This document shows, piece after piece, positions 1 through 64,000 of a DNA stretch of 64,000 nucleotides. Below the pieces are notes generated by a model. It did no database searches. It saw only the letters and a list, made by a program, of their open reading frames with translations, and was not told where the DNA came from. Source of the DNA: Croceitalea dokdonensis DOKDO 023 (lineage in GTDB: Bacteria > Bacteroidota > Bacteroidia > Flavobacteriales > Flavobacteriaceae); contig NZ_LDJX01000003.1 of the NCBI RefSeq assembly GCF_001306415.1, positions 248,001 through 312,000 of the forward strand, read 5' to 3'. Both the position numbers and the translations under genes were made by a program. How positions within the stretch are numbered: position 1 is the stretch's first letter; every line of letters starts with the position of its first letter.

Positions 1-295
1 TCTTGCTATTGGCTCTTTCTGGTGCCTCAAGGTTTTCTTTGCGTTCTCCGCCTTGACCAAATAACGTATTTTCTTCATCGGTAATTCCTGAGCTAGGAGC
101 TACATTGGCGCTTCCATCGATTGGAATATCCAAATCCTTTCCCGTAAAATCAATTTTTTCTTTCCGGGTCTGTAGAAGACGGTCATCGCCGGTATCCATG
201 CTTAGTCCTTTTTTGGGTAAAGCATCCAAATCGTCTTTTGTGTTTTTTGGTGACGTAGTCATCTTTTCTTTTGTATTATTTTCTTTGGTTTTCAT
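1..295 (-). CDS. hypothetical protein, partial (C-terminus beyond window edge)
   Basis: Reading minus from an ATG at 295 gives 98 residues before the window edge cuts the gene. The visible part is hydrophilic and rich in Lys, Asp, Glu, Gly and Pro, with no membrane segment or signal peptide, so it is probably a disordered cytoplasmic protein. I do not recognise the family. The ATG at 295 lies one base after the TAA of the small upstream gene (TAAGATG), which suggests translational coupling and favours this start. An in-frame ATG at 325 is also possible. It is the last visible gene of the operon that carries the ribosome hibernation factor. Confidence 0.6.
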   Translation of the reverse strand, partial: MKTKENNTKEKMTTSPKNTKDDLDALPKKGLSMDTGDDRLLQTRKEKIDFTGKDLDIPIDGSANVAPSSGITDEENTLFGQGGERKENLEAPERANSK

Positions 296-296
296 C

Positions 297-458
297 TTAT
301 TTCTTTTTTGGGAGACTGTTTTCATCTCGTTTCTTTCTTTTATGTTTTTTGACCAGTTGATAGCCCAAATAAGCGAACTGGGCCCCAACAAATAAAATTT
401 TATATCTTTTTGAGCGTACGAGTGCCGATGCGACACCGATGAGGGTTGTTGTCTTCAT
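297..458 (-). CDS. small basic protein, 53 aa, unknown function
   Basis: A 53-residue minus-strand frame starts ten bases after the stop of the hibernation factor gene and ends just before the next ATG. A short hydrophobic stretch (about residues 22-36, YKILFVGAQFAYLGY) is flanked by Arg/Lys, and the C-terminal 15 residues are strongly basic. That would fit a small membrane-associated protein, or a protein that contacts RNA or a phosphate backbone. The evidence for it being real is the tight packing between two genes of the same strand. The family is not recognised. Confidence 0.5.
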   Translation of the reverse strand: MKTTTLIGVASALVRSKRYKILFVGAQFAYLGYQLVKKHKRKKRDENSLPKKK

Positions 459-467
459 GATCTTGAT

Positions 468-767
468 TTATCTCGCCCCCATTTTTTCCTTTTGCTTGCG
501 TAGTTGATCTTCAAGATCATTAATGGTCTCTGAGATTGCGGCAACAAACGTTTTTGCATTCGTTGAGGCAAAAAGCCTGGGACCTGGCATACTTAGACGT
601 ATGTCGCATATTTGTTCGGCATCATCGCTCCTGTTCTGTGTTTTAAAGAAAACATCAGCACGGTGCACGAAATTGAATTTGGTCTGTAGCTCTTGGAGCT
701 TTTCTTTGGCCAATGCTTCCAATCGGTCACTGGCACTTACATCATGGTACTCAAAAATAATTTGCAT
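468..767 (-). CDS. raiA: HPF/RaiA family ribosome hibernation factor
   Basis: The 99-residue protein matches the short hibernation promoting factor fold: it opens MQIIFEYHDVSASDRLEALA, has the middle strand VHRADVFFKT, and ends in a long charged helix (about residues 78-99). Members bind the 30S decoding centre in stationary phase or stress and inactivate or dimerise ribosomes. The length is that of short HPF/YfiA, without the C-terminal dimerisation domain of long HPF, so 100S formation would need another factor. It starts ten bases after the deaminase stop, in the same operon. The Bacteroidota also carry other HPF paralogues, so the symbol is approximate. Confidence 0.85.
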   Translation of the reverse strand: MQIIFEYHDVSASDRLEALAKEKLQELQTKFNFVHRADVFFKTQNRSDDAEQICDIRLSMPGPRLFASTNAKTFVAAISETINDLEDQLRKQKEKMGAR

Positions 768-777
768 TGTATTGTTT

Positions 778-1305
778 TTAGTTACTTATCTTTTGTCTTA
801 GAATAACATCTTTTTCCATTAGCCTTAGATGATCATTTTGGGTTAAAAGATTTCCTGGCCCATTCCATGCGGTTAATGCTTCATCCCGGAGTAGTTGACG
901 CATGCTAAAGGTTTTATAACGGTCTTCTTTGTTAGAGGCATAAAACATATCAGAATAGACAAAACCAAAATCTTTGGCATCTTGGGCAGATGCCCCGTAG
1001 AAAATTTGCTCCAAACCAGACCAGTAACAGGCGCCTAGGCACATCATGCAGGGTTCACAACTGGTGTAGAGCGTGCAACCTTTTAACTGTTTGCATTGTA
1101 AAATGTTACAGGCGGTCTGTATGGCCGATAATTCTGCATGTTGCGTGCAGTCTTGTTGTTGTTTTACCGTGTTGTGCACTTCAGTGACAATCTTACCGTT
1201 TTTTACGATGACTGCCCCAAAGGCACTTTGGTCCTTTGCTTTGCCATGTCGAGCCCATGCAATGGCACGGCGCATAAAAAAATAGTGTTGGTTGTGGTTT
1301 TCCAT
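778..1305 (-). CDS. nucleoside/cytidine deaminase family protein
   Basis: A zinc-dependent CMP/dCMP deaminase fold is visible. The metal and catalytic motif H57-A-E59 (THAE type) is followed by the P-C86-x-x-C89 pair. E59 would be the proton shuttle. Guanine deaminase or tRNA adenosine deaminase-like members look like this; the substrate cannot be told from sequence. I chose the ATG at 1305 (protein starts MENHNQHYFF) because the ten upstream residues are not family-like and an ATG at 1335 would overlap the upstream gene. It sits between the F420-type oxidoreductase and the hibernation factor in one minus-strand operon. Confidence 0.82.
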   Translation of the reverse strand: MENHNQHYFFMRRAIAWARHGKAKDQSAFGAVIVKNGKIVTEVHNTVKQQQDCTQHAELSAIQTACNILQCKQLKGCTLYTSCEPCMMCLGACYWSGLEQIFYGASAQDAKDFGFVYSDMFYASNKEDRYKTFSMRQLLRDEALTAWNGPGNLLTQNDHLRLMEKDVILRQKISN

Positions 1306-1331
1306 AGTGGTCTTCTTAATGAAACATAAAA

Positions 1332-1961
1332 TCAAAGGTTCAGCAGTTTACGAAGTTCATTTTTAGTTGTTGAAATCCCGTATAATTTTTCTTCGGGATC
1401 CATGGCTTTCGTATCGCTGAGATTGCCAATATATACCGCATCAAATCCAATATCTTCAATCAATTGCTGAACAATGTGTTTACTTTCCCCATCTTGTGCC
1501 GCAAAGGGTATGGCAAGTCTGTCTTGGGTTCTAAAAGCCCTATCCTTTAGATGCTTGGACTGTATGGTGTTGAAGGCTTTGGCCGTTCTTGCCGTGCTAA
1601 ACTTCATCGCAGTATACTCTGTAGCACAATAATTGGCATCACGAACTTTTTGTGCCATTGCTCCATCGCGCTCAGGGTATGGATTGGTAACATCCAAAAT
1701 GATACTGTCAGCATATTCGCCGGCATAAAGCTCAGCGATTTTATCAATAGCCTTGAAAGGCATGGCCAACACGTATACATCCGCATTTGCTTCAAACGTT
1801 TCCGTTACAGAGCGGGCTTTTGAGTCATGGTTCGCTTCTGCAACCAAACTTCCCAATTCTTCGGGATTTCTGGAGCTGAAGATTACCTCGTGACCTACTT
1901 TTGCCCAATGCTTTCCTAAGTTACCACCTATATTTCCGCTTCCTATGATTCCAATCTTCAT
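1332..1961 (-). CDS. NADPH-dependent F420 reductase-like oxidoreductase (COG2085)
   Basis: The 209-residue protein begins with a Rossmann dinucleotide site, GSGNIGGNLG at residues 7-16, followed by the FSSRNP segment usual for NADPH-preferring members of this family, then a strand ending VLAMPF and an LDVTNPYPERDG motif. It resembles the F420H2:NADP oxidoreductase fold, but in Bacteroidota such proteins are annotated only as NAD(P)-binding, since F420 is generally absent. It is first in the minus operon that continues through the deaminase and the hibernation factor. The substrate is unknown. Confidence 0.75.
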   Translation of the reverse strand: MKIGIIGSGNIGGNLGKHWAKVGHEVIFSSRNPEELGSLVAEANHDSKARSVTETFEANADVYVLAMPFKAIDKIAELYAGEYADSIILDVTNPYPERDGAMAQKVRDANYCATEYTAMKFSTARTAKAFNTIQSKHLKDRAFRTQDRLAIPFAAQDGESKHIVQQLIEDIGFDAVYIGNLSDTKAMDPEEKLYGISTTKNELRKLLNL

Positions 1962-2140
1962 AACTTGTTTTTTCTTTTACGAGTATACAGCTTATGTGCT
2001 AATAGCCTTAACACTTTCCAATCGTATATTGATGCTTTTGAAAAGCCAAAAAGGTCATTAGCGGTCTAAAATAAAAATGGTTTTTAGACGGTAGTTGTTA
2101 TAGGTCTAATGGAAGTGAGGAGTTTGATTATATTAGGCTT

Positions 2141-3388
2141 TTACCATTTGATTTTAGTCAAATCGCATTGAATTACTTCTCCTCTTTTTCCAGGCGTCCC
2201 CGGATTGTCCGCAGACTCACACAAAAGGGTAGTTCCATAATCATTCCGGCGATCGGCGGCATTGCTCCTCGCCCAAATAGTTACCAGAGCCTTTTCTTCA
2301 GGTTTGGCTTCACAGTTTCCGTCTACTTCAAACGCATGTATGGTATTGCGATGAAAGTAAACGAACGGCTGGTTATCAGCTGCTCCCGTACTCCACATCA
2401 TATACTCTTGTGGTACGTTTGTATCAAATTGTATTCTTCTAAGAGACTTATCCTCATAAACGGTGTTTACAGCCGGATTGTCTTCATCAATGGCAAAGGT
2501 TTTGAATTGGTTTACACAAGCGGGTTTTCTAATGGTATGGTACATTTCTGATATGGCATGGTTGTGATATGCATAAAATGTATTTACTGCCTGAACTACC
2601 ATCCCAATTTCAGCACCTACTTTTTCACCATTAATTTCATCGATTCGGAGTAATCCCCAATGTCCAAAGATTTCACCATAAGCGTAACCTCCTCTTGTTT
2701 TTTTGAAATTCCTTACATTGCGCTCACTTTCTTCAGCATACATAGGAACCCAGCCAACTGCTGACCAAAGGTTGGGTAAAGCATTCGCACTAATATCGTA
2801 TGGAAAATTTGAGGGAAGCTCGATATCGTCTCCAGTGATCATTTTGTTGAAATTGTTTGCAAATGATACACCTGCTTGTCTCACCTCCGGATCTGCTACT
2901 TTTTGTTTGAAAAACTCTTCGAGAGTCATTCTATCCAGCCATTGGTCTACTATTGAATTTTCACGCGCTTTTCCACCCGGGCTATACAACCAATCCAAAT
3001 CTTTTCTTGCAGCAAAGCATTTCTTGGCCTTGTCCTGATTCAATAAAACAAGATAAATGTGCTTCACCATTAGCCGCATGTCTTTTTCATCCATTACGCA
3101 CAGCTTTTTATGGCCGTCAACAGTTTCGTAAATTGCCTGATCTGAGTCCACGCAGTTTCCTGTGGATGTAGTTAGTGCAATGGCATATGCTTTTAAATAT
3201 TGGAGAGACTCTTCCCAGAGAATATCGACATACTTTTGCTCTTGTTTTGTATAGTTGACTTCTTTTTCGAGACAATTACAATCAAAATTTTCGATTTCAG
3301 CTTTATCTAGAAAATCAGGTATCTTGATATTTTGACCACTGACACTTGAGAAGGTGATGGTAAAGAGTATAAATAGTAATTTTTTCAT
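2141..3388 (-). CDS. secreted cupin-like protein, candidate DMSP lyase-like family
   Basis: From the ATG at 3388 the protein has a clear signal peptide (MKKLLFILFTITFSSVSGQ) and about 400 mature residues with at least nine cysteines, which suits an oxidised compartment. Near residue 285 the motif HNHAISEMY matches the HxHxxxExY metal site of cupin DMSP lyases (DddQ/DddK/DddW type), and a further His follows in NTIHAFEV, about where a second cupin motif would be. The rest is longer than classical cupin lyases. A function as an extracytoplasmic DMSP lyase or other metal-dependent lyase is inference. The gene follows the porin gene by 41 bases, so both are probably co-transcribed. I did not use the upstream in-frame ATG at 3442 because it would spoil the signal peptide. 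Confidence 0.45.
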   Translation of the reverse strand: MKKLLFILFTITFSSVSGQNIKIPDFLDKAEIENFDCNCLEKEVNYTKQEQKYVDILWEESLQYLKAYAIALTTSTGNCVDSDQAIYETVDGHKKLCVMDEKDMRLMVKHIYLVLLNQDKAKKCFAARKDLDWLYSPGGKARENSIVDQWLDRMTLEEFFKQKVADPEVRQAGVSFANNFNKMITGDDIELPSNFPYDISANALPNLWSAVGWVPMYAEESERNVRNFKKTRGGYAYGEIFGHWGLLRIDEINGEKVGAEIGMVVQAVNTFYAYHNHAISEMYHTIRKPACVNQFKTFAIDEDNPAVNTVYEDKSLRRIQFDTNVPQEYMMWSTGAADNQPFVYFHRNTIHAFEVDGNCEAKPEEKALVTIWARSNAADRRNDYGTTLLCESADNPGTPGKRGEVIQCDLTKIKW

Positions 3389-3429
3389 TGTTTCTTTTTT
3401 ATGTGATAAATAATCTAATTCTAAATATT

Positions 3430-4656
3430 TTAAAAAAACCATTCGATGGATATGTTCTGTCGGAACTCAAATTTATTAGGGTTTAAAGAGCCCGCTCCTG
3501 GACCGCTGGCATTTTGGGAGTCATTGAAAAACCAAGCGTTTTTTCCCCACATGAAATCAAACCAAATGTAAAGTGGACCAGCTCGTAATACCGCACCGGG
3601 ATTTATGAGTTCCGAATCTGCAAAAGAAGCCTCGTCTTTATAAACCTTACTATAATCCATGTAAATATTCATATGGTCAAACAGCCACCAATCAAGATCA
3701 AAATCTCTCTTGATACTCGCATTAAGAAGATTAGCCTTGGCTGCCACGAGCCTTATATCTGAAAAATACCCTATTAAAACCAATCTATCGTCTACCCCGT
3801 CAGGATTCTCGGGCTCATAGACATATCGCGCAAGCTGAAATTTAGGGTGCCATTTTCCATAATTTCCGACATAATGCAGAGCGCCTTTCCACCTTAAACC
3901 ATTTTTACTGGTTGTTCTGTTTTTAATCTGGCCTATCTCGCCTGAAAATCCTAACTCCGAGGAATTGGATGCGTCATCTTCGAATATCTTGGTTAATCTA
4001 ATATTTCCTTGATTTCTCTCTTCATTTTGTTGGTCGCCCAAAATAGCCAAATCTGGCGCAAAGCGATTAAGAGCGCTAGCATCGTTGTACTCGGCATTCA
4101 TGAAATAGGCAAGGTGAAAATCCCACCCATTTTTATTAAAATGATACTTGATACCTGCGTCTCGATCATCTTCTAATCCTACGTAGTAAGCCAAAGAATA
4201 CCAAAAACTATTAGTAGATCCGGGTAGTGTGCCAAATGGTACTTGGGTAACACCAAGTTTAATGGTATGGTTGTTATTTAATTTTGCACCTACCCACATA
4301 TGGTGTATCAAGGTTTGATAAGAAAAAAACCGTATTTGACTAGAAAAAATAAGTTTCGTAGCTCCATCAACTCCGTAGTCACCGTCCACAGACATTCTAA
4401 ATTGATCAATGTAAAATCCTCTTTTATTAGAAGGGGTGTCTTGTAGGTATGGAATCGTAACTCCGCGAAGCCATACAGCCCCGCCAAAGTTTACGTTGGT
4501 TTTGGGCGTTGGTTTTATCTTAAATCCTTTTTCCTTTATACTGTCTTTTAGGTTTTCCTCTTGTCCTAAAATTGTTTTAGAGCATAGCACCAGCGATAGA
4601 AGAATAATTTGTGAAAGCTTTAGTTTAGATAAGATGTTTCTAATCTTCCGGTCCAT
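3430..4656 (-). CDS. outer-membrane porin-like beta-barrel protein
   Basis: The 408-residue protein has an N-terminal hydrophobic segment (about residues 15-31, ending ILGQ). A long run of alternating amphipathic strands follows, and the chain ends in IEWFF, the C-terminal aromatic signature of outer-membrane barrels. Strand pairs such as HTIKLGVTQVPFG and GIKYHFNKNGWDFHLAYFMN resemble phosphate-selective or anion porins of Bacteroidota. It is upstream of and probably co-transcribed with the cupin-like secreted protein, so the pair may handle one small solute. The exact family and selectivity are not resolved. Confidence 0.7.
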   Translation of the reverse strand: MDRKIRNILSKLKLSQIILLSLVLCSKTILGQEENLKDSIKEKGFKIKPTPKTNVNFGGAVWLRGVTIPYLQDTPSNKRGFYIDQFRMSVDGDYGVDGATKLIFSSQIRFFSYQTLIHHMWVGAKLNNNHTIKLGVTQVPFGTLPGSTNSFWYSLAYYVGLEDDRDAGIKYHFNKNGWDFHLAYFMNAEYNDASALNRFAPDLAILGDQQNEERNQGNIRLTKIFEDDASNSSELGFSGEIGQIKNRTTSKNGLRWKGALHYVGNYGKWHPKFQLARYVYEPENPDGVDDRLVLIGYFSDIRLVAAKANLLNASIKRDFDLDWWLFDHMNIYMDYSKVYKDEASFADSELINPGAVLRAGPLYIWFDFMWGKNAWFFNDSQNASGPGAGSLNPNKFEFRQNISIEWFF

Positions 4657-5179
4657 TATTTTTTTGATTTTAATAAGTGAATTATATTCTAGGGAGCCAA
4701 AAGTCTACCTAGATTAGTTAGGATGTTGCCGGACAACTAGACCTGAATGGATGGTTTAGCCTCTAACTATTTATTGGAAGCACGAAGTTATAGGCAGTAA
4801 AGCGTGGGTATTAATTCGTTCAGTAATCTTTTTAATCGGATAGAATTGTTAAAAAGAATCGTTTGGAAAAATTAAAAATTGGAACCAGGAAACTGTAGCG
4901 AAGATTCACTTAAAGTAATAAGAATCCTATTGTTAAATTATGAACTGACCATATGAAAAGGTTGATTCAAAACAAGAATAGGTAAGAAGAGTTAAAAACC
5001 AGTACCATAAGGAATTAGGATTAATCCTTCTTTTCTAACAAAACATTCGTCTAGGGATGTTTGGAGGTACGATACGCTATCTGAAATAAACTTGAACTTT
5101 ACTGATTGTTTTACCAAGCTAGGTACAGGCCGTGACCAAAAGACTAAATTCCACGACCCCCAATCCAATCATTAAGTAT
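4657..5179. other. intergenic region, no gene seen
   Basis: About 520 bases between the porin start and the end of the AI-2E permease gene. I see no convincing coding frame, RNA gene or strong hairpin. It should hold the promoter of the porin/cupin operon next to 4656. Confidence 0.5.
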
Positions 5180-6199
5180 TTAAAGTTTTTTCTCAGCCTT
5201 ACCGTATTCATTCTTGTAAATTTTTAGAATTATAAGAAATAGGCTTACAAGTAGAGGGCCAAAAATCAATCCGATAAAACCAAACAGGGGTGCGCCCACC
5301 AAGACCCCTACTAGGGTGATCAAGGGGTGCACATTTTCTAACCGTTTTAAAAAATACAGGCGAAAAAGATTGTCCGTGGCCCCAATGGCCACTGTTCCGT
5401 AGATAAGAATGCCCCAAGCTTGAAAGGTATTACCATTACTGAGGGCCAAAAGAAAAACCGGAACCGTACCCAAGGCGCTTCCGATAAACGGTATCATGGA
5501 GCCAATGGTCACCACGGCTGCCCAAAAGAACGGGTTTGGAATATCAAATATCAGAAACCCGATCAAACCCACAATTCCCTGCCCCAGTGCAACCAAGGGA
5601 ATACCTAGGGCGTTGGCCTTGACCTTACCATTGGTCTCTTTGCCAATAGTCTTTAAATTTTTATCCTTTATGGGAATATACTCAAACAAAGATGCTTTGA
5701 GCTTTGAGCGATTGGTGAGCATAAAGAACAAGAGAAAATACATGACAGTAATCGATATGACCATGGTGAAGGTTCCTCCAGCAAAACTTTGAAGGTTTTC
5801 CGAAAGCCATGAGGTAATGGCACTAGTATCGATACTTGATGCCATATCGATATTAAAATAGCCCTCCACTTTTTGGAGTTGTTGTTTGGTAGCGTCAATG
5901 ACCTTTTGCGAATTGTCAACGGCATATTCTATTTTACTGCCCATCATAAAACCAAGCCCTACCACCGGCACCATGATTGAAATGAAAGAAAGTATCATGA
6001 GTACGATTGCGGCCAGATTGGTGTTCCATCCTTTGGAGACCATTTTGGCCATAGGTTTTCTTAGAATCACATAAATGGTAATGGCACCAAGAACTCCGCT
6101 GAGGTAAGGTAGCATTTCATTAAATATCAGTCCGCCCATCAGTAACATAAGGAGCAGTACAAAGACCTGCCTAATAATTGTTGGACGTATATATTCCAT
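5180..6199 (-). CDS. AI-2E family transporter (PerM/UPF0118)
   Basis: The 339-residue integral membrane protein has the family layout: two or three N-terminal spans (about residues 10-75), a hydrophilic loop and amphipathic helices (75-145), and five or so C-terminal spans. The signature region PFFWAAVVTIGSMIPFIGSA lies near residue 225, and VHPLITLVGVLVGAPLFG near 290. Members are permeases; proven cases export autoinducer-2 or act as Na+(Li+)/H+ antiporters, so the name should not be taken as substrate evidence. It lies 28 bases after the rhodopsin gene and is probably co-transcribed with it. A sodium/proton antiport role beside a sodium pump would be attractive but is inference. Confidence 0.85.
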   Translation of the reverse strand: MEYIRPTIIRQVFVLLLMLLMGGLIFNEMLPYLSGVLGAITIYVILRKPMAKMVSKGWNTNLAAIVLMILSFISIMVPVVGLGFMMGSKIEYAVDNSQKVIDATKQQLQKVEGYFNIDMASSIDTSAITSWLSENLQSFAGGTFTMVISITVMYFLLFFMLTNRSKLKASLFEYIPIKDKNLKTIGKETNGKVKANALGIPLVALGQGIVGLIGFLIFDIPNPFFWAAVVTIGSMIPFIGSALGTVPVFLLALSNGNTFQAWGILIYGTVAIGATDNLFRLYFLKRLENVHPLITLVGVLVGAPLFGFIGLIFGPLLVSLFLIILKIYKNEYGKAEKKL

Positions 6200-6227
6200 G
6201 CTTCTTAAATGTATTGTTTAGGTGTGT

Positions 6228-7076
6228 CTAGAACCGCTCAATCCGCTTGTAATCATAGCCTTCTTGTTTGCTCAATTCCATGGCCACTTTGCCCAGCAAA
6301 ACACCGTAAATGACCTTGGAGCTTACGTCGGCAATGGTATAGGTAATTTGTCTGGCCACTACTCCTGTCTCGTTGAAAAAAGCGCCTTCGATACCGGCAA
6401 GATGCGGCATAAGATAGGCTCCGGGATAGAGAAACCATGACACCAAGAACAACATCCAAATTGATTGCAGTGTTTTTTGGGCCGGTTGCGGAATACCCTC
6501 CTTACCCTCTTTAATGACTTTGTTCATCAGATAAAGAATGTGAAAAAAGAAAACCGTGGAGATGGCCCCCCAAACAAAGAAAGCCCAAAGGTTTGATACC
6601 TCGTAAAATTGGCCAATATATCCGGTCAGAATCATCATTGTTCCAGAGAACCAAAATTGATTTCTGATAGAGGAGAAGCTTGATTTTGTAAGGGATACCA
6701 CAAACAAAATTTGGAACAGCAACATAGGCACATCTATGAGCCAGTTCAAATAACGATACCCATTATTGAACAAATCACCTTGCTCATTTAGAAAATAACG
6801 CCCGGTGGTATTATCGAACACAAAAGACTGGGTCCAGTTGTTCGCTTGGGCGTACAATAATAAAAACGCGGAAACCATGACAACACCTGAAAGAATATTA
6901 GACATACGAAATTTTGGTGCCACGGTCCGTATGGTGAGCACAAAATACAGAAGGCCCGCCAACATTACGGCATAGCCCAAAGTCAAGGTATGTGCCACCA
7001 TTTGATACGCCATTTCGGTAAAACCGTCTACACTTCCTACATAATTCTCAAAATTTGCATTAATTAACTTTTTCAT
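6228..7076 (-). CDS. light-driven sodium-pumping rhodopsin (NDQ type, KR2-like)
   Basis: A 282-residue seven-helix microbial rhodopsin. Helix G carries the retinal-binding lysine K254 and its neighbour D250 in TIADVSSKVIYG. Helix C reads YRYLNWLIDVPMLLFQ, giving N111, D115 and Q122, the NDQ triad diagnostic of sodium pumps (N112/D116/Q123 in Krokinobacter KR2). R108, N60 and D101 also match KR2 positions R109, N61 and D102, and G262 matches the ion-uptake residue G263. In the family, light isomerises retinal and drives Na+ out of the cell, or H+ when Na+ is absent. No retinal synthesis gene (blh, crtEBIY) is in the window, so retinal must come from elsewhere in the genome. An AI-2E family permease follows 28 bases downstream. 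Confidence 0.95.
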   Translation of the reverse strand: MKKLINANFENYVGSVDGFTEMAYQMVAHTLTLGYAVMLAGLLYFVLTIRTVAPKFRMSNILSGVVMVSAFLLLYAQANNWTQSFVFDNTTGRYFLNEQGDLFNNGYRYLNWLIDVPMLLFQILFVVSLTKSSFSSIRNQFWFSGTMMILTGYIGQFYEVSNLWAFFVWGAISTVFFFHILYLMNKVIKEGKEGIPQPAQKTLQSIWMLFLVSWFLYPGAYLMPHLAGIEGAFFNETGVVARQITYTIADVSSKVIYGVLLGKVAMELSKQEGYDYKRIERF

Positions 7077-7170
7077 ACCACTTTAAATTATTTCACTTGA
7101 ATGTTTGATTTTAGGTCATGATGGCACTGTCCAAAAAAACCTATTTACAAAAATTTAGATGTTGGTCCAT

Positions 7171-7416
7171 TTATTGGTTGTCCGCTCGCAATGCGTTTAT
7201 CAGTTCTTGTTTGGTCATGTTTGATCTACCTTCGATACCCACTTTTTTGGCCTGTTCATAAAGTTCCTTCTTAGTGCGCTCTTCGTAAGATGAAGATTTG
7301 CCCCCTTTTTTACCGGCATTTTCCGTATTGGCAATACGTGCCGCTTTCTGTTTGCTATAGCCCTCTTCCCTTAGGGCCTCATACTGATCTTCATTTTTAA
7401 TACTGGGTCTGTCCAT
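7171..7416 (-). CDS. small Rho_N/SAP-like domain protein (DUF7218-like)
   Basis: An 81-residue basic protein. Residues 1-45 carry the KGG-like stretch NAGKKGGKSSSYEERTKKEL, and residues 46-77 resemble the Rho termination factor N-terminal or SAP-like helix-extended-helix (LYEQAKKVGIEGRSNMTKQE). Such small proteins are common among stress genes and probably bind nucleic acid. No enzymatic motif is present. The gene is in a run of minus-strand genes between the SDR and the rhodopsin. Confidence 0.75.
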   Translation of the reverse strand: MDRPSIKNEDQYEALREEGYSKQKAARIANTENAGKKGGKSSSYEERTKKELYEQAKKVGIEGRSNMTKQELINALRADNQ

Positions 7417-7432
7417 GAAAGGAATACTAAAA

Positions 7433-7579
7433 TTATACTACGATGAGATTGACATAAATGAGGTAAAAAGCAACCATTAACATTAGGATGCTGAACATAA
7501 TAATGTTTCCGTTGGGCGGTCTTCTACGTGGTTGCTTGTTTCCCATTTGACCGCTTTTCCGTATTAGCCCTTTGCTCAT
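7433..7579 (-). CDS. small single-span membrane protein, 48 aa
   Basis: An ATG at 7579 opens a 48-codon frame ending in TAA at 7433. The first 24 residues are very basic (QPRRRPP within them) and residues 26-48 form one hydrophobic helix reaching the C-terminus. The positive-inside rule puts the basic tail in the cytoplasm. It fits the gap between the SDR and the Rho_N-like gene on the same strand. No family is recognised; such small membrane proteins often accompany stress genes. Confidence 0.6.
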   Translation of the reverse strand: MSKGLIRKSGQMGNKQPRRRPPNGNIIMFSILMLMVAFYLIYVNLIVV

Positions 7580-7599
7580 AGTATATCATTTAATTGTTG

Positions 7600-8340
7600 T
7601 TATTGCTGTTCCGTTGGCATGATAAAGACATCATTGATATTGGCCCTTGCGGGTTGCCCCAAGGCATAGTAGATAGCTTCGGCAATATCTTCTGCCTCCA
7701 AAAAGGTCATTTTTTGCATTTCTTTAAATTGTTCTTTGATATCGTCGTCGGTGATGGTATCCATCAGTTCCGTGGAAACCGCCCCGGGTTCAATGGAGGT
7801 GACGTTAATGCCATAGTTTGGAGCCAATTCTTGACGCAATCCCTCAGAAAACATTTTTACAGCCGCTTTTGTGGCACAATAGACCGCGCCCCCGGGGAAA
7901 TAATTATGCGCAGCACTAGAAGAAATGTTGATAATATGGCCACTATTTTTCTCCATCATGGTGGGCAGGACGGCAGCTACTCCATGAAGCACCCCTTTGA
8001 TGTTTACATCCACCATTTTTTCCCATTCATCGGTTTTGAATTTATTGATGTAACTCAGCGGCATTAAACCGGCATTGTTGATCAATCCATCTATGGTCCC
8101 AAATTCGTTCAATGTTTGGGCAACTACTTTTTCAAAATCGTCTTTTTTGGTGACATCGGCGGTCACGACCAAAGCCTTGCCACCATTGTTCCTAATATTT
8201 TCGGCCAATTCGTTCAAGCGTTCTTCACGCCTTGCGGTAAGAACGGTTTTTGCTCCCTTTTCGGCCAGTTTTAATGCTGTTGCTTCCCCTATTCCACTGG
8301 ATGCACCAGTGATGATGATTACTTTGTTCGTGATATCCAT
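7600..8340 (-). CDS. SDR family NAD(P)-dependent oxidoreductase
   Basis: A classical short-chain dehydrogenase of about 246 residues. The cofactor site TGASSGIG is at 11-18, the structural NNAG at 88-91, a catalytic serine near 140-142, and Y154-x3-K158 (YCATK). An Arg in LTARREE after the second strand suggests NADP preference. The start at 8340 (MDITNKVIII) is the family-like one; the ATG at 8376 adds twelve unlikely residues. Substrate unknown; similar proteins are annotated as serine or 3-hydroxy acid dehydrogenases. Confidence 0.88.
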   Translation of the reverse strand: MDITNKVIIITGASSGIGEATALKLAEKGAKTVLTARREERLNELAENIRNNGGKALVVTADVTKKDDFEKVVAQTLNEFGTIDGLINNAGLMPLSYINKFKTDEWEKMVDVNIKGVLHGVAAVLPTMMEKNSGHIINISSSAAHNYFPGGAVYCATKAAVKMFSEGLRQELAPNYGINVTSIEPGAVSTELMDTITDDDIKEQFKEMQKMTFLEAEDIAEAIYYALGQPARANINDVFIMPTEQQ

Positions 8341-8447
8341 AGCTTTTCTTCCGTTAGAGGATAGGATTGTTCCCATCCATGTACAAAGTTGTGTTTGTTG
8401 CCAAAAACTACTTAATGGAATCCATTCAAAAATTAACGTAGAAGGTC

Positions 8448-9347
8448 TTATCTAGTTACCTTTTTTGCGATTTTGCTGGGAGGGATGCCTTCACCATAGG
8501 TTTTGGCATAGATATGGGTAAATTCGGCCCCAAAGAAAAGGATCATCGACGAATAAGAGACCCAAAGCAAAATCAAGACGATGGTGCCCGCGGCTCCGTA
8601 TGTGGAGCCAGGGTCTGCTTGCGCAAAGTATAGTCCCAATAAAAACTCTCCAAAAACAAACAGGAAAGCCGTAAGAATGGCTCCTTTCCAAACCGTTTTC
8701 CAGGCGATTTTGGCATCTGGCAAATATTTGAACATCAGGGCAAAAAGAAAGGAAACAAGTCCCAAGGATAGCAAAAAGTCTAAAGCGTACGCCACATAGA
8801 GCAACAAATCTGGAAGCATTTCACTAATATAGTCGGTCAAAATGCTCAAGGCCGCGGTAATCATAAAACTAATGAGCAATAAAAAACCGATGACCAAAAT
8901 AAAAGCAAAACTTAAGGCCCTATCGGTAACGATTTTCCAAATTTTCACTTTGGGTTTTGGTACTATGTTCCAAATTTCATTGATGGAGACTTTTAACTGG
9001 TAGAAAACACCTGTAGCACCAAATAATAAGGTGCCAATTCCAATAAAAGTTGAAATTGCGTTTTTATCAGAAGACCGGGTTTCCCTAATTATGGTTTCAA
9101 TGGACGTGGCCGCGTCCCTTCCGAGTGCCGCCGTAAATTCATCGGTCAATTTTCCTTGAACGATTTCATAGCCCCAAATGGCACCGACCGTGTTAATGAT
9201 GATGACCAATAATGCCGGTAAGGAAATGACGGCATAATACGCCACAATAGCACTTAGGCGAAAAGGGTCATCGGCCAGCCAGGCCCTAAAGGTGGTAACG
9301 ATCAATTGGGGCAGGTCTTGAAACTTGAATGTTTTTGAGGGTATCAC
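8448..9347 (-). CDS. YihY/virulence factor BrkB family membrane protein
   Basis: A 299-residue protein with six predicted spans. It has the family opening PFRLSAIVAYYAVISLPALL (about residues 28-47) and the later KYLPDAKIAWKTVWKGAILT motif (about 207-226). Members are inner-membrane proteins of uncertain function, once misnamed ribonuclease BN. The start codon is GTG at 9347, directly after the TAG of the flavoprotein gene (TAGGTG), so translation is probably coupled; no closer ATG exists. Confidence 0.88.
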   Translation of the reverse strand: MIPSKTFKFQDLPQLIVTTFRAWLADDPFRLSAIVAYYAVISLPALLVIIINTVGAIWGYEIVQGKLTDEFTAALGRDAATSIETIIRETRSSDKNAISTFIGIGTLLFGATGVFYQLKVSINEIWNIVPKPKVKIWKIVTDRALSFAFILVIGFLLLISFMITAALSILTDYISEMLPDLLLYVAYALDFLLSLGLVSFLFALMFKYLPDAKIAWKTVWKGAILTAFLFVFGEFLLGLYFAQADPGSTYGAAGTIVLILLWVSYSSMILFFGAEFTHIYAKTYGEGIPPSKIAKKVTR

Positions 9348-10697
9348 CTATAGCATGCTTTTGATGTCGTTACACCAAGTCGGATAGGTGAAAATCATTT
9401 TCTTCAATTGTTCGGTGGTCATACCGTTTTGTATGGCCATGGCAAATAGGTTTATGGTCTCTGCGGCTTCTGGGCTCAAAAGGTGGGCACCGAGAAGGCG
9501 TTTGGTCCTTTTGTTGGAGATAATTTTATAGGCGTACCCGGTAGCATTGATTCTTTTGGCATTGTACCATTTGGGAACAGATTCGTAGTTGATTACCACA
9601 TTTTTATATGTTCGCTTTGCTTCTTCTTCGGAAAGCCCCACGGAGGCCAAATTGGGCAGTGTAAAGACCGCAGAGGGAACCAAGGGCTCTTCATAGTCCT
9701 TAGTATTGTCGTTAAGGATATTCTCTGCGACTATGGAAGCTTCCAATCCTGAAAGTGGTGTGAGCGGTAGGCCTTTGTTTGCTACATCGCCGCAAGCGTA
9801 TACCCTAGGATTGGTGGTATTTTGAAGGAATTGGTTTACGATAACCCCCTTTTTGGAATGGGCAACCTTACCTTTTGATAAATTAAGGGCTTGGATAGCA
9901 GGAATTCGACCTGCGGTGTTACAAACCAAACGGGTTTTTAGCCTCATTTTTTTGCCATCCTGAAGGTACGAGACCTCATAGTTTTTTCGAAGTCTCTTTA
10001 TTTTTTCCACTTCGGAATTAAAGATAAAGCGTATGCCCAGCGTTTCTGAGATTTCGGTCAAATGATGGGTCATGTCTGGATCAAAAGCTTTTAAGGGTCT
10101 TTGGCCATGTTCCATAACGGTTACCTTACTGCCAGCACGGGCAGCCATGTGCGCAAACTCCATTCCAATATAGCCCGCACCGATAAAGACCATTTTTTTT
10201 GGTATTTTTTTTAAACCCAAAAAGTCGTCACTTGTTTTGATAAGGTTGCTCCCTTCAAAATTCAAGGGTTTTGGCACTAGCCCAGAGGCGATTACAATAG
10301 TATTTGCGTGTATGGTCTTACCTTCCACCGAAAGGGTATTTTCGTCAATGAATTTTGGACTTTGGTGGTATAATTCAATTCCCAGATCATAAAACCTGCT
10401 TTCTGTGGCCGCAGGTACTGCCTTGGTAAAACTGTGCTTGAAGCGTTGAAGTTTTTTCCAGTCAATTGTTTGGGCGTTGATAATTCCTTTTTGCTCAAGG
10501 TTTTTGGAGAGCTCATAAGCCTCAGTGGCCGCTAAAAGCACTTTTTTTGGGTCACAACCCCTATTGGCACAGGTACCTCCAAAAATTCTATTGTCGGCAA
10601 TGGCCACGGTTTTACCGTTTTTTGCACAGGTTTCTGCCACGGTTTGTCCCGCACTCCCACTGCCTATTACAAAAACATCATAATTCTTTGGTTTCAT
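9348..10697 (-). CDS. pyridine nucleotide-disulfide oxidoreductase (glutathione reductase-like)
   Basis: A 449-residue class I flavoprotein disulfide reductase. It has the FAD site GSGSAGQTVAE (12-22), the redox pair C43-x4-C48 in GTCANRGCDPKK, an NAD(P) site GAGYIGMEFAHMAARAG near residue 175, and CGDVANKGLPLTPLSGLE near 300. The usual C-terminal HPTxSE catalytic motif is replaced by TYPTWCND, so it lacks the canonical His-Glu base. It may reduce a low-molecular disulfide or other substrate rather than glutathione. The gene is first of a pair with BrkB. Confidence 0.85.
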   Translation of the reverse strand: MKPKNYDVFVIGSGSAGQTVAETCAKNGKTVAIADNRIFGGTCANRGCDPKKVLLAATEAYELSKNLEQKGIINAQTIDWKKLQRFKHSFTKAVPAATESRFYDLGIELYHQSPKFIDENTLSVEGKTIHANTIVIASGLVPKPLNFEGSNLIKTSDDFLGLKKIPKKMVFIGAGYIGMEFAHMAARAGSKVTVMEHGQRPLKAFDPDMTHHLTEISETLGIRFIFNSEVEKIKRLRKNYEVSYLQDGKKMRLKTRLVCNTAGRIPAIQALNLSKGKVAHSKKGVIVNQFLQNTTNPRVYACGDVANKGLPLTPLSGLEASIVAENILNDNTKDYEEPLVPSAVFTLPNLASVGLSEEEAKRTYKNVVINYESVPKWYNAKRINATGYAYKIISNKRTKRLLGAHLLSPEAAETINLFAMAIQNGMTTEQLKKMIFTYPTWCNDIKSML

Positions 10698-10860
10698 AGT
10701 CGTAAGCTACCTTCGTAGGCATTATTTTATGAATGCTATCACGATTTGTTTTGACCCAATTAGCTCTTGGGGATACCCTTAATGGGTTGGATATAAGGCT
10801 GTTTATACCAATGGTTTCCTAGCACAAGTGTGCTAGATGGTCCTTGTGATGTTTACCAAA

Positions 10861-10890
10861 AAAAGTCGGTCTATTAACCGACTTTTCTTT
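10861..10890. terminator. bidirectional rho-independent terminator
   Basis: A perfect 10-bp inverted repeat AAAAGTCGGT / ACCGACTTTT (10861-10870 and 10877-10886) with a 6-base loop, flanked by A- and T-runs. It lies just downstream of the SYLF gene (minus). Confidence 0.85.
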
Positions 10891-10912
10891 TAAATTCATG
10901 TTGGTCTCTAAG

Positions 10913-11455
10913 CTAATCCATATTTTCCATGGGGGTAAATTCAAATTTCTGGCCACCTACCGAAAGATCTGCCATAACGCCTGCCTTAGGTTTGGCAAAT
11001 ACCTTGACCCCATTACTATAACTTGTGCTCGCCTTAGCACCGCGTTTTAACATAGTGGCCGACAATTCTGCGCCAAGCTCATACTCACCATCTTTAAATA
11101 TGTCCAAAGCCGCTTCATCCTCAAAAAAAATGATTTCCAGAACGGATTGGCCACCTGCTTGTAAACCAATATCTATTTTCTTTAGGTTTGCCATACCTAC
11201 AGGATTTCCGTCTTCATAGACCACGCCGTTCCCCGATGCTCCCCCAATGATAAGGGCACCTTCTCCAACATTGGGGAAAATGGCGTACCCCTTGGAGTTA
11301 TCAAAAAAATACGTTAGTCCATATTCAGGTTCCATGAGCATTTCTTTGGCATCGTTGGCATCTGCCATGACTTTTTGGTCTTTTTCGCTTTGTGCAAAGG
11401 TGGTTTCGGCCACGCCCATTAAGGCCAGCACCATAAATAATTTTGTAATTTTCAT
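10913..11455 (-). CDS. secreted SYLF/YSC84 domain lipid-binding protein
   Basis: From the ATG at 11455 there is a signal peptide (cleavage near TTFAQ, residue about 22), then the SYLF/Ysc84 domain: YFFDNSKGYAIFPNVGEGAL, IGGASGNGVVYEDG and the closing VFAKPKAGVMADLSVGGQKF. SYLF domains bind phosphoinositides in eukaryotes; bacterial ones are periplasmic and of uncertain role, often induced by envelope stress. The upstream ATG at 11503 would break the signal peptide. Followed by a strong terminator. Confidence 0.88.
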   Translation of the reverse strand: MKITKLFMVLALMGVAETTFAQSEKDQKVMADANDAKEMLMEPEYGLTYFFDNSKGYAIFPNVGEGALIIGGASGNGVVYEDGNPVGMANLKKIDIGLQAGGQSVLEIIFFEDEAALDIFKDGEYELGAELSATMLKRGAKASTSYSNGVKVFAKPKAGVMADLSVGGQKFEFTPMENMD

Positions 11456-11751
11456 AATTGTATTTTTAAATGAATAGTCTTTTCGGTATTTCAATCGGCT
11501 CATTTCTTATCCGACGTTTCTTGGGCATAAAATTAGGGGAGCAAAAGCGAAGGTCTTATCGTAAAAGCATCGTGTTTTGACTCAAAAATAAATTGCCTTG
11601 AGGGGTAAGGCACAATTCTTTTTATTGGCTAAATTAATCAGACAGCCTACTAATCCTTGCAAACGGTAATAGTTTGTCTACCATAATTTTTTCCGAGGAT
11701 TTCTATGAAATATATCAAGCACCACGTAAATAAAAATTACTGCCTTACGCA

Positions 11752-12360
11752 TTAAGTGTTGACCTCAGGGGAAGAAAGGCCCAAATAATGAAAACCAATT
11801 TTCCCAATATGTTTTATTTGCAAAACTCCTTTTTGAAATTTCAATAATTCCGTACTTCTCTCTTGATTGTCCCTCCCGTAGGCTTCCAGTAAATCATCTG
11901 ACAACAATAGATATTCCTCCAAAGGGACTTTGTTCTTTAATAAACGATGTGCCACTATCACATCTTCCCCCATAAGCTTGATATGGTTGCCTACCGGTAC
12001 CATGCCAATTTCATTGCTGTAATGAAGTATTATTTTTAATCCTAAGATTTTTGGTATTTGATCGCCTCCTGGTTTGTTGGTTTGGGCTGTCCTCAACTTT
12101 TTGAGCTGCTTGTAAAATTCAGAATGAAAGTGTTTGCATTGGTATATTAAGTCCTGAAAATTAGGTAGTTCACCTTGTTTAAAAAAGAGGATGGAATCAC
12201 CTTCAATCTCACTGACTTTCAATCCAATTTCATTGGAATAGATGATTTTGTTAAGTAATGAAGGAATGATCTTTGAGCTTAGTTCAAATTCGGCCTCGCT
12301 CATAAATTGGGTGAAACCGCTAATATCAGGAATGCAAATTAAGGTAGGATAGCCAGCCAT
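11752..12360 (-). CDS. DUF2652 domain protein (cyclase-fold)
   Basis: From the ATG at 12360 the protein opens with MAGYPTLICIPDISGFTQFM, the DUF2652 signature, which resembles the start of class III nucleotide cyclase domains (DISGFT). The KVSEIEGDSILFF segment corresponds to the second metal-binding strand (EGDS), so a cyclase-like fold is likely. Whether it makes cyclic nucleotides is unknown, and partner catalytic residues are not obvious. It is an isolated minus-strand gene. Confidence 0.8.
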   Translation of the reverse strand: MAGYPTLICIPDISGFTQFMSEAEFELSSKIIPSLLNKIIYSNEIGLKVSEIEGDSILFFKQGELPNFQDLIYQCKHFHSEFYKQLKKLRTAQTNKPGGDQIPKILGLKIILHYSNEIGMVPVGNHIKLMGEDVIVAHRLLKNKVPLEEYLLLSDDLLEAYGRDNQERSTELLKFQKGVLQIKHIGKIGFHYLGLSSPEVNT

Positions 12361-12714
12361 TACTAAGGTTTTTACTGGTATTAATTTTTTGTCCACTTCT
12401 TTGTTAAAGGCTTTCCAGCGGATCATAATAGGTCAAAAAAGTATCTTTTTCTATACTGTCAGGGAAAATTGCAAAATGAGCTATGCCTTCCCACTGCGCT
12501 TTTCCGTCCATAAAAAATCTTTCTTTCTGTACTATGTGTTGTTTTTGGGCATTCATTTTCTACGTTTATTTACATGATGTCCACCGAAAATCTATTAGCC
12601 AGCAAATGACTACCTATAAGAAAAATTGCCTTTTCAATCTATCAATTTATTGCCGTGTGAATTTCTGGTTTTAGGCTGTTGCGACCTACTTTTTTTTGAA
12701 ACAAATAAAAGATG
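12361..12714. other. intergenic region, no gene seen
   Basis: About 350 AT-rich bases upstream of the DUF2652 gene. Frames on both strands are short and low in complexity. I see no RNA gene. Confidence 0.45.
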
Positions 12715-12866
12715 TCAGCGATTTACGATAAAGGCATGGATGACCCCTGGCAACCAAGCCAGTAAGGTCAAAAGAACACTGATAAAAAAGGTGCTGCCAA
12801 GGCCATGCTGTAGCAACACGGCTAATGGGGTAATATAACGTTCAGGACAATCGTCAATAGGGACAT
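12715..12866 (-). pseudogene. YqaE/Pmp3 family membrane protein, frameshifted
   Basis: Reading minus from the ATG at 12866 gives MSLLTIVLNVILP and then a stop. Moving one frame at the CCCC run (12827-12830) continues as LAVLLQHGLGSTFFISVLL and LTLLAWLPGVIHAFIVNR, the normal Pmp3/YqaE sequence, ending with TGA at 12715. Adding one C restores a full protein of about 50 residues. Pmp3 proteins are two-span stress-induced proteolipids. A homopolymer sequencing error or a programmed shift are the alternatives to true loss. Confidence 0.75.
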
Positions 12867-13113
12867 AATACCATTTTAAAGTTATTCAAGTAAATTTCTC
12901 TGTTTTATAGTGGATATAAAGCTTGGATGCGTTATAAAATTGACCCTATCAAATATTCAAGGAATCTATTTGCGTTGAAGAATGAACGCTGGGAGGCTAA
13001 TTGAAGAAAAGACAACGGTTGATTCTGATTGCGTCAAAAATAGGTTCATAACCGGCAATCCTTTTCTGATCTAAACTTTACTTTTTTGAGTAAAAGATGA
13101 CCAAAATGGTGCC

Positions 13114-13275
13114 ATGAGGAAAAAAAAGAAATACCCAACCGTGTTGGACGAAAAAGAGGAGATTGATTTAAGAAATGCCACGGATAGAACCGACGCAAAG
13201 AAATTGTCATTTCTAGTATTTGTGGCAGCCCTGTTACTTACACTATTTATTGCCCTTATAGTAGTTCTGTTTTAG
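13114..13275 (+). CDS. small single-span membrane protein, 53 aa
   Basis: ATG at 13114, TAG at 13273. The first 30 residues are charged (MRKKKKYPTV... ending DAKK) and residues 32-53 form one hydrophobic helix ending at the C-terminus. Topology is probably basic N-terminus inside. The composition is strongly protein-like compared with other frames in this gap. Family not recognised. Confidence 0.55.
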   Translation: MRKKKKYPTVLDEKEEIDLRNATDRTDAKKLSFLVFVAALLLTLFIALIVVLF

Positions 13276-13448
13276 AGGTCTAGATACGTTCTTGAAAACG
13301 TTACCTCTCTGCAATTGCACTGCATTTTTTTCCCTATCAAATTAGGTAATGGAATGTTGTAATAAAGATTAAAAACTGAATAAAGTTGGAATGAACATGC
13401 TAATCTTTTCGCTCATGATTTCAATGCCAGTTTAGATTTGATCTAAAA

Positions 13449-14252
13449 TTACTTGTTCATTGCTTGTATAAATGGGTTGGCATGGCGGTTTTTATACCCG
13501 TGCCACGCAATGGCCAAAAAGAGAACTGTACCGGCCGCTAATGCTGTATTGGCAATAACTTCATAAGTATCTTGATGTCTTACATAAATGGCTGCCAAGG
13601 CCCATATCCCTACCGCGGCAAATTCACGCATATTTCTGTTCACCACCATGAAAATATTGAGCAAGGCAATAGCCAATATCATTAAAATGGTCCAGGCTTC
13701 AGGCGACAATGGATATCCTTGCCATCCAATTTTCGTTAAAAAAGTGGTGATGTTTGCTACGGCGGCCACTGCAATCCATCCACTGTAAAGACATATGGGC
13801 CACCAAACAAAAACGATAGTGGGCATGGGGGCATCCCAACGTTCCATATTGGTATTGACAATGATCTTTATTAACGAAACAAGAATTCCAAGCATGAGAA
13901 CCACAGAGAGTCCTATTAAATCGTAAACAAATGCGAGCACCCAAAAACAGTTCAATGCATTGGCCAAAACGAACCAATATCCTGTTTGCTCTATAAAGAC
14001 AGCGCATTCGGAACTAAAAAAAGCCCGCCTTACCTGATAAATACCATATGCTAAAAGTCCGATGAAAATAAGCCCCCATATGGCGAAGGCATAACTAGCT
14101 GGAGTAAAAAGATGGTTATAGGTATCACTCATTTCACCAATGGAGGTATCATTGAAACGCAGTGCTTGTGAAAGATAGTTGATACCAATGGCTGCCAGCG
14201 CAGTTATTAGGTTGTAGACGGCTAATTTTTTAATTCGCTTTCTATTGGTCAT
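13449..14252 (-). CDS. TspO/MBR-like tryptophan-rich membrane protein
   Basis: A protein of about 267 residues and eight or so hydrophobic segments. After the first span comes LFTPASYAFAIWGLIFIGL, the loop-and-helix motif of the tryptophan-rich sensory protein relatives in Bacteroidota. Many Trp residues lie near membrane borders (FVWWPICLYSGWIAV). TspO proteins bind porphyrins or cholesterol, but this is a longer distant branch and the ligand is unknown. The ATG at 14252 overlaps the end of the upstream gene (stop at 14242), consistent with coupling; an ATG at 14261 is the alternative. Confidence 0.65.
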   Translation of the reverse strand: MTNRKRIKKLAVYNLITALAAIGINYLSQALRFNDTSIGEMSDTYNHLFTPASYAFAIWGLIFIGLLAYGIYQVRRAFFSSECAVFIEQTGYWFVLANALNCFWVLAFVYDLIGLSVVLMLGILVSLIKIIVNTNMERWDAPMPTIVFVWWPICLYSGWIAVAAVANITTFLTKIGWQGYPLSPEAWTILMILAIALLNIFMVVNRNMREFAAVGIWALAAIYVRHQDTYEVIANTALAAGTVLFLAIAWHGYKNRHANPFIQAMNK

Positions 14253-14712
14253 TGTTGGCATTAGCTTTTTTGGATTCCTGGTTTGCGTGCAGTGCGGTCT
14301 TCAGGTACTTTAAGGTAGTTTCCCCTTGTTTGATGTGCACTTTTAATCGGGATTCAATTTCAGAATTTGAAATTTGGCCCCAAACTTTTTGGTACTCTTC
14401 CAAACTCTTTTCCTCAACAGTGATTAAATACGTTAAAAGTGCGATGGTATCCTTGTTCTTTGGCGGCAAATCGGCGCACCATGATAGTTTTGGGGCGTCT
14501 GTGCGATTGGGAGTACTTTGTACATCACCGCCCATGGTATTTATTATTTGAATAAGTTCATTGGCCTGTTTTTTTCTCCTATTGGCGAAATCCTTTAATT
14601 TTAAACAAGTTTCTTCACTGTGCACCTGTTCTGAAAGCGAGCTCAACTCCTTTTTGTACACAAATGTATTGATCAAGATTTGGTTCAGTAATTCTATAGT
14701 GGATGCGGACAT
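14242..14712 (-). CDS. DUF2383-like four-helix bundle (ferritin-like) protein
   Basis: About 156 residues, almost wholly helical, with four predicted helices. It opens MSASTIELLNQILINTFVYK and has an EYQKVWGQISNSEIESRLKV segment. This resembles the PA2169/DUF2383 group, ferritin-like in fold but usually without a full di-iron site; I do not see two ExxH motifs. I started it at 14712, since the 24 residues upstream are unlike the family. It overlaps the TspO-like gene. Confidence 0.6.
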   Translation of the reverse strand: MSASTIELLNQILINTFVYKKELSSLSEQVHSEETCLKLKDFANRRKKQANELIQIINTMGGDVQSTPNRTDAPKLSWCADLPPKNKDTIALLTYLITVEEKSLEEYQKVWGQISNSEIESRLKVHIKQGETTLKYLKTALHANQESKKANANNDQ

Positions 14713-14931
14713 TGTAAAATTTTTCCCTAAGAAATTAAAAGTATTTTGTTGAGGATAGCCCAATTGCCGTATTTCTTGATGCAATCCAATATGCTCTTTA
14801 TCGGCTCCAAATAAGATTTTTATCTACTGAAGTTTTTGAAAGCATCAAAAAGTTTTTTGAACGGGACATTCTGCTATTCCTGCGCTACTTAGCTTTTAGA
14901 TGTCGTAAAATGATATGAAAAACAAAAGAGT

Positions 14932-15135
14932 ATGAAAAAGACAGGAAAAAGAAGAAGTATGCTGCAATGTGGGATTTTGACCCTGTTTACGGGCATGGTG
15001 CTCTTTTCTTCCATATCGGTAGTCAATGAAAACCTCTGGAAAGGATTTACCCTAAATTTAGGGTTGGGTTTTTTTCTATTTGAAATTTCTGAACTTGTCA
15101 AGCACTACAAAATGGGTAAAGTAGGGGATGATTGA
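14932..15135 (+). CDS. small membrane protein, 67 aa
   Basis: ATG at 14932 preceded by an A-rich stretch. The basic N-terminus MKKTGKRRSM is followed by hydrophobic residues 11-29 and, after a short loop (NENLWKG), a second hydrophobic stretch of about 38-53. Two spans with both ends cytoplasmic fit best. Family not recognised; the gap between opposing genes and the signal-like N-terminus support it. Confidence 0.5.
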   Translation: MKKTGKRRSMLQCGILTLFTGMVLFSSISVVNENLWKGFTLNLGLGFFLFEISELVKHYKMGKVGDD

Positions 15136-15240
15136 AAGGAATTGGTTACCCGTTTTTTCGTACTGCTCTGGTTATTGGCAATTGGCGAGTGCGATAACCT
15201 TGATCAAAGTCCCATTTTTTAATTTTTAAAAATAACTCCA

Positions 15241-15333
15241 ATGAAAAAGAATAATAAATTAAAGGACTACGACTATTTTTTGCTACTAATTTTTATGGTA
15301 ATTGTTATTACGGGTTATTTGATTAATAGTTAG
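15241..15333 (+). CDS. very small membrane protein, 30 aa
   Basis: ATG at 15241, TAG at 15331. The start MKKNNKLKDYDYF is followed by one hydrophobic helix (residues about 13-27). An AATAACTCC stretch precedes the start. Coding status rests on composition and position alone. Confidence 0.4.
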   Translation: MKKNNKLKDYDYFLLLIFMVIVITGYLINS

Positions 15334-15405
15334 CCTTTTACAGATACAAAAATTACCGTATTTTAAGGTTCAGCCGGTGGCATGTAATTTTTAAACCAAA
15401 AACCT

Positions 15406-16242
15406 TTAAAAATTGGCAGTAAACGCCCGATAACGCAATAGTGCAACAAAAATTACCCCTCCAAACGCATTTCCAAAAAGTGCTGTTAGTTGAAAAGTCA
15501 AATAGGTGTTTGTAGAAATGGCGTCGGTAAAAAATAGACCTGCAAACACTTCGATATTTCCCACAATACTATGATGTAGACCTGAAAATCCAACGATTAG
15601 AGTTATCATATAAATCACCACAATTCTACTGATGGTCTCCATTGATGAAGAAACCAACCAAGAAAGGAGTGCCATGAGCCAACCGGCCAATACCGCACTT
15701 CCAAATATTACGGGCACAGCTGCTTTGGAGACATGGGTCGCAATGGAAGCAATAGCATCTACGGTAATAATCCCCATCGCTGTACCAATGTAACCAATTA
15801 TAACGGCCATGAACATTCCTCCGATTAAATTTCCAGTAATCACAATGCCCCATAGTCCCAAAAGTTCTGAGACGGAGCGTTTTTTATGTAAGACTGGCAG
15901 TGCAAGCAACGAGGTTTGCTCGGTAAACAAAATCGATTTTCCGAGAACTACGATTATAAAGCCCAACGGATAGGCAAAGGCTGCTACGAACGGGGTATAA
16001 GTTTCGTTGATTTTACCTTGAAATAAGGTGTAAATTATGCCGATAACCAGATAGCTGAAACCTAGTTCCAATCCGGCCGTAATAGCACCCAAAAAAACTT
16101 TGACCTTATGGTGTTCGTAGGTTTCGATACCTTCACAAAGTTGGTCTACCAAGATTTCTTCCTGCGACTTTTGACCATCGTGACTTTTGTTCAGGTCATT
16201 TACCCGCTCTTCTATTTTTTCTTTTTTGCTCTTTTCTTCCAA
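15406..16242 (-). CDS. formate/nitrite transporter (FNT) family protein, YfdC-like
   Basis: 278 residues with a charged N-terminal tail (about 45 residues) and six spans. The family pore signature appears as FSGLHHSIVGNIEVFAGLFF (about residue 219), which contains the conserved central histidine that protonates transported anions. The long acidic/basic N-tail is like the YfdC branch rather than FocA or NirC, so the substrate may not be formate. Third gene of a minus run with the flavin reductase and the NAD(P)-binding protein, 56 bases after the former. Confidence 0.82.
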   Translation of the reverse strand: MEEKSKKEKIEERVNDLNKSHDGQKSQEEILVDQLCEGIETYEHHKVKVFLGAITAGLELGFSYLVIGIIYTLFQGKINETYTPFVAAFAYPLGFIIVVLGKSILFTEQTSLLALPVLHKKRSVSELLGLWGIVITGNLIGGMFMAVIIGYIGTAMGIITVDAIASIATHVSKAAVPVIFGSAVLAGWLMALLSWLVSSSMETISRIVVIYMITLIVGFSGLHHSIVGNIEVFAGLFFTDAISTNTYLTFQLTALFGNAFGGVIFVALLRYRAFTANF

Positions 16243-16298
16243 CTTTTTTATGTGTTTCTGGTAACCAGCTAGCTAAATTTTTTTTGGATGTTCATCCT

Positions 16299-16973
16299 TT
16301 AGTTAAAATCTTCGGTTATAATTTTTTGTTTACTAACGCCAAGTTCTTGAAGATGGCTAACTACCGATTCGGTCATTTTCGGCGGTCCACAAACGTAAAA
16401 ATGTTGTGAAAAATCGGAAACGGTGTCTTGCAAAATTTTTTTATCAATACGTCCATAGGGGTATTCCTTGATTTTTTCTTCCGAAAGAATATTCACATAG
16501 TTCCTGCCTAACAGCGACTCAAGTTCATCTTTGAAAAAGATATCTTTTTCAGTTTTGTTTCCGAATATCAGCGAATTGCCAACCATTTTATTTTCAAGCT
16601 CCAATGCCCTGAAAATAGAAATGAATGGCGTAATGCCTGCTCCACCTGCTAAAAAGACACCTTTGCCCTTATATGCTATAGCTCCATAAACGTCACCAAT
16701 GGTGAGTTCGTCATCAACTTTTAATTTATTTAATTGTTCAGTGACGCCATCATGGGATGGGTATACCTTAATAATAAATTCCAAGCAATCCTCCATGGGC
16801 AGGTTTGTAAAAGTGAAAGGTCTCTTTTCATCGTTCCAGCCTTCTTTATACATGGCGACATCAGTAGCTTGGCCAGATTTAAAATCGTAATGAGGTGGTT
16901 TTTCCGTTTCGATTTTTAGAACGTTATAATTAATGTGTTCTATTGACTTTATTTTTACAGTTTTCCTTTCCAT
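16299..16973 (-). CDS. FAD/NAD(P)-binding ferredoxin reductase-like oxidoreductase
   Basis: 224 residues of a plant-type ferredoxin reductase module. It has the FAD-binding RPFTFTNLP (RxYS/T-type) near residue 51, a GDVYGAIAYKGKGVFLAGGAGITPF pyridine-nucleotide segment (about 92-117), and the closing YVCGPPKMTESV (about 192). No [2Fe-2S] domain is attached, so it needs an external electron carrier. The context beside an FNT channel does not identify the partner. Confidence 0.82.
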   Translation of the reverse strand: MERKTVKIKSIEHINYNVLKIETEKPPHYDFKSGQATDVAMYKEGWNDEKRPFTFTNLPMEDCLEFIIKVYPSHDGVTEQLNKLKVDDELTIGDVYGAIAYKGKGVFLAGGAGITPFISIFRALELENKMVGNSLIFGNKTEKDIFFKDELESLLGRNYVNILSEEKIKEYPYGRIDKKILQDTVSDFSQHFYVCGPPKMTESVVSHLQELGVSKQKIITEDFN

Positions 16974-17051
16974 TTTTATTGGTATTAAATATTCGTGAAC
17001 TAAGAAATGCCCTTAGGAAGCCATTCCTGTCGTACTTTTAAGTCCTAGTAG

Positions 17052-17684
17052 TTACTTGGAGACTTTATCCAAGGCTTTCCCGATTAGGGTATTGCCTTCT
17101 AAAATCTCAATTGTTTTATTTATTGCAGCATCATCATGTAGGGCCCTTACCAAAGTTTGGGCAACATCGTCCCTACTAATAGACCCTTGTCTGTTTAGAC
17201 TTTCACTAAGGGCAATACTACCTGTCCCTTTATTGTTCGTCAAGCTGCCAGGGCGGACAATGGTGTAAGTGAGATTACTTTTCCTTAGGTACTCGTCTGC
17301 ATTATGTTTTGCTTTTAAGTATTCCTGCAAGTCTTCTGCCTTTTCGGGCTTATCCGCACCCATGGAACTGAGCATTACAACCTTTTTTATTTGATGCTTT
17401 TTAGAGGCATCTACGACTTTTTTAGCGCCTTCTTGATCAACCTCAACCACCTTCTTTCCCCCAGAACCGGCAGCGAAAATGACTTTGTCCATACCTTTAG
17501 TGGCTTGCGAAACATCATTTTCGAGGTCTCCTAAAATCGCTTCAATACCATCCTTTTTAAACTGTTCCAATTGTTCCTTCTTTCTAACTAAGGCAAAGGG
17601 TTTAAAATATTGGGATGCGTTGAGAAGATGGACTATTTTTTTTCCAGTGGTACCGGTGGCACCTGCAACTAATACGTTTTCCAT
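17052..17684 (-). CDS. NAD(P)-binding atypical SDR (SDR_a5/YwnB-like)
   Basis: About 210 residues. Rossmann motif VAGATGTTGKKIVHLL at the N-terminus (ATGxxG), VIFAAGSGGKK in the middle, KVVMLSSMGAD, and YTIVRPGSLTNN near residue 160. These are marks of the atypical SDR5 group related to NmrA and biliverdin reductase B. The start at 17684 puts the glycine motif at residue 5, as usual. First in the minus-strand run before the flavin reductase. Confidence 0.82.
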   Translation of the reverse strand: MENVLVAGATGTTGKKIVHLLNASQYFKPFALVRKKEQLEQFKKDGIEAILGDLENDVSQATKGMDKVIFAAGSGGKKVVEVDQEGAKKVVDASKKHQIKKVVMLSSMGADKPEKAEDLQEYLKAKHNADEYLRKSNLTYTIVRPGSLTNNKGTGSIALSESLNRQGSISRDDVAQTLVRALHDDAAINKTIEILEGNTLIGKALDKVSK

Positions 17685-17699
17685 TTTGGTTTTTATCAA

Positions 17700-18753
17700 A
17701 GATGGAATTCTATGGTCAATCTACCTGCTGTAGAAAAACTTAATGTTGACCCATTCGATAGCTATAGTTTGTTTTCTTGGTCTACCCCAAGCCCCTGCAG
17801 AAGTCAGTCGGTCCCTGCTCAAAGGCCTCCCAATAGACCAGGTGCGGGCAGATTATAATGACTTGGCCATTTTTCGCGTTACCTCCTGACCTCTTGAGGC
17901 CGCGCAAAGGCACAAGCGGTGAAAATCCGATTGCTGTTTTTTATGCCTGTATAAAGAAGGTTTAAAGATTTCTTTGTTACCTCCCGTTTTTTGATACCGT
18001 CACAGGCCTAATAAATGTAAAACCACACCCATTTGTATTGATGCGTTTGAAGCCCAGACGTTGCATTGAGCTTAGCCGAAATGAGGGTGAGCATTGGTGC
18101 AGAAAGCCTTATCGTTTACGGTAGGTTTTTTTGTGTCCGGCGTTTCTAGGCACCAAAGACCATAGCATAATATTTCTTACAATTTAATTGGGGGAAGGTT
18201 TCTCGTAAGAGCTTTTCTAAGATAGGATGTTTGGATAAGACTTCCTTACTGAAAAGCGTAATTTTCAAAAAATATATATAGAAGTCTTGTCAACCTCCGG
18301 TAGTAGGTAAGATTTTCCGATCCAATTCCTCTTATGCGGACACACCATGCTGGTCCACAACTGTCGTCCTTCCGCTACCCGTTGCCCAACCTTTTCGGTA
18401 GGCTCAGCAGAAGAAGCCGCGTTAAATGCCCCTTGACCTTTCCTTACCCTCGCCACGAAAATTAATTCCCATAAAATCTAAGGTATCGAATCTAGGTATT
18501 TTGACAATGGATTTTGTTTCACCTTGTTTTTGGTATTGCCTAGGGTTTTAATGTTCGGGACTGTCCTGTGATGGTATAATCCTAAGGGTAGATGTAAGGT
18601 AGTGTGTTAATTGTCATGTAATTATATATACTTTATTGGAATGATGGACAATATCCAATTCGGACAATCCAAATGAGCCTTCCTAATCCTTCAATTAAGT
18701 CCAATCGGCAGGAATCTAAAAAAATACTAACTTAGAGTTCTATTGATTCAAAT
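17700..18753. other. gene-poor stretch with unrecognised coding-like fragments
   Basis: About 1 kb without an intact gene. Parts (17790-17920 and 18290-18470) look richer in G and C than their surroundings. On the minus strand near 18285-18172 a frame without start reads like a protein C-terminus (SKHPILEKLLRETFPQL, then CKKYYAMVFGA). These look like debris of one or more lost genes, but I could not name a family and see no inverted-repeat ends of an insertion sequence. Confidence 0.4.
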
Positions 18754-18938
18754 ATGAAAATTACTTTTAGAACAAAGGAAGAAGCTAATAGGGAACAGGA
18801 AAGGAGTATCTAGCACTATCGGGAAGTGAGCGTTTCTATAGGTTTTTGGAGTTCATACAACATAGTAAGAAGCTGCCCTCCAAAGTCAAAAAAACCAACG
18901 ACAAAGGTTTCAAGGTCATCATCAAAACAAACGATTGA
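18754..18938 (+). pseudogene. small partner gene of a nucleotidyltransferase module, frameshifted
   Basis: ATG at 18754 opens MKITFRTKEEANREQE, the usual start of the small (about 60 aa) gene paired with DUF6036-type nucleotidyltransferases. The frame then hits TAG at 18811. Shifting one base near 18800 continues EYLALSGSERFYRFLEFIQH through to TGA at 18936. One missing A in GGAAAGG explains the break. The second gene starts in the overlap TGATG. Confidence 0.75.
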
Positions 18939-19390
18939 TGCAACAATGGAAAAAGGACGTTGACTAATTTCTAGAATTGACCAGTAAACACGGTGTACGC
19001 ATGTTGATGGTGGGAGGGGCGGCCGTCAATTTCCATGGGTACCAAAGACATTCTGCCAATGTCGATTTTTGGTTGGAAACCACTCATGAAAATTTGGAAA
19101 AGTTGGGACGGGTCTTTAAGGACATGAGCTTTGATTTTAATGACTTTCCGCAAGAAGTTCAAGAACAGAAACAGAATATTTCCCTAAAATTTTCTCCAGC
19201 GGATTTGGATGTAGAGCTAATTACAAAATTCAATGTAGGCCGACCTTTTGACCAAGCTTACGAAGCATCTGAACAGGTTAAAATTGGTGCGAATAAAATT
19301 GCCAAGCTTCGTGTATTGACTTTGGATGATTTGATCAGTAGTAAAACCAAGTCAAATAGAACCAAGGATTTGTTGGATATTAAAGGATAA
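18938..19390 (+). pseudogene. DUF6036/nucleotidyltransferase-like protein with in-frame stop near the start
   Basis: The natural ATG at 18938 overlaps the stop of the preceding gene and reads MQQWKKDVD, then TAA at 18965. The same frame continues FLELTSKHGVRMLMVGGAAV, FHGYQRHSANVDFWL and on to a normal end at 19390, about 150 codons in all. The GGAAVNFHG and VDFWL parts match the G-G...D-x-D type core of antitoxin-linked nucleotidyltransferases (AbiEii/MNT-like). Late starts at TTG 18977 or ATG 19001 could rescue a shortened protein. As written, both genes of the module are damaged. Confidence 0.7.
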
Positions 19391-19414
19391 AAACACCTTA
19401 AATGATAAGTTACT

Positions 19415-20782
19415 TTACATAGATTGCAAAAAGTCACGATACCATTTTCCAGAAGTTTTCGGTATCCTTTGTTGGGTAGAAAAATCAGTATATACTAATC
19501 CAAATCTAGGATAGTACCCTTCCGCCCATTCAAAATTATCGGTAAAGGTCCATGCAAAATAGCCCGAGACCTTAAGGTTGTTGCTTTTTGCCCTATGTAC
19601 TTCCTTCAGACAGCGCTGAAGGTAATCCATTCTTTTTGGGTCATCAACTTTACCCCCAATTATAGTGTCCTTAAAGGCAGCGCCGTTCTCGGTGATCATT
19701 AGTTTTTTAATCCCTTTGTACTCGTTGAACTTGGTTATCATTTTATATACACTGGGCGGGTAGACCTCCCAGTCCATCAAAGTGGTCTCCACCTTACGCT
19801 TAGTGGCCTTTACGATTTTGGCCCTTAAATAAGGGACGGTAAAACTGTGTTTGACAACTTCACGTGTGTAATTCTGAATGCCGATAAAGTCAAAGTCGAA
19901 AATGATGTTTTTTTCGTCTTCGGGTCGCTTGTATTTTTCAATTTGCCGCAGTATTCCTATTTTTTCTGATGGATAACCCATTCCCAAGCTAGGTTCCACA
20001 AAAAGCCTATTGAGCAGGGCATCTGCTTTTTTTGCCGCAACAATGTCGCGGTTTTTATTGGTATGGGGCGTGATATACGAGCATGAAAAGGTGGTTCCGA
20101 TTGTGGCGTCTCCAATTTCTGACCGTAATACCCTTCCGCCGGCAGCCTGGCAAAGTGTGGCGTGGTGTACCGCGGGGAGAAAGTTTTTCAACCCTTTTCT
20201 CCCGGGTGCGTGGACTCCTAAAAAGTAGCCCGCTCCTGTAAATACCATGGGTTCATTCAAGACTATCCAATGTTTGACACGGTCACCAAATAGGGTTGCG
20301 CAGATTTTGACGTAAGCTTTAAACCAACCTAAGATGTCCCTGTTGGTCCAACCTCCTTTGTCTTCAAGTGCTTGTGGAAGATCCCAATGGTAGAGCGTAA
20401 CCCAAGGGGTTATGTTACATTCAAGGCAAAAATTGATGACACGGTTGTAAAAGTCTATTCCATCTTGACTTATTTGACCTTTTCCTTTGGGAAGAATTCT
20501 GGACCAGGACAATGAAAACCTAAAATTCTGAATGTTCAACTCTTTCAAAAGTAAAATGTCCTTTTTATAGCGATGGTAAAAATCACAGGCAATCTGGCCA
20601 TGCTGCCCTTGAAAGATAGCTCCCTTTTGAGCCGTAAAGGTATCCCAGATAGATGCTCCTTTATCGGCAATGTCATATGCGCCCTCTATTTGATAAGCCG
20701 AAGTTGATACACCCCATACAAAATCGGTCCCAAAATCTTTCCGACAAAGGTCAAAATCCAATGGAGCCAAAGGTTTTTGCAT
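19415..20782 (-). CDS. GH1 family beta-glucosidase
   Basis: 455 residues covering a full GH1 barrel: the N-terminal signature FVWGVSTSAYQIEGAYD (21-37), acid/base E177 in HWIVLNEPM, and nucleophile E365 in MITENGAAF. The C-terminal FAWTFTDNFEWAEGY gives aglycone/glycone contacts. No signal peptide, so it is cytoplasmic and acts on imported or internally made beta-glycosides. The ATG overlaps the stop of the glycosyltransferase gene (TAATG). Being in one operon with a glycosyltransferase suggests turnover of an endogenous glycoconjugate rather than simple cellobiose use. Confidence 0.92.
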   Translation of the reverse strand: MQKPLAPLDFDLCRKDFGTDFVWGVSTSAYQIEGAYDIADKGASIWDTFTAQKGAIFQGQHGQIACDFYHRYKKDILLLKELNIQNFRFSLSWSRILPKGKGQISQDGIDFYNRVINFCLECNITPWVTLYHWDLPQALEDKGGWTNRDILGWFKAYVKICATLFGDRVKHWIVLNEPMVFTGAGYFLGVHAPGRKGLKNFLPAVHHATLCQAAGGRVLRSEIGDATIGTTFSCSYITPHTNKNRDIVAAKKADALLNRLFVEPSLGMGYPSEKIGILRQIEKYKRPEDEKNIIFDFDFIGIQNYTREVVKHSFTVPYLRAKIVKATKRKVETTLMDWEVYPPSVYKMITKFNEYKGIKKLMITENGAAFKDTIIGGKVDDPKRMDYLQRCLKEVHRAKSNNLKVSGYFAWTFTDNFEWAEGYYPRFGLVYTDFSTQQRIPKTSGKWYRDFLQSM

Positions 20783-21795
20783 TAAAAATGGGGAATTGGC
20801 TTGGCAAAAGGCACTTCTTGAAGTATGCGATCAACAATGGTTTCAGTGATATCAGGATAGTGTACCTCTAGTTTGCGGTCGCTTTCTACCCAGTCCCTAA
20901 TGGTATCCAGTTGTTTTTTCTTAAGTGATTTAAGTGTAGTTACCCCCATTTGTTTTAAGGCAGCGGCATTGCATTGTTGTTCATATTGGCCTTTCATGGG
21001 TATGACCAAAAGTTTTTTACCCATGTGCAAGGCTTCTGCAGGCGTTTCAAAACCAGCCCCACATAAAATACCGTTGCTGCTTGCCATACTTTTGATAAAG
21101 GCCTCGTTGTTTATCTTACGGATTGAAATGTTATTCCATTGGAAATTAGAAGTTGTATTTTTTGAAAAGACCTCCCATTCCACATGCTTTATCTCCTTTA
21201 GCAGCTTAAGAATCTTTTCATCACTATAAGCAGGTAAGTAAACCGTGTAGTGAAACCCCTTGGAGCGGGTAGTTTTTCTAATTTCTTGGCGAATTATCGG
21301 GGTGTATATAGTGTCTTCGTACGCTTTAAAATGAAGCCCAAATCGTTCCGTGCCCGGGGCGTACTTTTGAAGGATGAACCTTCCCAATGGGTCATTCTTC
21401 TTTGGTTTGGGCGCGTATTTGGATAATACTGCCGTTTGGTGGCTAAAGCTGACACAGGGTTTATCGTTAAGTTTACAAGCCCATGCAGACACCGGTTCAA
21501 AATCGTTAATGATCAAGTCGTAATTAGTAACGGGAATACTCCTGATTTCCTTTTGAAGTCTGGCAGAATTGGTCCTCAGATACGTCTTCCAAACATCTAC
21601 CCCGCCCTTTTTTCCAAAAATAAAGCTCCATCCTTGGAGTCTGTACCTTATTGGATGCGGAATTTGAATATCTGCCTGTGTTCCACTTACCAAAATATCC
21701 AGTTCTATGGCATGTTTCCGTAATACGGGAATAATGTCCCTGGCCCGGCTCAAATGCCCGTTGCCAGTGCCCTGTATTGCGTATAGTACTTTCAT
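20782..21795 (-). CDS. glycosyltransferase, GT28/MGT-like
   Basis: 337 residues of GT-B type. The N-terminal donor/acceptor loop reads AIQGTGNGHLSRARDIIPVL (residues 5-24). The C-terminal part has CGAGFETPAEALHMGKKLLVIPMKGQYEQQ (about 252-281), the nucleotide-sugar binding signature of MurG/MGT relatives. Proteins of this type in Bacteroidota are annotated as glycosyltransferase family protein. Acceptor unknown. Gene order LpxH-like phosphatase, this gene, GH1 on the minus strand with 24 bases and then an overlap between them. Confidence 0.8.
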   Translation of the reverse strand: MKVLYAIQGTGNGHLSRARDIIPVLRKHAIELDILVSGTQADIQIPHPIRYRLQGWSFIFGKKGGVDVWKTYLRTNSARLQKEIRSIPVTNYDLIINDFEPVSAWACKLNDKPCVSFSHQTAVLSKYAPKPKKNDPLGRFILQKYAPGTERFGLHFKAYEDTIYTPIIRQEIRKTTRSKGFHYTVYLPAYSDEKILKLLKEIKHVEWEVFSKNTTSNFQWNNISIRKINNEAFIKSMASSNGILCGAGFETPAEALHMGKKLLVIPMKGQYEQQCNAAALKQMGVTTLKSLKKKQLDTIRDWVESDRKLEVHYPDITETIVDRILQEVPFAKPIPHF

Positions 21796-21819
21796 CTTCG
21801 ATACAATTTTAGAAAGCGT

Positions 21820-22677
21820 TTAATGCTTGGCATTGGACATTCCGTTGAACTCTTCCATCAACCGTTCAAAAAGTTCGTTTTTCTCCATTACCTCAACTGG
21901 GTCAACTACGTCTATCTCATTGGTGTCCATAATGGCATCTTTGCTGTAATGGTATAGTTTCCACTTCTTCTTGTGGTATTCCAAAGCGGTAAGGTTTTCT
22001 ATCCAATCCCCCGAATTCAAATACATAACAGAACCTTTATCGGTTTTTATCCTTCTCATTTGAGGTTGATGGATATGGCCGCATATGACATAATCCAACT
22101 CTTTTTCTATGGCGATTTCTGCAGCCGTTTTCTCAAAATCACCGATGAATTTTATTGCGGATTTTACCCCGTTCTTAATGCGTTTTGACATGGACACAGG
22201 GCCCCTTCCCATTTTTTTGCTCAGGTAATTCACGGCTTTGTTGAGCAGGATTAAAAAATCATATCCTATTGCCCCGAGTTTGGCAATCCATTTGGAATGT
22301 TGCATGGTGACGTCAAAAACATCACCATGGAACATCCAAGCTTTTTTGCCGTGAAGATGAAGCAAGATTTTGTTCTGAATACTAAAAGACCCCAACTTAA
22401 AACCAACAAACTTTCTTAGCATCTCATCATGGTTGCCAGTGATATAATGGACTTTTACTCCGTTTACCACCCATTCCATGATAAGTTTTACCACTTTCAT
22501 ATGGGATTTTGGCCAATAGCGTTTGCTAAATTGCCAAATATCTATAATGTCACCGTTGAGCACTACCTCCTTAGGTTTAATGGATTTCATATAGTTTACC
22601 AGTTCTTTGGCATGGCATCCATAGGTGCCCAAGTGTACATCTGAAATCACTACAAGGTCAACGGGTCTTTTTTTCAT
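21820..22677 (-). CDS. UDP-2,3-diacylglucosamine diphosphatase-like metallophosphatase
   Basis: About 285 residues of the calcineurin-like fold with all motifs: VISDVHLGTYG (residue 10 on), LNGDIIDIWQF, ITGNHDE, the metal His in WMFHGDVFD, and ICGHIHQPQM. This matches the LpxH-like group of Bacteroidota, though several paralogues exist and not all act in lipid A synthesis. Start at 22677 gives MKKRPVDLVV; the 29 residues upstream are unlike the family. First gene of the minus operon with a glycosyltransferase and a GH1 enzyme. Confidence 0.82.
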   Translation of the reverse strand: MKKRPVDLVVISDVHLGTYGCHAKELVNYMKSIKPKEVVLNGDIIDIWQFSKRYWPKSHMKVVKLIMEWVVNGVKVHYITGNHDEMLRKFVGFKLGSFSIQNKILLHLHGKKAWMFHGDVFDVTMQHSKWIAKLGAIGYDFLILLNKAVNYLSKKMGRGPVSMSKRIKNGVKSAIKFIGDFEKTAAEIAIEKELDYVICGHIHQPQMRRIKTDKGSVMYLNSGDWIENLTALEYHKKKWKLYHYSKDAIMDTNEIDVVDPVEVMEKNELFERLMEEFNGMSNAKH

Positions 22678-22881
22678 GGGTATTCCAAATATTCGATTTT
22701 TTATTTTTCTTGAATTTAAAGGGCGAGCAATAAGTACCCAGGCGGGCAACCAGAAAGTAGGCAAGAATTGCCGAAGGTGAATTGATGTTAATTTTCATTC
22801 AGAGAAAATCAAGTTGTTCAAAGTTTGGCATTAAAAACGGGAACCTTTGTAAAGTGCCGTTTATTATTTTGTTATGTCAAT

Positions 22882-22918
22882 GTTATAAAAATAATCTGCC
22901 AACTTACCATTTTATAAC
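22882..22918. promoter_or_regulatory. inverted repeat in divergent promoter region
   Basis: GTTATAAAA (22882-22890) and TTTTATAAC (22910-22918) are perfect inverted 9-mers, 19 bases apart, in the space between the LpxH-like operon (minus) and the DUF5690 gene (plus). They may be half-sites of an operator. Confidence 0.35.
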
Positions 22919-22978
22919 AATCAGATAACCTTTAAAAAATTACAAATAGTAAAATAAAGGAGAACATTGTCTCTAAAG

Positions 22979-22995
22979 GTTTACCATTAGTAAAC
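22979..22995. promoter_or_regulatory. palindromic operator candidate before the DUF5690 gene
   Basis: GTTTAC-CATTA-GTAAAC is a perfect 6-bp inverted repeat with a 5-base centre, ending 14 bases before the start of the transporter gene. A related sequence, GTTAACCTATAGTAAAT, occurs at 31636-31652 upstream of susC, with 13 of 17 positions the same. Confidence 0.5.
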
Positions 22996-23009
22996 TAAGC
23001 TCAACAACC

Positions 23010-24293
23010 TTGAAAATCAGTTTACCAGATATCCGTTTTCTTTCGTTCAGCGCATTCGCTTCCTTTGGCACCTATTTCTGCATGTACGCTTTTAGGAAGC
23101 CTTATACCGTTGCCAGTTTTGAAAATGTGGAGTTCATAGGGGTAGATTTCAAAATCCTTCTTATCCTTTCCCAGGTTTTAGGGTATATGTTATCCAAATT
23201 TGTGGGCATCAAACTTATTTCCGAAATGCGGGCAAATGTTCGGTTTTCATACCTTATACGTATGATTGTACTTGCGGAGCTATGTTTGATAGCCTTTGGC
23301 GTCTTACCTGCCCCGTACAATATTGTTTTTATGTTCGTGAACGGACTTTCCCTAGGAATGATATGGGGTATTGTTTTTTCATACCTAGAGGGAAGGAAAT
23401 TTACAGAAATACTTGGTGTTGCCCTTTGTTCCAGCTTTATTGTTTCTAGCGGTGCCGTGAAGTCTGTAGGATTAATGGTTTTGAATGAAATTCAAGTTTC
23501 GGAAAATTGGATGCCGGCCGTTACAGGTGCCTTTTTTCTTATCCCTTTACTCAGTTTCGCACTCTTGCTCCAACGTGTGCCAAAGCCAACAAAAATGGAT
23601 ATTGTCCTACGTTCAGAAAGAAAACCCATGACCAAGGAAGACCGTATAAAACTAGTGCGATTTTTCTTGCTCCCCATCGTTTTATTGGTTTTTTTCTATA
23701 CTTGCCTTACCGCCCTGCGCGATTTTAGGGATAATTTTTCAAGGGAAATTTGGGATGCCGTGGGCTACCAAGGCAATGCTTTAATTTATACGCTGTCTGA
23801 AATACCTATAGCCATAACCGTCCTTATTTTATTGGGGTCGTTGAGTTTTGTAAAACGGAACAGGAAGGCATTTTTGTATTACCATTATATTCTGGTTTTA
23901 GGTGTTGTCATGATTGGGTTGGGTACATTTTTATTCCAGCTAAAAATCATCTCACCTTTGGTTTGGATGGTATTGACAGGTTTTGGGCTTTACAGTTGCT
24001 ATGTGCCTTTTAACGGCATATTCTTTGACAGGATGATAGCGGTGTTTCGAATCAACGGTAATGCTGGATTCTTGATTTATATCGCCGATGCTTTTGGGTA
24101 TTTGGGGAGTATAGCCGTTCTACTCTATAAAAATTTTGGCCAAGGCCACCTTTCATGGCTCAAATTCTTTATGAACGCCACCTATATTGTCGCTGCCCTG
24201 GGATTGGTAATTTGTGTAACATCATTGGCCTATTTTAAATCAAAGTATAAAAAGGTGCGTATACCACCAGAACCTCAAATACATCTTGTTTAA
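23010..24293 (+). CDS. DUF5690 family MFS-type transporter
   Basis: 427 residues with about twelve spans. The N-terminal signature FASFGTYFCMYAFRKPYTVA (residues 16-35) and FNGLSLGM-like VNGLSLGMIWGIVFSYLEGR near 113-132 match DUF5690 proteins of Bacteroidota, distant major facilitator relatives. Start is TTG at 23010; the next Met is already inside the first span, so TTG is likelier. It is followed by two bases and then the TIGR03364 oxidoreductase, so the three genes 23010-26123 form one operon. An inner-membrane importer for an aminophosphonate is the best guess from context, not proven for the family. Confidence 0.82.
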   Translation: MKISLPDIRFLSFSAFASFGTYFCMYAFRKPYTVASFENVEFIGVDFKILLILSQVLGYMLSKFVGIKLISEMRANVRFSYLIRMIVLAELCLIAFGVLPAPYNIVFMFVNGLSLGMIWGIVFSYLEGRKFTEILGVALCSSFIVSSGAVKSVGLMVLNEIQVSENWMPAVTGAFFLIPLLSFALLLQRVPKPTKMDIVLRSERKPMTKEDRIKLVRFFLLPIVLLVFFYTCLTALRDFRDNFSREIWDAVGYQGNALIYTLSEIPIAITVLILLGSLSFVKRNRKAFLYYHYILVLGVVMIGLGTFLFQLKIISPLVWMVLTGFGLYSCYVPFNGIFFDRMIAVFRINGNAGFLIYIADAFGYLGSIAVLLYKNFGQGHLSWLKFFMNATYIVAALGLVICVTSLAYFKSKYKKVRIPPEPQIHLV

Positions 24294-24295
24294 CT

Positions 24296-25459
24296 ATGGA
24301 CTACGGATATGATCTTGTCGTTGTCGGCGGGGGGGTTCTGGGAACCTTTCATGCCTACCATGCCTTAAAGAACGGCCTTAAAGTGGCCTTGATAGAAAAA
24401 GATAGAACGCCACAGGGGGCAACGGTTCGTAACTTTGGGCAGGTGGTACCCTCAGGAATGAATGCTAAGTGGCAGGCTTATGGTAGGGAAAGTCTTCGCA
24501 TTTATCAAGAGATTCAAGAAACCTTTGATATTTCTGTCCGGCAAGAAGGTTCGGTATATTTTGCCTCTGATGAGGAGGAAGTTCAGCTCTTGGAAGAACT
24601 CCATAAAATCAATCAACACAACCAATATGCCTCACAATTGTTGACCAAGGCCAAATGCTTGCAAATGTATAATGGGCTTAGGAATGATTATGTAAAAGCT
24701 GGACTTTTTTTCCCGCAAGAACTAATGGTGGAACCACGGGTCATGATCCATAGATTACATTCCTATTTAAAAGCTGTGGGCTTGGATTTGTTTCCCCATA
24801 AAACTGTTGTAGAATGCAATAGGCTATCCCAAGGAATTGAGGTCTATTTTTCTGATGGCACATCGCTTTCCAGTGCTAAAGTCATTATTTGCAATGGCAG
24901 CGAGTTTAAAACCCTTTATCCACAATTATTTAATGAAAGTGATCTTGAGGTTGCCAAAATACAGATGATGCAAACAAAACCACAGGGAAAGTATGTGCTG
25001 CCAAGCTCAATCTTAACAGGACTTTCAATTCGCCGGTACGAGGCTTTTTCCGAATGCCCATCGTACGCGGCCATAAAGGCAAAGGAGGATATGGATTCTC
25101 CCGTGAAAAAATGGGGTGTCCACATTCTGTTTAAACAAGCTACAGATAGTTCCGTGATTATTGGTGACTCCCATAAATACGCGGATGCCGACCGTATTGA
25201 TGAGTTGAGCATGGACTTGAATATGGATATCGATAATTACATTCTTCATGAAGCTAAAAATATTATCGATCTGCCAACCTATGAAATCCAGTACCGCTGG
25301 TCCGGAATGTATTCCCAATGTAAAACAGCGGATATTTATCAGCATACCATTGAAAAAGACATTCACATTGTAACCGGAATAGGAGGTAAGGGCATGACAG
25401 CTAGTGCGGGTTTTGCCAAGGCAAATATCAATAACATCTTTAATTTACAACATGCATAA
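24296..25459 (+). CDS. TIGR03364 family FAD-dependent oxidoreductase (phosphonate-associated)
   Basis: 387 residues of the D-amino-acid-oxidase/glycine-oxidase fold. It has the FAD site VVVGGGVLGTFHAYHALKNG (residues 8-27), ATVRNFGQV just after (42-50), and a C-terminal TGIGGKGMTASAGFA. This is the pattern of TIGR03364, known to sit beside phosphonatase-like hydrolases. Characterised relatives oxidise 2-aminoethylphosphonate or its N-methyl form to phosphonoacetaldehyde. The 8-base overlap with the hydrolase gene downstream supports a two-step pathway. Confidence 0.85.
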   Translation: MDYGYDLVVVGGGVLGTFHAYHALKNGLKVALIEKDRTPQGATVRNFGQVVPSGMNAKWQAYGRESLRIYQEIQETFDISVRQEGSVYFASDEEEVQLLEELHKINQHNQYASQLLTKAKCLQMYNGLRNDYVKAGLFFPQELMVEPRVMIHRLHSYLKAVGLDLFPHKTVVECNRLSQGIEVYFSDGTSLSSAKVIICNGSEFKTLYPQLFNESDLEVAKIQMMQTKPQGKYVLPSSILTGLSIRRYEAFSECPSYAAIKAKEDMDSPVKKWGVHILFKQATDSSVIIGDSHKYADADRIDELSMDLNMDIDNYILHEAKNIIDLPTYEIQYRWSGMYSQCKTADIYQHTIEKDIHIVTGIGGKGMTASAGFAKANINNIFNLQHA

Positions 25460-26123
25460 CATACAACTGGCAGTTTTTGACATGGCGGGTACCGTAGTCA
25501 ACGAAGACAACGTTGTCTACAAAACCTTACAAAAGGCCGTTAACCAAAAAGGCTTGGGCCTTAACTTGGATTTTGTTCTCGAGCATGGCGCCGGAAAGGA
25601 AAAGCACCAGGCCATCAAGGATATTCTAGAACAAGTGGATGCTGAAGGCATAGAATCCGAACCTATTTTTGAAAACTTCAAAGTGATGTTAAATGATGCC
25701 TATGACTCGTTGACCGTTACCTCTTTTGAAGGAGTGGAGCCGCTTTTAAAACAACTGCGTTCTAAAAACATTAAAATTGCCCTGAACACGGGCTACGCAA
25801 CAGTTATTGCCGAAGGTTTGCTGGAAAAAATGGAATGGACCAAAGGAGTCCATTACGATGCGTTGGTCACGGCAGATGACGTACTCTTGGGAAGACCTAA
25901 TCCTGATATGATTTTTGAGGCTATGGAGCTATTGAACATTTTTGAACCTGAAAACGTCCTTAAAGCGGGAGATTCCATCATTGATATCGAGGAAGGTAAA
26001 AATGCAAATTGCGGTATCACCGTTGGTGTCACCACAGGCGCCCATACCAGGTCACAGTTAGAATCTGCCAAACCTACCTACGTGCTGGATTCTTTGCAAG
26101 AGTTAATTGAAAAACTGTGGTAA
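25452..26123 (+). CDS. phosphonatase-like HAD hydrolase (TIGR03351/PhnX-like)
   Basis: About 223 residues of the HAD superfamily. The nucleophile motif is FDMAGTVVNED with D10, the DxAGT form seen in phosphonoacetaldehyde hydrolases instead of DxDGT. K49 in HGAGKEKHQAI lies where PhnX has its Schiff-base lysine. Later motifs are ALNTGYA and KAGDSIIDIEEGKNA. The expected reaction is cleavage of phosphonoacetaldehyde to acetaldehyde and phosphate. ATG at 25452 overlaps the oxidoreductase stop by 8 bases; the longer frame from 25404 is rejected because it adds a non-family extension. Confidence 0.85.
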   Translation: MHNIQLAVFDMAGTVVNEDNVVYKTLQKAVNQKGLGLNLDFVLEHGAGKEKHQAIKDILEQVDAEGIESEPIFENFKVMLNDAYDSLTVTSFEGVEPLLKQLRSKNIKIALNTGYATVIAEGLLEKMEWTKGVHYDALVTADDVLLGRPNPDMIFEAMELLNIFEPENVLKAGDSIIDIEEGKNANCGITVGVTTGAHTRSQLESAKPTYVLDSLQELIEKLW

Positions 26124-26219
26124 AACAAATGTACTAATTGACCCCAAGCATCTTTAAGATCCCACGGGCTTTTTAGGTGCAATAAAATTCCCGTTCCATG
26201 GGCTTTGTCCGGGGTGTTT

Positions 26220-26786
26220 TTAAATAAAAAAATAGACGACCAACATCTTTGAAGAAACCGGACCCCGATTCACCGGCACATGTGGAACGCGGCCGTCAAA
26301 GAAAATAGAATCACCCTCTTTTAGAAGTACTTCTTCCTCACCGATGACATAATAACATTCCCCAGATAGGATATACTTAAATTCAAAGGCATCAGTGGTT
26401 ACTTTATCACGTTTTGAACCGGGCCTCACCTCAAGCAGTACCGTTTCAAAACCAATGGTTGACAACTGCTTCCCAAAAATATAGGTATACTCAAAGCCAA
26501 CAGCTTCAACTTCCTTTTCAATGATACTGTTTTCTTGCTTTCTGGAAACGATAAAATTGGCACCGTTAACTTGGGGCATTCCATTGAAGAATTCAGTGAC
26601 CTCAACATCCAAAGACGTAATAATTTTTAGAAGAACCGGCAAGGAAGGAATCGTTCTCCCGTTTTCAATACGGGAAATCAGTCCGCCCGTAACACCCGCT
26701 TTTTGGGCTATATAGCTAATGGTTTGGCTACTTTCTTTCCTGATTTCCTTAATGCGTTTGCCTATACCTATTAGATAATCTTCCAT
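26220..26786 (-). CDS. XRE family regulator with C-terminal cupin domain
   Basis: 188 residues. The N-terminal helix-turn-helix covers about 10-65 (SQTISYIAQKAGVTGGLISR holds the recognition helix). The C-terminal cupin covers about 110-188, with EGDSIFFDGRVPHVPVN as its second motif. This architecture is typical of ligand-sensing repressors of small catabolic operons. It is convergent with the phosphonate operon (96 bases between stops) and probably controls genes of this locus. The ligand is unknown. Confidence 0.88.
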   Translation of the reverse strand: MEDYLIGIGKRIKEIRKESSQTISYIAQKAGVTGGLISRIENGRTIPSLPVLLKIITSLDVEVTEFFNGMPQVNGANFIVSRKQENSIIEKEVEAVGFEYTYIFGKQLSTIGFETVLLEVRPGSKRDKVTTDAFEFKYILSGECYYVIGEEEVLLKEGDSIFFDGRVPHVPVNRGPVSSKMLVVYFFI

Positions 26787-26803
26787 ATACCTTGATTATG
26801 GTG

Positions 26804-26811
26804 CAAACATA
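26804..26811 (-). promoter_or_regulatory. Bacteroidota -7 promoter element for the XRE-cupin gene
   Basis: On the minus strand this reads TATGTTTG, a full match to TAnnTTTG, 18 bases before the ATG at 26786. A clear -33 TTG was not seen. Confidence 0.5.
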
Positions 26812-27235
26812 GTATTAAAATTAAAATTTGGTTTTGAGTAAAAGGAACAAGCTTAACAATGGTTCCGTCTACGTGGGATTTTACACAAGATTAAGCTTCT
26901 CCTAAAGTTGAGCATTTGTAAATAAACTGGGTATAACAAAATGATTTTATCTTAATGTTGGCATAGCATTTTCTTTAAAAGAAGAATAGGTTTGGCTAAC
27001 AATTAGTTGTGATATTTGTTTTGTTTAAAGAATTTTAGTTTTACAAATATGAAAAATACGATTGATATACTACTAGAGATGCCAGTTGCTTTGTTGGCAC
27101 TTGCCTTGGGCAATGCCCAAATCGTATTTTCAGGTTTTTTTTGTCGATGTAATCAACACAAAAAGTTGGTGGGAAAATTAGGATTGTGGCTACGGTGATA
27201 AGAAATTTACGGGTTGATATTAAAAAGGATTATGT
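26812..27235. other. intergenic region with a signal-peptide-like remnant
   Basis: About 420 bases. A frame from 27049 reads like the start of a secreted protein (MKNTIDILLEMPVALLALAL, then GNAQ) but soon loses coding character; after one frame change it reads FFVDVINTKSWWEN before a stop. I take it as the decayed front of a lost gene. The stretch also holds one copy of a 13-base direct repeat (27001-27013). Confidence 0.4.
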
Positions 27236-28324
27236 ATGTTTAAAAGTAAGCTAGCACTTGTCATTACGATATTTATGGGCACTATTCTCAATGCCCAATC
27301 AAAAAATTCAAAGGTAGTCCTGATTACGTTGGATGGACTTCGTTGGCAAGAACTTTTTTCGGGCGCCGATTCCCTTTTGGTGGCCAATGAAGCATACGTA
27401 AGCGATACGGTACATCTAAAAGAACGCTTTTGGAAAGAAACGCCCCAAGAACGTAGGGAAGTTTTAATGCCTTTTATATGGAAAGAAGTCGCTAGAATGG
27501 GACAGATATATGGCAACCGCGACCTTGGAAGTAACGTTGATCTTACCAACAAAATGTGCTTCTCCTATCCAGGTTACAATGAAATCCTATCTGGGAAAGC
27601 GGATGATAAACGAATAAACAGCAATAATAAAGTTCCCAATCCAAATAAGACCATTTTGGAAGTCGCAAACAAAGATCCTAAATATAACGGGAAAGTGGCA
27701 GCTTTTGGCAGTTGGGATGTTTTTCCTTTTATCATAAACGAACAACGTTCTGGAGTGCCGGTTAATGCTGGCTTTGAAATTGCCCAAGGAAAGGATTTAA
27801 CCGAGCGTGAAAAGTTCTTGAACGAGTTACAGCCACAAGTTCCGAGTCCGTGGGGTTCCGTAAGATTAGATGCGTTTACCCATCATTATGCCCTAGAGTA
27901 CATGAAAAAAACGCATCCCGAACTTATATATATCGCCTATGGGGAAACTGATGATTTTGCGCATGACGGTGATTATGATGCCTATTTGAAAGCTGCCCAT
28001 AATACTGATGCTTTGATCAAGGATGTTTGGGAATTTACACAAAACGACCCCTTTTATAAAAACAATACTCTTTTTATAGTCACCACTGACCACGGCCGGG
28101 GGACAAAGCCCTTGGAAAGTTGGATGAGTCACGGTGAGAAAGTTCCAGATTCTGCTGGGGTTTGGATCCTGATTTTTGGAAAAGACGTTACCGCAAAAGG
28201 GGAAATCAAACATAATGAACCATTGTACGGTAACCAGATTGCACCCACAATAGCCAAGGCCATGAATCTAAAAATGGGTACTACATCAGGTGACCAAAAG
28301 AGTCTGGAAATCCCAACAAATTAG
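27236..28324 (+). CDS. secreted alkaline phosphatase superfamily hydrolase
   Basis: 362 residues with a signal peptide (ending near NAQSKNS, residue 20). AP-superfamily marks are the first metal Asp in VVLITLDGLRWQELF, a nucleophile region FSYPGYNEILSG (Ser or Thr position as in NPP-type enzymes), YGETDDFAHDGDY, and TTDHGRG near 285. Relatives are annotated as alkaline phosphatase family, phosphodiesterase or sulfatase-like. Context with the phosphonate genes and the AP fusion suggests a phosphorus substrate. Direct 13-base repeats lie on both sides of the gene. Confidence 0.8.
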   Translation: MFKSKLALVITIFMGTILNAQSKNSKVVLITLDGLRWQELFSGADSLLVANEAYVSDTVHLKERFWKETPQERREVLMPFIWKEVARMGQIYGNRDLGSNVDLTNKMCFSYPGYNEILSGKADDKRINSNNKVPNPNKTILEVANKDPKYNGKVAAFGSWDVFPFIINEQRSGVPVNAGFEIAQGKDLTEREKFLNELQPQVPSPWGSVRLDAFTHHYALEYMKKTHPELIYIAYGETDDFAHDGDYDAYLKAAHNTDALIKDVWEFTQNDPFYKNNTLFIVTTDHGRGTKPLESWMSHGEKVPDSAGVWILIFGKDVTAKGEIKHNEPLYGNQIAPTIAKAMNLKMGTTSGDQKSLEIPTN

Positions 28325-28430
28325 TTGTGATTAAGATAATCCAAACTTCAAGTTTAATTAACCATGAAACAATTGTGATTAGGTAGTTTTAGTTCAATCA
28401 TTTAAGTTAAGGTGGTTTAAGTTAATTGGG

Positions 28431-28460
28431 AAAACCGGTGTGATGGCATCGGTTTTTTTT
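28431..28460 (+). terminator. rho-independent terminator, copy 1
   Basis: AAAACCGGTG and CATCGGTTTT form a 10-bp stem (one G-T pair) with a 6-base loop, followed by a T-run. It lies 107 bases after the phosphatase gene. Confidence 0.75.
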
Positions 28461-29600
28461 GTTTTAAACGGCATGGTGTTTTAGCGAATAAGCCGCTAAA
28501 GATAGCAGGGAAAAAGGATTTAAGACCAACAAAGCAAACCACTACCAACTTAATCGGTAGACGAGATTCAGCTGCCACCAATAGTAATCACTCTTTGTAG
28601 TTTTCAAAAATGATTACATCCATTGTGTTATCCAATAAGCTATCCCAATTCTTAAAACCAATAGAGATGGGAATTGGCGCATGACCAATGTAAAGCAAGA
28701 AGAATCAACCAATGAAAGAATTGTTGGTAAAAGAAGGTTTTTGGTAAAAGGACTATGACCACTAGCGGTTGTATACTATCCACCAAGTACCTTCAAGGTA
28801 TTTTATGTTTTGACCCATTCACCAGCGAACAAAATTTACGCACACTTAACAACAGCTGAAGATGAAGTGGATATTAGGATTCCCACGTAATGGCAAACCG
28901 CTAGAGTTGTTTTCTTAGGCAATGTTATAAATAAAAATTTCATTGAATGCAGCACGGTCAATGGTGTTATCGTTAGTTACCATGTTGCCGAACCAACCGC
29001 GCTAGCGGCAATTGCTTTGCTAAAAGATTTTATATGGACTCCGGCGTGTTGGGAAGAATACAACTCATGGTGCACCAAACCTATAGAATTAAAATGGTTA
29101 CCCTGTTGAAAGTGAAAATTCTTTGCTTCATAATGGGGGCAAAAAACTCATCGTCCATACTAGAGATACCCAGAATCCTCGGAACTGTGATTTAATAGAC
29201 GCCCCTGGCACCAAGGGCGACGCGGAATTTGCCCAGGCCGTGGTAACCTCACTAAGTTTCTGATTACTTTTTGTAAACTACACGTTCACCTTTTGAAGGT
29301 AGAGGAAGCCTTTCTGTTACCAATGAACCATCCCAATAATGGTAATGCCTTTTTGCGCGGTTTTGTGACCGTTGGGTTTACGCAAGATTCGGCAACCACA
29401 AATTACCAATTTCTGAGGTACAAGGCCTCTACGCAGTAGTACAAAATGGTTAAAAAAACAGGGACATTCAATCTCTAAGCCATTAAAAATACCGCATTAG
29501 GTTTTTATGATGTTATCTTCAACTTCACTTAACCCCAAAGCTAAAAAAATAAGGGAATTTTATACCAAGTTTAGTTTGAGTTAGTTTGAAGTAGTCTAAG

Positions 29601-29632
29601 AAAACCGGTGTCTGACTAGGCATCGGTTTTTT
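29601..29632 (+). terminator. rho-independent terminator, copy 2
   Basis: The same two stem arms as the terminator at 28431, with a 10-base loop instead of 6, and six Ts after. There is no intact gene before it, so it probably belonged to the decayed gene upstream. Confidence 0.75.
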
Positions 29633-29815
29633 AGCGAATGGCTGGCGAAGATGACCTTCTATATGCGCTAAAGAACAGCGGGTAAATATGCTTTGGTAAT
29701 ATCATCCGGCATAAAGGTCATCTGCATACTATTCTTTCGGAAGTTTCATTCTAACAATCCTTAGGAAATATTTTTCAAAGAATCACTGGTCAAAACAGCA
29801 TAAATAATAGTGAAA

Positions 29816-31585
29816 ATGAAACAATACTGTATTCTTTTTTTTATCATTGTTACCCACTTAACCCTTGCCCAAAAGAATACCGATTTTAGGATACACTCCC
29901 ACAACGATTACTACCAAAGCGTTCCTTTTTGGAAAGGGGTCTCCGCAGGTGCAAGCTCTGTTGAGGTAGATGTTTTTTTAATTGGAGATTCCTTGTATGT
30001 GGCACATTCCAAACAGGAAATAGTTGCTGCACGTACTTTTGAGAAATTATATCTGGAGCCAATGCAAAAACTCGCAGAACTAGGACTCCAAAGACCGGAA
30101 AACCTGCAGTTACTCATCGATATAAAATCTGAAGCGTACACAACGCTAGATGCCATAGTTAAAAATCTTAAAAAATACCCTGAGCTTATACATAATCAAG
30201 CTTTTACTTTTGTGATTTCAGGGAACCGGCCCAAACCCATTGAATATAACAATTACCCAGATTTCATTCTTTTTGATTATCAGGGTTTGGAGGCGGTAAA
30301 GAGCCAGGACATCCGTGATAAGATTGCAATGGTAAGTCTAAGTTTTAGAAATTTTTCTGGATGGAACGGCAAGGGGAGGTTAACTGCGGTGGACTTAGAA
30401 AAGGTAGCAACGGCCATACAAAAAGCAAAGAGTTTGGGTAAACCGTTTCGGTTTTGGGGGACTCCAGATTCTAAAACCGCGTGGAACGCTCTACTTCGTT
30501 TGGGGGTAGACTTTATCAATACGGACCAACCTTTTGATTGTGCACAGTATCTGAATTCGTTAATGACCAGGGAACATACCAATACGGTTTTTTCAGAGGT
30601 CTACCGACCCACATTTGCATCTGACGGAAAACGGAAGAAAGCAAAAAATATCATATTGTTGATAGGTGATGGAAACGGACTTGCCCAAATTTCTGCCACC
30701 GCATTGGCAAATAAAGGTGAATTGTCCTTGACCCAATTAAGAAATATAGGTTTCCTAAAAACCCAGTCTAGCGATGATTTTACCACGGATTCTGCAGGCG
30801 GAGCTACGGCTATAGCTACGGGCAAGAAAGTCCCGAATAGAGCCATTGGTGTAGACGCCGATGGGAATTCCCTTAAAAATATCACAGAAATACTTGCGGA
30901 TAAAGGTTTTATATCTGGTATCGTTACCAACGATGGGATTACGGGGGCAACGCCAGCTTCCTTTTATGCCCACCAAAAAGACCGCGGAATGACGCAAGAA
31001 ATCAAAAACGATTTGCTAAAAAGCAACCTTTCCTTTTTTGTGAGTTCAGCGTCCAATCTTGAACAGAAAAAAAGAATAGGCCATTTTAATATTGTGGATT
31101 CATTGAGAAAGTTTGCGGCCACAGAAAAGCAAAAGTTGGCATATTTTCTTTCTCAGGAAGAAGCCTCCTCAGAATTGCCGATAGCGGTCTCAACCGTTTT
31201 AAATTATTTAGAACAAAAAGATGCCCCTTTCTTTTTAATGGTAGAAGGGGCAAAAATAGATTCCTATGGTCACGCTAACGATATTGGGGGTGTTATCAAA
31301 GAAGGCATAACATTTGATCAAGTGATTTCCAAAGTGCTGAGGTTCGCCGACGAAGATAAAAATACCTTGGTCATCATTACGGCAGACCATGAAACGGGCG
31401 GGTTGGCACTTCCGCAAGGAAATGTTTTAAACAATGAAATTGAAGGTGATTTCACTACCGATGACCATACCGGAATCATGGTCCCCATTTTTGCTTATGG
31501 TCCCAGCTCCACTATCTTCCGGGGAGTTTACGAGAATAGCGAACTATTGAAGAAAATGCTATGTTCCTTGGGTTTTCTAGAATAG
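29816..31585 (+). CDS. secreted glycerophosphodiesterase-like / alkaline phosphatase fusion
   Basis: About 589 residues. After a signal peptide (cleavage near LTLAQ) comes a PI-PLC/GDPD-like TIM-barrel domain (about 24-255): IHSHNDYYQS, VEVDV and YVAHS hold the usual His, Glu/Asp and His. Then a PhoA-type alkaline phosphatase (about 270-589) begins at IILLIGDGNGLAQIS, with nucleophile Ser in TTDSAGGATAIATG and metal ligands in ITADHETGG and DDHTG. The two activities could release glycerol phosphate or a headgroup from a diester and then free phosphate. ATG at 29816 is preferred over GTG at 29810. Confidence 0.85.
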   Translation: MKQYCILFFIIVTHLTLAQKNTDFRIHSHNDYYQSVPFWKGVSAGASSVEVDVFLIGDSLYVAHSKQEIVAARTFEKLYLEPMQKLAELGLQRPENLQLLIDIKSEAYTTLDAIVKNLKKYPELIHNQAFTFVISGNRPKPIEYNNYPDFILFDYQGLEAVKSQDIRDKIAMVSLSFRNFSGWNGKGRLTAVDLEKVATAIQKAKSLGKPFRFWGTPDSKTAWNALLRLGVDFINTDQPFDCAQYLNSLMTREHTNTVFSEVYRPTFASDGKRKKAKNIILLIGDGNGLAQISATALANKGELSLTQLRNIGFLKTQSSDDFTTDSAGGATAIATGKKVPNRAIGVDADGNSLKNITEILADKGFISGIVTNDGITGATPASFYAHQKDRGMTQEIKNDLLKSNLSFFVSSASNLEQKKRIGHFNIVDSLRKFAATEKQKLAYFLSQEEASSELPIAVSTVLNYLEQKDAPFFLMVEGAKIDSYGHANDIGGVIKEGITFDQVISKVLRFADEDKNTLVIITADHETGGLALPQGNVLNNEIEGDFTTDDHTGIMVPIFAYGPSSTIFRGVYENSELLKKMLCSLGFLE

Positions 31586-31635
31586 GTGCCCTACCACTAG
31601 CGGTGTTGGCCTAAGCCTAATTTTTCTGCCCAAAT

Positions 31636-31652
31636 GTTAACCTATAGTAAAT
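31636..31652. promoter_or_regulatory. second copy of the operator-like motif, upstream of susC
   Basis: GTTAACCTATAGTAAAT resembles the palindrome at 22979-22995 (shared pattern GTTnACCnnTAGTAAA, 13 of 17 identical). It lies about 205 bases before susC in a very AT-rich region that repeats TATAGTAAATA at about 31643 and 31675. Confidence 0.4.
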
Positions 31653-31780
31653 AAATAAATTCAAATATTTATATATAGTAAATATTTGACAAGAATTGCT
31701 TAGAATTTTAAAGTCCACATAAGATATACTTAATTCTAGGTTAACCAACATCCAGCCATTCGAAATTAGTTTTATCACTC

Positions 31781-31809
31781 TAAAAAAAGAGCCTGCTGTC
31801 ACAGGCTCT
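31781..31809 (-). terminator. hairpin upstream of susC, terminator-like on the minus strand
   Basis: AGAGCCTG (31788-31795) and CAGGCTCT (31802-31809) form a perfect 8-bp stem with loop ctgtca. Only the minus strand has a T-run after it. On the plus strand it would be a stable hairpin in the susC leader, ending 48 bases before the ATG. Confidence 0.5.
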
Positions 31810-31857
31810 CCAATAAAGCGTCGAAAACAATCTGAATAATCCAACACTTAGAACACT

Positions 31858-34800
31858 ATGTATTTAACATGTAAAGTATCAAAAATTACATTGGCCACTG
31901 TACTGATGATGGTGTGTGCCGGTTTCTCTAACACCATTCCTAAGATACCGTTTAAAGGTATTGAAAAAGATACAAGCATTAAAAAAACGACGAGTGCTGC
32001 GACCCAAGCCCAACTTACCGTCTCCGGTAGAATTACGGATGAGTCTGGTATTCCTTTGCCCGGGGCATCCGTTTTAGAGAAAGGCACTAGCAACGGAACG
32101 TCAACAGATTTTGATGGTAATTTCACCATAGAGGTCGCTCCAAACGCCACTCTTGAAATTTCTTATATTGGGTATACCACCAAAGAGGTTGAAGTTAACG
32201 GACAAACCAATCTCAACATACAGCTAATGCCTGATGCCACACAACTAGATGATGTTGTGGTGGTAGGCTATGGTATTCAGAGAAAATCTGATATCACGGG
32301 TGCGATAGGTTCAGTAAAGAGCGAGAATTTCAACAAAGGGGTGGTAGCCAACCCCGGGCAGTTGCTCCAAGGTAAGGTAGCAGGCGTAAACGTAACCAAT
32401 GTAAGTGGTGAACCAGGCGCGGCACAAAACATAATTATACGCGGGGTTGGAAGTTTGCGTGCAGGGACTACCCCTCTTTTTGTAGTGGATGGTTTTATCA
32501 TAGACAATTCTGGTATTGGTATTGCGGCCAGTGCCAACCCCCTTAACTTTATTAATCCGCAGGATATTGAGTCCATCGATATATTAAAGGATGCTTCTGC
32601 CACTGCCATCTACGGAGCAAGGGCGGCCAATGGCGTAATAGCGATTACCACCAAAAAGGGTAAGGCGGGAAAGACGGAGATGAACCTATCAGTATCTACG
32701 GCATTGGCGACGATTGCAAATCCAATAGATGTTTTCAATGCCAGTGAATTCCGGGAAAATGTGGCTACGGTCGGTGGTATCTTAGAGGATTTTGGTGGAA
32801 ACACCAATTGGCAAGATGAGCTAACCCGCACGGCCATGTCAAACAATGTTAACTTTTCCATGAGCGGTGGTGTGGTAGATAAGTCCTCTTACTTTGTATC
32901 GGTAGGTGCGGATGATCAGGAAGGTACTTTGGAAAATAGTTCGCTCACCCGTTATTCAGGTCGTGTGAACTTGAACCAAAAAGCAGTCGATGGCCGTTTT
33001 AATGTAGACTTGAACCTGACCGCATCAAGGACCGAAAACGAACGTCCTGACGATAGAGCGGTCATTAGGGATATGCTTGAGTTGAACCCTACGATTCCGG
33101 CATTAACAAACGGAGAACCTACGTTTTTGGAAGAACGCATCAATCCCTTGCAGCGCAACCGGATATTTACTGATTTGGCCAATACAGATCGTATTTTGGC
33201 CAACATCTCGCCTTCTATTGAAATTGTTGACGGCTTGGTCTACAAATTAAACCTTGGGGTTGATTATGCCTCAACAAATCGTGACGTACAGCGCACCCCC
33301 TTTGTGCAGTTGGAAGGTTTTGAAGAGGGCTTTTTGAACACCAGTTCAACCATCAATACCAACACTTTGGTAGAAAATACCTTAACCTATACGTACAATC
33401 AAGATAAGCACAACCTCAACGTCTTGGCAGCGCATTCCTATCAGAACACAAGGTTTGAACAAAAACAGTTTAATTTAGAGTCCTTTGCCAATAATGGTAT
33501 TGAACCAAGGTTTCAAGACCAGATTAGTACCGATGTCTTTCCAACCAACCTAAATTCTAGGGCATTTGAGAATGAACTACAGTCTTTTTTTGGAAGAATT
33601 AATTATACCTACGATGACAGGTATTTGTTTACAGGAACCATGAGGGCAGATGGATCATCCAAATTTGGCTCAAACAACAAATATGGCTATTTCCCTTCTT
33701 TGGCTTTAGGTTGGAACATTGGTAAGGAAGGTTTTATGGCCAATAATACCCTGTTCAGCAACTTAAAGCTACGTGCCAGTTGGGGCCAAGCGGGCAACCA
33801 AGATGGTATACCCAACAATGTTAGTTTAGCGAGTTTTGTTGATTCACGAGTCAATAATGATACGTATCCGCTTGACGGAAATGAGGTAAGTCTAGAGGAC
33901 TATCCCTTTGGAACTGTGCCCGTGCGTACCGCCTTTCCGGACTTACAGTGGGAAGTATCTACACAGACCAATATTGGTCTTGATTTTGGGCTCTTTGGTA
34001 ACAAGGTAACAGGTACCATTGATTATTTTAACAAAGTGGTGACCGATGTGGTGCTATTCGCCAACCGCACAGACCCCATACAGCCCACGGAACGTATCTG
34101 GACCAACGTTCCCGATTTGGAAATTATAAATACTGGAGTAGAATTCGCACTAGATTACCGAGGCCAAATTACACAAGACCTAGTCTTTAACATTGGTGGA
34201 AATATTTCATATACGGATAACCGTATTGAAAACTCACCTTTTGAAGTTTTGACTACAGGAGGTGCAGTTGGTGCCGGGCAGACCGGGGCAACCATAAATG
34301 GGTATATCAACGGAGAGCCAAGCGGAACCTTCTTTATGAAAGAATTCATTGGTATCGGTGACGACGGTCTAAACGAGTTTCGGGATGTTAACGGTGATGG
34401 GCAATCTTTGGATAATGACCGTGTAGCGGTGGGTACCGCATTACCAGATATTATCTATGCCTTTTATTTGAACCTTAATTATCAAGGTTTTGATTTAAGC
34501 ATGAATTTTAATGGGGTTTCTGGAAATCAAATTTACAACCATACGGCAATGACCAGCTTTTCTAACAGTCAACTGAGCAGAAGCCTCAATACCACCGATT
34601 TTGCAATTGAATTTCCTAATGAAGATTTGAGCAATTCCAACGAGGTGTCTACCCGTTATCTTGAAAATGGTAGTTTCCTGCGGTTAAATAACGCCACCTT
34701 GGGCTATACCTTAAATGCCAACAAAATAGGCATGGGAGATTACCTCAATAATGTTCGCTTGACGTTGACCGGACAGAACCTTTTTGTCATAACGGATTAC

Positions 34801-34923
34801 TCAGGCTTTGATCCAGAGGTGAACACAGGGAATGACATTGACGACGTGCAGACCTTTGGTATTGACCGCTTTACCTACCCAACACCAAGAACCATACTTT
34901 TTGGCTTAAACATATCCTTTTAA
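31858..34923 (+). CDS. susC: SusC/RagA family TonB-linked outer membrane protein
   Basis: 1021 residues. An N-terminal export signal (first about 30 residues) is followed by a carboxypeptidase-like beta-sandwich (VSGRITDESGIPLPGASVLE, about 54-73), the TonB-box region LDDVVVVGYG (about 131-140), a plug domain (about 145-265) and a 22-stranded barrel ending ILFGLNISF. SusC proteins import oligomers captured by the SusD lid using TonB energy. Seventeen bases separate it from susD. The setting among phosphatases rather than glycoside hydrolases suggests a phosphorus-containing ligand. Confidence 0.95.
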   Translation: MYLTCKVSKITLATVLMMVCAGFSNTIPKIPFKGIEKDTSIKKTTSAATQAQLTVSGRITDESGIPLPGASVLEKGTSNGTSTDFDGNFTIEVAPNATLEISYIGYTTKEVEVNGQTNLNIQLMPDATQLDDVVVVGYGIQRKSDITGAIGSVKSENFNKGVVANPGQLLQGKVAGVNVTNVSGEPGAAQNIIIRGVGSLRAGTTPLFVVDGFIIDNSGIGIAASANPLNFINPQDIESIDILKDASATAIYGARAANGVIAITTKKGKAGKTEMNLSVSTALATIANPIDVFNASEFRENVATVGGILEDFGGNTNWQDELTRTAMSNNVNFSMSGGVVDKSSYFVSVGADDQEGTLENSSLTRYSGRVNLNQKAVDGRFNVDLNLTASRTENERPDDRAVIRDMLELNPTIPALTNGEPTFLEERINPLQRNRIFTDLANTDRILANISPSIEIVDGLVYKLNLGVDYASTNRDVQRTPFVQLEGFEEGFLNTSSTINTNTLVENTLTYTYNQDKHNLNVLAAHSYQNTRFEQKQFNLESFANNGIEPRFQDQISTDVFPTNLNSRAFENELQSFFGRINYTYDDRYLFTGTMRADGSSKFGSNNKYGYFPSLALGWNIGKEGFMANNTLFSNLKLRASWGQAGNQDGIPNNVSLASFVDSRVNNDTYPLDGNEVSLEDYPFGTVPVRTAFPDLQWEVSTQTNIGLDFGLFGNKVTGTIDYFNKVVTDVVLFANRTDPIQPTERIWTNVPDLEIINTGVEFALDYRGQITQDLVFNIGGNISYTDNRIENSPFEVLTTGGAVGAGQTGATINGYINGEPSGTFFMKEFIGIGDDGLNEFRDVNGDGQSLDNDRVAVGTALPDIIYAFYLNLNYQGFDLSMNFNGVSGNQIYNHTAMTSFSNSQLSRSLNTTDFAIEFPNEDLSNSNEVSTRYLENGSFLRLNNATLGYTLNANKIGMGDYLNNVRLTLTGQNLFVITDYSGFDPEVNTGNDIDDVQTFGIDRFTYPTPRTILFGLNISF

Positions 34924-34939
34924 TAAAAATTGTTTCGAA

Positions 34940-36697
34940 ATGAAAAAATACTTAGTACCTGTAACACTTGCGTTTTTAACACTTTTCAACTGGGGCTGTA
35001 CCGATTTGGAAGAAGAACGCCTAGACGAATCAGAATTTGGTGGCCAGGCGGAGGCCGTTAGCGGTGCTATTGCACCTGCTTATGGCTATGTGTCGTGGGT
35101 ATGGCGCCATACCAATAATTATGGTCTGCAATTGCTAGCCTCGGACGAGGCCATTTTACCCTTCAGAGGCGGTACCGATTGGTTTGATGGCGGCAAATTC
35201 ATTGCCGTGCATACCCATAACATGACCCCTACCAATGACCTTATCGGCGATAGCTGGAACGAGCTTACCACCAATATCTCTAGAACATTATCGGCCATTG
35301 AGGTATTAACTCCCTTAGCAGAACAAGGGGATGCAGAGGCACAAGGTGCCCTTTATGAAATGATTGCGTTACGGGGCTACCTAAATATGCTCTTATTGGA
35401 CAGTTGGGGGTTAGTGCTGAGAAAAGATTCTTCAGCGGAGCTGTCCGAAGTGCTAAGAGGACAAGAGGCAGTAGCCTATATTGAGCAAGAGCTGTTGTCC
35501 GTTGTTGACCTAATTAATACTGACCGTGGCCCCGGTCGCCTCACTCAATCGGCTGTCTGGGGCTTCCTTGCCAGATTATATTTGAATGCTGCGGTTTACC
35601 GCGATCCTTACGGTACACCAAGTTTTTCCCAAGAGGACATGGATTTGGTCATTCAATACACGGATAATATTATCAACTCAGGTGGTTTTTCGTTATCCCC
35701 AGAGTATTTTGATCTTTTTAATGACGACAATAATGGTAATCCTGAGCTCATATTTGCACTGGACCAGCGCGGACAGTTAAGAAGAGAACACAGTAGATGG
35801 GCATATTGGTCTATAGCGGGAGACATGTTTCCAAGACCGGAATGGCCAAGTGCAGACGGTACCGATGGTCCAGCGTTTAATCCAGACTACATTAGAACTT
35901 GGTTTGAGGCCTACGGTACAACAGATCCCGCTGAAGCCGATGCGCGCTTTTATCAACAAAACACCCTTATACCCGAGGCTCAACTGCAGGACTTTGAAAA
36001 TAGGGACAAGCTTATCGCCACAGAAACAGAGAATAGCTTTTATTGTATTGACCCATTGGCCTTTGAAATGGATAGGGGTATTCTACGCGGCATTCAATGG
36101 GGTCCAAGAAAAGGCGAAGATGGTGGATTTTTGACCTGTGACGGTGGACAAGTTAGAATATACCCAGTGCAATTGACCAGGGGGAGTGGGCCTAACCGTG
36201 ATATTGGGTATGTGGACCATACTTTAGAAGTTAATTTTACAAGTGAAGGCTCGTTGCACAATACCGGTTTTCGCTGCGCCAAATACCAATTTAGCCGTAC
36301 ATCGCCCAATGGCACTAATTTTAGCAGCGTGGATTTGGTGCTAATGCGTTTGGCAGAAATTTATTTGATGCGGGCTGAGGCCAAGCTTAGAAATGGGGAC
36401 GCAGCAGGGGCGCTGGCCGATGTAAACACGGTACGTACCTCAAGAACCGCAAGGCCGGGACAAACTCCTGAAGCTTTGTCAGCTATTGATTTGGACATTC
36501 TTTTTAGGGAACGTGGTTTTGAACTGTATTGGGAAGGTTTTAGACGTAGCGATCAAATCCGTTTTGGAAAATATGAGGATTCCTGGACGGAAAAAACAGA
36601 CTCCGATCCCAATAAGAGGCTTTTTCCCATTCCCCAAAGCGCAGTGGATGCTGCCTCTGGGATAGAAGGTTTTTTAATACAAAATCCCGGGTATTAA
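34940..36697 (+). CDS. susD: SusD/RagB family nutrient-binding outer membrane lipoprotein
   Basis: 585 residues with a lipoprotein signal (FNWGC, acylated Cys about residue 19). The SusD fold includes TPR-like helices (ARLYLNAAVY near 210) and the C-terminal signature LVLMRLAEIYLMRAEAKLR (about 465) and LDILFRERGFELYWEGFRR (about 514). It caps the SusC barrel and binds ligand at the surface. Sequence does not tell the ligand. Paired with susC just upstream. Confidence 0.93.
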   Translation: MKKYLVPVTLAFLTLFNWGCTDLEEERLDESEFGGQAEAVSGAIAPAYGYVSWVWRHTNNYGLQLLASDEAILPFRGGTDWFDGGKFIAVHTHNMTPTNDLIGDSWNELTTNISRTLSAIEVLTPLAEQGDAEAQGALYEMIALRGYLNMLLLDSWGLVLRKDSSAELSEVLRGQEAVAYIEQELLSVVDLINTDRGPGRLTQSAVWGFLARLYLNAAVYRDPYGTPSFSQEDMDLVIQYTDNIINSGGFSLSPEYFDLFNDDNNGNPELIFALDQRGQLRREHSRWAYWSIAGDMFPRPEWPSADGTDGPAFNPDYIRTWFEAYGTTDPAEADARFYQQNTLIPEAQLQDFENRDKLIATETENSFYCIDPLAFEMDRGILRGIQWGPRKGEDGGFLTCDGGQVRIYPVQLTRGSGPNRDIGYVDHTLEVNFTSEGSLHNTGFRCAKYQFSRTSPNGTNFSSVDLVLMRLAEIYLMRAEAKLRNGDAAGALADVNTVRTSRTARPGQTPEALSAIDLDILFRERGFELYWEGFRRSDQIRFGKYEDSWTEKTDSDPNKRLFPIPQSAVDAASGIEGFLIQNPGY

Positions 36698-36778
36698 GGG
36701 TAGTAAGGCTTAAAAAAGTGGTATTAGGCGGACTATTGCGGTCCGCCTAATTGGTTTAGCTCAAAGAATGATAATACG

Positions 36779-38620
36779 ATGAATGTAGTTTATAAAGCGT
36801 TTTTATGTTTCCCCGTGGTTTTTTTGTTTGGTCTAGTGAGCAATGCCCAGCTGCAACCAATCCTTGGTGAAACAAAAATCGCTTTTATGGCGGATGTACA
36901 TTTTTTGGATGTGCACGGTACTTTGGGCGATGTAGGGTATAAAGGCATACTAAATCCTAGGGACAGTACGTATTCTCTAATCCGCTCAATGGATGCCCAA
37001 CTGCATTCCACCCGGTTGTTCAATGAAAATTATTTTTCTTTTAAAGCCGCTTTGGACGATGCCGTAAAGCGGGGTATTAAAATCATTGTTCTTCCCGGGG
37101 ATTTTAGCGATGACGGCCAACCTATTAACATTCGAGGGTTAAAAACAGTTTTGAACAGATATTCCCGGGAATACGGCTTGTCATTCTTTCTCACAACAGG
37201 AAATCACGATCCAACAAGACCTTTTGGGGATAAAGGTGGCAAGGTTGATTTTTTAGGCGAAGGAGGTAAAGCGCAGCCTATTATGAGCCAACAAGGGATG
37301 TTTAATGCCAATAGGAAAAAAGAACATCCTGTAATCATAAGCAAGGAAGTTAGGGAAATGGGGTACGAAGAAATCGTCAACGAATTAGACCTACATGGGT
37401 TCTTTCCTAAAAGTGTTTACCGGTATTGGGAAACTCCATTTTCTGACTATACTTACGAGGAATATTCCCTGGAAAAGGCAACGGCAGCATCCCTTCTTAA
37501 AAATCGATGGTATCAACAAGGTTCAAATGCCACTCCGCTACCGGATGTCAGTTATCTGGTAGAACCTATTGAAGGGGTTTGGTTGTTGGCCTTGGATGCG
37601 AACGTCTATCTTCCCAAGACAAACCCTTCGGAATATCATGGAGCCGGAATTGGGTACAATCAAGTTTTAAAACATAAACAACACTTAGTTCATTGGACAA
37701 GGGAGGTTGCCAAAGAAGCCAAAAGACTGGATAAGACCTTAATTGCATTTAGCCATTACCCAATGGTGGATTTTAACGATGGGGCAACCGAAGAGATGAA
37801 ACTGCTGTTTGGGGAGAACGGTTTACAGGTCCACCGCGTGCCTGATCAACAGGTTGCCGAGGTCTTTGCTGATGCCGGCTTAAAGATTCATTTTGGGGGT
37901 CATATGCACCTGAACGATATCGGGGTGCATACCTCTGTAAATGGAAATACACTGACCAATGTGCAGGTTCCATCATTGGCAGTTTATAAACCAGCCTATA
38001 CATTCATCAAGCTAAAGAATAATGGAGTACTGAAATTAAAGACGGTGGTTTTGGATACGGTTCCAGATTTCGACTCTTTTTTTAAGCTTTATCAAGAAGA
38101 ACACAAGTATCTAAAATCCCTTGGAGACCAACAATTGTGGAAAACAGAAATATTGGCTTCCAAAGACTACAAGACTTTTACCCAATGGCATTTAAAAGAA
38201 TTGATCCGTTTACGCTTGCTAAAGGAATGGCCAGAAAAACTCAGAAAATTACTTTTAAATTTAAATGGTGCACAATTATATGTGCTTTTGCACTCTAGCA
38301 TCCCATTATCCGATAGTGATTTTGATGATAATTTAAAAAGCCTGGCGAAAACCGCCGTTTGGAAAAAAGCCAGGGAAGCTGCGGAAAATAGGCTTCAAAA
38401 AAATGGTCTTCGCTTGCAGGATTTTCTGGCATGGGATGGAAACGATCTCATTTACGATTTTTATAGGATTCGTATGGCGGATAGCCTCGCATTTGAGGAT
38501 ATAAGTAACGAAAGAATACAACAGTATGCGAGCTTTTTTAAAGAAAAAGAAGTACTTCATAACAACCCTTATTTACGGGAGCTAGAACTCTTTTTTATCA
38601 TATTTTCCAAATCAATGTAG
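36779..38620 (+). CDS. secreted calcineurin-like metallophosphoesterase
   Basis: 613 residues with a signal peptide (ending near VSNAQ). The metal-binding motifs of the calcineurin-like family are all present: FMADVHFLD, VLPGDFSDDGQ, TTGNHDP, AFSHYPM and FGGHMHLND. The C-terminal 220 residues (from about 395) are helical and not recognised. It follows susD by 81 bases and is probably the last gene of that transcription unit. It may act on phosphodiesters or monoesters at the cell surface or periplasm together with the AP fusion. Confidence 0.85.
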   Translation: MNVVYKAFLCFPVVFLFGLVSNAQLQPILGETKIAFMADVHFLDVHGTLGDVGYKGILNPRDSTYSLIRSMDAQLHSTRLFNENYFSFKAALDDAVKRGIKIIVLPGDFSDDGQPINIRGLKTVLNRYSREYGLSFFLTTGNHDPTRPFGDKGGKVDFLGEGGKAQPIMSQQGMFNANRKKEHPVIISKEVREMGYEEIVNELDLHGFFPKSVYRYWETPFSDYTYEEYSLEKATAASLLKNRWYQQGSNATPLPDVSYLVEPIEGVWLLALDANVYLPKTNPSEYHGAGIGYNQVLKHKQHLVHWTREVAKEAKRLDKTLIAFSHYPMVDFNDGATEEMKLLFGENGLQVHRVPDQQVAEVFADAGLKIHFGGHMHLNDIGVHTSVNGNTLTNVQVPSLAVYKPAYTFIKLKNNGVLKLKTVVLDTVPDFDSFFKLYQEEHKYLKSLGDQQLWKTEILASKDYKTFTQWHLKELIRLRLLKEWPEKLRKLLLNLNGAQLYVLLHSSIPLSDSDFDDNLKSLAKTAVWKKAREAAENRLQKNGLRLQDFLAWDGNDLIYDFYRIRMADSLAFEDISNERIQQYASFFKEKEVLHNNPYLRELELFFIIFSKSM

Positions 38621-39065
38621 GGTGCCAACCATCAAACGTTTCAATTGGAACCATAGAAAAGTGGTGTATCCAAACTAGAATTGGGCTTGGACGTTTCACT
38701 AAAAATGGGTGTACCCATTTAGACTCACTCAGCGATTTTTGATTGGACATTTCAGTTTCAAATTCTTTTGTATTCCTATAACTTGATACGTTTTACAGTC
38801 TTTTCCATCGTGTATTTAAAGTGCATTTAAACAGGCATCAGGCTCCATCTTAACCTCAATTGAGGTGTGTTAAGCCTGGTGGTTTAGATGCCAGGTTTTT
38901 GGATAAAAAAAGACTATCCTTATAAAAACCCAAAGGACATACTAATACTGTGTTGCGTTCTTCATTAGATAACATTGTTTAAACTTTAACAAAAAAGAAT
39001 AAACAAAAATGGTACATTTGAATTTATCGAAAAATTATACGTACACTAAATTCTAAAACAAATAG
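38621..39065. other. intergenic region before folE
   Basis: 445 bases without a gene. It holds the nested inverted repeats listed at 38834-38892; otherwise I see nothing definite. Confidence 0.5.
38834..38897 (+). promoter_or_regulatory. nested inverted repeats followed by a T-run (structured RNA or terminator)
   Basis: Three nested arms: GGCATC (38834) with GATGCC (38887), AGG (38840) with CCT (38875), CTTAAC (38849) with GTTAAG (38869). The centre CCTCAATTGAGG is self-complementary. Five Ts follow. It could end the metallophosphoesterase transcript (213 bases upstream) or be part of a leader 170 bases before folE. Confidence 0.45.
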
Positions 39066-39770
39066 ATGGAAGGAAAACATATACTTAGCCAAGGCCTCGT
39101 GGAATCTGATACCATGATTACTGAACTGTCCATAGACGAGATTGGTGACGATCATATGTACACCGGACTTGAAACTCCGATCAAGGCAGACGCCTTTAAA
39201 CTAAGTGATGCAGAAAAAAAAGAGAAGATAGCCGTGCTCTTTGGTGAAATCATGGAGGTGATGGGCTTGGACCTTACGGACGATTCTTTAAAGGGAACCC
39301 CTAAACGGGTGGCCAAAATGTATATAGATGAAATATATTCTGGCCTAAATCCGGCCAACAAGCCCAAGGTGGCCTTGTTTGATAACAAGTACCAGTACAA
39401 CCAAATGCTAGTGGAGAAGGACATCACCTTTTACTCCAATTGTGAGCACCATTTTGTGCCTATTATTGGAAAGGCACATGTGGCCTATATTTCATCGGGC
39501 AAGGTCATTGGGCTGTCCAAGTTAAACCGTATGGTACAATACTTTGCCAAAAGGCCACAGGTACAAGAACGGTTGACCAACCAAATTGGGGTAGAGCTAC
39601 AAAACATATTAGGAACCAAAAACGTTGCGGTTATCATTGATGCCAAACACCTCTGCGTTTCTTCACGGGGCATAAAGGATGATACCTCTGCCACGGTTAC
39701 TTCGTTTTACGGAGGTCAATTTTTGGAACAGGACAAAATTCAAGAGTTGTACAATTACATTACTAATTAA
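39066..39770 (+). CDS. folE: GTP cyclohydrolase I
   Basis: 234 residues. The catalytic domain (about 60-234) has DLTDDSLKGTPKRVAKMY, the zinc site in FYSNCEHHFVPIIGKAHVAY (Cys and His), KVIGLSKLNRMVQYFAKRPQ and the second zinc Cys in KHLCVSSRGIKD. It makes 7,8-dihydroneopterin triphosphate from GTP for folate or pterin synthesis. About 45 N-terminal residues precede the core, longer than the minimum; the first ATG at 39066 is kept because the extension is conserved-looking and acidic. Followed closely by a glutathione peroxidase gene. Confidence 0.94.
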   Translation: MEGKHILSQGLVESDTMITELSIDEIGDDHMYTGLETPIKADAFKLSDAEKKEKIAVLFGEIMEVMGLDLTDDSLKGTPKRVAKMYIDEIYSGLNPANKPKVALFDNKYQYNQMLVEKDITFYSNCEHHFVPIIGKAHVAYISSGKVIGLSKLNRMVQYFAKRPQVQERLTNQIGVELQNILGTKNVAVIIDAKHLCVSSRGIKDDTSATVTSFYGGQFLEQDKIQELYNYITN

Positions 39771-39778
39771 TTGATGTC

Positions 39779-40318
39779 GTGAAGTTTTTACAGAAAATCA
39801 GCAATAAAGCTTTTAAGCCCTCAGAAAAGGAAATGGAAACTGCGCCCTTTGGTATTTTTGATGTGAAAATACATACTTTGGCGGGTAAGCCATTTTCCTG
39901 GGATGTGGTCAAGGGAAGGTTTATCCTATTTGTCAATGTGGCCAGTGAGTGCGGTTTTACCAGTCAGTATAAAGATTTGGAAAACCTATTCCAAAAATAT
40001 AGCGATAAGCTTATGGTTATAGGCGTTCCCTGTAACCAGTTTGGTGCCCAAGAACCTGGGACTGCCGAACAAATTGGTGCTTTTTGCGAAAAAAATTATG
40101 GGGTAAGCTTTACCCTGTTGGAGAAAATTGATGTCAAAGGTCTCAATCAGCACCAATTGTATGCCTGGTTGACCCAAAAGCGCTACAACAAAAAAATGAG
40201 CAGTTCCGTAAAGTGGAACTTTCAAAAATACTTGGTGTCTCCAGATGGGCAACTGGTAGATTTTTTCTATTCCACCACCTCGCCCTTAAGTAAAAAAATC
40301 ACCAAACATCTGGCGTAA
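39779..40318 (+). CDS. glutathione peroxidase family thiol peroxidase
   Basis: 179 residues (160 from the inner ATG at 39833). Thioredoxin fold with the active site VNVASECGFTSQYKDLENLF, peroxidatic residue Cys rather than selenocysteine, then GVPCNQFGAQEPG and KWNFQKYLVSPDG (the conserved Gln and Trp-Asn). Such Cys enzymes usually take electrons from thioredoxin. The GTG at 39779 sits 8 bases after folE; the inner ATG is the more usual family start, so the N-terminus is uncertain. A strong terminator follows. Confidence 0.88.
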   Translation: MKFLQKISNKAFKPSEKEMETAPFGIFDVKIHTLAGKPFSWDVVKGRFILFVNVASECGFTSQYKDLENLFQKYSDKLMVIGVPCNQFGAQEPGTAEQIGAFCEKNYGVSFTLLEKIDVKGLNQHQLYAWLTQKRYNKKMSSSVKWNFQKYLVSPDGQLVDFFYSTTSPLSKKITKHLA

Positions 40319-40335
40319 AAATGGGATAAAAAATT

Positions 40336-40369
40336 AAAAAGGCTACGGTTCCACGTAGCCTTTTTTTTT
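40336..40369 (+). terminator. rho-independent terminator after the peroxidase gene
   Basis: AAGGCTACG and CGTAGCC form a tight stem with a short loop, followed by nine Ts. The A-run before it makes it usable in both directions, so it may also serve the minus-strand gene at 40397. Confidence 0.92.
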
Positions 40370-40396
40370 GTTACAAAATCCTCAACGTACTTTTGA

Positions 40397-40636
40397 TCAA
40401 ACTGTAATTCTGCCTTTAAGGCGCTTGTCTATTTTCCGTTTTTTTTCGGTAATGCGCTTCATGGCATCCATAAGTTTGGAATCCTTTGTTTTCTTGTAAA
40501 TCTCGTTAATGGCAAGAACAAGTTCTTTACCTTTTCTTGAGGCCACAACACGATCGCTAGTGGACATATGGCTCATTTTCATCTTTTCAAACTGTTCTGC
40601 CTGCATCAATAAATCCATAAATATTTGTTTAAACAT
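40397..40636 (-). CDS. small basic helical protein, unknown function
   Basis: 79 residues (73 if started at the ATG at 40618). It is helical and basic, with KKRKIDKRLKGRITV at its end. No membrane span, no known motif. It is convergent with the peroxidase gene and ends just past its terminator. I do not recognise the family. Confidence 0.6.
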   Translation of the reverse strand: MFKQIFMDLLMQAEQFEKMKMSHMSTSDRVVASRKGKELVLAINEIYKKTKDSKLMDAMKRITEKKRKIDKRLKGRITV

Positions 40637-40789
40637 TATTTAAATATATTAAACATAATTGTATTTTTAGCAGTAAATGGGGGGAAGTTTATGGTTTTGT
40701 ATTCCTTTTAACGCAAATGTTTAAGGCAAGGTACTCAAAGCTCAGGTTTTTGAAAGGAAACAATAAACAAAATTGTACTCTCCCAATGG

Positions 40790-40818
40790 CCTAGGTAAGC
40801 ATAATACGTTTACCTGGG
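40790..40818. promoter_or_regulatory. inverted repeat upstream of the 40849 gene
   Basis: CCTAGGTAA (40790-40798) and TTACCTGGG (40810-40818) are inverted repeats with one G-T pair and an 11-base loop. It ends 30 bases before the start codon, so an operator or leader hairpin is possible. Confidence 0.35.
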
Positions 40819-40848
40819 ACCATAGTGTTTAAACCTTAGGATTGATTA

Positions 40849-41193
40849 ATGGATAAAGAATATACGCAACGTCTTACTTTTAAAGGTCACCCTATCATTA
40901 TAAGATACCGTCCTTTGGGGAGATGGCAAAAACCAAATTATGAAGGCCTACAGGTGCCCGTTGAGGTAAAAATGGCAGCCAATGAGGTGACGGATAGGCA
41001 AGTGTTGGAAACCATCTTTACGGCAATAGAGGATGATCTTCTTTTTATTATCCGTGAGTATCTTAGTACTGTAAAGACCACATATTTTGGTATTTTATTT
41101 AAGTATCAGTTTGTGAACAGAGCGATAAAGCTGTCGGAACAAGGTGGGATGGCCTATTATAGGGCAGAACTTAGATGGGAGTATAAGTATTAA
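40849..41193 (+). CDS. hypothetical protein, 114 aa
   Basis: A soluble mixed alpha/beta protein without signal or span: MDKEYTQRLTFKGHPIIIRY at the start and a central acidic helix (LETIFTAIEDDLLFIIREY). No motif that I recognise. Codon use and length fit a real gene; it stands alone between the small minus gene and the haloperoxidase-like gene. Confidence 0.65.
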   Translation: MDKEYTQRLTFKGHPIIIRYRPLGRWQKPNYEGLQVPVEVKMAANEVTDRQVLETIFTAIEDDLLFIIREYLSTVKTTYFGILFKYQFVNRAIKLSEQGGMAYYRAELRWEYKY

Positions 41194-41464
41194 GTGTATC
41201 TTCTTGTACAGGCCGTACTTTATTTGACCAAATGGTGATCGCTTGTGGGTGTCCTATGCCAAGTTCTGGTCTTTGGATATTTCTTGGAGTTCCTTTTAAA
41301 AACAACCTTTAGCGTACAGGCGGCCTTTGTTTTAAACCTACTGCACCAAGTGATGGTAGTACTGTAGTATACATGGGAGGTGAATTTTAACGTAAGTATA
41401 GCACCTTGTTGTTTTTTTGAAACCGGCCTAGGATGTAATTTTATGAAACTTTATTTCTAGGAAA

Positions 41465-42676
41465 ATGCCCACTAAAGTCTTTTCAATTGCCACTATTTTT
41501 CTAGGTCTTTTTATATCATGTTCCCCTACAACAACAAAGCGGGTTCATAACCTGGAGCCGTTTATGTTTTCTGTATCACAAGAGGATGTTGAGGTTGAAC
41601 CCATGGCTATTGGCGTCTTAGATGGCTTGCAGCTAAAAGGTGATTCACTTGATCAAGAAATACGTTTTTGGACTGCGGCTTACCCGTCCTACCGTTGGCA
41701 TCAAATTATGATGGAGGCAAGCCAAAAACATAAGGGCCATAAAAATGGCGGCCGTATGGCCATACTACATCTGGCTATTTATGACGCCTTGGCATCTTGT
41801 GAAGGGAACGACCAGCGCAGTGCGGTGGCAGCGGCATCGCACCAAATTATCTCGTATTATTTCCCAGAACAACAAGGCTGGTTAGATAGCCTATTGGTAC
41901 GGCACCAAATGGTACAATTCACGCTAAACGAGTACGAGCCCATTGAAATTCAAAGAGGTAAGGCTATTGGCAAGGCCATTGCCACAAAATATAAGAATTA
42001 CGCCAAAACCAACAATACCGATAAAATTTGGGACGGCAAGGTTCCCAACGACCCCAGCTTATGGTCTGGCACCCCATACCCATACGGACCCACCAAAAAG
42101 GATTGGGAACCCTTAACATTGACTTCTGCCAAACAGTTTAGGCCTGGCCCGCCTCCAAAAGATTGGTCGGAGGATATGCAAGAGCTTCGAGAATTTTATA
42201 AGGCGAACAACAGCAGCGATATTGCCTGGAAATGGAAAAGCGAACCCATCTGGGACCAACTTTTGGAACGTAAGATTTTGGAATATGCTTTGGACGCTGG
42301 GGAGGCAGCTTATGTTAGTGCGGTTTTTCATGCCGCCCGCTATGATGCTACCATTGCCGCTTGGGATGGCAAATATCAGTATTGGGGCATTAGGCCCTTT
42401 CAATACGATACATCATTTCAACCCATACTTGAAACCCCTAATTTTCCGGGATATCCCGCCGGGCATACTACTGTCGCAGGGGCCTTGGCCAAGGTGCTTT
42501 CCCATTTTTTCCCGCATGATGCAAAACAATTTGAGGCCCTGGCCAAAGAATGTTCAGAATCACGGTTCCAAGGTGGTGTACATTTTAGGACAGATAACGA
42601 AGTAGGGCTTAAGGTAGGTAATCAAGTAGGGCAACATGTGATTCAGGTTTTTGAAGAACAAACAGGAAAGCACTAG
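41465..42676 (+). CDS. vanadium-dependent haloperoxidase/PAP2-like lipoprotein
   Basis: 403 residues. N-terminal lipobox LFISCSP puts it in the envelope. The C-terminal half has PAP2/vanadium-haloperoxidase phosphate- or vanadate-binding motifs: YPAGHTTVAGA (acid/base His) near 328 and SRFQGGVHFRTDNEVG (SR-x5-H-x3-D) near 363. The Lys-Arg first motif (KxxxxxxRP) may be KYQYWGIRPF near 306. Family members are vanadium haloperoxidases or acid phosphatases; which one this is cannot be read from sequence. Confidence 0.82.
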   Translation: MPTKVFSIATIFLGLFISCSPTTTKRVHNLEPFMFSVSQEDVEVEPMAIGVLDGLQLKGDSLDQEIRFWTAAYPSYRWHQIMMEASQKHKGHKNGGRMAILHLAIYDALASCEGNDQRSAVAAASHQIISYYFPEQQGWLDSLLVRHQMVQFTLNEYEPIEIQRGKAIGKAIATKYKNYAKTNNTDKIWDGKVPNDPSLWSGTPYPYGPTKKDWEPLTLTSAKQFRPGPPPKDWSEDMQELREFYKANNSSDIAWKWKSEPIWDQLLERKILEYALDAGEAAYVSAVFHAARYDATIAAWDGKYQYWGIRPFQYDTSFQPILETPNFPGYPAGHTTVAGALAKVLSHFFPHDAKQFEALAKECSESRFQGGVHFRTDNEVGLKVGNQVGQHVIQVFEEQTGKH

Positions 42677-42723
42677 GTTGTAGCTTTTAAAGGGTGGCGG
42701 AAAAGGAATAATCCCGCCGCATG

Positions 42724-42768
42724 GGTAACCCAAGTTGTTTCCTTTTGTGCATATAACCGCTGTTTTTA
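42724..42768 (+). promoter_or_regulatory. Crp/Fnr-type site 1 and -7 element before the Mo-hydroxylase genes
   Basis: Palindrome GGTAACCCAAGTTGTT at 42724-42739, then 21 bases, then TGTTTTTA (42761-42768), a poor match to TAnnTTTG (four of six fixed positions). ATG of the [2Fe-2S] gene is 40 bases further. Confidence 0.55.
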
Positions 42769-42807
42769 TCAGTATTCTTAAATATCTTGTAGATTTAAAT
42801 CACAAAC

Positions 42808-43302
42808 ATGAAGATTTCCTTTGTTTTAAACAATGAACCCACCACGGTGGACATAGCAGATGGGACCACCCCATTGTTATGGGTCATACGGGATACCCTT
42901 AATTTAAAGGGTACTAAATTTGGCTGTGGTAAAGCAGCATGTGGAGCCTGTACCTTACATATAGACGGGGTCGCCATAAGGTCTTGCTCGTATCCGGCCT
43001 CTTTTGTGGAGGGCAAAACCATTGTTACGATTGAGGGGCTAGGAACAGCTAAAAATCCGCACCCCGTGCAACAAGCATGGTTGGAGGAAATTGTGCCCCA
43101 ATGTGGGTATTGCCAGCCTGGTTTTATGATGGCAACCGCAGCACTTTTGCACCAGAATCCAAAACCTACGGACGAAGATATTGACCAAAATATCACGAAT
43201 GTTTGTCGTTGTGCAACGTATTACCGCATGAGAAAGGCCATACATAGGGCGGCGGAATTGACCCCAGAAAAAGAAGCAACGTCTGACACCCAAAACTCCT
43301 AA
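42808..43302 (+). CDS. [2Fe-2S] subunit of a molybdenum hydroxylase (isoquinoline oxidoreductase alpha-like)
   Basis: 164 residues in the two-cluster layout. The N-terminal plant-type ferredoxin has FGCGKAACGACTLHIDG (about 44-60) and a fourth Cys in IRSC; the C-terminal four-helix cluster has QCGYCQPGF and CRCATYYRMRKAI. It passes electrons from the Mo subunit, which follows three bases downstream. No signal peptide is seen; export would be by hitchhiking with the Tat-signal partner. Confidence 0.9.
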   Translation: MKISFVLNNEPTTVDIADGTTPLLWVIRDTLNLKGTKFGCGKAACGACTLHIDGVAIRSCSYPASFVEGKTIVTIEGLGTAKNPHPVQQAWLEEIVPQCGYCQPGFMMATAALLHQNPKPTDEDIDQNITNVCRCATYYRMRKAIHRAAELTPEKEATSDTQNS

Positions 43303-43305
43303 GCT

Positions 43306-45456
43306 ATGGCCAAGAAGAACATATCAAGAAGAAAATTTTTGGTTCGTGGTGGCTTGGGTACGGCAGGTGTCCTTGCCGTGGGTACCTACCTGTTTAGAAA
43401 TCCCCTTAGAAGAAAAATATTGGAGCAGGTAGACAGTGGTGAGGCAAGATATTTGGGCGGGGGCATGGAGCCCATGCTCTGGTTTGAAATAACAAAAGTG
43501 AATAAAGTAATATTGCATTCTCCAAAAGTAGAGATGGGGCAAGGTACATTTACCGGTTTGGCACAAATGGCTGCCGATGAGCTGGAGGTAGGGATGAACC
43601 AAATATCCGTGGTACACGCGGCATCAATGAGCGGTAATATGGATAAGTTTGCCACGGGTGGAAGCAATTCCATTTCCGGACTTTGGCAACCTTTACGGGA
43701 GTTGGCAGCGACCATGCGCGAGATGTTAAAATTGGAAGCGGGTAAAAAATCAGGATTTCCCGTGGATGAAATGACGGTGGCAAATGGTGAGGTGAATTTG
43801 GGTAGAACAACCATGACCTATGCTGAGATTGCTGAAAACGTGACAGATTGGGAAGTTCCAGATGCTCCCGGTTTAAAATCTTTGGATGCTTATAAATTCG
43901 TTGGTAAACCTATACCTCGGGTAGATTTGAATGCCAAGGTTTTTGGCGAACCTATTTTTGGCCTGGATGCCCAAATGCCAGATATGCTTTACGGTGCGGT
44001 GGTACGCCCAACAAAAATTGGTGCTAAGTATGTAAGTGCAAATACCAGTAAGGCCGATGCAATGCCCGGTGTTGTCAAGGTAATTCTAGAGGATGATTTT
44101 GTAGGGGTCATTGCAGATTCCTTTACCGCTGCGGAACGCGCAAAGGAAGCGATTGAGGTCACTTGGGAAGTTTCCCAAAGTTGGCAGACCAGCGATATCC
44201 GTGAGATGACCAAAGTAGGAAAGGGAGATGCTTTTGTGCTCCAAAAAGAAGGGGAAGACCTAAGTACGGAAGACGGCCTAATTCAAATGGAATTTACCAG
44301 TCCCCTTGGTGCGCACGCCCAATTGGAACCTAACGGGGTTGTAGCCGCTGTAGATGGGGATTCCGTTACGCTTAAATTATCTACCCAAGTGGTTGCCTTA
44401 ACCCGTAAAGAGGTGGCGAAGCGATTAAATATCGATGAAGAAAATGTAAATGTCATTCCCACTTTTTTGGGCGGTGGTTTTGGTAGACGGTTACATACGC
44501 CACATGCGGTTCAGGCCGCTGTGATGTCAAAAGCGGTGGGGAAGCCCGTGAAGTATTTTTTCTCTCGCAAAGAAGAATTTCAGCACGATTTGTTTCGTCC
44601 GCCAACACATCACCAACTCAAGGCAAAATTAACGGATGATGGCCATATCGCTTACTTGCAACACGACTTTTCTAGTGGTGATGTTGCGATAGATGCCGCC
44701 ATGGTGCCAGGTTTTTTACATACTGTTTTAGGCACTGATGTGGGTGCCATTAGGGGTGGATTCTGTCATTATGGAGCCATTCCCAACCTTAGAACGGTCT
44801 CATGGCACGTAGAACTTCCTTTTGCGACAAGTTGGTGGCGTAGTTTAGGTTTATTGGCAAATACGTTTGCTTGGGAAAGCTTTATGGATGAACTCGCGGT
44901 AAGGGCAGGTAAAAATCCTGTAGCGTTTCGCTTGGCGCATATCCAAGATGATGAAAAAGGCAAGCGTTTAAAGGCGGTCATTCAGGCAGCTGCGGACAAA
45001 GCGGGTTATCAAGACCAGGCGGTTAATGGGCGCGCCATGGGTTTTGCAGCCTCAACCGATGCAGGAACACCCTGTGCCCAAGTGGCCCAAGTATCCATAG
45101 AAAGCAATGAGATTATCGTGCACAAGGTAACCTGTGCCATGGACCCCGGAATTGCCGTGAACCCCGATCAGGTTCGCGCCCAATGCGAGGGCGCCATTAC
45201 TATGGGCATGAGCGCAACATTATACGAAAAAATGGATGTGGTAGACGGAGAACTAACCCCTACCATTTATGGTCCATACCGTATGGCGTTGATGAAACAT
45301 GCCCCTAAGGAAATTGATGTGGTGCTTTTGCAGGGGATGGATAAACCCGGAGCCGTGGGTGAACCCCCATTAGGGCCCATTGGAGCGGCCATTGCCAATG
45401 CAGTCTTTCGTTTAACAGGAAACCGACTTACTGATCTTCCTTTGACCTTGGTGTAG
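43306..45456 (+). CDS. xanthine dehydrogenase family molybdopterin-binding subunit (IorB-like)
   Basis: 716 residues with a Tat signal at the N-terminus (SRRKFLVRGGLGTAG, residues 5-19). The small alpha/beta domain and the large Mo-cofactor domain follow: PKVEMGQGTFTGLAQMAADE (about 65), a GGGFGRRLHTPHAVQAA motif (about 390), and the C-terminal catalytic Glu in KPGAVGEPPLGPIGAA. It resembles isoquinoline 1-oxidoreductase beta and periplasmic aldehyde dehydrogenases. The substrate is not known. Its place in a sulfur region under a Crp-type site is unusual. Confidence 0.9.
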   Translation: MAKKNISRRKFLVRGGLGTAGVLAVGTYLFRNPLRRKILEQVDSGEARYLGGGMEPMLWFEITKVNKVILHSPKVEMGQGTFTGLAQMAADELEVGMNQISVVHAASMSGNMDKFATGGSNSISGLWQPLRELAATMREMLKLEAGKKSGFPVDEMTVANGEVNLGRTTMTYAEIAENVTDWEVPDAPGLKSLDAYKFVGKPIPRVDLNAKVFGEPIFGLDAQMPDMLYGAVVRPTKIGAKYVSANTSKADAMPGVVKVILEDDFVGVIADSFTAAERAKEAIEVTWEVSQSWQTSDIREMTKVGKGDAFVLQKEGEDLSTEDGLIQMEFTSPLGAHAQLEPNGVVAAVDGDSVTLKLSTQVVALTRKEVAKRLNIDEENVNVIPTFLGGGFGRRLHTPHAVQAAVMSKAVGKPVKYFFSRKEEFQHDLFRPPTHHQLKAKLTDDGHIAYLQHDFSSGDVAIDAAMVPGFLHTVLGTDVGAIRGGFCHYGAIPNLRTVSWHVELPFATSWWRSLGLLANTFAWESFMDELAVRAGKNPVAFRLAHIQDDEKGKRLKAVIQAAADKAGYQDQAVNGRAMGFAASTDAGTPCAQVAQVSIESNEIIVHKVTCAMDPGIAVNPDQVRAQCEGAITMGMSATLYEKMDVVDGELTPTIYGPYRMALMKHAPKEIDVVLLQGMDKPGAVGEPPLGPIGAAIANAVFRLTGNRLTDLPLTLV

Positions 45457-45474
45457 AAATTTTAGCGTTGTTTT

Positions 45475-46107
45475 ATGGAGTTAGCATTAAAAAATAGCTT
45501 TGGGGACTTGTTGGAACCTCAACTTTTAACCGAGATTGCAGAGGTAGGTAGCTTGGTGTCTGTAAATCAAGGAAGCAAGATTATAGAAATTGGCCAATAT
45601 ATAAAGGGAATGCCCCTATTGCTTTCGGGCGCCATTAAAATTTTACGGGAAGATGATGAGGGTGATGAATTGTTGCTTTACTATTTGGAACGTGGCGACA
45701 CCTGCAGCATGACCATGGCCTGCTGTCTAGGCGATATGAAAAGTGAGATACGTGCCGTAGCAGAAACCGATGTGACCTTGGTCATGATACCCATTCGTAA
45801 AATGGAGGAATGGACCGGTAAATACCGATCTTGGCGGAATTTTGTCTTTGACAGTTACCACAACCGCCTAAATGAATTGTTGGCAACCGTGGACAGCATC
45901 GCCTTTAAAAATATGGATGATCGTTTGGTAGCGTATTTAAAAGAAAAGGCCAGAATTGCGGCATCCAATACCATTGTAAACACCCATAAAGACATCGCCT
46001 ACGACTTGCATAGTTCTAGGGTAGTGATTTCAAGATTGCTCAAAAAACTTGAACGTTTGGGTAAAATAAGATTGCAGCGCAACCAAATTGAGATTGTTGA
46101 TTTGTAA
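45475..46107 (+). CDS. Crp/Fnr family transcriptional regulator
   Basis: 210 residues. The cyclic-nucleotide-binding-like domain (1-120) is followed by a dimer helix and a winged helix-turn-helix (TVNTHKDIAYDLHSSRVVIS-type region, about 165-190). The sensor half lacks the FNR Cys cluster but carries C77, C83 and C84 in DTCSMTMACCLG, so a thiol-based signal is possible. It starts 18 bases after the Mo subunit gene, so it belongs to that transcript. It is the obvious candidate to bind the palindromes at 42724, 46112, 47881 and 52967. Confidence 0.9.
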   Translation: MELALKNSFGDLLEPQLLTEIAEVGSLVSVNQGSKIIEIGQYIKGMPLLLSGAIKILREDDEGDELLLYYLERGDTCSMTMACCLGDMKSEIRAVAETDVTLVMIPIRKMEEWTGKYRSWRNFVFDSYHNRLNELLATVDSIAFKNMDDRLVAYLKEKARIAASNTIVNTHKDIAYDLHSSRVVISRLLKKLERLGKIRLQRNQIEIVDL

Positions 46108-46111
46108 GCCT

Positions 46112-46156
46112 TGTAACCTAAGATACACAGCATCCCGTAAAAGCTAATTACCTTTG
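46112..46156 (+). promoter_or_regulatory. Crp/Fnr-type site 2 and -7 element before sulP
   Basis: TGTAACCTAAGATACA at 46112-46127, 21 bases, then TACCTTTG at 46149-46156, a full match to TAnnTTTG. The ATG at 46162 lies only five bases after, so the transcript may be nearly leaderless. Confidence 0.7.
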
Positions 46157-46161
46157 TGGGG

Positions 46162-47880
46162 ATGTTAAAGCGTTTTTTTCCTATTCTAGACTGGCTGCCC
46201 AAGTACCAAAAAAGGGACTTGGCCGGAGATTTCTCGGCTGGGATTACCGTTGGCATCATGCTCATACCCCAGGGAATGGCTTATGCCTTGATTGCAGGCC
46301 TTCCTCCAATTTATGGGCTGTATGCAGCGCTTGTTCCCAATTTGGTCTATGTTTTTACCGGTTCCAGCAGAAAATTGGCGGTTGGTCCCGTTGCCTTGGA
46401 TTCTTTGATCGTTGCTTCCAGTTTGGCGGCCATGAAGTTGGGAAGTCTGCAAGCCTATATTGGGATGGCCATTTTATTGGCACTTTTTGTTGGGCTTATA
46501 CAAATGGTCATGGGTTTTATGAAATTGGGGTTTCTATCTAATTTTTTATCCAGGCCTGTGGTGAGCGGGTTTACCGTTGCAGCGGCTTTTGTGATCGGCA
46601 TCAGTCAATTAAAACATTTTTTTGGATTGGATATTGGTACCACCAATTCCCTAAAAACGCTCAGGGCCATTTTTAATCAATTGGGGGAGACCAATTTTTA
46701 TGATTTAAGTATTGGTGTCGCCGCAATTTTGGTAATCCTGGGGCTTAAGAAGTTGCATCGTAAACTGCCCGCGGCCATGGTGGTGGTGGTATTGGGAATT
46801 ATCGGGATTTATTTTTTTATGGTCAATGATACGGATGTACATATCGTAGGCCCTGTACCAAAAGGATTGCCCGGGTTTTTACTGCCAGAGTTAAACAGTG
46901 GCCTGTTGATTAAGGCATTTCCCACGGCCATGGCTTTGGCCTTTATCGCTTTTGCGGAAGCCATGACCATTGCCAAATCCATTGAGGAGAAAAGCCAGCA
47001 ATACCATACCGATCCCAACCAAGAACTACGGGCCTTGGGAGCTTCCAATATCATTGGTTCACTTTTTCAATCGTTTCCAGTGAATGCGGGTTTGTCAAGA
47101 ACTGCAGTAAATGTGAACGAAGGGGCAAAGACGGGCCTGGCCTCTTTTATTAGCGTAATTGTGGTAGGGCTAACGTTGTTGTTTTTAACGCCTTTTTTTT
47201 ACTACCTGCCCAAGTCTGTTTTAGGGGCCATTATTCTGGTGGCCGTGTACGGGTTGATCGATGTAAACTATCCCAGGCAACTTTGGAAGCAACAACGGGA
47301 TGAATTTTACCTATTCTTGGTCACTTTTTTGACCACGCTCTTTGTTGGTATCTCCCAGGGCATCATCTTTGGGGTGTTATTTTCATTGCTGTTGTTAGTC
47401 TATCGTATTTCAAGACCTCATATTGCGCTATTGGGCAAAATCCGTGGGTTGGATTATTTTAAAAATATTGATAGGTTTCCAGATGATATTGAGCAGCATG
47501 ATGAGATTTTATTGTTGCGGTTTGATGCCCAACTGTTTTTTGCCAACGTACGTTATTTTGAAAATGCCGTGTCCAAAGAAGTAGCCAAAAAGGGCAAGGC
47601 TGTAAAATACGTCATCCTAAATGCGGAACCGGTGAACTATATTGACAATTCTGCATTAAATGAGCTTCAGAAGATTGTTAGGAACTTAAGGGAAAAAGGG
47701 ATTGTATTTAAAATAGCCGGAGCCATAGGCCCTATTCGGGATATTTTACAAAAAAGTGACCTTTTGGAAGTGATAGGCAAAGAAAACGTCTATGTAAGGA
47801 CGGCGGAGGCTTACGAGGATTGCCTTAAAAAAATGGAAAGAACCGCCCTACAAGAAAAAGTGTCTTGGCAACACAGGTAG
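46162..47880 (+). CDS. SulP family inorganic anion transporter
   Basis: About 572 residues with twelve or so spans and a C-terminal STAS domain (about 440-560). Signature FSAGITVGIMLIPQGMAYALIAGLPPIYGLY in residues 25-56, and FPVNAGLSRTAVN near 305. SulP proteins carry sulfate, bicarbonate or related anions. Here, among sulfur oxidation genes, sulfate or sulfite export is plausible. ATG at 46162 is used; GTG at 46156 would overlap the promoter element. Confidence 0.92.
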   Translation: MLKRFFPILDWLPKYQKRDLAGDFSAGITVGIMLIPQGMAYALIAGLPPIYGLYAALVPNLVYVFTGSSRKLAVGPVALDSLIVASSLAAMKLGSLQAYIGMAILLALFVGLIQMVMGFMKLGFLSNFLSRPVVSGFTVAAAFVIGISQLKHFFGLDIGTTNSLKTLRAIFNQLGETNFYDLSIGVAAILVILGLKKLHRKLPAAMVVVVLGIIGIYFFMVNDTDVHIVGPVPKGLPGFLLPELNSGLLIKAFPTAMALAFIAFAEAMTIAKSIEEKSQQYHTDPNQELRALGASNIIGSLFQSFPVNAGLSRTAVNVNEGAKTGLASFISVIVVGLTLLFLTPFFYYLPKSVLGAIILVAVYGLIDVNYPRQLWKQQRDEFYLFLVTFLTTLFVGISQGIIFGVLFSLLLLVYRISRPHIALLGKIRGLDYFKNIDRFPDDIEQHDEILLLRFDAQLFFANVRYFENAVSKEVAKKGKAVKYVILNAEPVNYIDNSALNELQKIVRNLREKGIVFKIAGAIGPIRDILQKSDLLEVIGKENVYVRTAEAYEDCLKKMERTALQEKVSWQHR

Positions 47881-47925
47881 TGTAACCTAAGTTGCAGGAT
47901 AGTATGGGGACAAATGATACCTTTG
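47881..47925 (+). promoter_or_regulatory. Crp/Fnr-type site 3 and -7 element before the MBL-rhodanese gene
   Basis: TGTAACCTAAGTTGCA at 47881-47896, 21 bases, TACCTTTG at 47918-47925, then 16 bases to the ATG. Same geometry as at 46112. Confidence 0.75.
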
Positions 47926-47941
47926 CTTAAAAATTTAGCAA

Positions 47942-49351
47942 ATGCATATAGAACAGATATATACTGGATGCCTGGCCCAAGGGGCATACTACATAGAAAG
48001 TGATGGGGAAGTGGCTATTATTGACCCTTTGCGTGAGGTAAAACCTTACTTAGAAAGGGCAAAACGGGATAATGCCCAAATCAAATATATTTTTGAGACC
48101 CATTTTCATGCGGATTTTGTGAGCGGTCACGTGACCTTGGCCAAGGAAACCGGGGCCACTATTGTATATGGACCCAATGCCAATCCGGCCTATGAGGTGC
48201 TGGTGGCAAAAGATGGGCAGGAATTTCAATTGGGAAAACTTACATTTAAAGTTTTGCACACCCCTGGCCATACCATGGAAAGCACCACGTATTTATTACG
48301 TGACCAAAACGGAAGGGACCATGCCATTTTTAGTGGCGACACCTTGTTTTTGGGCGATGTTGGAAGACCGGACTTAGCGCAAAAAGCAGCCACTATGACC
48401 CAAGAAGAACTGGCCGGCCTGCTATATGATAGTTTACGAAACAAGATTATGCCCTTGGCCGATGATGTGATTGTGTACCCTGCCCACGGAGCAGGTTCTG
48501 CCTGTGGAAAGAATATGATGAAAGAGACCGTTGATACCTTGGGCAACCAGAAGAAGATGAATTATGCACTCAGGAACAATATGACCAAAGAAGAATTTGT
48601 GGCAGAGGTCACTGACGGTCTTTTGCCCCCACCGCAATATTTTCCGTTGAACGTTAAGATGAACAAAGAAGGGTATGATGACATCCATGAGGTCATAGAA
48701 CGCGGCGATACCGCACTTAAACCAGATGCCTTTGAAACCGCGGCAAATGAAACCGGTGCGGTGATTTTAGATGTACGGCATCAGGATAATTTTGCTAAGG
48801 GCCATATTCCTCGTTCCATTTTTATAGGGTTAAAAGGAGGTTTTGCTCCTTGGGTAGGTGCCTTAATAGCAGATGTGAAACAGCCCATTTTGCTGGTGGC
48901 AGATAAAGGAAAAGAAGAAGAGGCAATTACCCGGTTGTCACGCGTAGGTTTTGATGGTACCCTAGGCTACTTGGAAGGCGGAATTGAGGCATGGAAAGAT
49001 GCAGGAAAGGAAATTGATACCGTAAGCAGCATTACCGCAGAAAGATTTAAGGAGGCATTGACCAAGGATGTACCGGTTTTTGATGTAAGAAAAGAAACGG
49101 AGTTCAGTGCTGAGCATTTGGAAAACGCAAGGTTGACCCCCTTGGATTTTATTAACGACCATTTAGCGGAATTTCCCAATAAGGAAACCTTTTATGTGCA
49201 TTGTGCAGGCGGTTACCGAAGCATGATCGCCGCTTCAATCCTTAAAAGCCGTGGCATCCATAACGTTGTGGACGTAGCTGGCGGTTTTGCGGCCATTAAA
49301 AAAGCGGGAATACCAGTGACCAATTTTGTTTGTCCCACAACCTTAAAATGA
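47942..49351 (+). CDS. MBL-fold persulfide dioxygenase-like protein with two rhodanese domains
   Basis: 469 residues. The metallo-beta-lactamase domain (1-240) has ETHFHADFVSGH, HTPGHTMES and FSGDTLFLGDVGRPD metal motifs of persulfide dioxygenases (ETHE1/CstB type). Rhodanese domain 1 (about 265-355) lacks the catalytic Cys; domain 2 (about 370-465) has it in VHCAGGYRS. The expected reaction is oxidation of a low-molecular persulfide to sulfite, with the rhodanese handling sulfane sulfur. It leads an operon with a rhodanese lipoprotein and thioredoxin. Confidence 0.9.
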   Translation: MHIEQIYTGCLAQGAYYIESDGEVAIIDPLREVKPYLERAKRDNAQIKYIFETHFHADFVSGHVTLAKETGATIVYGPNANPAYEVLVAKDGQEFQLGKLTFKVLHTPGHTMESTTYLLRDQNGRDHAIFSGDTLFLGDVGRPDLAQKAATMTQEELAGLLYDSLRNKIMPLADDVIVYPAHGAGSACGKNMMKETVDTLGNQKKMNYALRNNMTKEEFVAEVTDGLLPPPQYFPLNVKMNKEGYDDIHEVIERGDTALKPDAFETAANETGAVILDVRHQDNFAKGHIPRSIFIGLKGGFAPWVGALIADVKQPILLVADKGKEEEAITRLSRVGFDGTLGYLEGGIEAWKDAGKEIDTVSSITAERFKEALTKDVPVFDVRKETEFSAEHLENARLTPLDFINDHLAEFPNKETFYVHCAGGYRSMIAASILKSRGIHNVVDVAGGFAAIKKAGIPVTNFVCPTTLK

Positions 49352-49358
49352 TGGCATT

Positions 49359-49760
49359 ATGAAGACCGTAGCCATGCAATTGCTTTTATTGTGCTGTAGT
49401 GTGCTAGCACTTGCCTGCCAAGATAACCCTAAAAAACAGGTACAGGGTATGGACGGTATCAGCATTATCGATAAAGAAGACGTAAAAACGCATGTTATAG
49501 GCAAAGAGGTACAATTGGTAGACGTACGCACAGCCGAGGAATTTGCGGCTGGCCATATTGGCCATGCGGTGAACTATAATATTATTGATAGCCAGACCTT
49601 TTTAAAACAAATTGAACGTTTGGACAAAAACAAACCCGTGTACCTGTATTGTAAAATGGGCGGACGCAGCAATAGGGCGGCCCTTTTGCTCAAAGAAAAT
49701 GGGTTTACAGAGATTTATGACTATTCTGGCGGATATAACAATTGGGTTATAGAAAACTAA
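49359..49760 (+). CDS. rhodanese-like lipoprotein
   Basis: 133 residues. Lipobox LALACQD at residues about 17-23 anchors it to the envelope. The rhodanese domain (about 35-133) has VQLVDVRTAEEFAAGHIGHA and the active Cys in LYCKMGGRSNRAA. It transfers sulfane sulfur, probably in the periplasm. Seven bases after the MBL gene, ten before thioredoxin. Confidence 0.88.
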   Translation: MKTVAMQLLLLCCSVLALACQDNPKKQVQGMDGISIIDKEDVKTHVIGKEVQLVDVRTAEEFAAGHIGHAVNYNIIDSQTFLKQIERLDKNKPVYLYCKMGGRSNRAALLLKENGFTEIYDYSGGYNNWVIEN

Positions 49761-49769
49761 TTTGGGCGT

Positions 49770-50063
49770 ATGGCAAATTTTTTAGATATCATTTCAGGGG
49801 ATAAACCGGTATTGGTTGATTTTTACGCGACTTGGTGCGGACCCTGCCAAACCATGATGCCCATCCTTGATAAGGTAAAGCAAGAATTGGGTGAGCGGGC
49901 TAAAATTATAAAGATTGATGTGGATAAAAACCAAGCGCTGGCGGCAAAATATCAGGTTCGAGGGGTACCCACCTTAATGCTGTTTAAAGAAGGGAAACAG
50001 CTCTGGCGGCAATCTGGCGTGGTGCAGGCCGATGCATTGGTCTCCCTACTGCAGTCTAGTTGA
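49770..50063 (+). CDS. trxA: thioredoxin
   Basis: 97 residues, complete thioredoxin fold with active site ATWCGPCQTMMP and cis-Pro in VRGVPTLMLFKEG. No signal peptide, so cytoplasmic. In this operon it probably reduces persulfides formed on the rhodaneses or the MBL enzyme. Confidence 0.9.
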   Translation: MANFLDIISGDKPVLVDFYATWCGPCQTMMPILDKVKQELGERAKIIKIDVDKNQALAAKYQVRGVPTLMLFKEGKQLWRQSGVVQADALVSLLQSS

Positions 50064-50125
50064 TTTTCATCACGATGCATTTTTGTTGTTGAGGTGTTAC
50101 CATCTTAACAGATTATTTTTTTGAT

Positions 50126-50398
50126 AAATGCAAGAAAGATTAATGGACCAACCCTAATTTTGATGCCTACCTAACGGGAACCATGGCGACGAAAGATTAT
50201 GATGGGGCGGATAAATTATCCATTTGGTGGTATAACCGGAACATTAGGATTTTTTCGAAGATGCTAGGACGCACCCAAAGTACAGAAGATAGGATATTGG
50301 TCATATTTGGCAACGGCCACGCTGCCATACTTAGGCAACTCTTTGAAGCTTCCCCCTCAATACCAATTTGTAGAATTTGATCGTTTGGAAGATTAGCC
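50126..50398 (+). pseudogene. C-terminal remnant of a DUF5694 protein, frameshifted
   Basis: The frame from 50164 reads DAYLTGTMATKDYDGADKLS, then WYNRNIRIFSKML and DRILVIFGNGHAAILRQLF, the usual end of DUF5694 proteins. After EASP a shift at the CCCCC run (about 50350-50354) restores QYQFVEFDRLED and TAG at 50396. Upstream, QERLMDQP fits in another frame, so a second shift lies near 50155. The N-terminal three quarters of the family are missing. Confidence 0.65.
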
Positions 50399-51271
50399 TT
50401 TTCGCTTTCCAAAGCCATGTAAGGACTGTCCCCAAAATCCTTTTGGCATTTTTGTGTCTCCATCATAGCCTAAGGTAATGGTGCCGCTATCTTCGGGCAG
50501 GTGGTTGGTCTTAAAAAGATAATCCCATAGACTTAAGCTTATACCAAAATTGACGCCAAATGATCCTTTTGGCAGTTCATAAGCATGATGGTACAAATGC
50601 ATTACCGGGTTATTTAGGATATACTTTAAGGGGCCATAGGTGAGTTTAATGTTGGCATGGTTTAAATGCCCAATGGTAATGGCGGCAAAATGGACCATAT
50701 ACGCCTGCTCTGGTTCAAACCCACCTAAAAGCATCACTCCAAGGGTCTTAAGGGGTTTGTACAGTATATTTTCCATCCAATGGTACCGTAGATGTGCCGC
50801 AAACCCCATTTCTTTGACACTGTGGTGCACTTGGTGAAACCGCCACAATAACGGAAATTTATGCAGGGCAATGTGGGTGAGCCACTGCACAAAGTCCAAG
50901 AGTACAAAGAACAGTAACAGTTGTGCCCAAATAGGCCAATGATTTAAATGTAGAACGGCAAAGCTTTGCGCCGTGATTCCCAATTCCCTAAAACCAACTC
51001 CCAATAGGTTATAAATACCTTGGATAACAATGGCAAAGACAAAGAAGTTAAAGAACATATAAAAGGCATCCAGCCAAAAATCCGTTCTAAAGACAGACTG
51101 GTCTTTACGCCATGGGAATAAAAATTCCAATAGCCAGACTATCAATGAAATAGATATGAGCCCCCAAAAGTAATTGGTATACCAAGGCACCTGAAACAGG
51201 ATGGACCTCCACGTATAATTTAAGGTGCCGTTAAAGCCATTAATAAAAGCGTCCCAATAGATTTCCATCAT
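50393..51271 (-). CDS. sterol desaturase/fatty acid hydroxylase family membrane protein
   Basis: About 292 residues with four or so spans and the di-iron histidine motifs: HIALH (about 139), FHQVHHSVKEMG (about 150), HLRYH and MHLYHHAYEL (about 236-245). Members insert oxygen into lipids. ATG at 51271 overlaps the stop of the cytochrome gene (TGATG), so translation is coupled. Why a lipid hydroxylase is tied to sulfite dehydrogenase is not clear. Confidence 0.88.
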   Translation of the reverse strand: MMEIYWDAFINGFNGTLNYTWRSILFQVPWYTNYFWGLISISLIVWLLEFLFPWRKDQSVFRTDFWLDAFYMFFNFFVFAIVIQGIYNLLGVGFRELGITAQSFAVLHLNHWPIWAQLLLFFVLLDFVQWLTHIALHKFPLLWRFHQVHHSVKEMGFAAHLRYHWMENILYKPLKTLGVMLLGGFEPEQAYMVHFAAITIGHLNHANIKLTYGPLKYILNNPVMHLYHHAYELPKGSFGVNFGISLSLWDYLFKTNHLPEDSGTITLGYDGDTKMPKGFWGQSLHGFGKRKG

Positions 51272-51690
51272 CAATCCAGTTCATACCATTCAACACCCTT
51301 AATAGGCTGTCGCCGACCTTTTTTGGTAGGGCCGTAATTTTTTGCCAGGTAGGCAATGATCCTTTCTTCATTTTTACCCAAATCCCATAAGTTTTGGGTT
51401 TCTTGCATCCATTCTATGGTAGCTTTCCACCCGGCTTCACTTAACCGGTTTTGGGTCACTAGCGTTGACGAGTGGCATTGGGTACAGTGTTGTATCACTT
51501 GTGAAACGCCAGTATCGTTTACAAAGCCAGAGCTCGCTATGGTCTTTTCGTCCAATTCAATAATCGTGGTCGCTAAAGGGGTAATCTCTTTTTCAATTTT
51601 GTTGGAATTGGTCACCGCTACAAAAAGAACGGTGAGAAACACGGCTGCCAGAAGCAATGAAAGGAAGGTGATAAGGTTTCGTTTTTGCAT
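51271..51690 (-). CDS. membrane-anchored cytochrome c (sulfite dehydrogenase electron acceptor)
   Basis: 139 residues. An N-terminal span (about 7-29) anchors a small cytochrome c domain with one haem site, CTQCH, at about 69-73, and a candidate axial Met in TIEWMQETQN. Similar small cytochromes accompany SorA-type sulfite dehydrogenases. The gene starts 12 bases after the molybdoenzyme gene. Confidence 0.87.
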   Translation of the reverse strand: MQKRNLITFLSLLLAAVFLTVLFVAVTNSNKIEKEITPLATTIIELDEKTIASSGFVNDTGVSQVIQHCTQCHSSTLVTQNRLSEAGWKATIEWMQETQNLWDLGKNEERIIAYLAKNYGPTKKGRRQPIKGVEWYELD

Positions 51691-51702
51691 CGTTTCACTA
51701 AA

Positions 51703-52920
51703 TTAGACCACCTTTACCGCAATGCGGTGACAGGCATTGTTTAAATAACCTTTGGGGTTCCAACCCGGTAATACCATGGGTTGACTTTTCCCATGTTCAT
51801 CCGTGGCTCTGGCCCAAACCTCATAATAGCCTTTTTTTGGAAAAGCAATGGTTGCCGCAAAGTGTTGCCATGCAAGTCGGTTAGCGGGTTTTTCCAACTT
51901 ACACACCTGCCAAGTACTGCCAAAGTCTATGGAACATTCCATTTTTTCAACTTGTAATTCTCCTGCCCATGCGTGGCCGTTTATCTGCAAAATGTTCTTT
52001 TTTAATAGAGCACCGGTTTTAGGATAGGTGATCAAAGATTTCACCGGCATGGACTCAATAATGCACATATCGTTGTCCTTGACCTTACTTCCCGGGGCAA
52101 CGGCCTCACAAGGTATCCTATAGGAGCTGCCGCCCATTTTGGCCCCATCATGCACTTTATTGCGTACACTTATGCGCTGTAGCCATTTGCCGGATACCGA
52201 GGCCGGCCACCCTCCGCAGACCAACCGTAAGGGATGGCCATGGACCAAAGGGATTGGCCCTCCATTCATTTCATAGGCAATCAGGGTTTCGTCCTCTAGT
52301 GCCTTTGCTATGGGTACTCCACGGGAAATGGGTTCTTTATTTGGGTCACCGCTTAAATGCGTATCCGCGGAATGATAACCAATATATACAGCATCCGATT
52401 GTATTCCCACATCCCTCAAAACATCTTTTAAACGAACGCCGGTCCATTTGGCACAGGATACGGCACCAATGGTCCATTGGTTTCCCTTGGCAGGTGGATT
52501 AAACTCACTGCGCCCATTGCCACCACATTCTAGCGTAAGTTGATAGGAGTAGGATGTAAAGTTGGTTTGTAATTCTTTTAAGGAATAGCTTTTCTGTTGT
52601 TGTACAGATTCGCCATCAATGGTAAGTTTCCAATTGGAAATATCGATGTTTTTTGGAATCTTTCCGTTGTTTCTAATGAACATGAAGCGGTTTGGCGTCA
52701 CCCTATCATTAAGTAAATGTGCCTTGGCTTCCATGTTCCAGGGTTTCTCGTTGAGCACCACCATATCCTTGTCTTTCTGGAATAAGGAAAAAGGGTCTGG
52801 GTCGTTTAGGCCCAAAGGCAAATATCCTTTTGGCATTTGGCCGGCAAAAACGAGCTCGGCACCTAAAGCTGCCGAGATGGAGGCCAAACTAAGGGTCGAG
52901 GCAAATTTTCTTCTATTCAT
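51703..52920 (-). CDS. sulfite oxidase family molybdoenzyme (SorA/SoxC-like)
   Basis: 405 residues with a twin-arginine signal (MNRRKFASTLSLASISAALG). The Mo-cofactor domain has the ligand Cys in LTLECGGNGRSEF (about residue 132), VHGHPLRLVCGGWPASVSGKW (about 225) and a C-terminal Mo-Co dimerisation domain (about 290-405). Expected role is periplasmic oxidation of sulfite to sulfate, electrons going to the cytochrome c encoded next. Transcribed minus from the shared Crp-type site at 52967. The moaE-moaC genes at 59221-60090 would help make its cofactor. Confidence 0.9.
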   Translation of the reverse strand: MNRRKFASTLSLASISAALGAELVFAGQMPKGYLPLGLNDPDPFSLFQKDKDMVVLNEKPWNMEAKAHLLNDRVTPNRFMFIRNNGKIPKNIDISNWKLTIDGESVQQQKSYSLKELQTNFTSYSYQLTLECGGNGRSEFNPPAKGNQWTIGAVSCAKWTGVRLKDVLRDVGIQSDAVYIGYHSADTHLSGDPNKEPISRGVPIAKALEDETLIAYEMNGGPIPLVHGHPLRLVCGGWPASVSGKWLQRISVRNKVHDGAKMGGSSYRIPCEAVAPGSKVKDNDMCIIESMPVKSLITYPKTGALLKKNILQINGHAWAGELQVEKMECSIDFGSTWQVCKLEKPANRLAWQHFAATIAFPKKGYYEVWARATDEHGKSQPMVLPGWNPKGYLNNACHRIAVKVV

Positions 52921-52937
52921 GATATAGGGTTGGAATT

Positions 52938-53011
52938 TAAAAATACTATAAAAATCGCGATGTATGTGTAACCCAGGTTACCAATAATGAAACAGTGATG
53001 GCGTAGTTTTG
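52938..53011. promoter_or_regulatory. divergent promoter with a shared Crp/Fnr-type site 4
   Basis: TGTAACCCAGGTTACC (52967-52982) is the most symmetrical copy. To the left, 21 bases then TATTTTTA on the minus strand (52938-52945) serve the sulfite oxidase gene. To the right, 21 bases then TAGTTTTG (53004-53011) serve the plus-strand genes. One site would activate both directions. Confidence 0.75.
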
Positions 53012-53014
53012 GTC

Positions 53015-53107
53015 ATGAAATTAAAAAAGTGGCACAAATTGGTATTGGTCTGTTGCACCTGTATTGCATTAGTGTCCCTAACTACGGTTTTAATAGAAAG
53101 ATTATGA
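53015..53107 (+). CDS. very small membrane protein, 30 aa, coupled to DUF2892
   Basis: ATG at 53015, TGA at 53105, overlapping the next ATG (ATGA at 53104). It reads as a basic start MKLKKWHKL and one hydrophobic helix with CCTC in its middle. The ATG lies four bases after the -7 element, so the message would be leaderless, or this frame is simply leader sequence for the next gene. Confidence 0.4.
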   Translation: MKLKKWHKLVLVCCTCIALVSLTTVLIERL

Positions 53108-53310
53108 AAAAAAACATGGGCGGTACAGACCGCATGGTACGTTTTATTTTGGCGCTGATAGTGCTTGCGTTGTTTTATTTTAATGTAGTGCAGGGTACTT
53201 TGGCGTATGTGCTATTGGCATTATCGGGCATCTTTGTCCTAACCAGTTTAGTAAGTTTTTGCCCCTTATATACCCTTTTTGGGCCAAATACCTGTAAACT
53301 GAAAAACTGA
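53104..53310 (+). CDS. DUF2892 family membrane protein (YgaP-like)
   Basis: 68 residues with two spans. MKKNMGGTDRMVRFILALIV and CPLYTLFGPNTCKLKN are the DUF2892 marks (inner-membrane part of YgaP rhodanese-type proteins). The two Cys near the end are usual for the family. Common beside sulfur genes; function unclear. ATG at 53104 is used, giving the typical length. Confidence 0.85.
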   Translation: MKKNMGGTDRMVRFILALIVLALFYFNVVQGTLAYVLLALSGIFVLTSLVSFCPLYTLFGPNTCKLKN

Positions 53311-53369
53311 GGAATATCATTTTTTCTGGGTTTGGGCCTTCTTACTTTTAATGGCACTTTAAATTAGTT

Positions 53370-53501
53370 ATGATGCTTACAAGGTTTCTACCCTTAGTGG
53401 CTTGGGGAAATGGTATTTTTATGATTGGTGTGTTCGCCATCGTGGTGGTGGTGCTCATCATTGCGGTACTCAGTTTGATGAACAGCGGCAAAAAATCTTG
53501 A
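53370..53501 (+). CDS. small single-span membrane protein, 43 aa
   Basis: ATG at 53370, TGA at 53499. One strong hydrophobic helix (about 13-36, with VVVVLIIAVLSL) and a basic C-terminus (SGKKS). Downstream of DUF2892 on the same strand and upstream of the YeeE genes. Family not recognised. Confidence 0.5.
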   Translation: MMLTRFLPLVAWGNGIFMIGVFAIVVVVLIIAVLSLMNSGKKS

Positions 53502-53532
53502 AAATTCGCTATTCTCAAGGCATGGTCTTTCC

Positions 53533-53565
53533 CTGACCTAGGTCTAGGGAAGTAGCATATCTTTG
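53533..53565 (+). promoter_or_regulatory. promoter of the YeeE/YedE genes with overlapping palindrome
   Basis: TATCTTTG at 53558-53565 fits TAnnTTTG, 20 bases before the ATG at 53585. The palindrome GACCTAGGTC (53535-53544) lies 13 bases upstream of it. Centre-to-box distance is 18.5, eleven less than at the Crp-type sites, and the outer bases differ. Confidence 0.5.
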
Positions 53566-53584
53566 TTTTTTATTAGCTTAACTT

Positions 53585-54145
53585 ATGATGGAATATATCT
53601 TACAACCATGGCCGTGGTACGTTTCTGGGCCATTGATAGCCTTAACCATGGCAATTTTGGTTTTATTGGGCAAACGTTTTGGCATGTCTTCTAACTTACG
53701 AACCATTTGCAGCATTGCCGGTGCGGGAAAATCAGCAGCGTTTTTTAGGTTCGATTGGAGAGCCCAACGCTGGAACCTAATCGTTGCGTTTGGCGCTGCG
53801 ATTGGCGGATATTTGGCACATACGTATATGACTGCGGACACTGCCGTTGCCATCAGTGCTGATACGGTTACGAAACTTAATGCCTTGGGTTTTAAAAGTG
53901 CAGGGCAAGCCTATATGCCCACGGAGTTTTTTGCAAATACGGCATTCTCCAGTCCAAAGACCCTTTTAATATTACTTTTTGGGGGTTTTCTAGTGGGCTT
54001 TGGTGCACGTTATGCCGGTGGCTGTACTTCTGGGCACGCTATTTCAGGCCTAAGCAACCTGCAAATACCTTCTTTGATCGCCGTTATCGGTTTTTTTGCA
54101 GGAGGACTTATGATGGTGCATTTCATCTTTCCTTTAATTTTTTAG
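53585..54145 (+). CDS. YeeE/YedE family sulfur transporter, first half
   Basis: 186 residues with four or so spans and the family motif FGARYAGGCTSGHAISGLSN (about 138-157), whose Cys is thought to relay sulfane sulfur. In Bacteroidota and Proteobacteria such proteins come as two half-size genes (PmpA/PmpB type), as here. Related TsuA carries thiosulfate. Four bases before the second half. Confidence 0.9.
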   Translation: MMEYILQPWPWYVSGPLIALTMAILVLLGKRFGMSSNLRTICSIAGAGKSAAFFRFDWRAQRWNLIVAFGAAIGGYLAHTYMTADTAVAISADTVTKLNALGFKSAGQAYMPTEFFANTAFSSPKTLLILLFGGFLVGFGARYAGGCTSGHAISGLSNLQIPSLIAVIGFFAGGLMMVHFIFPLIF

Positions 54146-54149
54146 CATT

Positions 54150-54563
54150 ATGAAGCATATCATTTACTTGTTGGTTGGGGTATTTTTTGGGATAGTCATG
54201 TTAAAATCAGAGGCTGCCTCATGGTTTCGTATTTATGAGATGTTTCAGTTTAACGCGTTTCACATGTATGGTATCATCGGGTCAGCTTTGGGTTTGGGGA
54301 TAATTTTTACGCAGTGGGTAAAACGAAAAAAGCCAAAGTCTGTATTTGGTGAAAACATCATCATTGCAGACAAGGAAAGGTCATTTGTCCGCTATGCGGC
54401 CGGCGGAACCTTGTTTGGGCTGGGTTGGGCACTGGCAGGTGCATGTCCTGGCCCTATGTATACCTTGATTGGCGCGGGTTTTTTGCCCATTCTAGTGGTT
54501 ATTTTTGGAGCCCTACTGGGAACTTTTGTGTATGGCCTTTTGAAAAAGCAACTTCCACATTAA
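54150..54563 (+). CDS. YeeE/YedE family (DUF6691) sulfur transporter, second half
   Basis: 137 residues with four spans. GWALAGACPGPMYTLIGAGF (about 94-113) is the partner Cys motif. With the first half it should form a pseudo-symmetric membrane unit for uptake or export of thiosulfate or sulfane sulfur. Confidence 0.9.
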   Translation: MKHIIYLLVGVFFGIVMLKSEAASWFRIYEMFQFNAFHMYGIIGSALGLGIIFTQWVKRKKPKSVFGENIIIADKERSFVRYAAGGTLFGLGWALAGACPGPMYTLIGAGFLPILVVIFGALLGTFVYGLLKKQLPH

Positions 54564-54701
54564 TCAATTGTTATACACCAATTACCGAAAAGTAGTGTCG
54601 ATTGAGCGATACAAAGATACTTTTGACCGAAAGTCGATAATTCATGGTAGTTTTTGCTGTACGTATTTTCTTTGTATTCGTTAAAGAAAACTAAGTCTGT
54701 T

Positions 54702-55103
54702 ATGATGGCCAAAACAACGTGGATTATTGATGACGATATTGTTTCCCAATTTGCGACCAGGTATTGTTTAGAACAATCAGGGAACGCATTGTCCATTGAA
54801 ACATTTTCCAACGCCGAAGAGGCCATAGCGCAATTAGAAGTCCTGTTAACGGTAGAACAGCCTTTACCGGAACTGATTTTTTTGGATTTGATTATGGATG
54901 AGATGGATGGTTGGGAATTTATTGAACACTTAAGAAAATTGTTGAACGGTAACCGCTTACCTAAGATTTACATTCTATCGGCCTTTGTGAAGTCCAAGGA
55001 TAGAAAAATTGCCAAAACCCATTCCGCCGTATCGGGCTATTTTGACAAACCCTTGTCTCGGGTAAGTTTATCAAAAGTGTTTGCCAGTAGTTCCATCAAT
55101 TGA
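54702..55103 (+). CDS. single-domain response regulator (CheY-like receiver)
   Basis: About 133 residues of receiver domain only: acidic pair in WIIDDDIVSQF, phospho-acceptor Asp in LIFLDLIMDEMDGWEF, and Lys in YFDKPLSRVSLSKVF. No output domain and no histidine kinase nearby, so it must take part in a phosphorelay encoded elsewhere. The N-terminal part of the longer frame (from 54654) is not family-like. Confidence 0.88.
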   Translation: MMAKTTWIIDDDIVSQFATRYCLEQSGNALSIETFSNAEEAIAQLEVLLTVEQPLPELIFLDLIMDEMDGWEFIEHLRKLLNGNRLPKIYILSAFVKSKDRKIAKTHSAVSGYFDKPLSRVSLSKVFASSSIN

Positions 55104-55233
55104 TTCCCATATTTCTGATTTCACTATTTTTTGCATCTTACATAAAAAGTATATTTTTGCATTCCATTTGATATGGATAGAATGCCCAAATGTTGGCCCG
55201 TATTTTAGAGCCATCAATAGCATGGGTTTTTTC

Positions 55234-55581
55234 TGACATAGTGATATTGGCCCCGTAGTTCAATGGATAGCATAGCCCCGAAGCGTCGGGGTCCTAAACT
55301 TTTGGGCAGTTTTTTTTTGACATAGTGGTATTGGCCCCGTAGTTCAATGGATAGCATAGCCCCGAAGCGTCGGGGTCCTAAACTTTTGGGCAGTTTTTTT
55401 GACATAGTGATATTGGCCCCGTAGTTCAATGGATAGCATAGCCCCGAAGCGTCGGGGTCCTAAACTTTTGGGCAGTTTTTTTTTGACATAGTGATATTGG
55501 CCCCGTAGTTCAATGGATAGCATAGCCCCGAAGCGTCGGGGTCCTAAACTTTTGGGCAGTTTTTTTTGACATAGTGATATT
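55234..55581 (+). repeat. four tandem tRNA-Arg-derived units, period 82-84 bp
   Basis: Units begin at 55249, 55333, 55415 and 55499. Each has a 15-base leader (TGACATAGTGATATT, one base different before unit 2), a 61-base core and a T-run of 9, 7, 9 or 8. The first 22 core bases equal the 5' end of the real tRNA at 55582 (acceptor strand and D-arm). Then comes a hairpin CCCCGA-AGCG-TCGGGG, followed by TCCTAAACTTT, which recalls the anticodon loop, and GGGCAG. T-arm and 3' acceptor are missing, so the units are not functional tRNAs. Confidence 0.9.
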
Positions 55582-55653
55582 GGCCCCGTAGTTCAATGGA
55601 TAGAATAGAAGTTTCCTAAACTTTAGATGCAAGTTCGATTCTTGCCGGGGCTA
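55582..55653 (+). tRNA. tRNA-Arg (anticodon CCT)
   Basis: A full cloverleaf of 72 bases. Acceptor GGCCCCG pairs with CGGGGCT (one G-T), D-arm GTTC/GAAT, anticodon stem GAAGT/ACTTT with loop TTCCTAA, T-arm GCAAG/CTTGC with loop TTCGATT, discriminator A. CCA is not encoded. It would read AGG codons. Confidence 0.9.
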
Positions 55654-55769
55654 CAATTAAGTTTTCCGCAATGCCACTAATATCCCGTTACTACTGTTTT
55701 TCTTTTCTAAACCAAGCGTCTACTTCCTTAGTATAATTTTAAAGGGGATTGTGCATTTCCAAGAAACCA

Positions 55770-55802
55770 AAAAACCATAGCCTTGTTGGCTATGGTTTTT
55801 TG
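55770..55802. terminator. bidirectional rho-independent terminator between tRNA and nrdA
   Basis: AAAACCATAGCC and GGCTATGGTTTT form a perfect 12-bp stem with loop TTGTT, followed by Ts on either strand. It serves the plus-strand tRNA region and possibly the end of nrdA on the minus strand. Confidence 0.9.
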
Positions 55803-55850
55803 ATAGCGTATATGTATTTGGTTTACAAAACCTTGCCTAAGTAAGGTTTT

Positions 55851-57635
55851 TTAGGCCTCACAGCTAGCGCACTCCTTCTTTTGTTTGAATTTTTGCGCTG
55901 CGTTCATACTGTGTTGATAGTACAGTGATTTAAGCCCGAGTTTCCAAGCCGTAACATGTATTTTATTGATTTCCTTAACGGGCATATCAGGATGCACGAT
56001 AATGTTTACGGATTGCCCTTGGTCTATATGGTTTTGACGGTTGGCCGCTTGGTACACAATATCTAACTGATCAATCTCGGAATAGGTTTTAAAGACATCC
56101 TTTTCCTGGTCGGACAAGAAGGTTAAATGTTGCACAGAACCATCCCTTTCGCGGATACTTCTCCATACCTCTGTAGTGTTCATGCCCTTCTCTTCCAAAA
56201 GCTCAAATAAGAACGGGTTTTTTATCGTGGTTTTTACCTTCGCAATATCCTTTACATAAATGTTCGACCAAATAGGCTCTATACCTTGGGAAACTTGTCC
56301 CAAGATAAAAGCGGATGATGTGGTTGGCGCAATGGCGTTTAGGGTAGTGTTTCTTCTACCGTACCCTTTAAGAACTTCTGGTTCACCAAATTTTTGTGCC
56401 AATGTCTCGGACGCTTGGTAGGATCTCTCTTTTATTTCCCGGAAAATTTCACTGTTAAGGTCATAGGCTTTCTGGCTGTTAAACGGTAACATCTTGGATT
56501 GCAATAAAGAGTGCCATCCTAAAACGCCCAGACCTAAGGCACGGTTGTCCTTGGCAAAATTGTAGGCGCGCTCCATAAATAGAAAGGTCTGCCTATCTTC
56601 CCTGCTATCAGAATCACGGTAAGTTTCCAGTTTTTCTAGGAACTCTGTGATGACTGCATCCAAAAAGTACACCATGGTCTCTACCGCATCGGTATTTTTC
56701 CAGGTATCATAGTGCAATACGTTAACCGATGACAGGACACATACAAAAGACCAGTTATCGTTGGAGGGCAACATGATTTCCGTACAGAGGTTACTGGCGT
56801 GTATAGGTAGTTGTTTATCCTTATAAACATCAGCGGCACTGTTATTGGCGTTGTCCGTAAAGAAGATATAAGGGTAGCCCATTTCTCCCCTTCTTTGGAG
56901 AACCTTGGCCCAGATAGAACGTTTTGCCGTATCTCCCGCAACCATTTCTTCCATCCATTGGTTGGTGACCGTAACACCGTGGGTAAGCTCTTGTATGGGG
57001 TTTCCTTCCGTTCCAATTTCAAGAAACTCCAAAATGTCTGGATGTTCTACGGGTAGGTAAGGGGAAAAACGCCCTCTGCGCACGGAGCCTTGGCTTACCA
57101 CATCTACCATGGACTCAAACAATTGCATGATGTGCACCGCCCCGGAAGCCTGTCCATTATTTTTGACCTCGGCACCGCGATGACGTATTTTTCCAAAATA
57201 TCCTGATGTGCCCCCACCTAATTTGGACATCATTCCCACCTCTGATTGAGTATATAGAATGTTTCCCATATCATCGTCAATATGGGAACCAAAACAACTG
57301 ATCGGCAGTCCTCTTTCCTTGCCAAAGTTAGACCATACCGGTGAGGCCAGCGAGTAAAAACCTTCCGACATATATCCGTAGAACTTATCTGAAAACCCTG
57401 GCATTTGTAGCAATTGCTCTGCCCTGTCCGCAATTTCACGGATGCGGTACTCTGGGGTAACCCCTTCTGTAAGGTAGCCAGAGTTTAAAAAGTTACGACT
57501 GTGTTCCGTTAGCCATTTAAAACCGCCGTCCGCCGCGGATTTTTGATGTTCCAATGCCTGCTTTCTGGCATTGATCAGCTTGTCACTGGTTGAAATTGTT
57601 TCCTGTACTTTCTGGGTGGGAGTTGTTTCGTTCAT
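55851..57635 (-). CDS. nrdA: class I ribonucleotide reductase alpha subunit without ATP-cone
   Basis: 594 residues, clearly shorter than E. coli NrdA. It begins directly at the helical domain, and there is no N-terminal ATP-cone. Catalytic features: ISCFGSHIDD (first redox Cys), NLCTEIMLPS (active-site Asn/Cys/Glu), FVCVLSSVN (second redox Cys) and the C-terminal ECASCEA pair that passes electrons. It reduces ribonucleoside diphosphates to deoxy forms. It starts at 57635, directly after the nrdB stop, so the two genes are co-translated. Confidence 0.95.
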   Translation of the reverse strand: MNETTPTQKVQETISTSDKLINARKQALEHQKSAADGGFKWLTEHSRNFLNSGYLTEGVTPEYRIREIADRAEQLLQMPGFSDKFYGYMSEGFYSLASPVWSNFGKERGLPISCFGSHIDDDMGNILYTQSEVGMMSKLGGGTSGYFGKIRHRGAEVKNNGQASGAVHIMQLFESMVDVVSQGSVRRGRFSPYLPVEHPDILEFLEIGTEGNPIQELTHGVTVTNQWMEEMVAGDTAKRSIWAKVLQRRGEMGYPYIFFTDNANNSAADVYKDKQLPIHASNLCTEIMLPSNDNWSFVCVLSSVNVLHYDTWKNTDAVETMVYFLDAVITEFLEKLETYRDSDSREDRQTFLFMERAYNFAKDNRALGLGVLGWHSLLQSKMLPFNSQKAYDLNSEIFREIKERSYQASETLAQKFGEPEVLKGYGRRNTTLNAIAPTTSSAFILGQVSQGIEPIWSNIYVKDIAKVKTTIKNPFLFELLEEKGMNTTEVWRSIRERDGSVQHLTFLSDQEKDVFKTYSEIDQLDIVYQAANRQNHIDQGQSVNIIVHPDMPVKEINKIHVTAWKLGLKSLYYQHSMNAAQKFKQKKECASCEA

Positions 57636-58910
57636 TTAAAAAAGGTCGTCGCTAGTTATACTTTGTGTTCTTTTACTATAGTTGATGGAGCGCTTAACAA
57701 AGAAATCACCGTGCTTGGTTCCTATGATTTCATCGTCAAACCATTCGGTTTCCGCAAGTAGCTCTTGGTCCACCTCAAAGATTTCGGCGATTCCAATGCT
57801 TGCAAGGGAATTGTTGAACCTTTGTTTGATGAATTCGTTCACTACATTTTTTGGGAGAAAATCCAATTCGCCCTTTTCAAAAATCCAATCAATGATTCTG
57901 CTTTCGGCCACAAAGGCATCTTGGCACATTTGTTGGATCATGCCATGGTATTCCGAAGTGAACCAGTCTGGATTTTCATCTTTGATAATTTTAATTACGT
58001 CTATTCCAAAATCTCCATGAATTTGCTCTTCCTTAGAAGTGGCCTCCACAACGTTGGAAACTCCTTTAAGCATATTCTTATGCTTGTTAAAGGCCATGAT
58101 GATCAAAAATTGGGAGAATAGAGAGACGTGTTCTATAAATAGGGAAAATAATAAGATGGCTTCTGCATACTCCTTATTATCTTCACTTTTAGCGTTTTTA
58201 AGGGCAGTTTCCAAATACTGCACACGCTTCATCATCACCGGCTTTTTCTTTAGGGTTTTGAATTCTGCATTCAAACCTAAAATTTCCAGTAAATGGGAAT
58301 AAGCGTCTGCGTGGCGAACTTCACTTTCTGCAAAGGTGCTGCCTACGGCACCAATTTCTGGTTTGGGCATTTTGTGGTAGATATCTCCCCAGAAACTTTT
58401 TACGGCAACCTCTATTTGGGAGATGGCCAACATGGTGTTTTTAATGGCACTGCGTTCTGCTTCCGTTAAACGGGTTTTAAAATCTTGGATATCACTGGTG
58501 AAGTTAAATTCCGTATGTATCCAATAAGAGTGGCGTATAGCGGGAACGTACTCATAAAGCTGTGGATATTCGTACGGTTTTAGGTTGATGCGCTTCTCAA
58601 AGATGTTGGATTTTCTTTTCTGTGCCTGCTCATTTCGGTACAGGATATACCCTTTGGCCACATCAAAGAAACCACCTTCCATAAGACTGTTTTCCACCAA
58701 ATCCTGAACTTGCTCCACCGTAGGCACATATTCTGCATCCTGCGCCTTCCTTTCCAAAAGGGCGTTAAGTACATTATCGGCTATACGTTGGGCATCACCC
58801 ACGTCCCCGTGGTCTGCCGCTGTCATTGCTTTTAGGATAGCATCGGTGATTTTCTCTAATTGAAAAGGTCTTTTAGAAAAATCTCTTTTAATTAAGTGTG
58901 TTATTTGCAT
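57636..58910 (-). CDS. nrdB: ribonucleotide reductase beta subunit with N-terminal ATP-cone
   Basis: 424 residues from the ATG at 58910. Residues 1-100 are an ATP-cone (ITHLIKRDFSKRPFQLEKIT, then VEQVQDLVENSLMEGGFFDVA), normally found on NrdA. The rest is the ferritin-like radical subunit: Glu in AISQIEVAVKSFW, E-x2-H in ESEVRHADAYSHLLE with the radical Tyr in the expected place, and EEQIHGDFG for the last Glu/His pair. In Leeuwenhoekiella blandensis this arrangement moves overall dATP/ATP control to the beta subunit. The 26 residues encoded upstream of this ATG are not family-like. Confidence 0.94.
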   Translation of the reverse strand: MQITHLIKRDFSKRPFQLEKITDAILKAMTAADHGDVGDAQRIADNVLNALLERKAQDAEYVPTVEQVQDLVENSLMEGGFFDVAKGYILYRNEQAQKRKSNIFEKRINLKPYEYPQLYEYVPAIRHSYWIHTEFNFTSDIQDFKTRLTEAERSAIKNTMLAISQIEVAVKSFWGDIYHKMPKPEIGAVGSTFAESEVRHADAYSHLLEILGLNAEFKTLKKKPVMMKRVQYLETALKNAKSEDNKEYAEAILLFSLFIEHVSLFSQFLIIMAFNKHKNMLKGVSNVVEATSKEEQIHGDFGIDVIKIIKDENPDWFTSEYHGMIQQMCQDAFVAESRIIDWIFEKGELDFLPKNVVNEFIKQRFNNSLASIGIAEIFEVDQELLAETEWFDDEIIGTKHGDFFVKRSINYSKRTQSITSDDLF

Positions 58911-58993
58911 AAAGTTGGATGTTGTGAATGTTGAAAACAAGGACTGTAAAGTTCTTAGTTTATCCCATTTCCTTTTTGGATGATGCATCTAGG

Positions 58994-59013
58994 TTATCCA
59001 CATTTTATCAACA
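58994..59013 (+). promoter_or_regulatory. two DnaA-type boxes upstream of nrdB
   Basis: TTATCCACA (58994-59002) is an exact consensus DnaA box, and TTATCAACA (59005-59013) differs by one base. Same orientation, 11 bases apart, centred about 93 bases before the nrdB ATG. Confidence 0.55.
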
Positions 59014-59220
59014 GAAGTATTAGCGATGACGTTGCTTAATCGTAATCTTCTGATATATCAAGAGATACGTATAGGCGGCGTAAGCAGGCACAAGCAAGGC
59101 ATGCACAAAACATAGAGATGGTAAAATGCCTTTTTTTAATGAGGTTGATAGGGGGGTGTAGGGAAAGGACCGAGAATTCAAGTTCTATTTCTTTCTTACC
59201 TTAGTTCAAAAATCCTATTG

Positions 59221-59661
59221 ATGGACAAGAAAGTCAAAAACGTTTTTATTCAAGGGCCCATAACCCCTGATTTTATCGCAAACGCCATTGCAAAACATCA
59301 ATCCAAAACCACCATTGGTGCACATGATATCTTTTTGGGCCAAGTACGGGCAGATAAGATAGAAGGCAAAAATGTTACGGCCATTGAATATACGGCTTAT
59401 GAAGGTATGGCCAACCAAAAGTTTCATGAAATTAGGGAGGCTACTTTTAAAAGATTTGACCTCACTTGCATGCACATTTACCACAGTTTGGGCCGGGTTG
59501 CGGTTGGGGAGATCTGCCTTTTTGTATTTGTGTCATCACCACATCGTAAAGAGGTTTTTGAGGCATTACATCATGTAGTGGAAGAGATTAAGAAAGAAGT
59601 TCCGGTCTTTGGTAAAGAACTGTTTGAAGATGATTCTTACCAATGGAAAGTAAATACATAA
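59221..59661 (+). CDS. moaE: molybdopterin synthase catalytic subunit
   Basis: 146 residues. Motifs of MoaE: TIGAHDIFLGQVR, TAIEYTAYEGMANQKFHEI, IYHSLGRVAVGEICLFVFVSSPHR (family positions Arg and Lys), and a C-terminal FGKELFEDDSYQWK with the conserved Lys in the KKEVPVFGKE part. With MoaD it converts cyclic pyranopterin monophosphate to molybdopterin. TTG at 59218 is ignored in favour of the ATG at 59221. Three bases before moaC. Confidence 0.92.
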   Translation: MDKKVKNVFIQGPITPDFIANAIAKHQSKTTIGAHDIFLGQVRADKIEGKNVTAIEYTAYEGMANQKFHEIREATFKRFDLTCMHIYHSLGRVAVGEICLFVFVSSPHRKEVFEALHHVVEEIKKEVPVFGKELFEDDSYQWKVNT

Positions 59662-59664
59662 TAC

Positions 59665-60090
59665 ATGGTTGACATTACCCAAAAAGAGAATACCCATAGA
59701 ATGGCCATGGCCCAAGCCGTAGTCCAGGTGGGTTCCTTGGATACCATCGCAGCCATTGAGCACAATACTGTTCCCAAGGGAGATGTTTTTGCTATGAGCC
59801 GTGCAGCTGGTTTTCTAGGGTTGAAAAAAACTCCCGAATTATTGCCTGATTGTCACCCCTTACCCATTGAGTTTGCAAGTATTGAGTATGCCATTAATGG
59901 CTTGCAGATTACCGTAATGGTGACCGTGAAGACATTTTACAAGACCGGGGTAGAGGTAGAGGCGATGCATGGGGCAAGCGTAGTGGCCTTGAATATGTAT
60001 GATATGCTCAAACCTATTGATAAAGCCATTGAAATACAGCAGATTAAGCTGATCAAAAAAACAGGGGGGAAGTCGGATATTGGTGCGTAA
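59665..60090 (+). CDS. moaC: cyclic pyranopterin monophosphate synthase
   Basis: 141 residues, a little shorter than the usual 155-160. It has KGDVFAMSRAAGFLGLKKT, LPDCHPLPI (substrate-binding His), KTGVEVEAMHGASVVALNMY (catalytic region) and MLKPIDKAIEI-x-IKLIKKTGGKS. The missing length is at the N-terminus, which lacks the usual MVDVS...R opening of some members but keeps MVDIT. Acts after MoaA in molybdopterin synthesis. Confidence 0.92.
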   Translation: MVDITQKENTHRMAMAQAVVQVGSLDTIAAIEHNTVPKGDVFAMSRAAGFLGLKKTPELLPDCHPLPIEFASIEYAINGLQITVMVTVKTFYKTGVEVEAMHGASVVALNMYDMLKPIDKAIEIQQIKLIKKTGGKSDIGA

Positions 60091-60334
60091 AAAAAATGTA
60101 GTTTTTTTTAAAATTTTGTTGCACGTAATGTTTTTTTGATTTCATTTGTACCGTTTTAGCTGAACAATTGAAATCTGTTTGTTTGTTCGGGTCTTTGGCA
60201 GTTAGGAAGTCAATCGCCAAGACAGCCCTTAGATGGGGTAACCGAAAATTAAAGCTAGCTTCCGTTTTTTTATTTGCTATTGTGGGTAGCCAACACCCAT
60301 ACTTTTTTGTTCCCACAACAGAGAAGCAGATAAT
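60091..60334. other. intergenic region after moaC
   Basis: About 240 bases with long T- and A-runs and no coding frame. The promoter of the polyamine operon must lie here if the hairpin at 60335 is a leader. Confidence 0.45.
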
Positions 60335-60387
60335 GATTTGATCAAGGTTCTTTGACCCTGCAAGAAACCATTTATCAAATCTTTTTT
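60335..60387 (+). promoter_or_regulatory. attenuator-like hairpin just before the arginine decarboxylase gene
   Basis: GATTTGAT (60335) pairs perfectly with ATCAAATC (60374). Inside, GGTTCTTTG (60346) pairs with CAAGAAACC (60362) with one mismatch and one G-T. Six Ts follow and the ATG is 13 bases further. There is no room for a promoter between the T-run and the gene. Confidence 0.6.
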
Positions 60388-60400
60388 CCCTTAATTAAAA

Positions 60401-61846
60401 ATGAACACAAAATACAGTGACCTAATCGGTCAAACCTATGAATTCCCGCAGTCGGAATTCACCACCAAGGAAGATACCCTAACCTTTCATGGTATTCCTT
60501 TGGAACAGCTGGCCGTGCAGTATGGTACGCCATTAAAATTCACCTATCTGCCCAAAATATCAGAAAACATCAATAGGGCAAAGGACTGGTTTAACAAAGC
60601 AATGACGGACCTAAACTATAAGGGAACGTATCAATATTGCTATTGCACCAAAAGTTCCCACTTTAGCCATATCTTACAGGAGGCGTTGAAGAATGACATC
60701 CATTTGGAGACCTCGTCCGCCTTTGATATTGAAATCATTGAAAACTTAAAACAACAAGGTTTTGTCACTAATGACACCTATGTGATCTGTAACGGGTTTA
60801 AACGGGAGCGTTACATTGACAATATTACCAGATTACTTAATAATGGCCACCACAATTGCATCCCGATCATTGATAATTACGAGGAGTTGGACCTGCTTAC
60901 GGATGGTATAAAAGACACCTTTAAAGTGGGTATACGTATTGCTTCTGAAGAAGAGCCCAAATTTGAGTTCTACACCTCAAGACTGGGCATTGGGTACAAA
61001 AACATTGTTCCGTTTTATGAGCAACAAATCAAGAACAATGATCAGGTAGAATTGAAGATGTTACACTTTTTTATCAATACCGGCATTCGTGATAACGCTT
61101 ACTATTGGAATGAACTGATGAAGTGCCTCAAGGTATACATTCGCTTAAAAAAGGCGTGCCCCAGCTTGGACAGTTTAAATATTGGTGGTGGTTTTCCCAC
61201 TAAAAATTCCTTGGCCTTTGAGTTTGATTATGAGTACATGGTTTATGAGATCGTAAACCAGATAAAGCTGGCCTGCGATGAGGCAGAGGTTGCCGTTCCC
61301 CATATTTTTACCGAGTTTGGTAGCTTTACCGTTGGTGAAAGTGGGGGTGCCATCTATGAGGTGCTCTATCAAAAACAACAAAACGACCGTGAAAAGTGGA
61401 ACATGATCAATTCTTCCTTCATTACCACCTTACCGGATACTTGGGCCATTAACAAACGTTTTATCATGTTGCCCATTAACCGTTGGAACGATGAGTATGA
61501 GCGGGTGCTTTTGGGCGGGCTTACCTGTGATAGTGATGATTATTACAATAGTGAGCAGCATATGAACGCCATTTACCTACCCAAGTTCAAGAAAGACAAA
61601 CCGCTTTACATTGGTTTTTTCAATACCGGTGCCTATCAAGAATCAATTGGAGGTTTTGGGGGCTTACAACATTGTTTGATTCCCCATCCAAAACATCTTT
61701 TGTTACAGCGTGATGAACAGGGGGAACTGCAGGTATCCGTATTCAAGGAGCAGCAGACCGCTGCGCAATTATTGGATATTTTGGGATATGAACGCCAAGA
61801 ACAAATAAAATCCATTCAAGAAAAAGAGCAGGAGATTGCCTCCTAA
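60401..61846 (+). CDS. speA: arginine decarboxylase (PLP, DAP-decarboxylase fold)
   Basis: 481 residues of the alanine-racemase/DAP-decarboxylase fold. The PLP lysine is in YQYCYCTKSSHFSHI (Lys about residue 87), the barrel has LNIGGGFPTKNS, and VLLGGLTCDSDDYY carries the substrate-side Cys-Asp. In Bacteroidota this shape of protein, upstream of agmatinase, is annotated as biosynthetic arginine decarboxylase; it is shorter than the 650-residue SpeA of Proteobacteria. It converts arginine to agmatine, which the next gene hydrolyses. Confidence 0.85.
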   Translation: MNTKYSDLIGQTYEFPQSEFTTKEDTLTFHGIPLEQLAVQYGTPLKFTYLPKISENINRAKDWFNKAMTDLNYKGTYQYCYCTKSSHFSHILQEALKNDIHLETSSAFDIEIIENLKQQGFVTNDTYVICNGFKRERYIDNITRLLNNGHHNCIPIIDNYEELDLLTDGIKDTFKVGIRIASEEEPKFEFYTSRLGIGYKNIVPFYEQQIKNNDQVELKMLHFFINTGIRDNAYYWNELMKCLKVYIRLKKACPSLDSLNIGGGFPTKNSLAFEFDYEYMVYEIVNQIKLACDEAEVAVPHIFTEFGSFTVGESGGAIYEVLYQKQQNDREKWNMINSSFITTLPDTWAINKRFIMLPINRWNDEYERVLLGGLTCDSDDYYNSEQHMNAIYLPKFKKDKPLYIGFFNTGAYQESIGGFGGLQHCLIPHPKHLLLQRDEQGELQVSVFKEQQTAAQLLDILGYERQEQIKSIQEKEQEIAS

Positions 61847-61857
61847 GTTAAAGTATA

Positions 61858-62805
61858 ATGCATACCACAGTGAAAACAACAAAAAACTATGCTGGCATTT
61901 CCAATGAATTTGCCCAGCAAGAAACTGCTAAAATCGTATTGATTCCCGTTCCCTATGATGGCACCAGTACTTGGGGGAAAGGGGCGGACAAAGGTCCAGA
62001 AGCTTTTTTGGAAGCGTCGGAGAATATGGAGCTTTATGATATTGAGACCCAATCAGAAGTGTATCGGCAAGGGGTGTATCTGGCAGAGGCCATCACGGAA
62101 AAAGGTAGCCCAGAGACAGTGGTGAACAACGTGCACCAAACCACCAAAAAATATATTGGCCGCAATAAGTTCGTGACCTTGATTGGTGGGGAACATTCCA
62201 TCTCCATAGGGTCCATCCGTGCGTTCAATGAGCATTTTGAAAACTTGACCGTACTACAAATAGATGCCCATGCGGATTTGAGAAAAACCTATGGGGGCAC
62301 CCCATACAACCATGCCTGTGCCCTACATGAGGCGAGCAAGACTACAAATTTGGTGCAGGTAGGTATACGTAGTATGGATGCCATTGAGAAAACCTATATG
62401 GATACGGAAAAAGTATTTTTTGCCCATGAAATGGTAGCAGATGAATTTTGGATGGACAAGGTAGTTGAGGCCTGTACGGAAAACGTATTCATCACCTTTG
62501 ATCTAGATGCATTGGACCCCTCCATTATGCCATCTACCGGAACCCCTGAGCCGGGAGGGCTGTTATGGTATGAAACCTTGGAGCTGTTAAAAATGGTTTT
62601 TGATGAAAAGAATGTCGTAGGTTTTGATATCGTAGAGTTGTGTCCCAATTCCCATGACAGGTCGTCTGATTTTTTGGCGGCCAAACTGTACTACAAAATG
62701 CTATCCTACAAGTTCCGGGAAGATGCCATTGACGATGAATATGTGAGCGGTTTTGCACCCAAGGAAAATAACCTAACCAAAAATAAATTTGAAGATGAGG
62801 ACTAA
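61858..62805 (+). CDS. speB: agmatinase
   Basis: 315 residues of the ureohydrolase family with all Mn ligands: LIGGEHSISIG, LQIDAHADLRKTYGG and ITFDLDALDPSIMPSTGTPEPGGL. Also FDIVELCPNSHDRSSDFLAAKLYYK near the end. It converts agmatine to putrescine and urea. Eleven bases after the decarboxylase and overlapping the next gene. Confidence 0.92.
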   Translation: MHTTVKTTKNYAGISNEFAQQETAKIVLIPVPYDGTSTWGKGADKGPEAFLEASENMELYDIETQSEVYRQGVYLAEAITEKGSPETVVNNVHQTTKKYIGRNKFVTLIGGEHSISIGSIRAFNEHFENLTVLQIDAHADLRKTYGGTPYNHACALHEASKTTNLVQVGIRSMDAIEKTYMDTEKVFFAHEMVADEFWMDKVVEACTENVFITFDLDALDPSIMPSTGTPEPGGLLWYETLELLKMVFDEKNVVGFDIVELCPNSHDRSSDFLAAKLYYKMLSYKFREDAIDDEYVSGFAPKENNLTKNKFEDED

Positions 62806-63769
62806 AGGCGCCATTAGCGATTTTATTCAAAAGTATTACCTCCATTTTAATGCAGCAGCCTTAGTGGATGCTGCTAAAGGGTACGAGACCCAATTGGATA
62901 AAGGTGCCAAGATGTTGGTTTCTTTAGCGGGTGCCATGAGTACCGCAGAACTGGGCAAGATTTTTGCCGAAATGATCAGAAGGGACAAGGTGCACATCAT
63001 CTCATGTACAGGGGCCAATTTAGAGGAGGATATCATGAATTTGGTGGCACATTCCCACTATAAGCGTGTACCCAACTATCGTGACCTGACCCCACAAGAT
63101 GAATGGAATTTGTTGGAAAAAGGCCTAAACCGCGTTACCGATACCTGTATACCGGAAGAAGAGGCCTTTAGAAGGATTCAACAGCATATTGTGAAAATCT
63201 GGAAGGATGCGGAGGCAAAGGGTGAACGTTACCTGCCCCATGAATATATGTACAAATTACTGCTTTCCGGTGTTCTGGAGGAGTATTATGAAATTGATTT
63301 AAAAGATTCTTGGATGTACGCTGCCGCAGAAAAGAATTTACCCATCGTCTGCCCTGGTTGGGAAGACAGTACCATGGGCAATATTTTTGCCTCGTACGTC
63401 TTAAAAGGGGAGCTCAAGGCCAGTACCGTAAAATCCGGTATTGAGTACATGACCTTTCTGGCGGATTGGTATACCGATAATTCCGAAATGGGAATAGGAT
63501 TTTTTCAAATAGGTGGGGGTATAGCGGGAGATTTCCCTATTTGCGTAGTGCCTATGCTCTACCAAGATATGGAACGTACGGACACCCCTTTTTGGAGCTA
63601 TTTTTGTCAAATAAGCGATTCTACCACCAGTTATGGTTCGTATTCTGGGGCGGTACCCAATGAAAAGATTACCTGGGGAAAATTGGATATGGATACCCCA
63701 AAATTTATCATTGAAAGTGACGCAACCATTGTGGCACCTTTGATTTTTGCTTACCTTTTAGACATGTAA
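62795..63769 (+). CDS. deoxyhypusine synthase-like protein
   Basis: About 324 residues. NAD-binding and catalytic parts of the DHS family are visible: MLVSLAGAMSTAELGKIFAE, ISCTGANLEEDIMNLVAHSHY, CPGWEDSTMGNIFASYV and GGGIAGDFPICVVPM. Bacteria lack eIF5A, so such proteins probably make homospermidine or a related polyamine from putrescine or spermidine, fitting this operon. The active-site Lys of DHS lies in the region GGGI...; here the equivalent is not certain. ATG at 62795 overlaps the agmatinase stop; TTG at 62789 is less likely. Confidence 0.87.
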   Translation: MRTKGAISDFIQKYYLHFNAAALVDAAKGYETQLDKGAKMLVSLAGAMSTAELGKIFAEMIRRDKVHIISCTGANLEEDIMNLVAHSHYKRVPNYRDLTPQDEWNLLEKGLNRVTDTCIPEEEAFRRIQQHIVKIWKDAEAKGERYLPHEYMYKLLLSGVLEEYYEIDLKDSWMYAAAEKNLPIVCPGWEDSTMGNIFASYVLKGELKASTVKSGIEYMTFLADWYTDNSEMGIGFFQIGGGIAGDFPICVVPMLYQDMERTDTPFWSYFCQISDSTTSYGSYSGAVPNEKITWGKLDMDTPKFIIESDATIVAPLIFAYLLDM

Positions 63770-63771
63770 TT

Positions 63772-64000
63772 ATGGACAGGCACGCACATTTAAAAAAAGT
63801 AATCGTCGATTTTAAAAAACTGACCCCAGAGGTCTTAAAATTAACGGTAGAACGCTACCCGGACGGCTATGATGATGACGATATCATCTCCTTTAGAAAT
63901 GCCCGTGGGGAGCGGGTAGAAGCCGTTGAGGTAATCACTTCCGATACCAAATATTTGGTCAAGATCAGTGAGAAATTGGAAAAGACAATGGCCAATTACG
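63772..64000 (+). CDS. hypothetical protein, partial (C-terminus beyond window edge)
   Basis: ATG at 63772, two bases after the stop of the DHS-like gene, and 76 residues to the edge. Soluble and charged: PDGYDDDDIISFRNARGERV and VEVITSDTKYLVKISEKLEK. Bacteroidota carry a short conserved protein of this type after the polyamine genes. Function unknown. Confidence 0.7.
   Translation, partial: MDRHAHLKKVIVDFKKLTPEVLKLTVERYPDGYDDDDIISFRNARGERVEAVEVITSDTKYLVKISEKLEKTMANY

Follow-up and report, generated by a model that had tools for sequence, protein, structure and literature searches.

Among the closest described counterparts of the locus studied here are the tyrT/tyrV (rtT/RttR, tpr) and lysT repeats of Escherichia coli, which are likewise tandem copies of a tRNA end, in their case the 3' end, beside the intact gene; a small RNA, RttR, is reportedly produced from the tRNA-Tyr repeats. 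Nuclease and repeat are also paired in Neisseria, where single-strand-specific GIY-YIG nucleases (Ssn) are said to have cognate repeats in the genome; to our knowledge they are not linked to tRNA genes. The REP/RAYT systems offer a third comparison, with short, GC-rich, many-copy palindromes that are associated with a Y1 transposase. Integrases, in addition, usually cross over within an arm or loop of a tRNA gene. A small GIY-YIG enzyme tied to tRNA genes is found in T-even phages, where free-standing homing endonucleases of the SegB type are associated with tandem amplification of tRNA and nuclease (PMC13096335). This precedent shows that tRNA loci can be amplified in tandem through the action of a GIY-YIG enzyme. 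The system differs from the one described below in that it is phage-borne and amplifies full tRNA genes by microhomology recombination, and its text nowhere uses the terms “hairpin”, “partial tRNA” or “truncated tRNA” (PMC13096335).

The window analyzed here is a stretch of 64,000 nucleotides from Croceitalea dokdonensis DOKDO 023. Four identical 61-base cores lie upstream of its tRNA-Arg(CCT) gene, starting at 55249, 55333, 55415 and 55499, and the start-to-start steps from the first core to the tRNA (start 55582) are 84, 82, 84 and 83. The cores are in step with the tRNA, so that the fourfold repeat with a period of 82–84 bp reported in the initial annotation is borne out by the coordinates, and TRF detects a tandem repeat at the array (rows scoring 720 and 734). 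The assembly is a draft of 16 contigs, one of which (454 kb) contains the array in its interior, and the exact unit number is for this reason not proven. The features of the array are as follows (window coordinates):

55150..55159, + strand: promoter-like motif TATATTTTTG of the Bacteroidota type, 5' of the array (sequence reading)
55173..55196, + strand: possible decayed older unit (unit 0), ATGGATAGAAT..GCCC.. (weak score)
55249..55309, + strand: unit 1 core, 61 bp (tRNA-Arg 5' part, hairpin, anticodon and 3' anticodon strand, TGGGCAG)
55276..55291, + strand: unit 1 hairpin, CCCCGA-AGCG-TCGGGG
55310..55332, + strand: spacer/leader 1, T9 GACATAGTGGTATT
55333..55393, + strand: unit 2 core, same as unit 1, hairpin at 55360–55375
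55394..55414, + strand: spacer/leader 2
55415..55475, + strand: unit 3 core, same sequence, hairpin at 55442–55457
55476..55498, + strand: spacer/leader 3
55499..55559, + strand: unit 4 core, same sequence, hairpin at 55526–55541
55560..55581, + strand: spacer/leader 4, the leader of the intact tRNA
55582..55654, + strand: intact tRNA-Arg(CCT) (ARAGORN; Rfam RF00005, 67 bits at 55582–55653)

Each core consists of tRNA-Arg(CCT) positions 1–27 (with A23C), CCCCGAAGCGTCGGGG, positions 33–43 and TGGGCAG, and is followed by a T-run. Read from the sequence, positions 33–43 correspond to the anticodon through the 3' anticodon strand, and the hairpin replaces positions 28–32 (AAGTT) of the 5' anticodon strand. 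Two proposals of the initial annotation are thereby confirmed: the units stem from the adjacent tRNA, whose 5' part is recognizable, and a hairpin stands in place of an arm, within the anticodon arm of each unit. The further claim that only the T-runs change is almost but not completely correct: the cores are identical, and the spacers carry one substitution in addition to the differences in T-run length (GTGGTATT past unit 1, GTGATATT past units 2–4); the interpretation as recent amplification or conversion is upheld. The array differs from the E. coli repeats in that its units are copies of the 5' part of the tRNA, located upstream and plugged in the anticodon arm, whereas the direct-sense copies in E. 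coli are found only on the 3' side and at two isotypes among those examined. A 91-base unit query matched only the window locus in the genome, and Rfam at the gathering score detects the intact tRNA alone at the array.

The motif TATATTTTTG is presumably promoter-like, as judged from the Bacteroidota consensus, and its context, AAAAAGTATATTTTTG, is common to the tRNA-Arg(CCT) leaders of two genus mates (G002 and G004). The array therefore probably sits between the old, putative promoter and the tRNA gene. Unit 0, for which an equal or better score was obtained in 72 of 2000 first-order-shuffled sequences, is suggestive by position but weak by score as a relic of an ancestral gene.

A location downstream of a promoter-like motif and ahead of the tRNA would suit a function at the RNA level, in which units within the tRNA precursor give rise to short RNAs with a hairpin that serve as regulators, sponges or decoys, in the manner of RttR. 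The identical cores with variable spacers and the annotation of the E. coli tyrT/tyrV repeats, which contain tRNA-Tyr 3' ends, with RttR and tpr agree with such a function. Core identity is, however, equally expected from recent duplication, the hairpin position differs by tRNA with copies 5' in some and 3' in others (see below), and the unit folds at most weakly better than shuffled sequences (z −1.2, 24/200, with the T-run; z −2.0, 7/200, for the 61 nt). We consider an RNA function unlikely. The mini-tRNA that had been proposed to form by pairing of GGCCCCG with CGGGGTC was rejected, as the minimum-energy folds make no use of this acceptor pairing. The suggestion that a unit acts as a terminator was likewise dropped after a terminator scan returned 0 sites (mean of 1.0 in shuffles).

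The five proteins tested near the array are assigned to sulphur transport, DUF6691, a response regulator, and the large and small chains of ribonucleotide reductase; no integrase is among them. A weak 18-bp tandem repeat with 2.6 copies was also noted at window positions 8863–8908.

A query consisting of the unit and the tRNA matched 82 of 197 relatives, for most of them by the tRNA alone, and in the genus mates G001–G007 it matched only the tRNA and no unit. Among 397 family genomes, window-type units with at most three mismatches were found only in G000 and G014. The latter belongs to another genus and contains one unit with the same hairpin site as in the window and with a 5' acceptor sequence that comes from its own tRNA; a decayed copy is present in G115. 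A scan of 69 tRNA-Arg(CCT) loci (one of which yielded no tRNA) identified both unit signals in two loci (L007 and L013).

The hairpins are distributed more widely, and the expectation of the initial annotation that relatives occur elsewhere is upheld: tRNA-anchored repeats like the window units are present in other Bacteroidota genomes. The pattern CCCGAAGCNTCGGGG was matched in six of the 14 genomes searched (0 for the control); these matches adjoin other tRNA genes and lie within 3'-end copies, at the place where the T-loop would be. The pattern TTCCCCCGANGCNTCGGGG was found at 37 places in 14 of 299 genomes (0 for the reversed pattern), and 34 of the 37 places are located at most 1.1 kb from a tRNA (27/30 from fetched loci, the other seven by coordinates), the exceptions being L208, L220 and L227. 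Within the C. dokdonensis genome, seven of nine hairpin matches are at tRNA copies. Its arrays are found at Phe, Val(GAC), Ile(GAT), Trp, Gln, Thr(GGT), Arg(ACG), Arg(TCG) and Arg(CCT), with 3'-end repeats at tRNAs other than that of the window array and with Val(GAC) units as short as 35 bp; the initial annotation had missed these arrays at further tRNA genes.

The duplication of tRNA ends with retention of an intact gene, at arms and loops where integrases usually cross over, would also be expected if the units were attachment-site scars of phages or integrative and conjugative elements (ICEs) that use tRNA genes through a tyrosine integrase. In the arrays, the crossover region itself is swapped for a hairpin, units can be as short as those at Val(GAC), and the five neighboring genes tested include no integrase. 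The exact unit pattern is absent from viral contigs, and none of the listed plasmid and phage matches extends beyond the tRNA part. Such scars are therefore a very improbable source of the units, although insertion scars were the nearest of the earlier suggestions, given that the units match a tRNA-anchored repeat family that often includes a GIY-YIG nuclease gene. Three tRNAs are present in YeeE-matched loci, and plugged copies were found at one of them, the tRNA-Arg(CCT) of Dyadobacter psychrophilus. This locus (L068, bases about 1–560) contains a near-full plugged copy upstream and two double-plugged copies downstream of the tRNA, with hairpins of different type.

Partial tRNA copies were surveyed in four Bacteroidota genomes, where 46 of 143 tRNA genes have a partial self-copy of at least 12 nt within 1 kb, compared with 57 of 4780 (1.2%) mismatched tRNA–flank pairs; the tally is per gene, one copy can count for several adjacent duplicate genes, and chance may account for a few matches. 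The genes with copies number 8/36 in C. dokdonensis, 12/39 in G014, 21/33 in G363 and 5/35 in D. psychrophilus. Each tRNA entered the survey once per set of flanks, and only if at least one flank reached 400 bases; the count of 8/36 thus excludes the Arg(TCG) array that spans two contig ends and the second Ile locus. A perfect GC-rich stem of at least five base pairs is present at 39 of 80 copy junctions but at only 716 of 15467 random positions. About half of the junctions are without such a stem; at most of these the hairpin is present in an imperfect form, GAGAAG..TCGAAGG, or is replaced, in Dyadobacter, by GC-rich inserts of other kinds. Hairpins nested within hairpins were found at His in G363 and at Thr in G014. 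The stems covary (TCCCGA/TCGGGA, TCCCGC/GCGGGA, CCCCGA/TCGGGG, TTCCGA/TCGGAA), as would be expected of any palindrome that is kept.

The array is 3' of the tRNA at 66 of the 80 junctions. This orientation, together with the empty terminator scan, makes it highly improbable that the units act as a leader attenuator that terminates or slows transcription and sets the supply of tRNA-Arg(CCT), for which the upstream location of the window units and the T-run after each of them would speak. The position of the hairpin was tabulated for stems starting CCCG-like whose 8-nt flanks deviate from the tRNA by no more than one mismatch (100 rows). It occupies the T-loop (56|62) in Phe arrays, replaces the whole anticodon arm, usually at 28|46, in the Val(TAC) arrays read, and is located at 27|45 in Ala and Arg(TCT) arrays; more than one site per tRNA occurs for Asn, Asp, Met and Gly, and the Phe and Val lineages each keep to one site. 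Plugged Val copies in G018 and G199 (L382 and L386) are called tRNA-SeC and tRNA-Stop by ARAGORN and represent a source of false tRNA annotation.

E. coli K-12 was meant as the negative control of the survey and came out positive: eleven stretches with 45 tRNA genes were covered, and 8 of these genes, two Tyr (the RttR/tpr repeats) and six Lys, have partial copies. Partial tRNA copies are thus wider than the Bacteroidota and as such already known. The Tyr and Lys regions fetched contain no annotated GIY-YIG gene, indicating that no linked nuclease is needed for such copies to arise or to persist. The Lys copies share with those of the Bacteroidota a GC-rich, hairpin-like stretch in place of the T-loop: in the lysT cluster and at lysV (L437 and L438), GGCCCGAAGGGCGAGCGAAGCGAGTC precedes the 3'-end copies of tRNA-Lys, in a plan like that of the Bacteroidota copies.

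Many Bacteroidota arrays contain a small gene for a predicted nuclease. An ORF of ~93 amino acids with a GIY-YIG domain lies within the Phe arrays of four genomes (G000, G004, G233 and G237), and two hand-read sequences match Pfam with E-values of 9.7e-15 and 4.5e-13. A search of 120 family genomes gave 30 GIY-YIG hits in 19 genomes with a tRNA in 27 of the 30 loci; by hand count these hits represent 22 separate sites, 19 of which adjoin a tRNA and 18 of these with partial copies. In a search across the phylum, matches at E ≤ 1e-12 came from 190 of 395 genomes, and of 30 loci that were fetched, 27 contain a tRNA with partial copies. Every one of the 36 distinct nuclease ORFs near a tRNA shares its strand. 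Catalytic-type residues are kept in an alignment of 15 rows, and the nuclease profile A1 matches UPF0213 structures (1.8e-11 and 1.7e-8) and SLX1 (4.6e-6); NCBIfam has a name for neither nuclease, and the best value from phmmer against the PDB was 0.25.

The nucleases of Phe arrays share 56–66% identity across genomes, with pS values of 0.79–1.05 and dN values of 0.31–0.39, and are thus under purifying selection. In a tree of 31 of the 41 ORFs (ten were omitted as tandem copies or, in one case, partial), the tRNA label changes 13 times, compared with a mean of 21.3 after shuffling and no value as low in 200 shuffles. The Phe lineage forms one clade (85/92), Val requires two changes and Asn four, and the two Arg(CCT) rows are apart. 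This agreement between nuclease lineage and tRNA may result from vertical descent at one locus, not from target specificity.

The presence of one hairpin type at several tRNAs of a genome, the nested hairpins, and the REP families that are known in Bacteroidetes (PMC3733652) would all be consistent with passive palindromes, that is, REP-like mobile hairpins that land in the loops of spare tRNA fragments with nuclease genes as hitch-hikers. A nuclease that is under purifying selection and linked by lineage argues against a passenger role, as does the location of most matches of both tested hairpin types at copies of a tRNA (34/37 places; 7/9 in C. dokdonensis), a restriction that also sets the arrays apart from REP/RAYT, as does their link to a GIY-YIG gene instead of a Y1 transposase. 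The REP tags GTAG and CGTC are not found just before the stem, where the window units have ATAG and the Phe and Val(GAC) units GTTC. Passive palindromes appear to us a rather unlikely explanation, marginally less credible than an RNA function. The CCC..GGG palindromes are reminiscent of dRS3, and the pairing of a nuclease with repeats is reminiscent of Ssn.

In C. dokdonensis, nuclease-bearing arrays are present at Phe and Arg(TCG). The 5' array at Arg(TCG), with its GIY-YIG ORF and a palindrome, CCTGACTGCCGGCAGGCAGG, in the D-loop, terminates two contigs (the end of C3, L206, and the start of C9, L205), which indicates that such arrays break assemblies. A further GIY-YIG gene (L193), in the region C13:266000–269500 (L203), has no tRNA near it and lies amid 14 copies of a ~106-bp repeat, an arrangement that fits a rule of nuclease plus repeat. 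These contig ends, in a genome that is a draft, raise the question of whether the copy number in the window is an assembly artefact; single and multiple units of the same anatomy are seen in other genomes, and we regard an artefact as exceedingly improbable.

Nuclease arrays also occur at the same tRNA as the window array. G063 has two units with nuclease ORFs 5' of tRNA-Arg(CCT), the nearer ORF being broken by a stop, and G171, from another family, has three 5' copies at tRNA-Arg(CCT), one with the ORF and two without. The G063 protein matches 43 of 397 family genomes, and the loci obtained from this search contain a tRNA in 25 of 29 cases. In all of the five best genomes (G063, G301, G257, G266 and G431) the gene is 5' of tRNA-Arg(CCT) and the hairpin follows tRNA position 22 (22|27); identity to the G063 nuclease is 49–57% in the other four, and the next hits (≤43%) are at other tRNAs. 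The hairpin site of the window units is 27|33, unlike that of these nuclease-bearing arrays, and a search of the C. dokdonensis genome for the Arg(CCT)-type nuclease gave no close relative. Elsewhere, short 5' arrays that resemble the window array and likewise have no ORF occur both at Arg(TCT) (78 bp) and at Pro(GGG) (81 bp).

Based on these data we define a repeat family whose unit contains a tRNA end up to an arm, with the loop or stem-loop of that arm swapped for a hairpin, mostly YCCCGM..KCGGGR, plus a leader or trailer; the unit may or may not hold a ~90-aa GIY-YIG gene on the same strand. Each window unit copies part of its neighboring tRNA, as far as an arm, and has the hairpin; the nuclease gene is lacking, so that the link of a GIY-YIG endonuclease to a tRNA locus known from SegB applies to the repeat family and not to the window array. 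Units of 82–84 bp are too short for the gene, and the array is for this reason classified as an ORF-less relative.

The anatomy of the arrays, their recurrence, the nuclease association and its purifying selection, and the nuclease arrays at Arg(CCT) are shown by the data above; the mechanism is inferred. The nuclease probably acts at the hairpin and might recognize it as single-stranded or branched DNA, which would produce ends flanked by tRNA sequence. Recombination through the homology of the tRNA ends would then insert or duplicate a unit beside the same tRNA, and selection would preserve one intact tRNA gene at the end of the array. Units without an ORF, such as those in the window, would spread as one direct repeat recombines with another, possibly with assistance in trans from other GIY-YIG genes of the genome. 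Classical homing is difficult to reconcile with the arrays because the intact tRNA retains the site. On balance, we favor the view that the window array is an ORF-less member of this tRNA-anchored repeat family of the Bacteroidota, spread according to the model of nuclease and homology.

A broader proposal, which we put forward tentatively and hold to be somewhat short of an even chance, is that the arrays represent phylum-wide minimal mobile elements in tRNA genes. Such an element would consist of a ~90-aa GIY-YIG nuclease, a hairpin as its substrate and a tRNA end as its address, with one tRNA and one hairpin site per lineage; ORF-less arrays would be the non-autonomous, amplifiable form, and the Tyr and Lys repeats of E. 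coli may be distant kin. No description of such arrays was found in the literature covered, from which subscription papers were mostly absent. If the proposal is true, the tRNA genes of the Bacteroidota host a compact nuclease element by which their ends are duplicated and exact tRNA domains exchanged for a common hairpin, and the small UPF0213-like GIY-YIG proteins would gain a testable substrate. Puzzling pseudo-tRNA calls and assembly breaks at tRNA loci would be explained, and the old tRNA-Tyr repeats of E. coli would gain a comparative setting.
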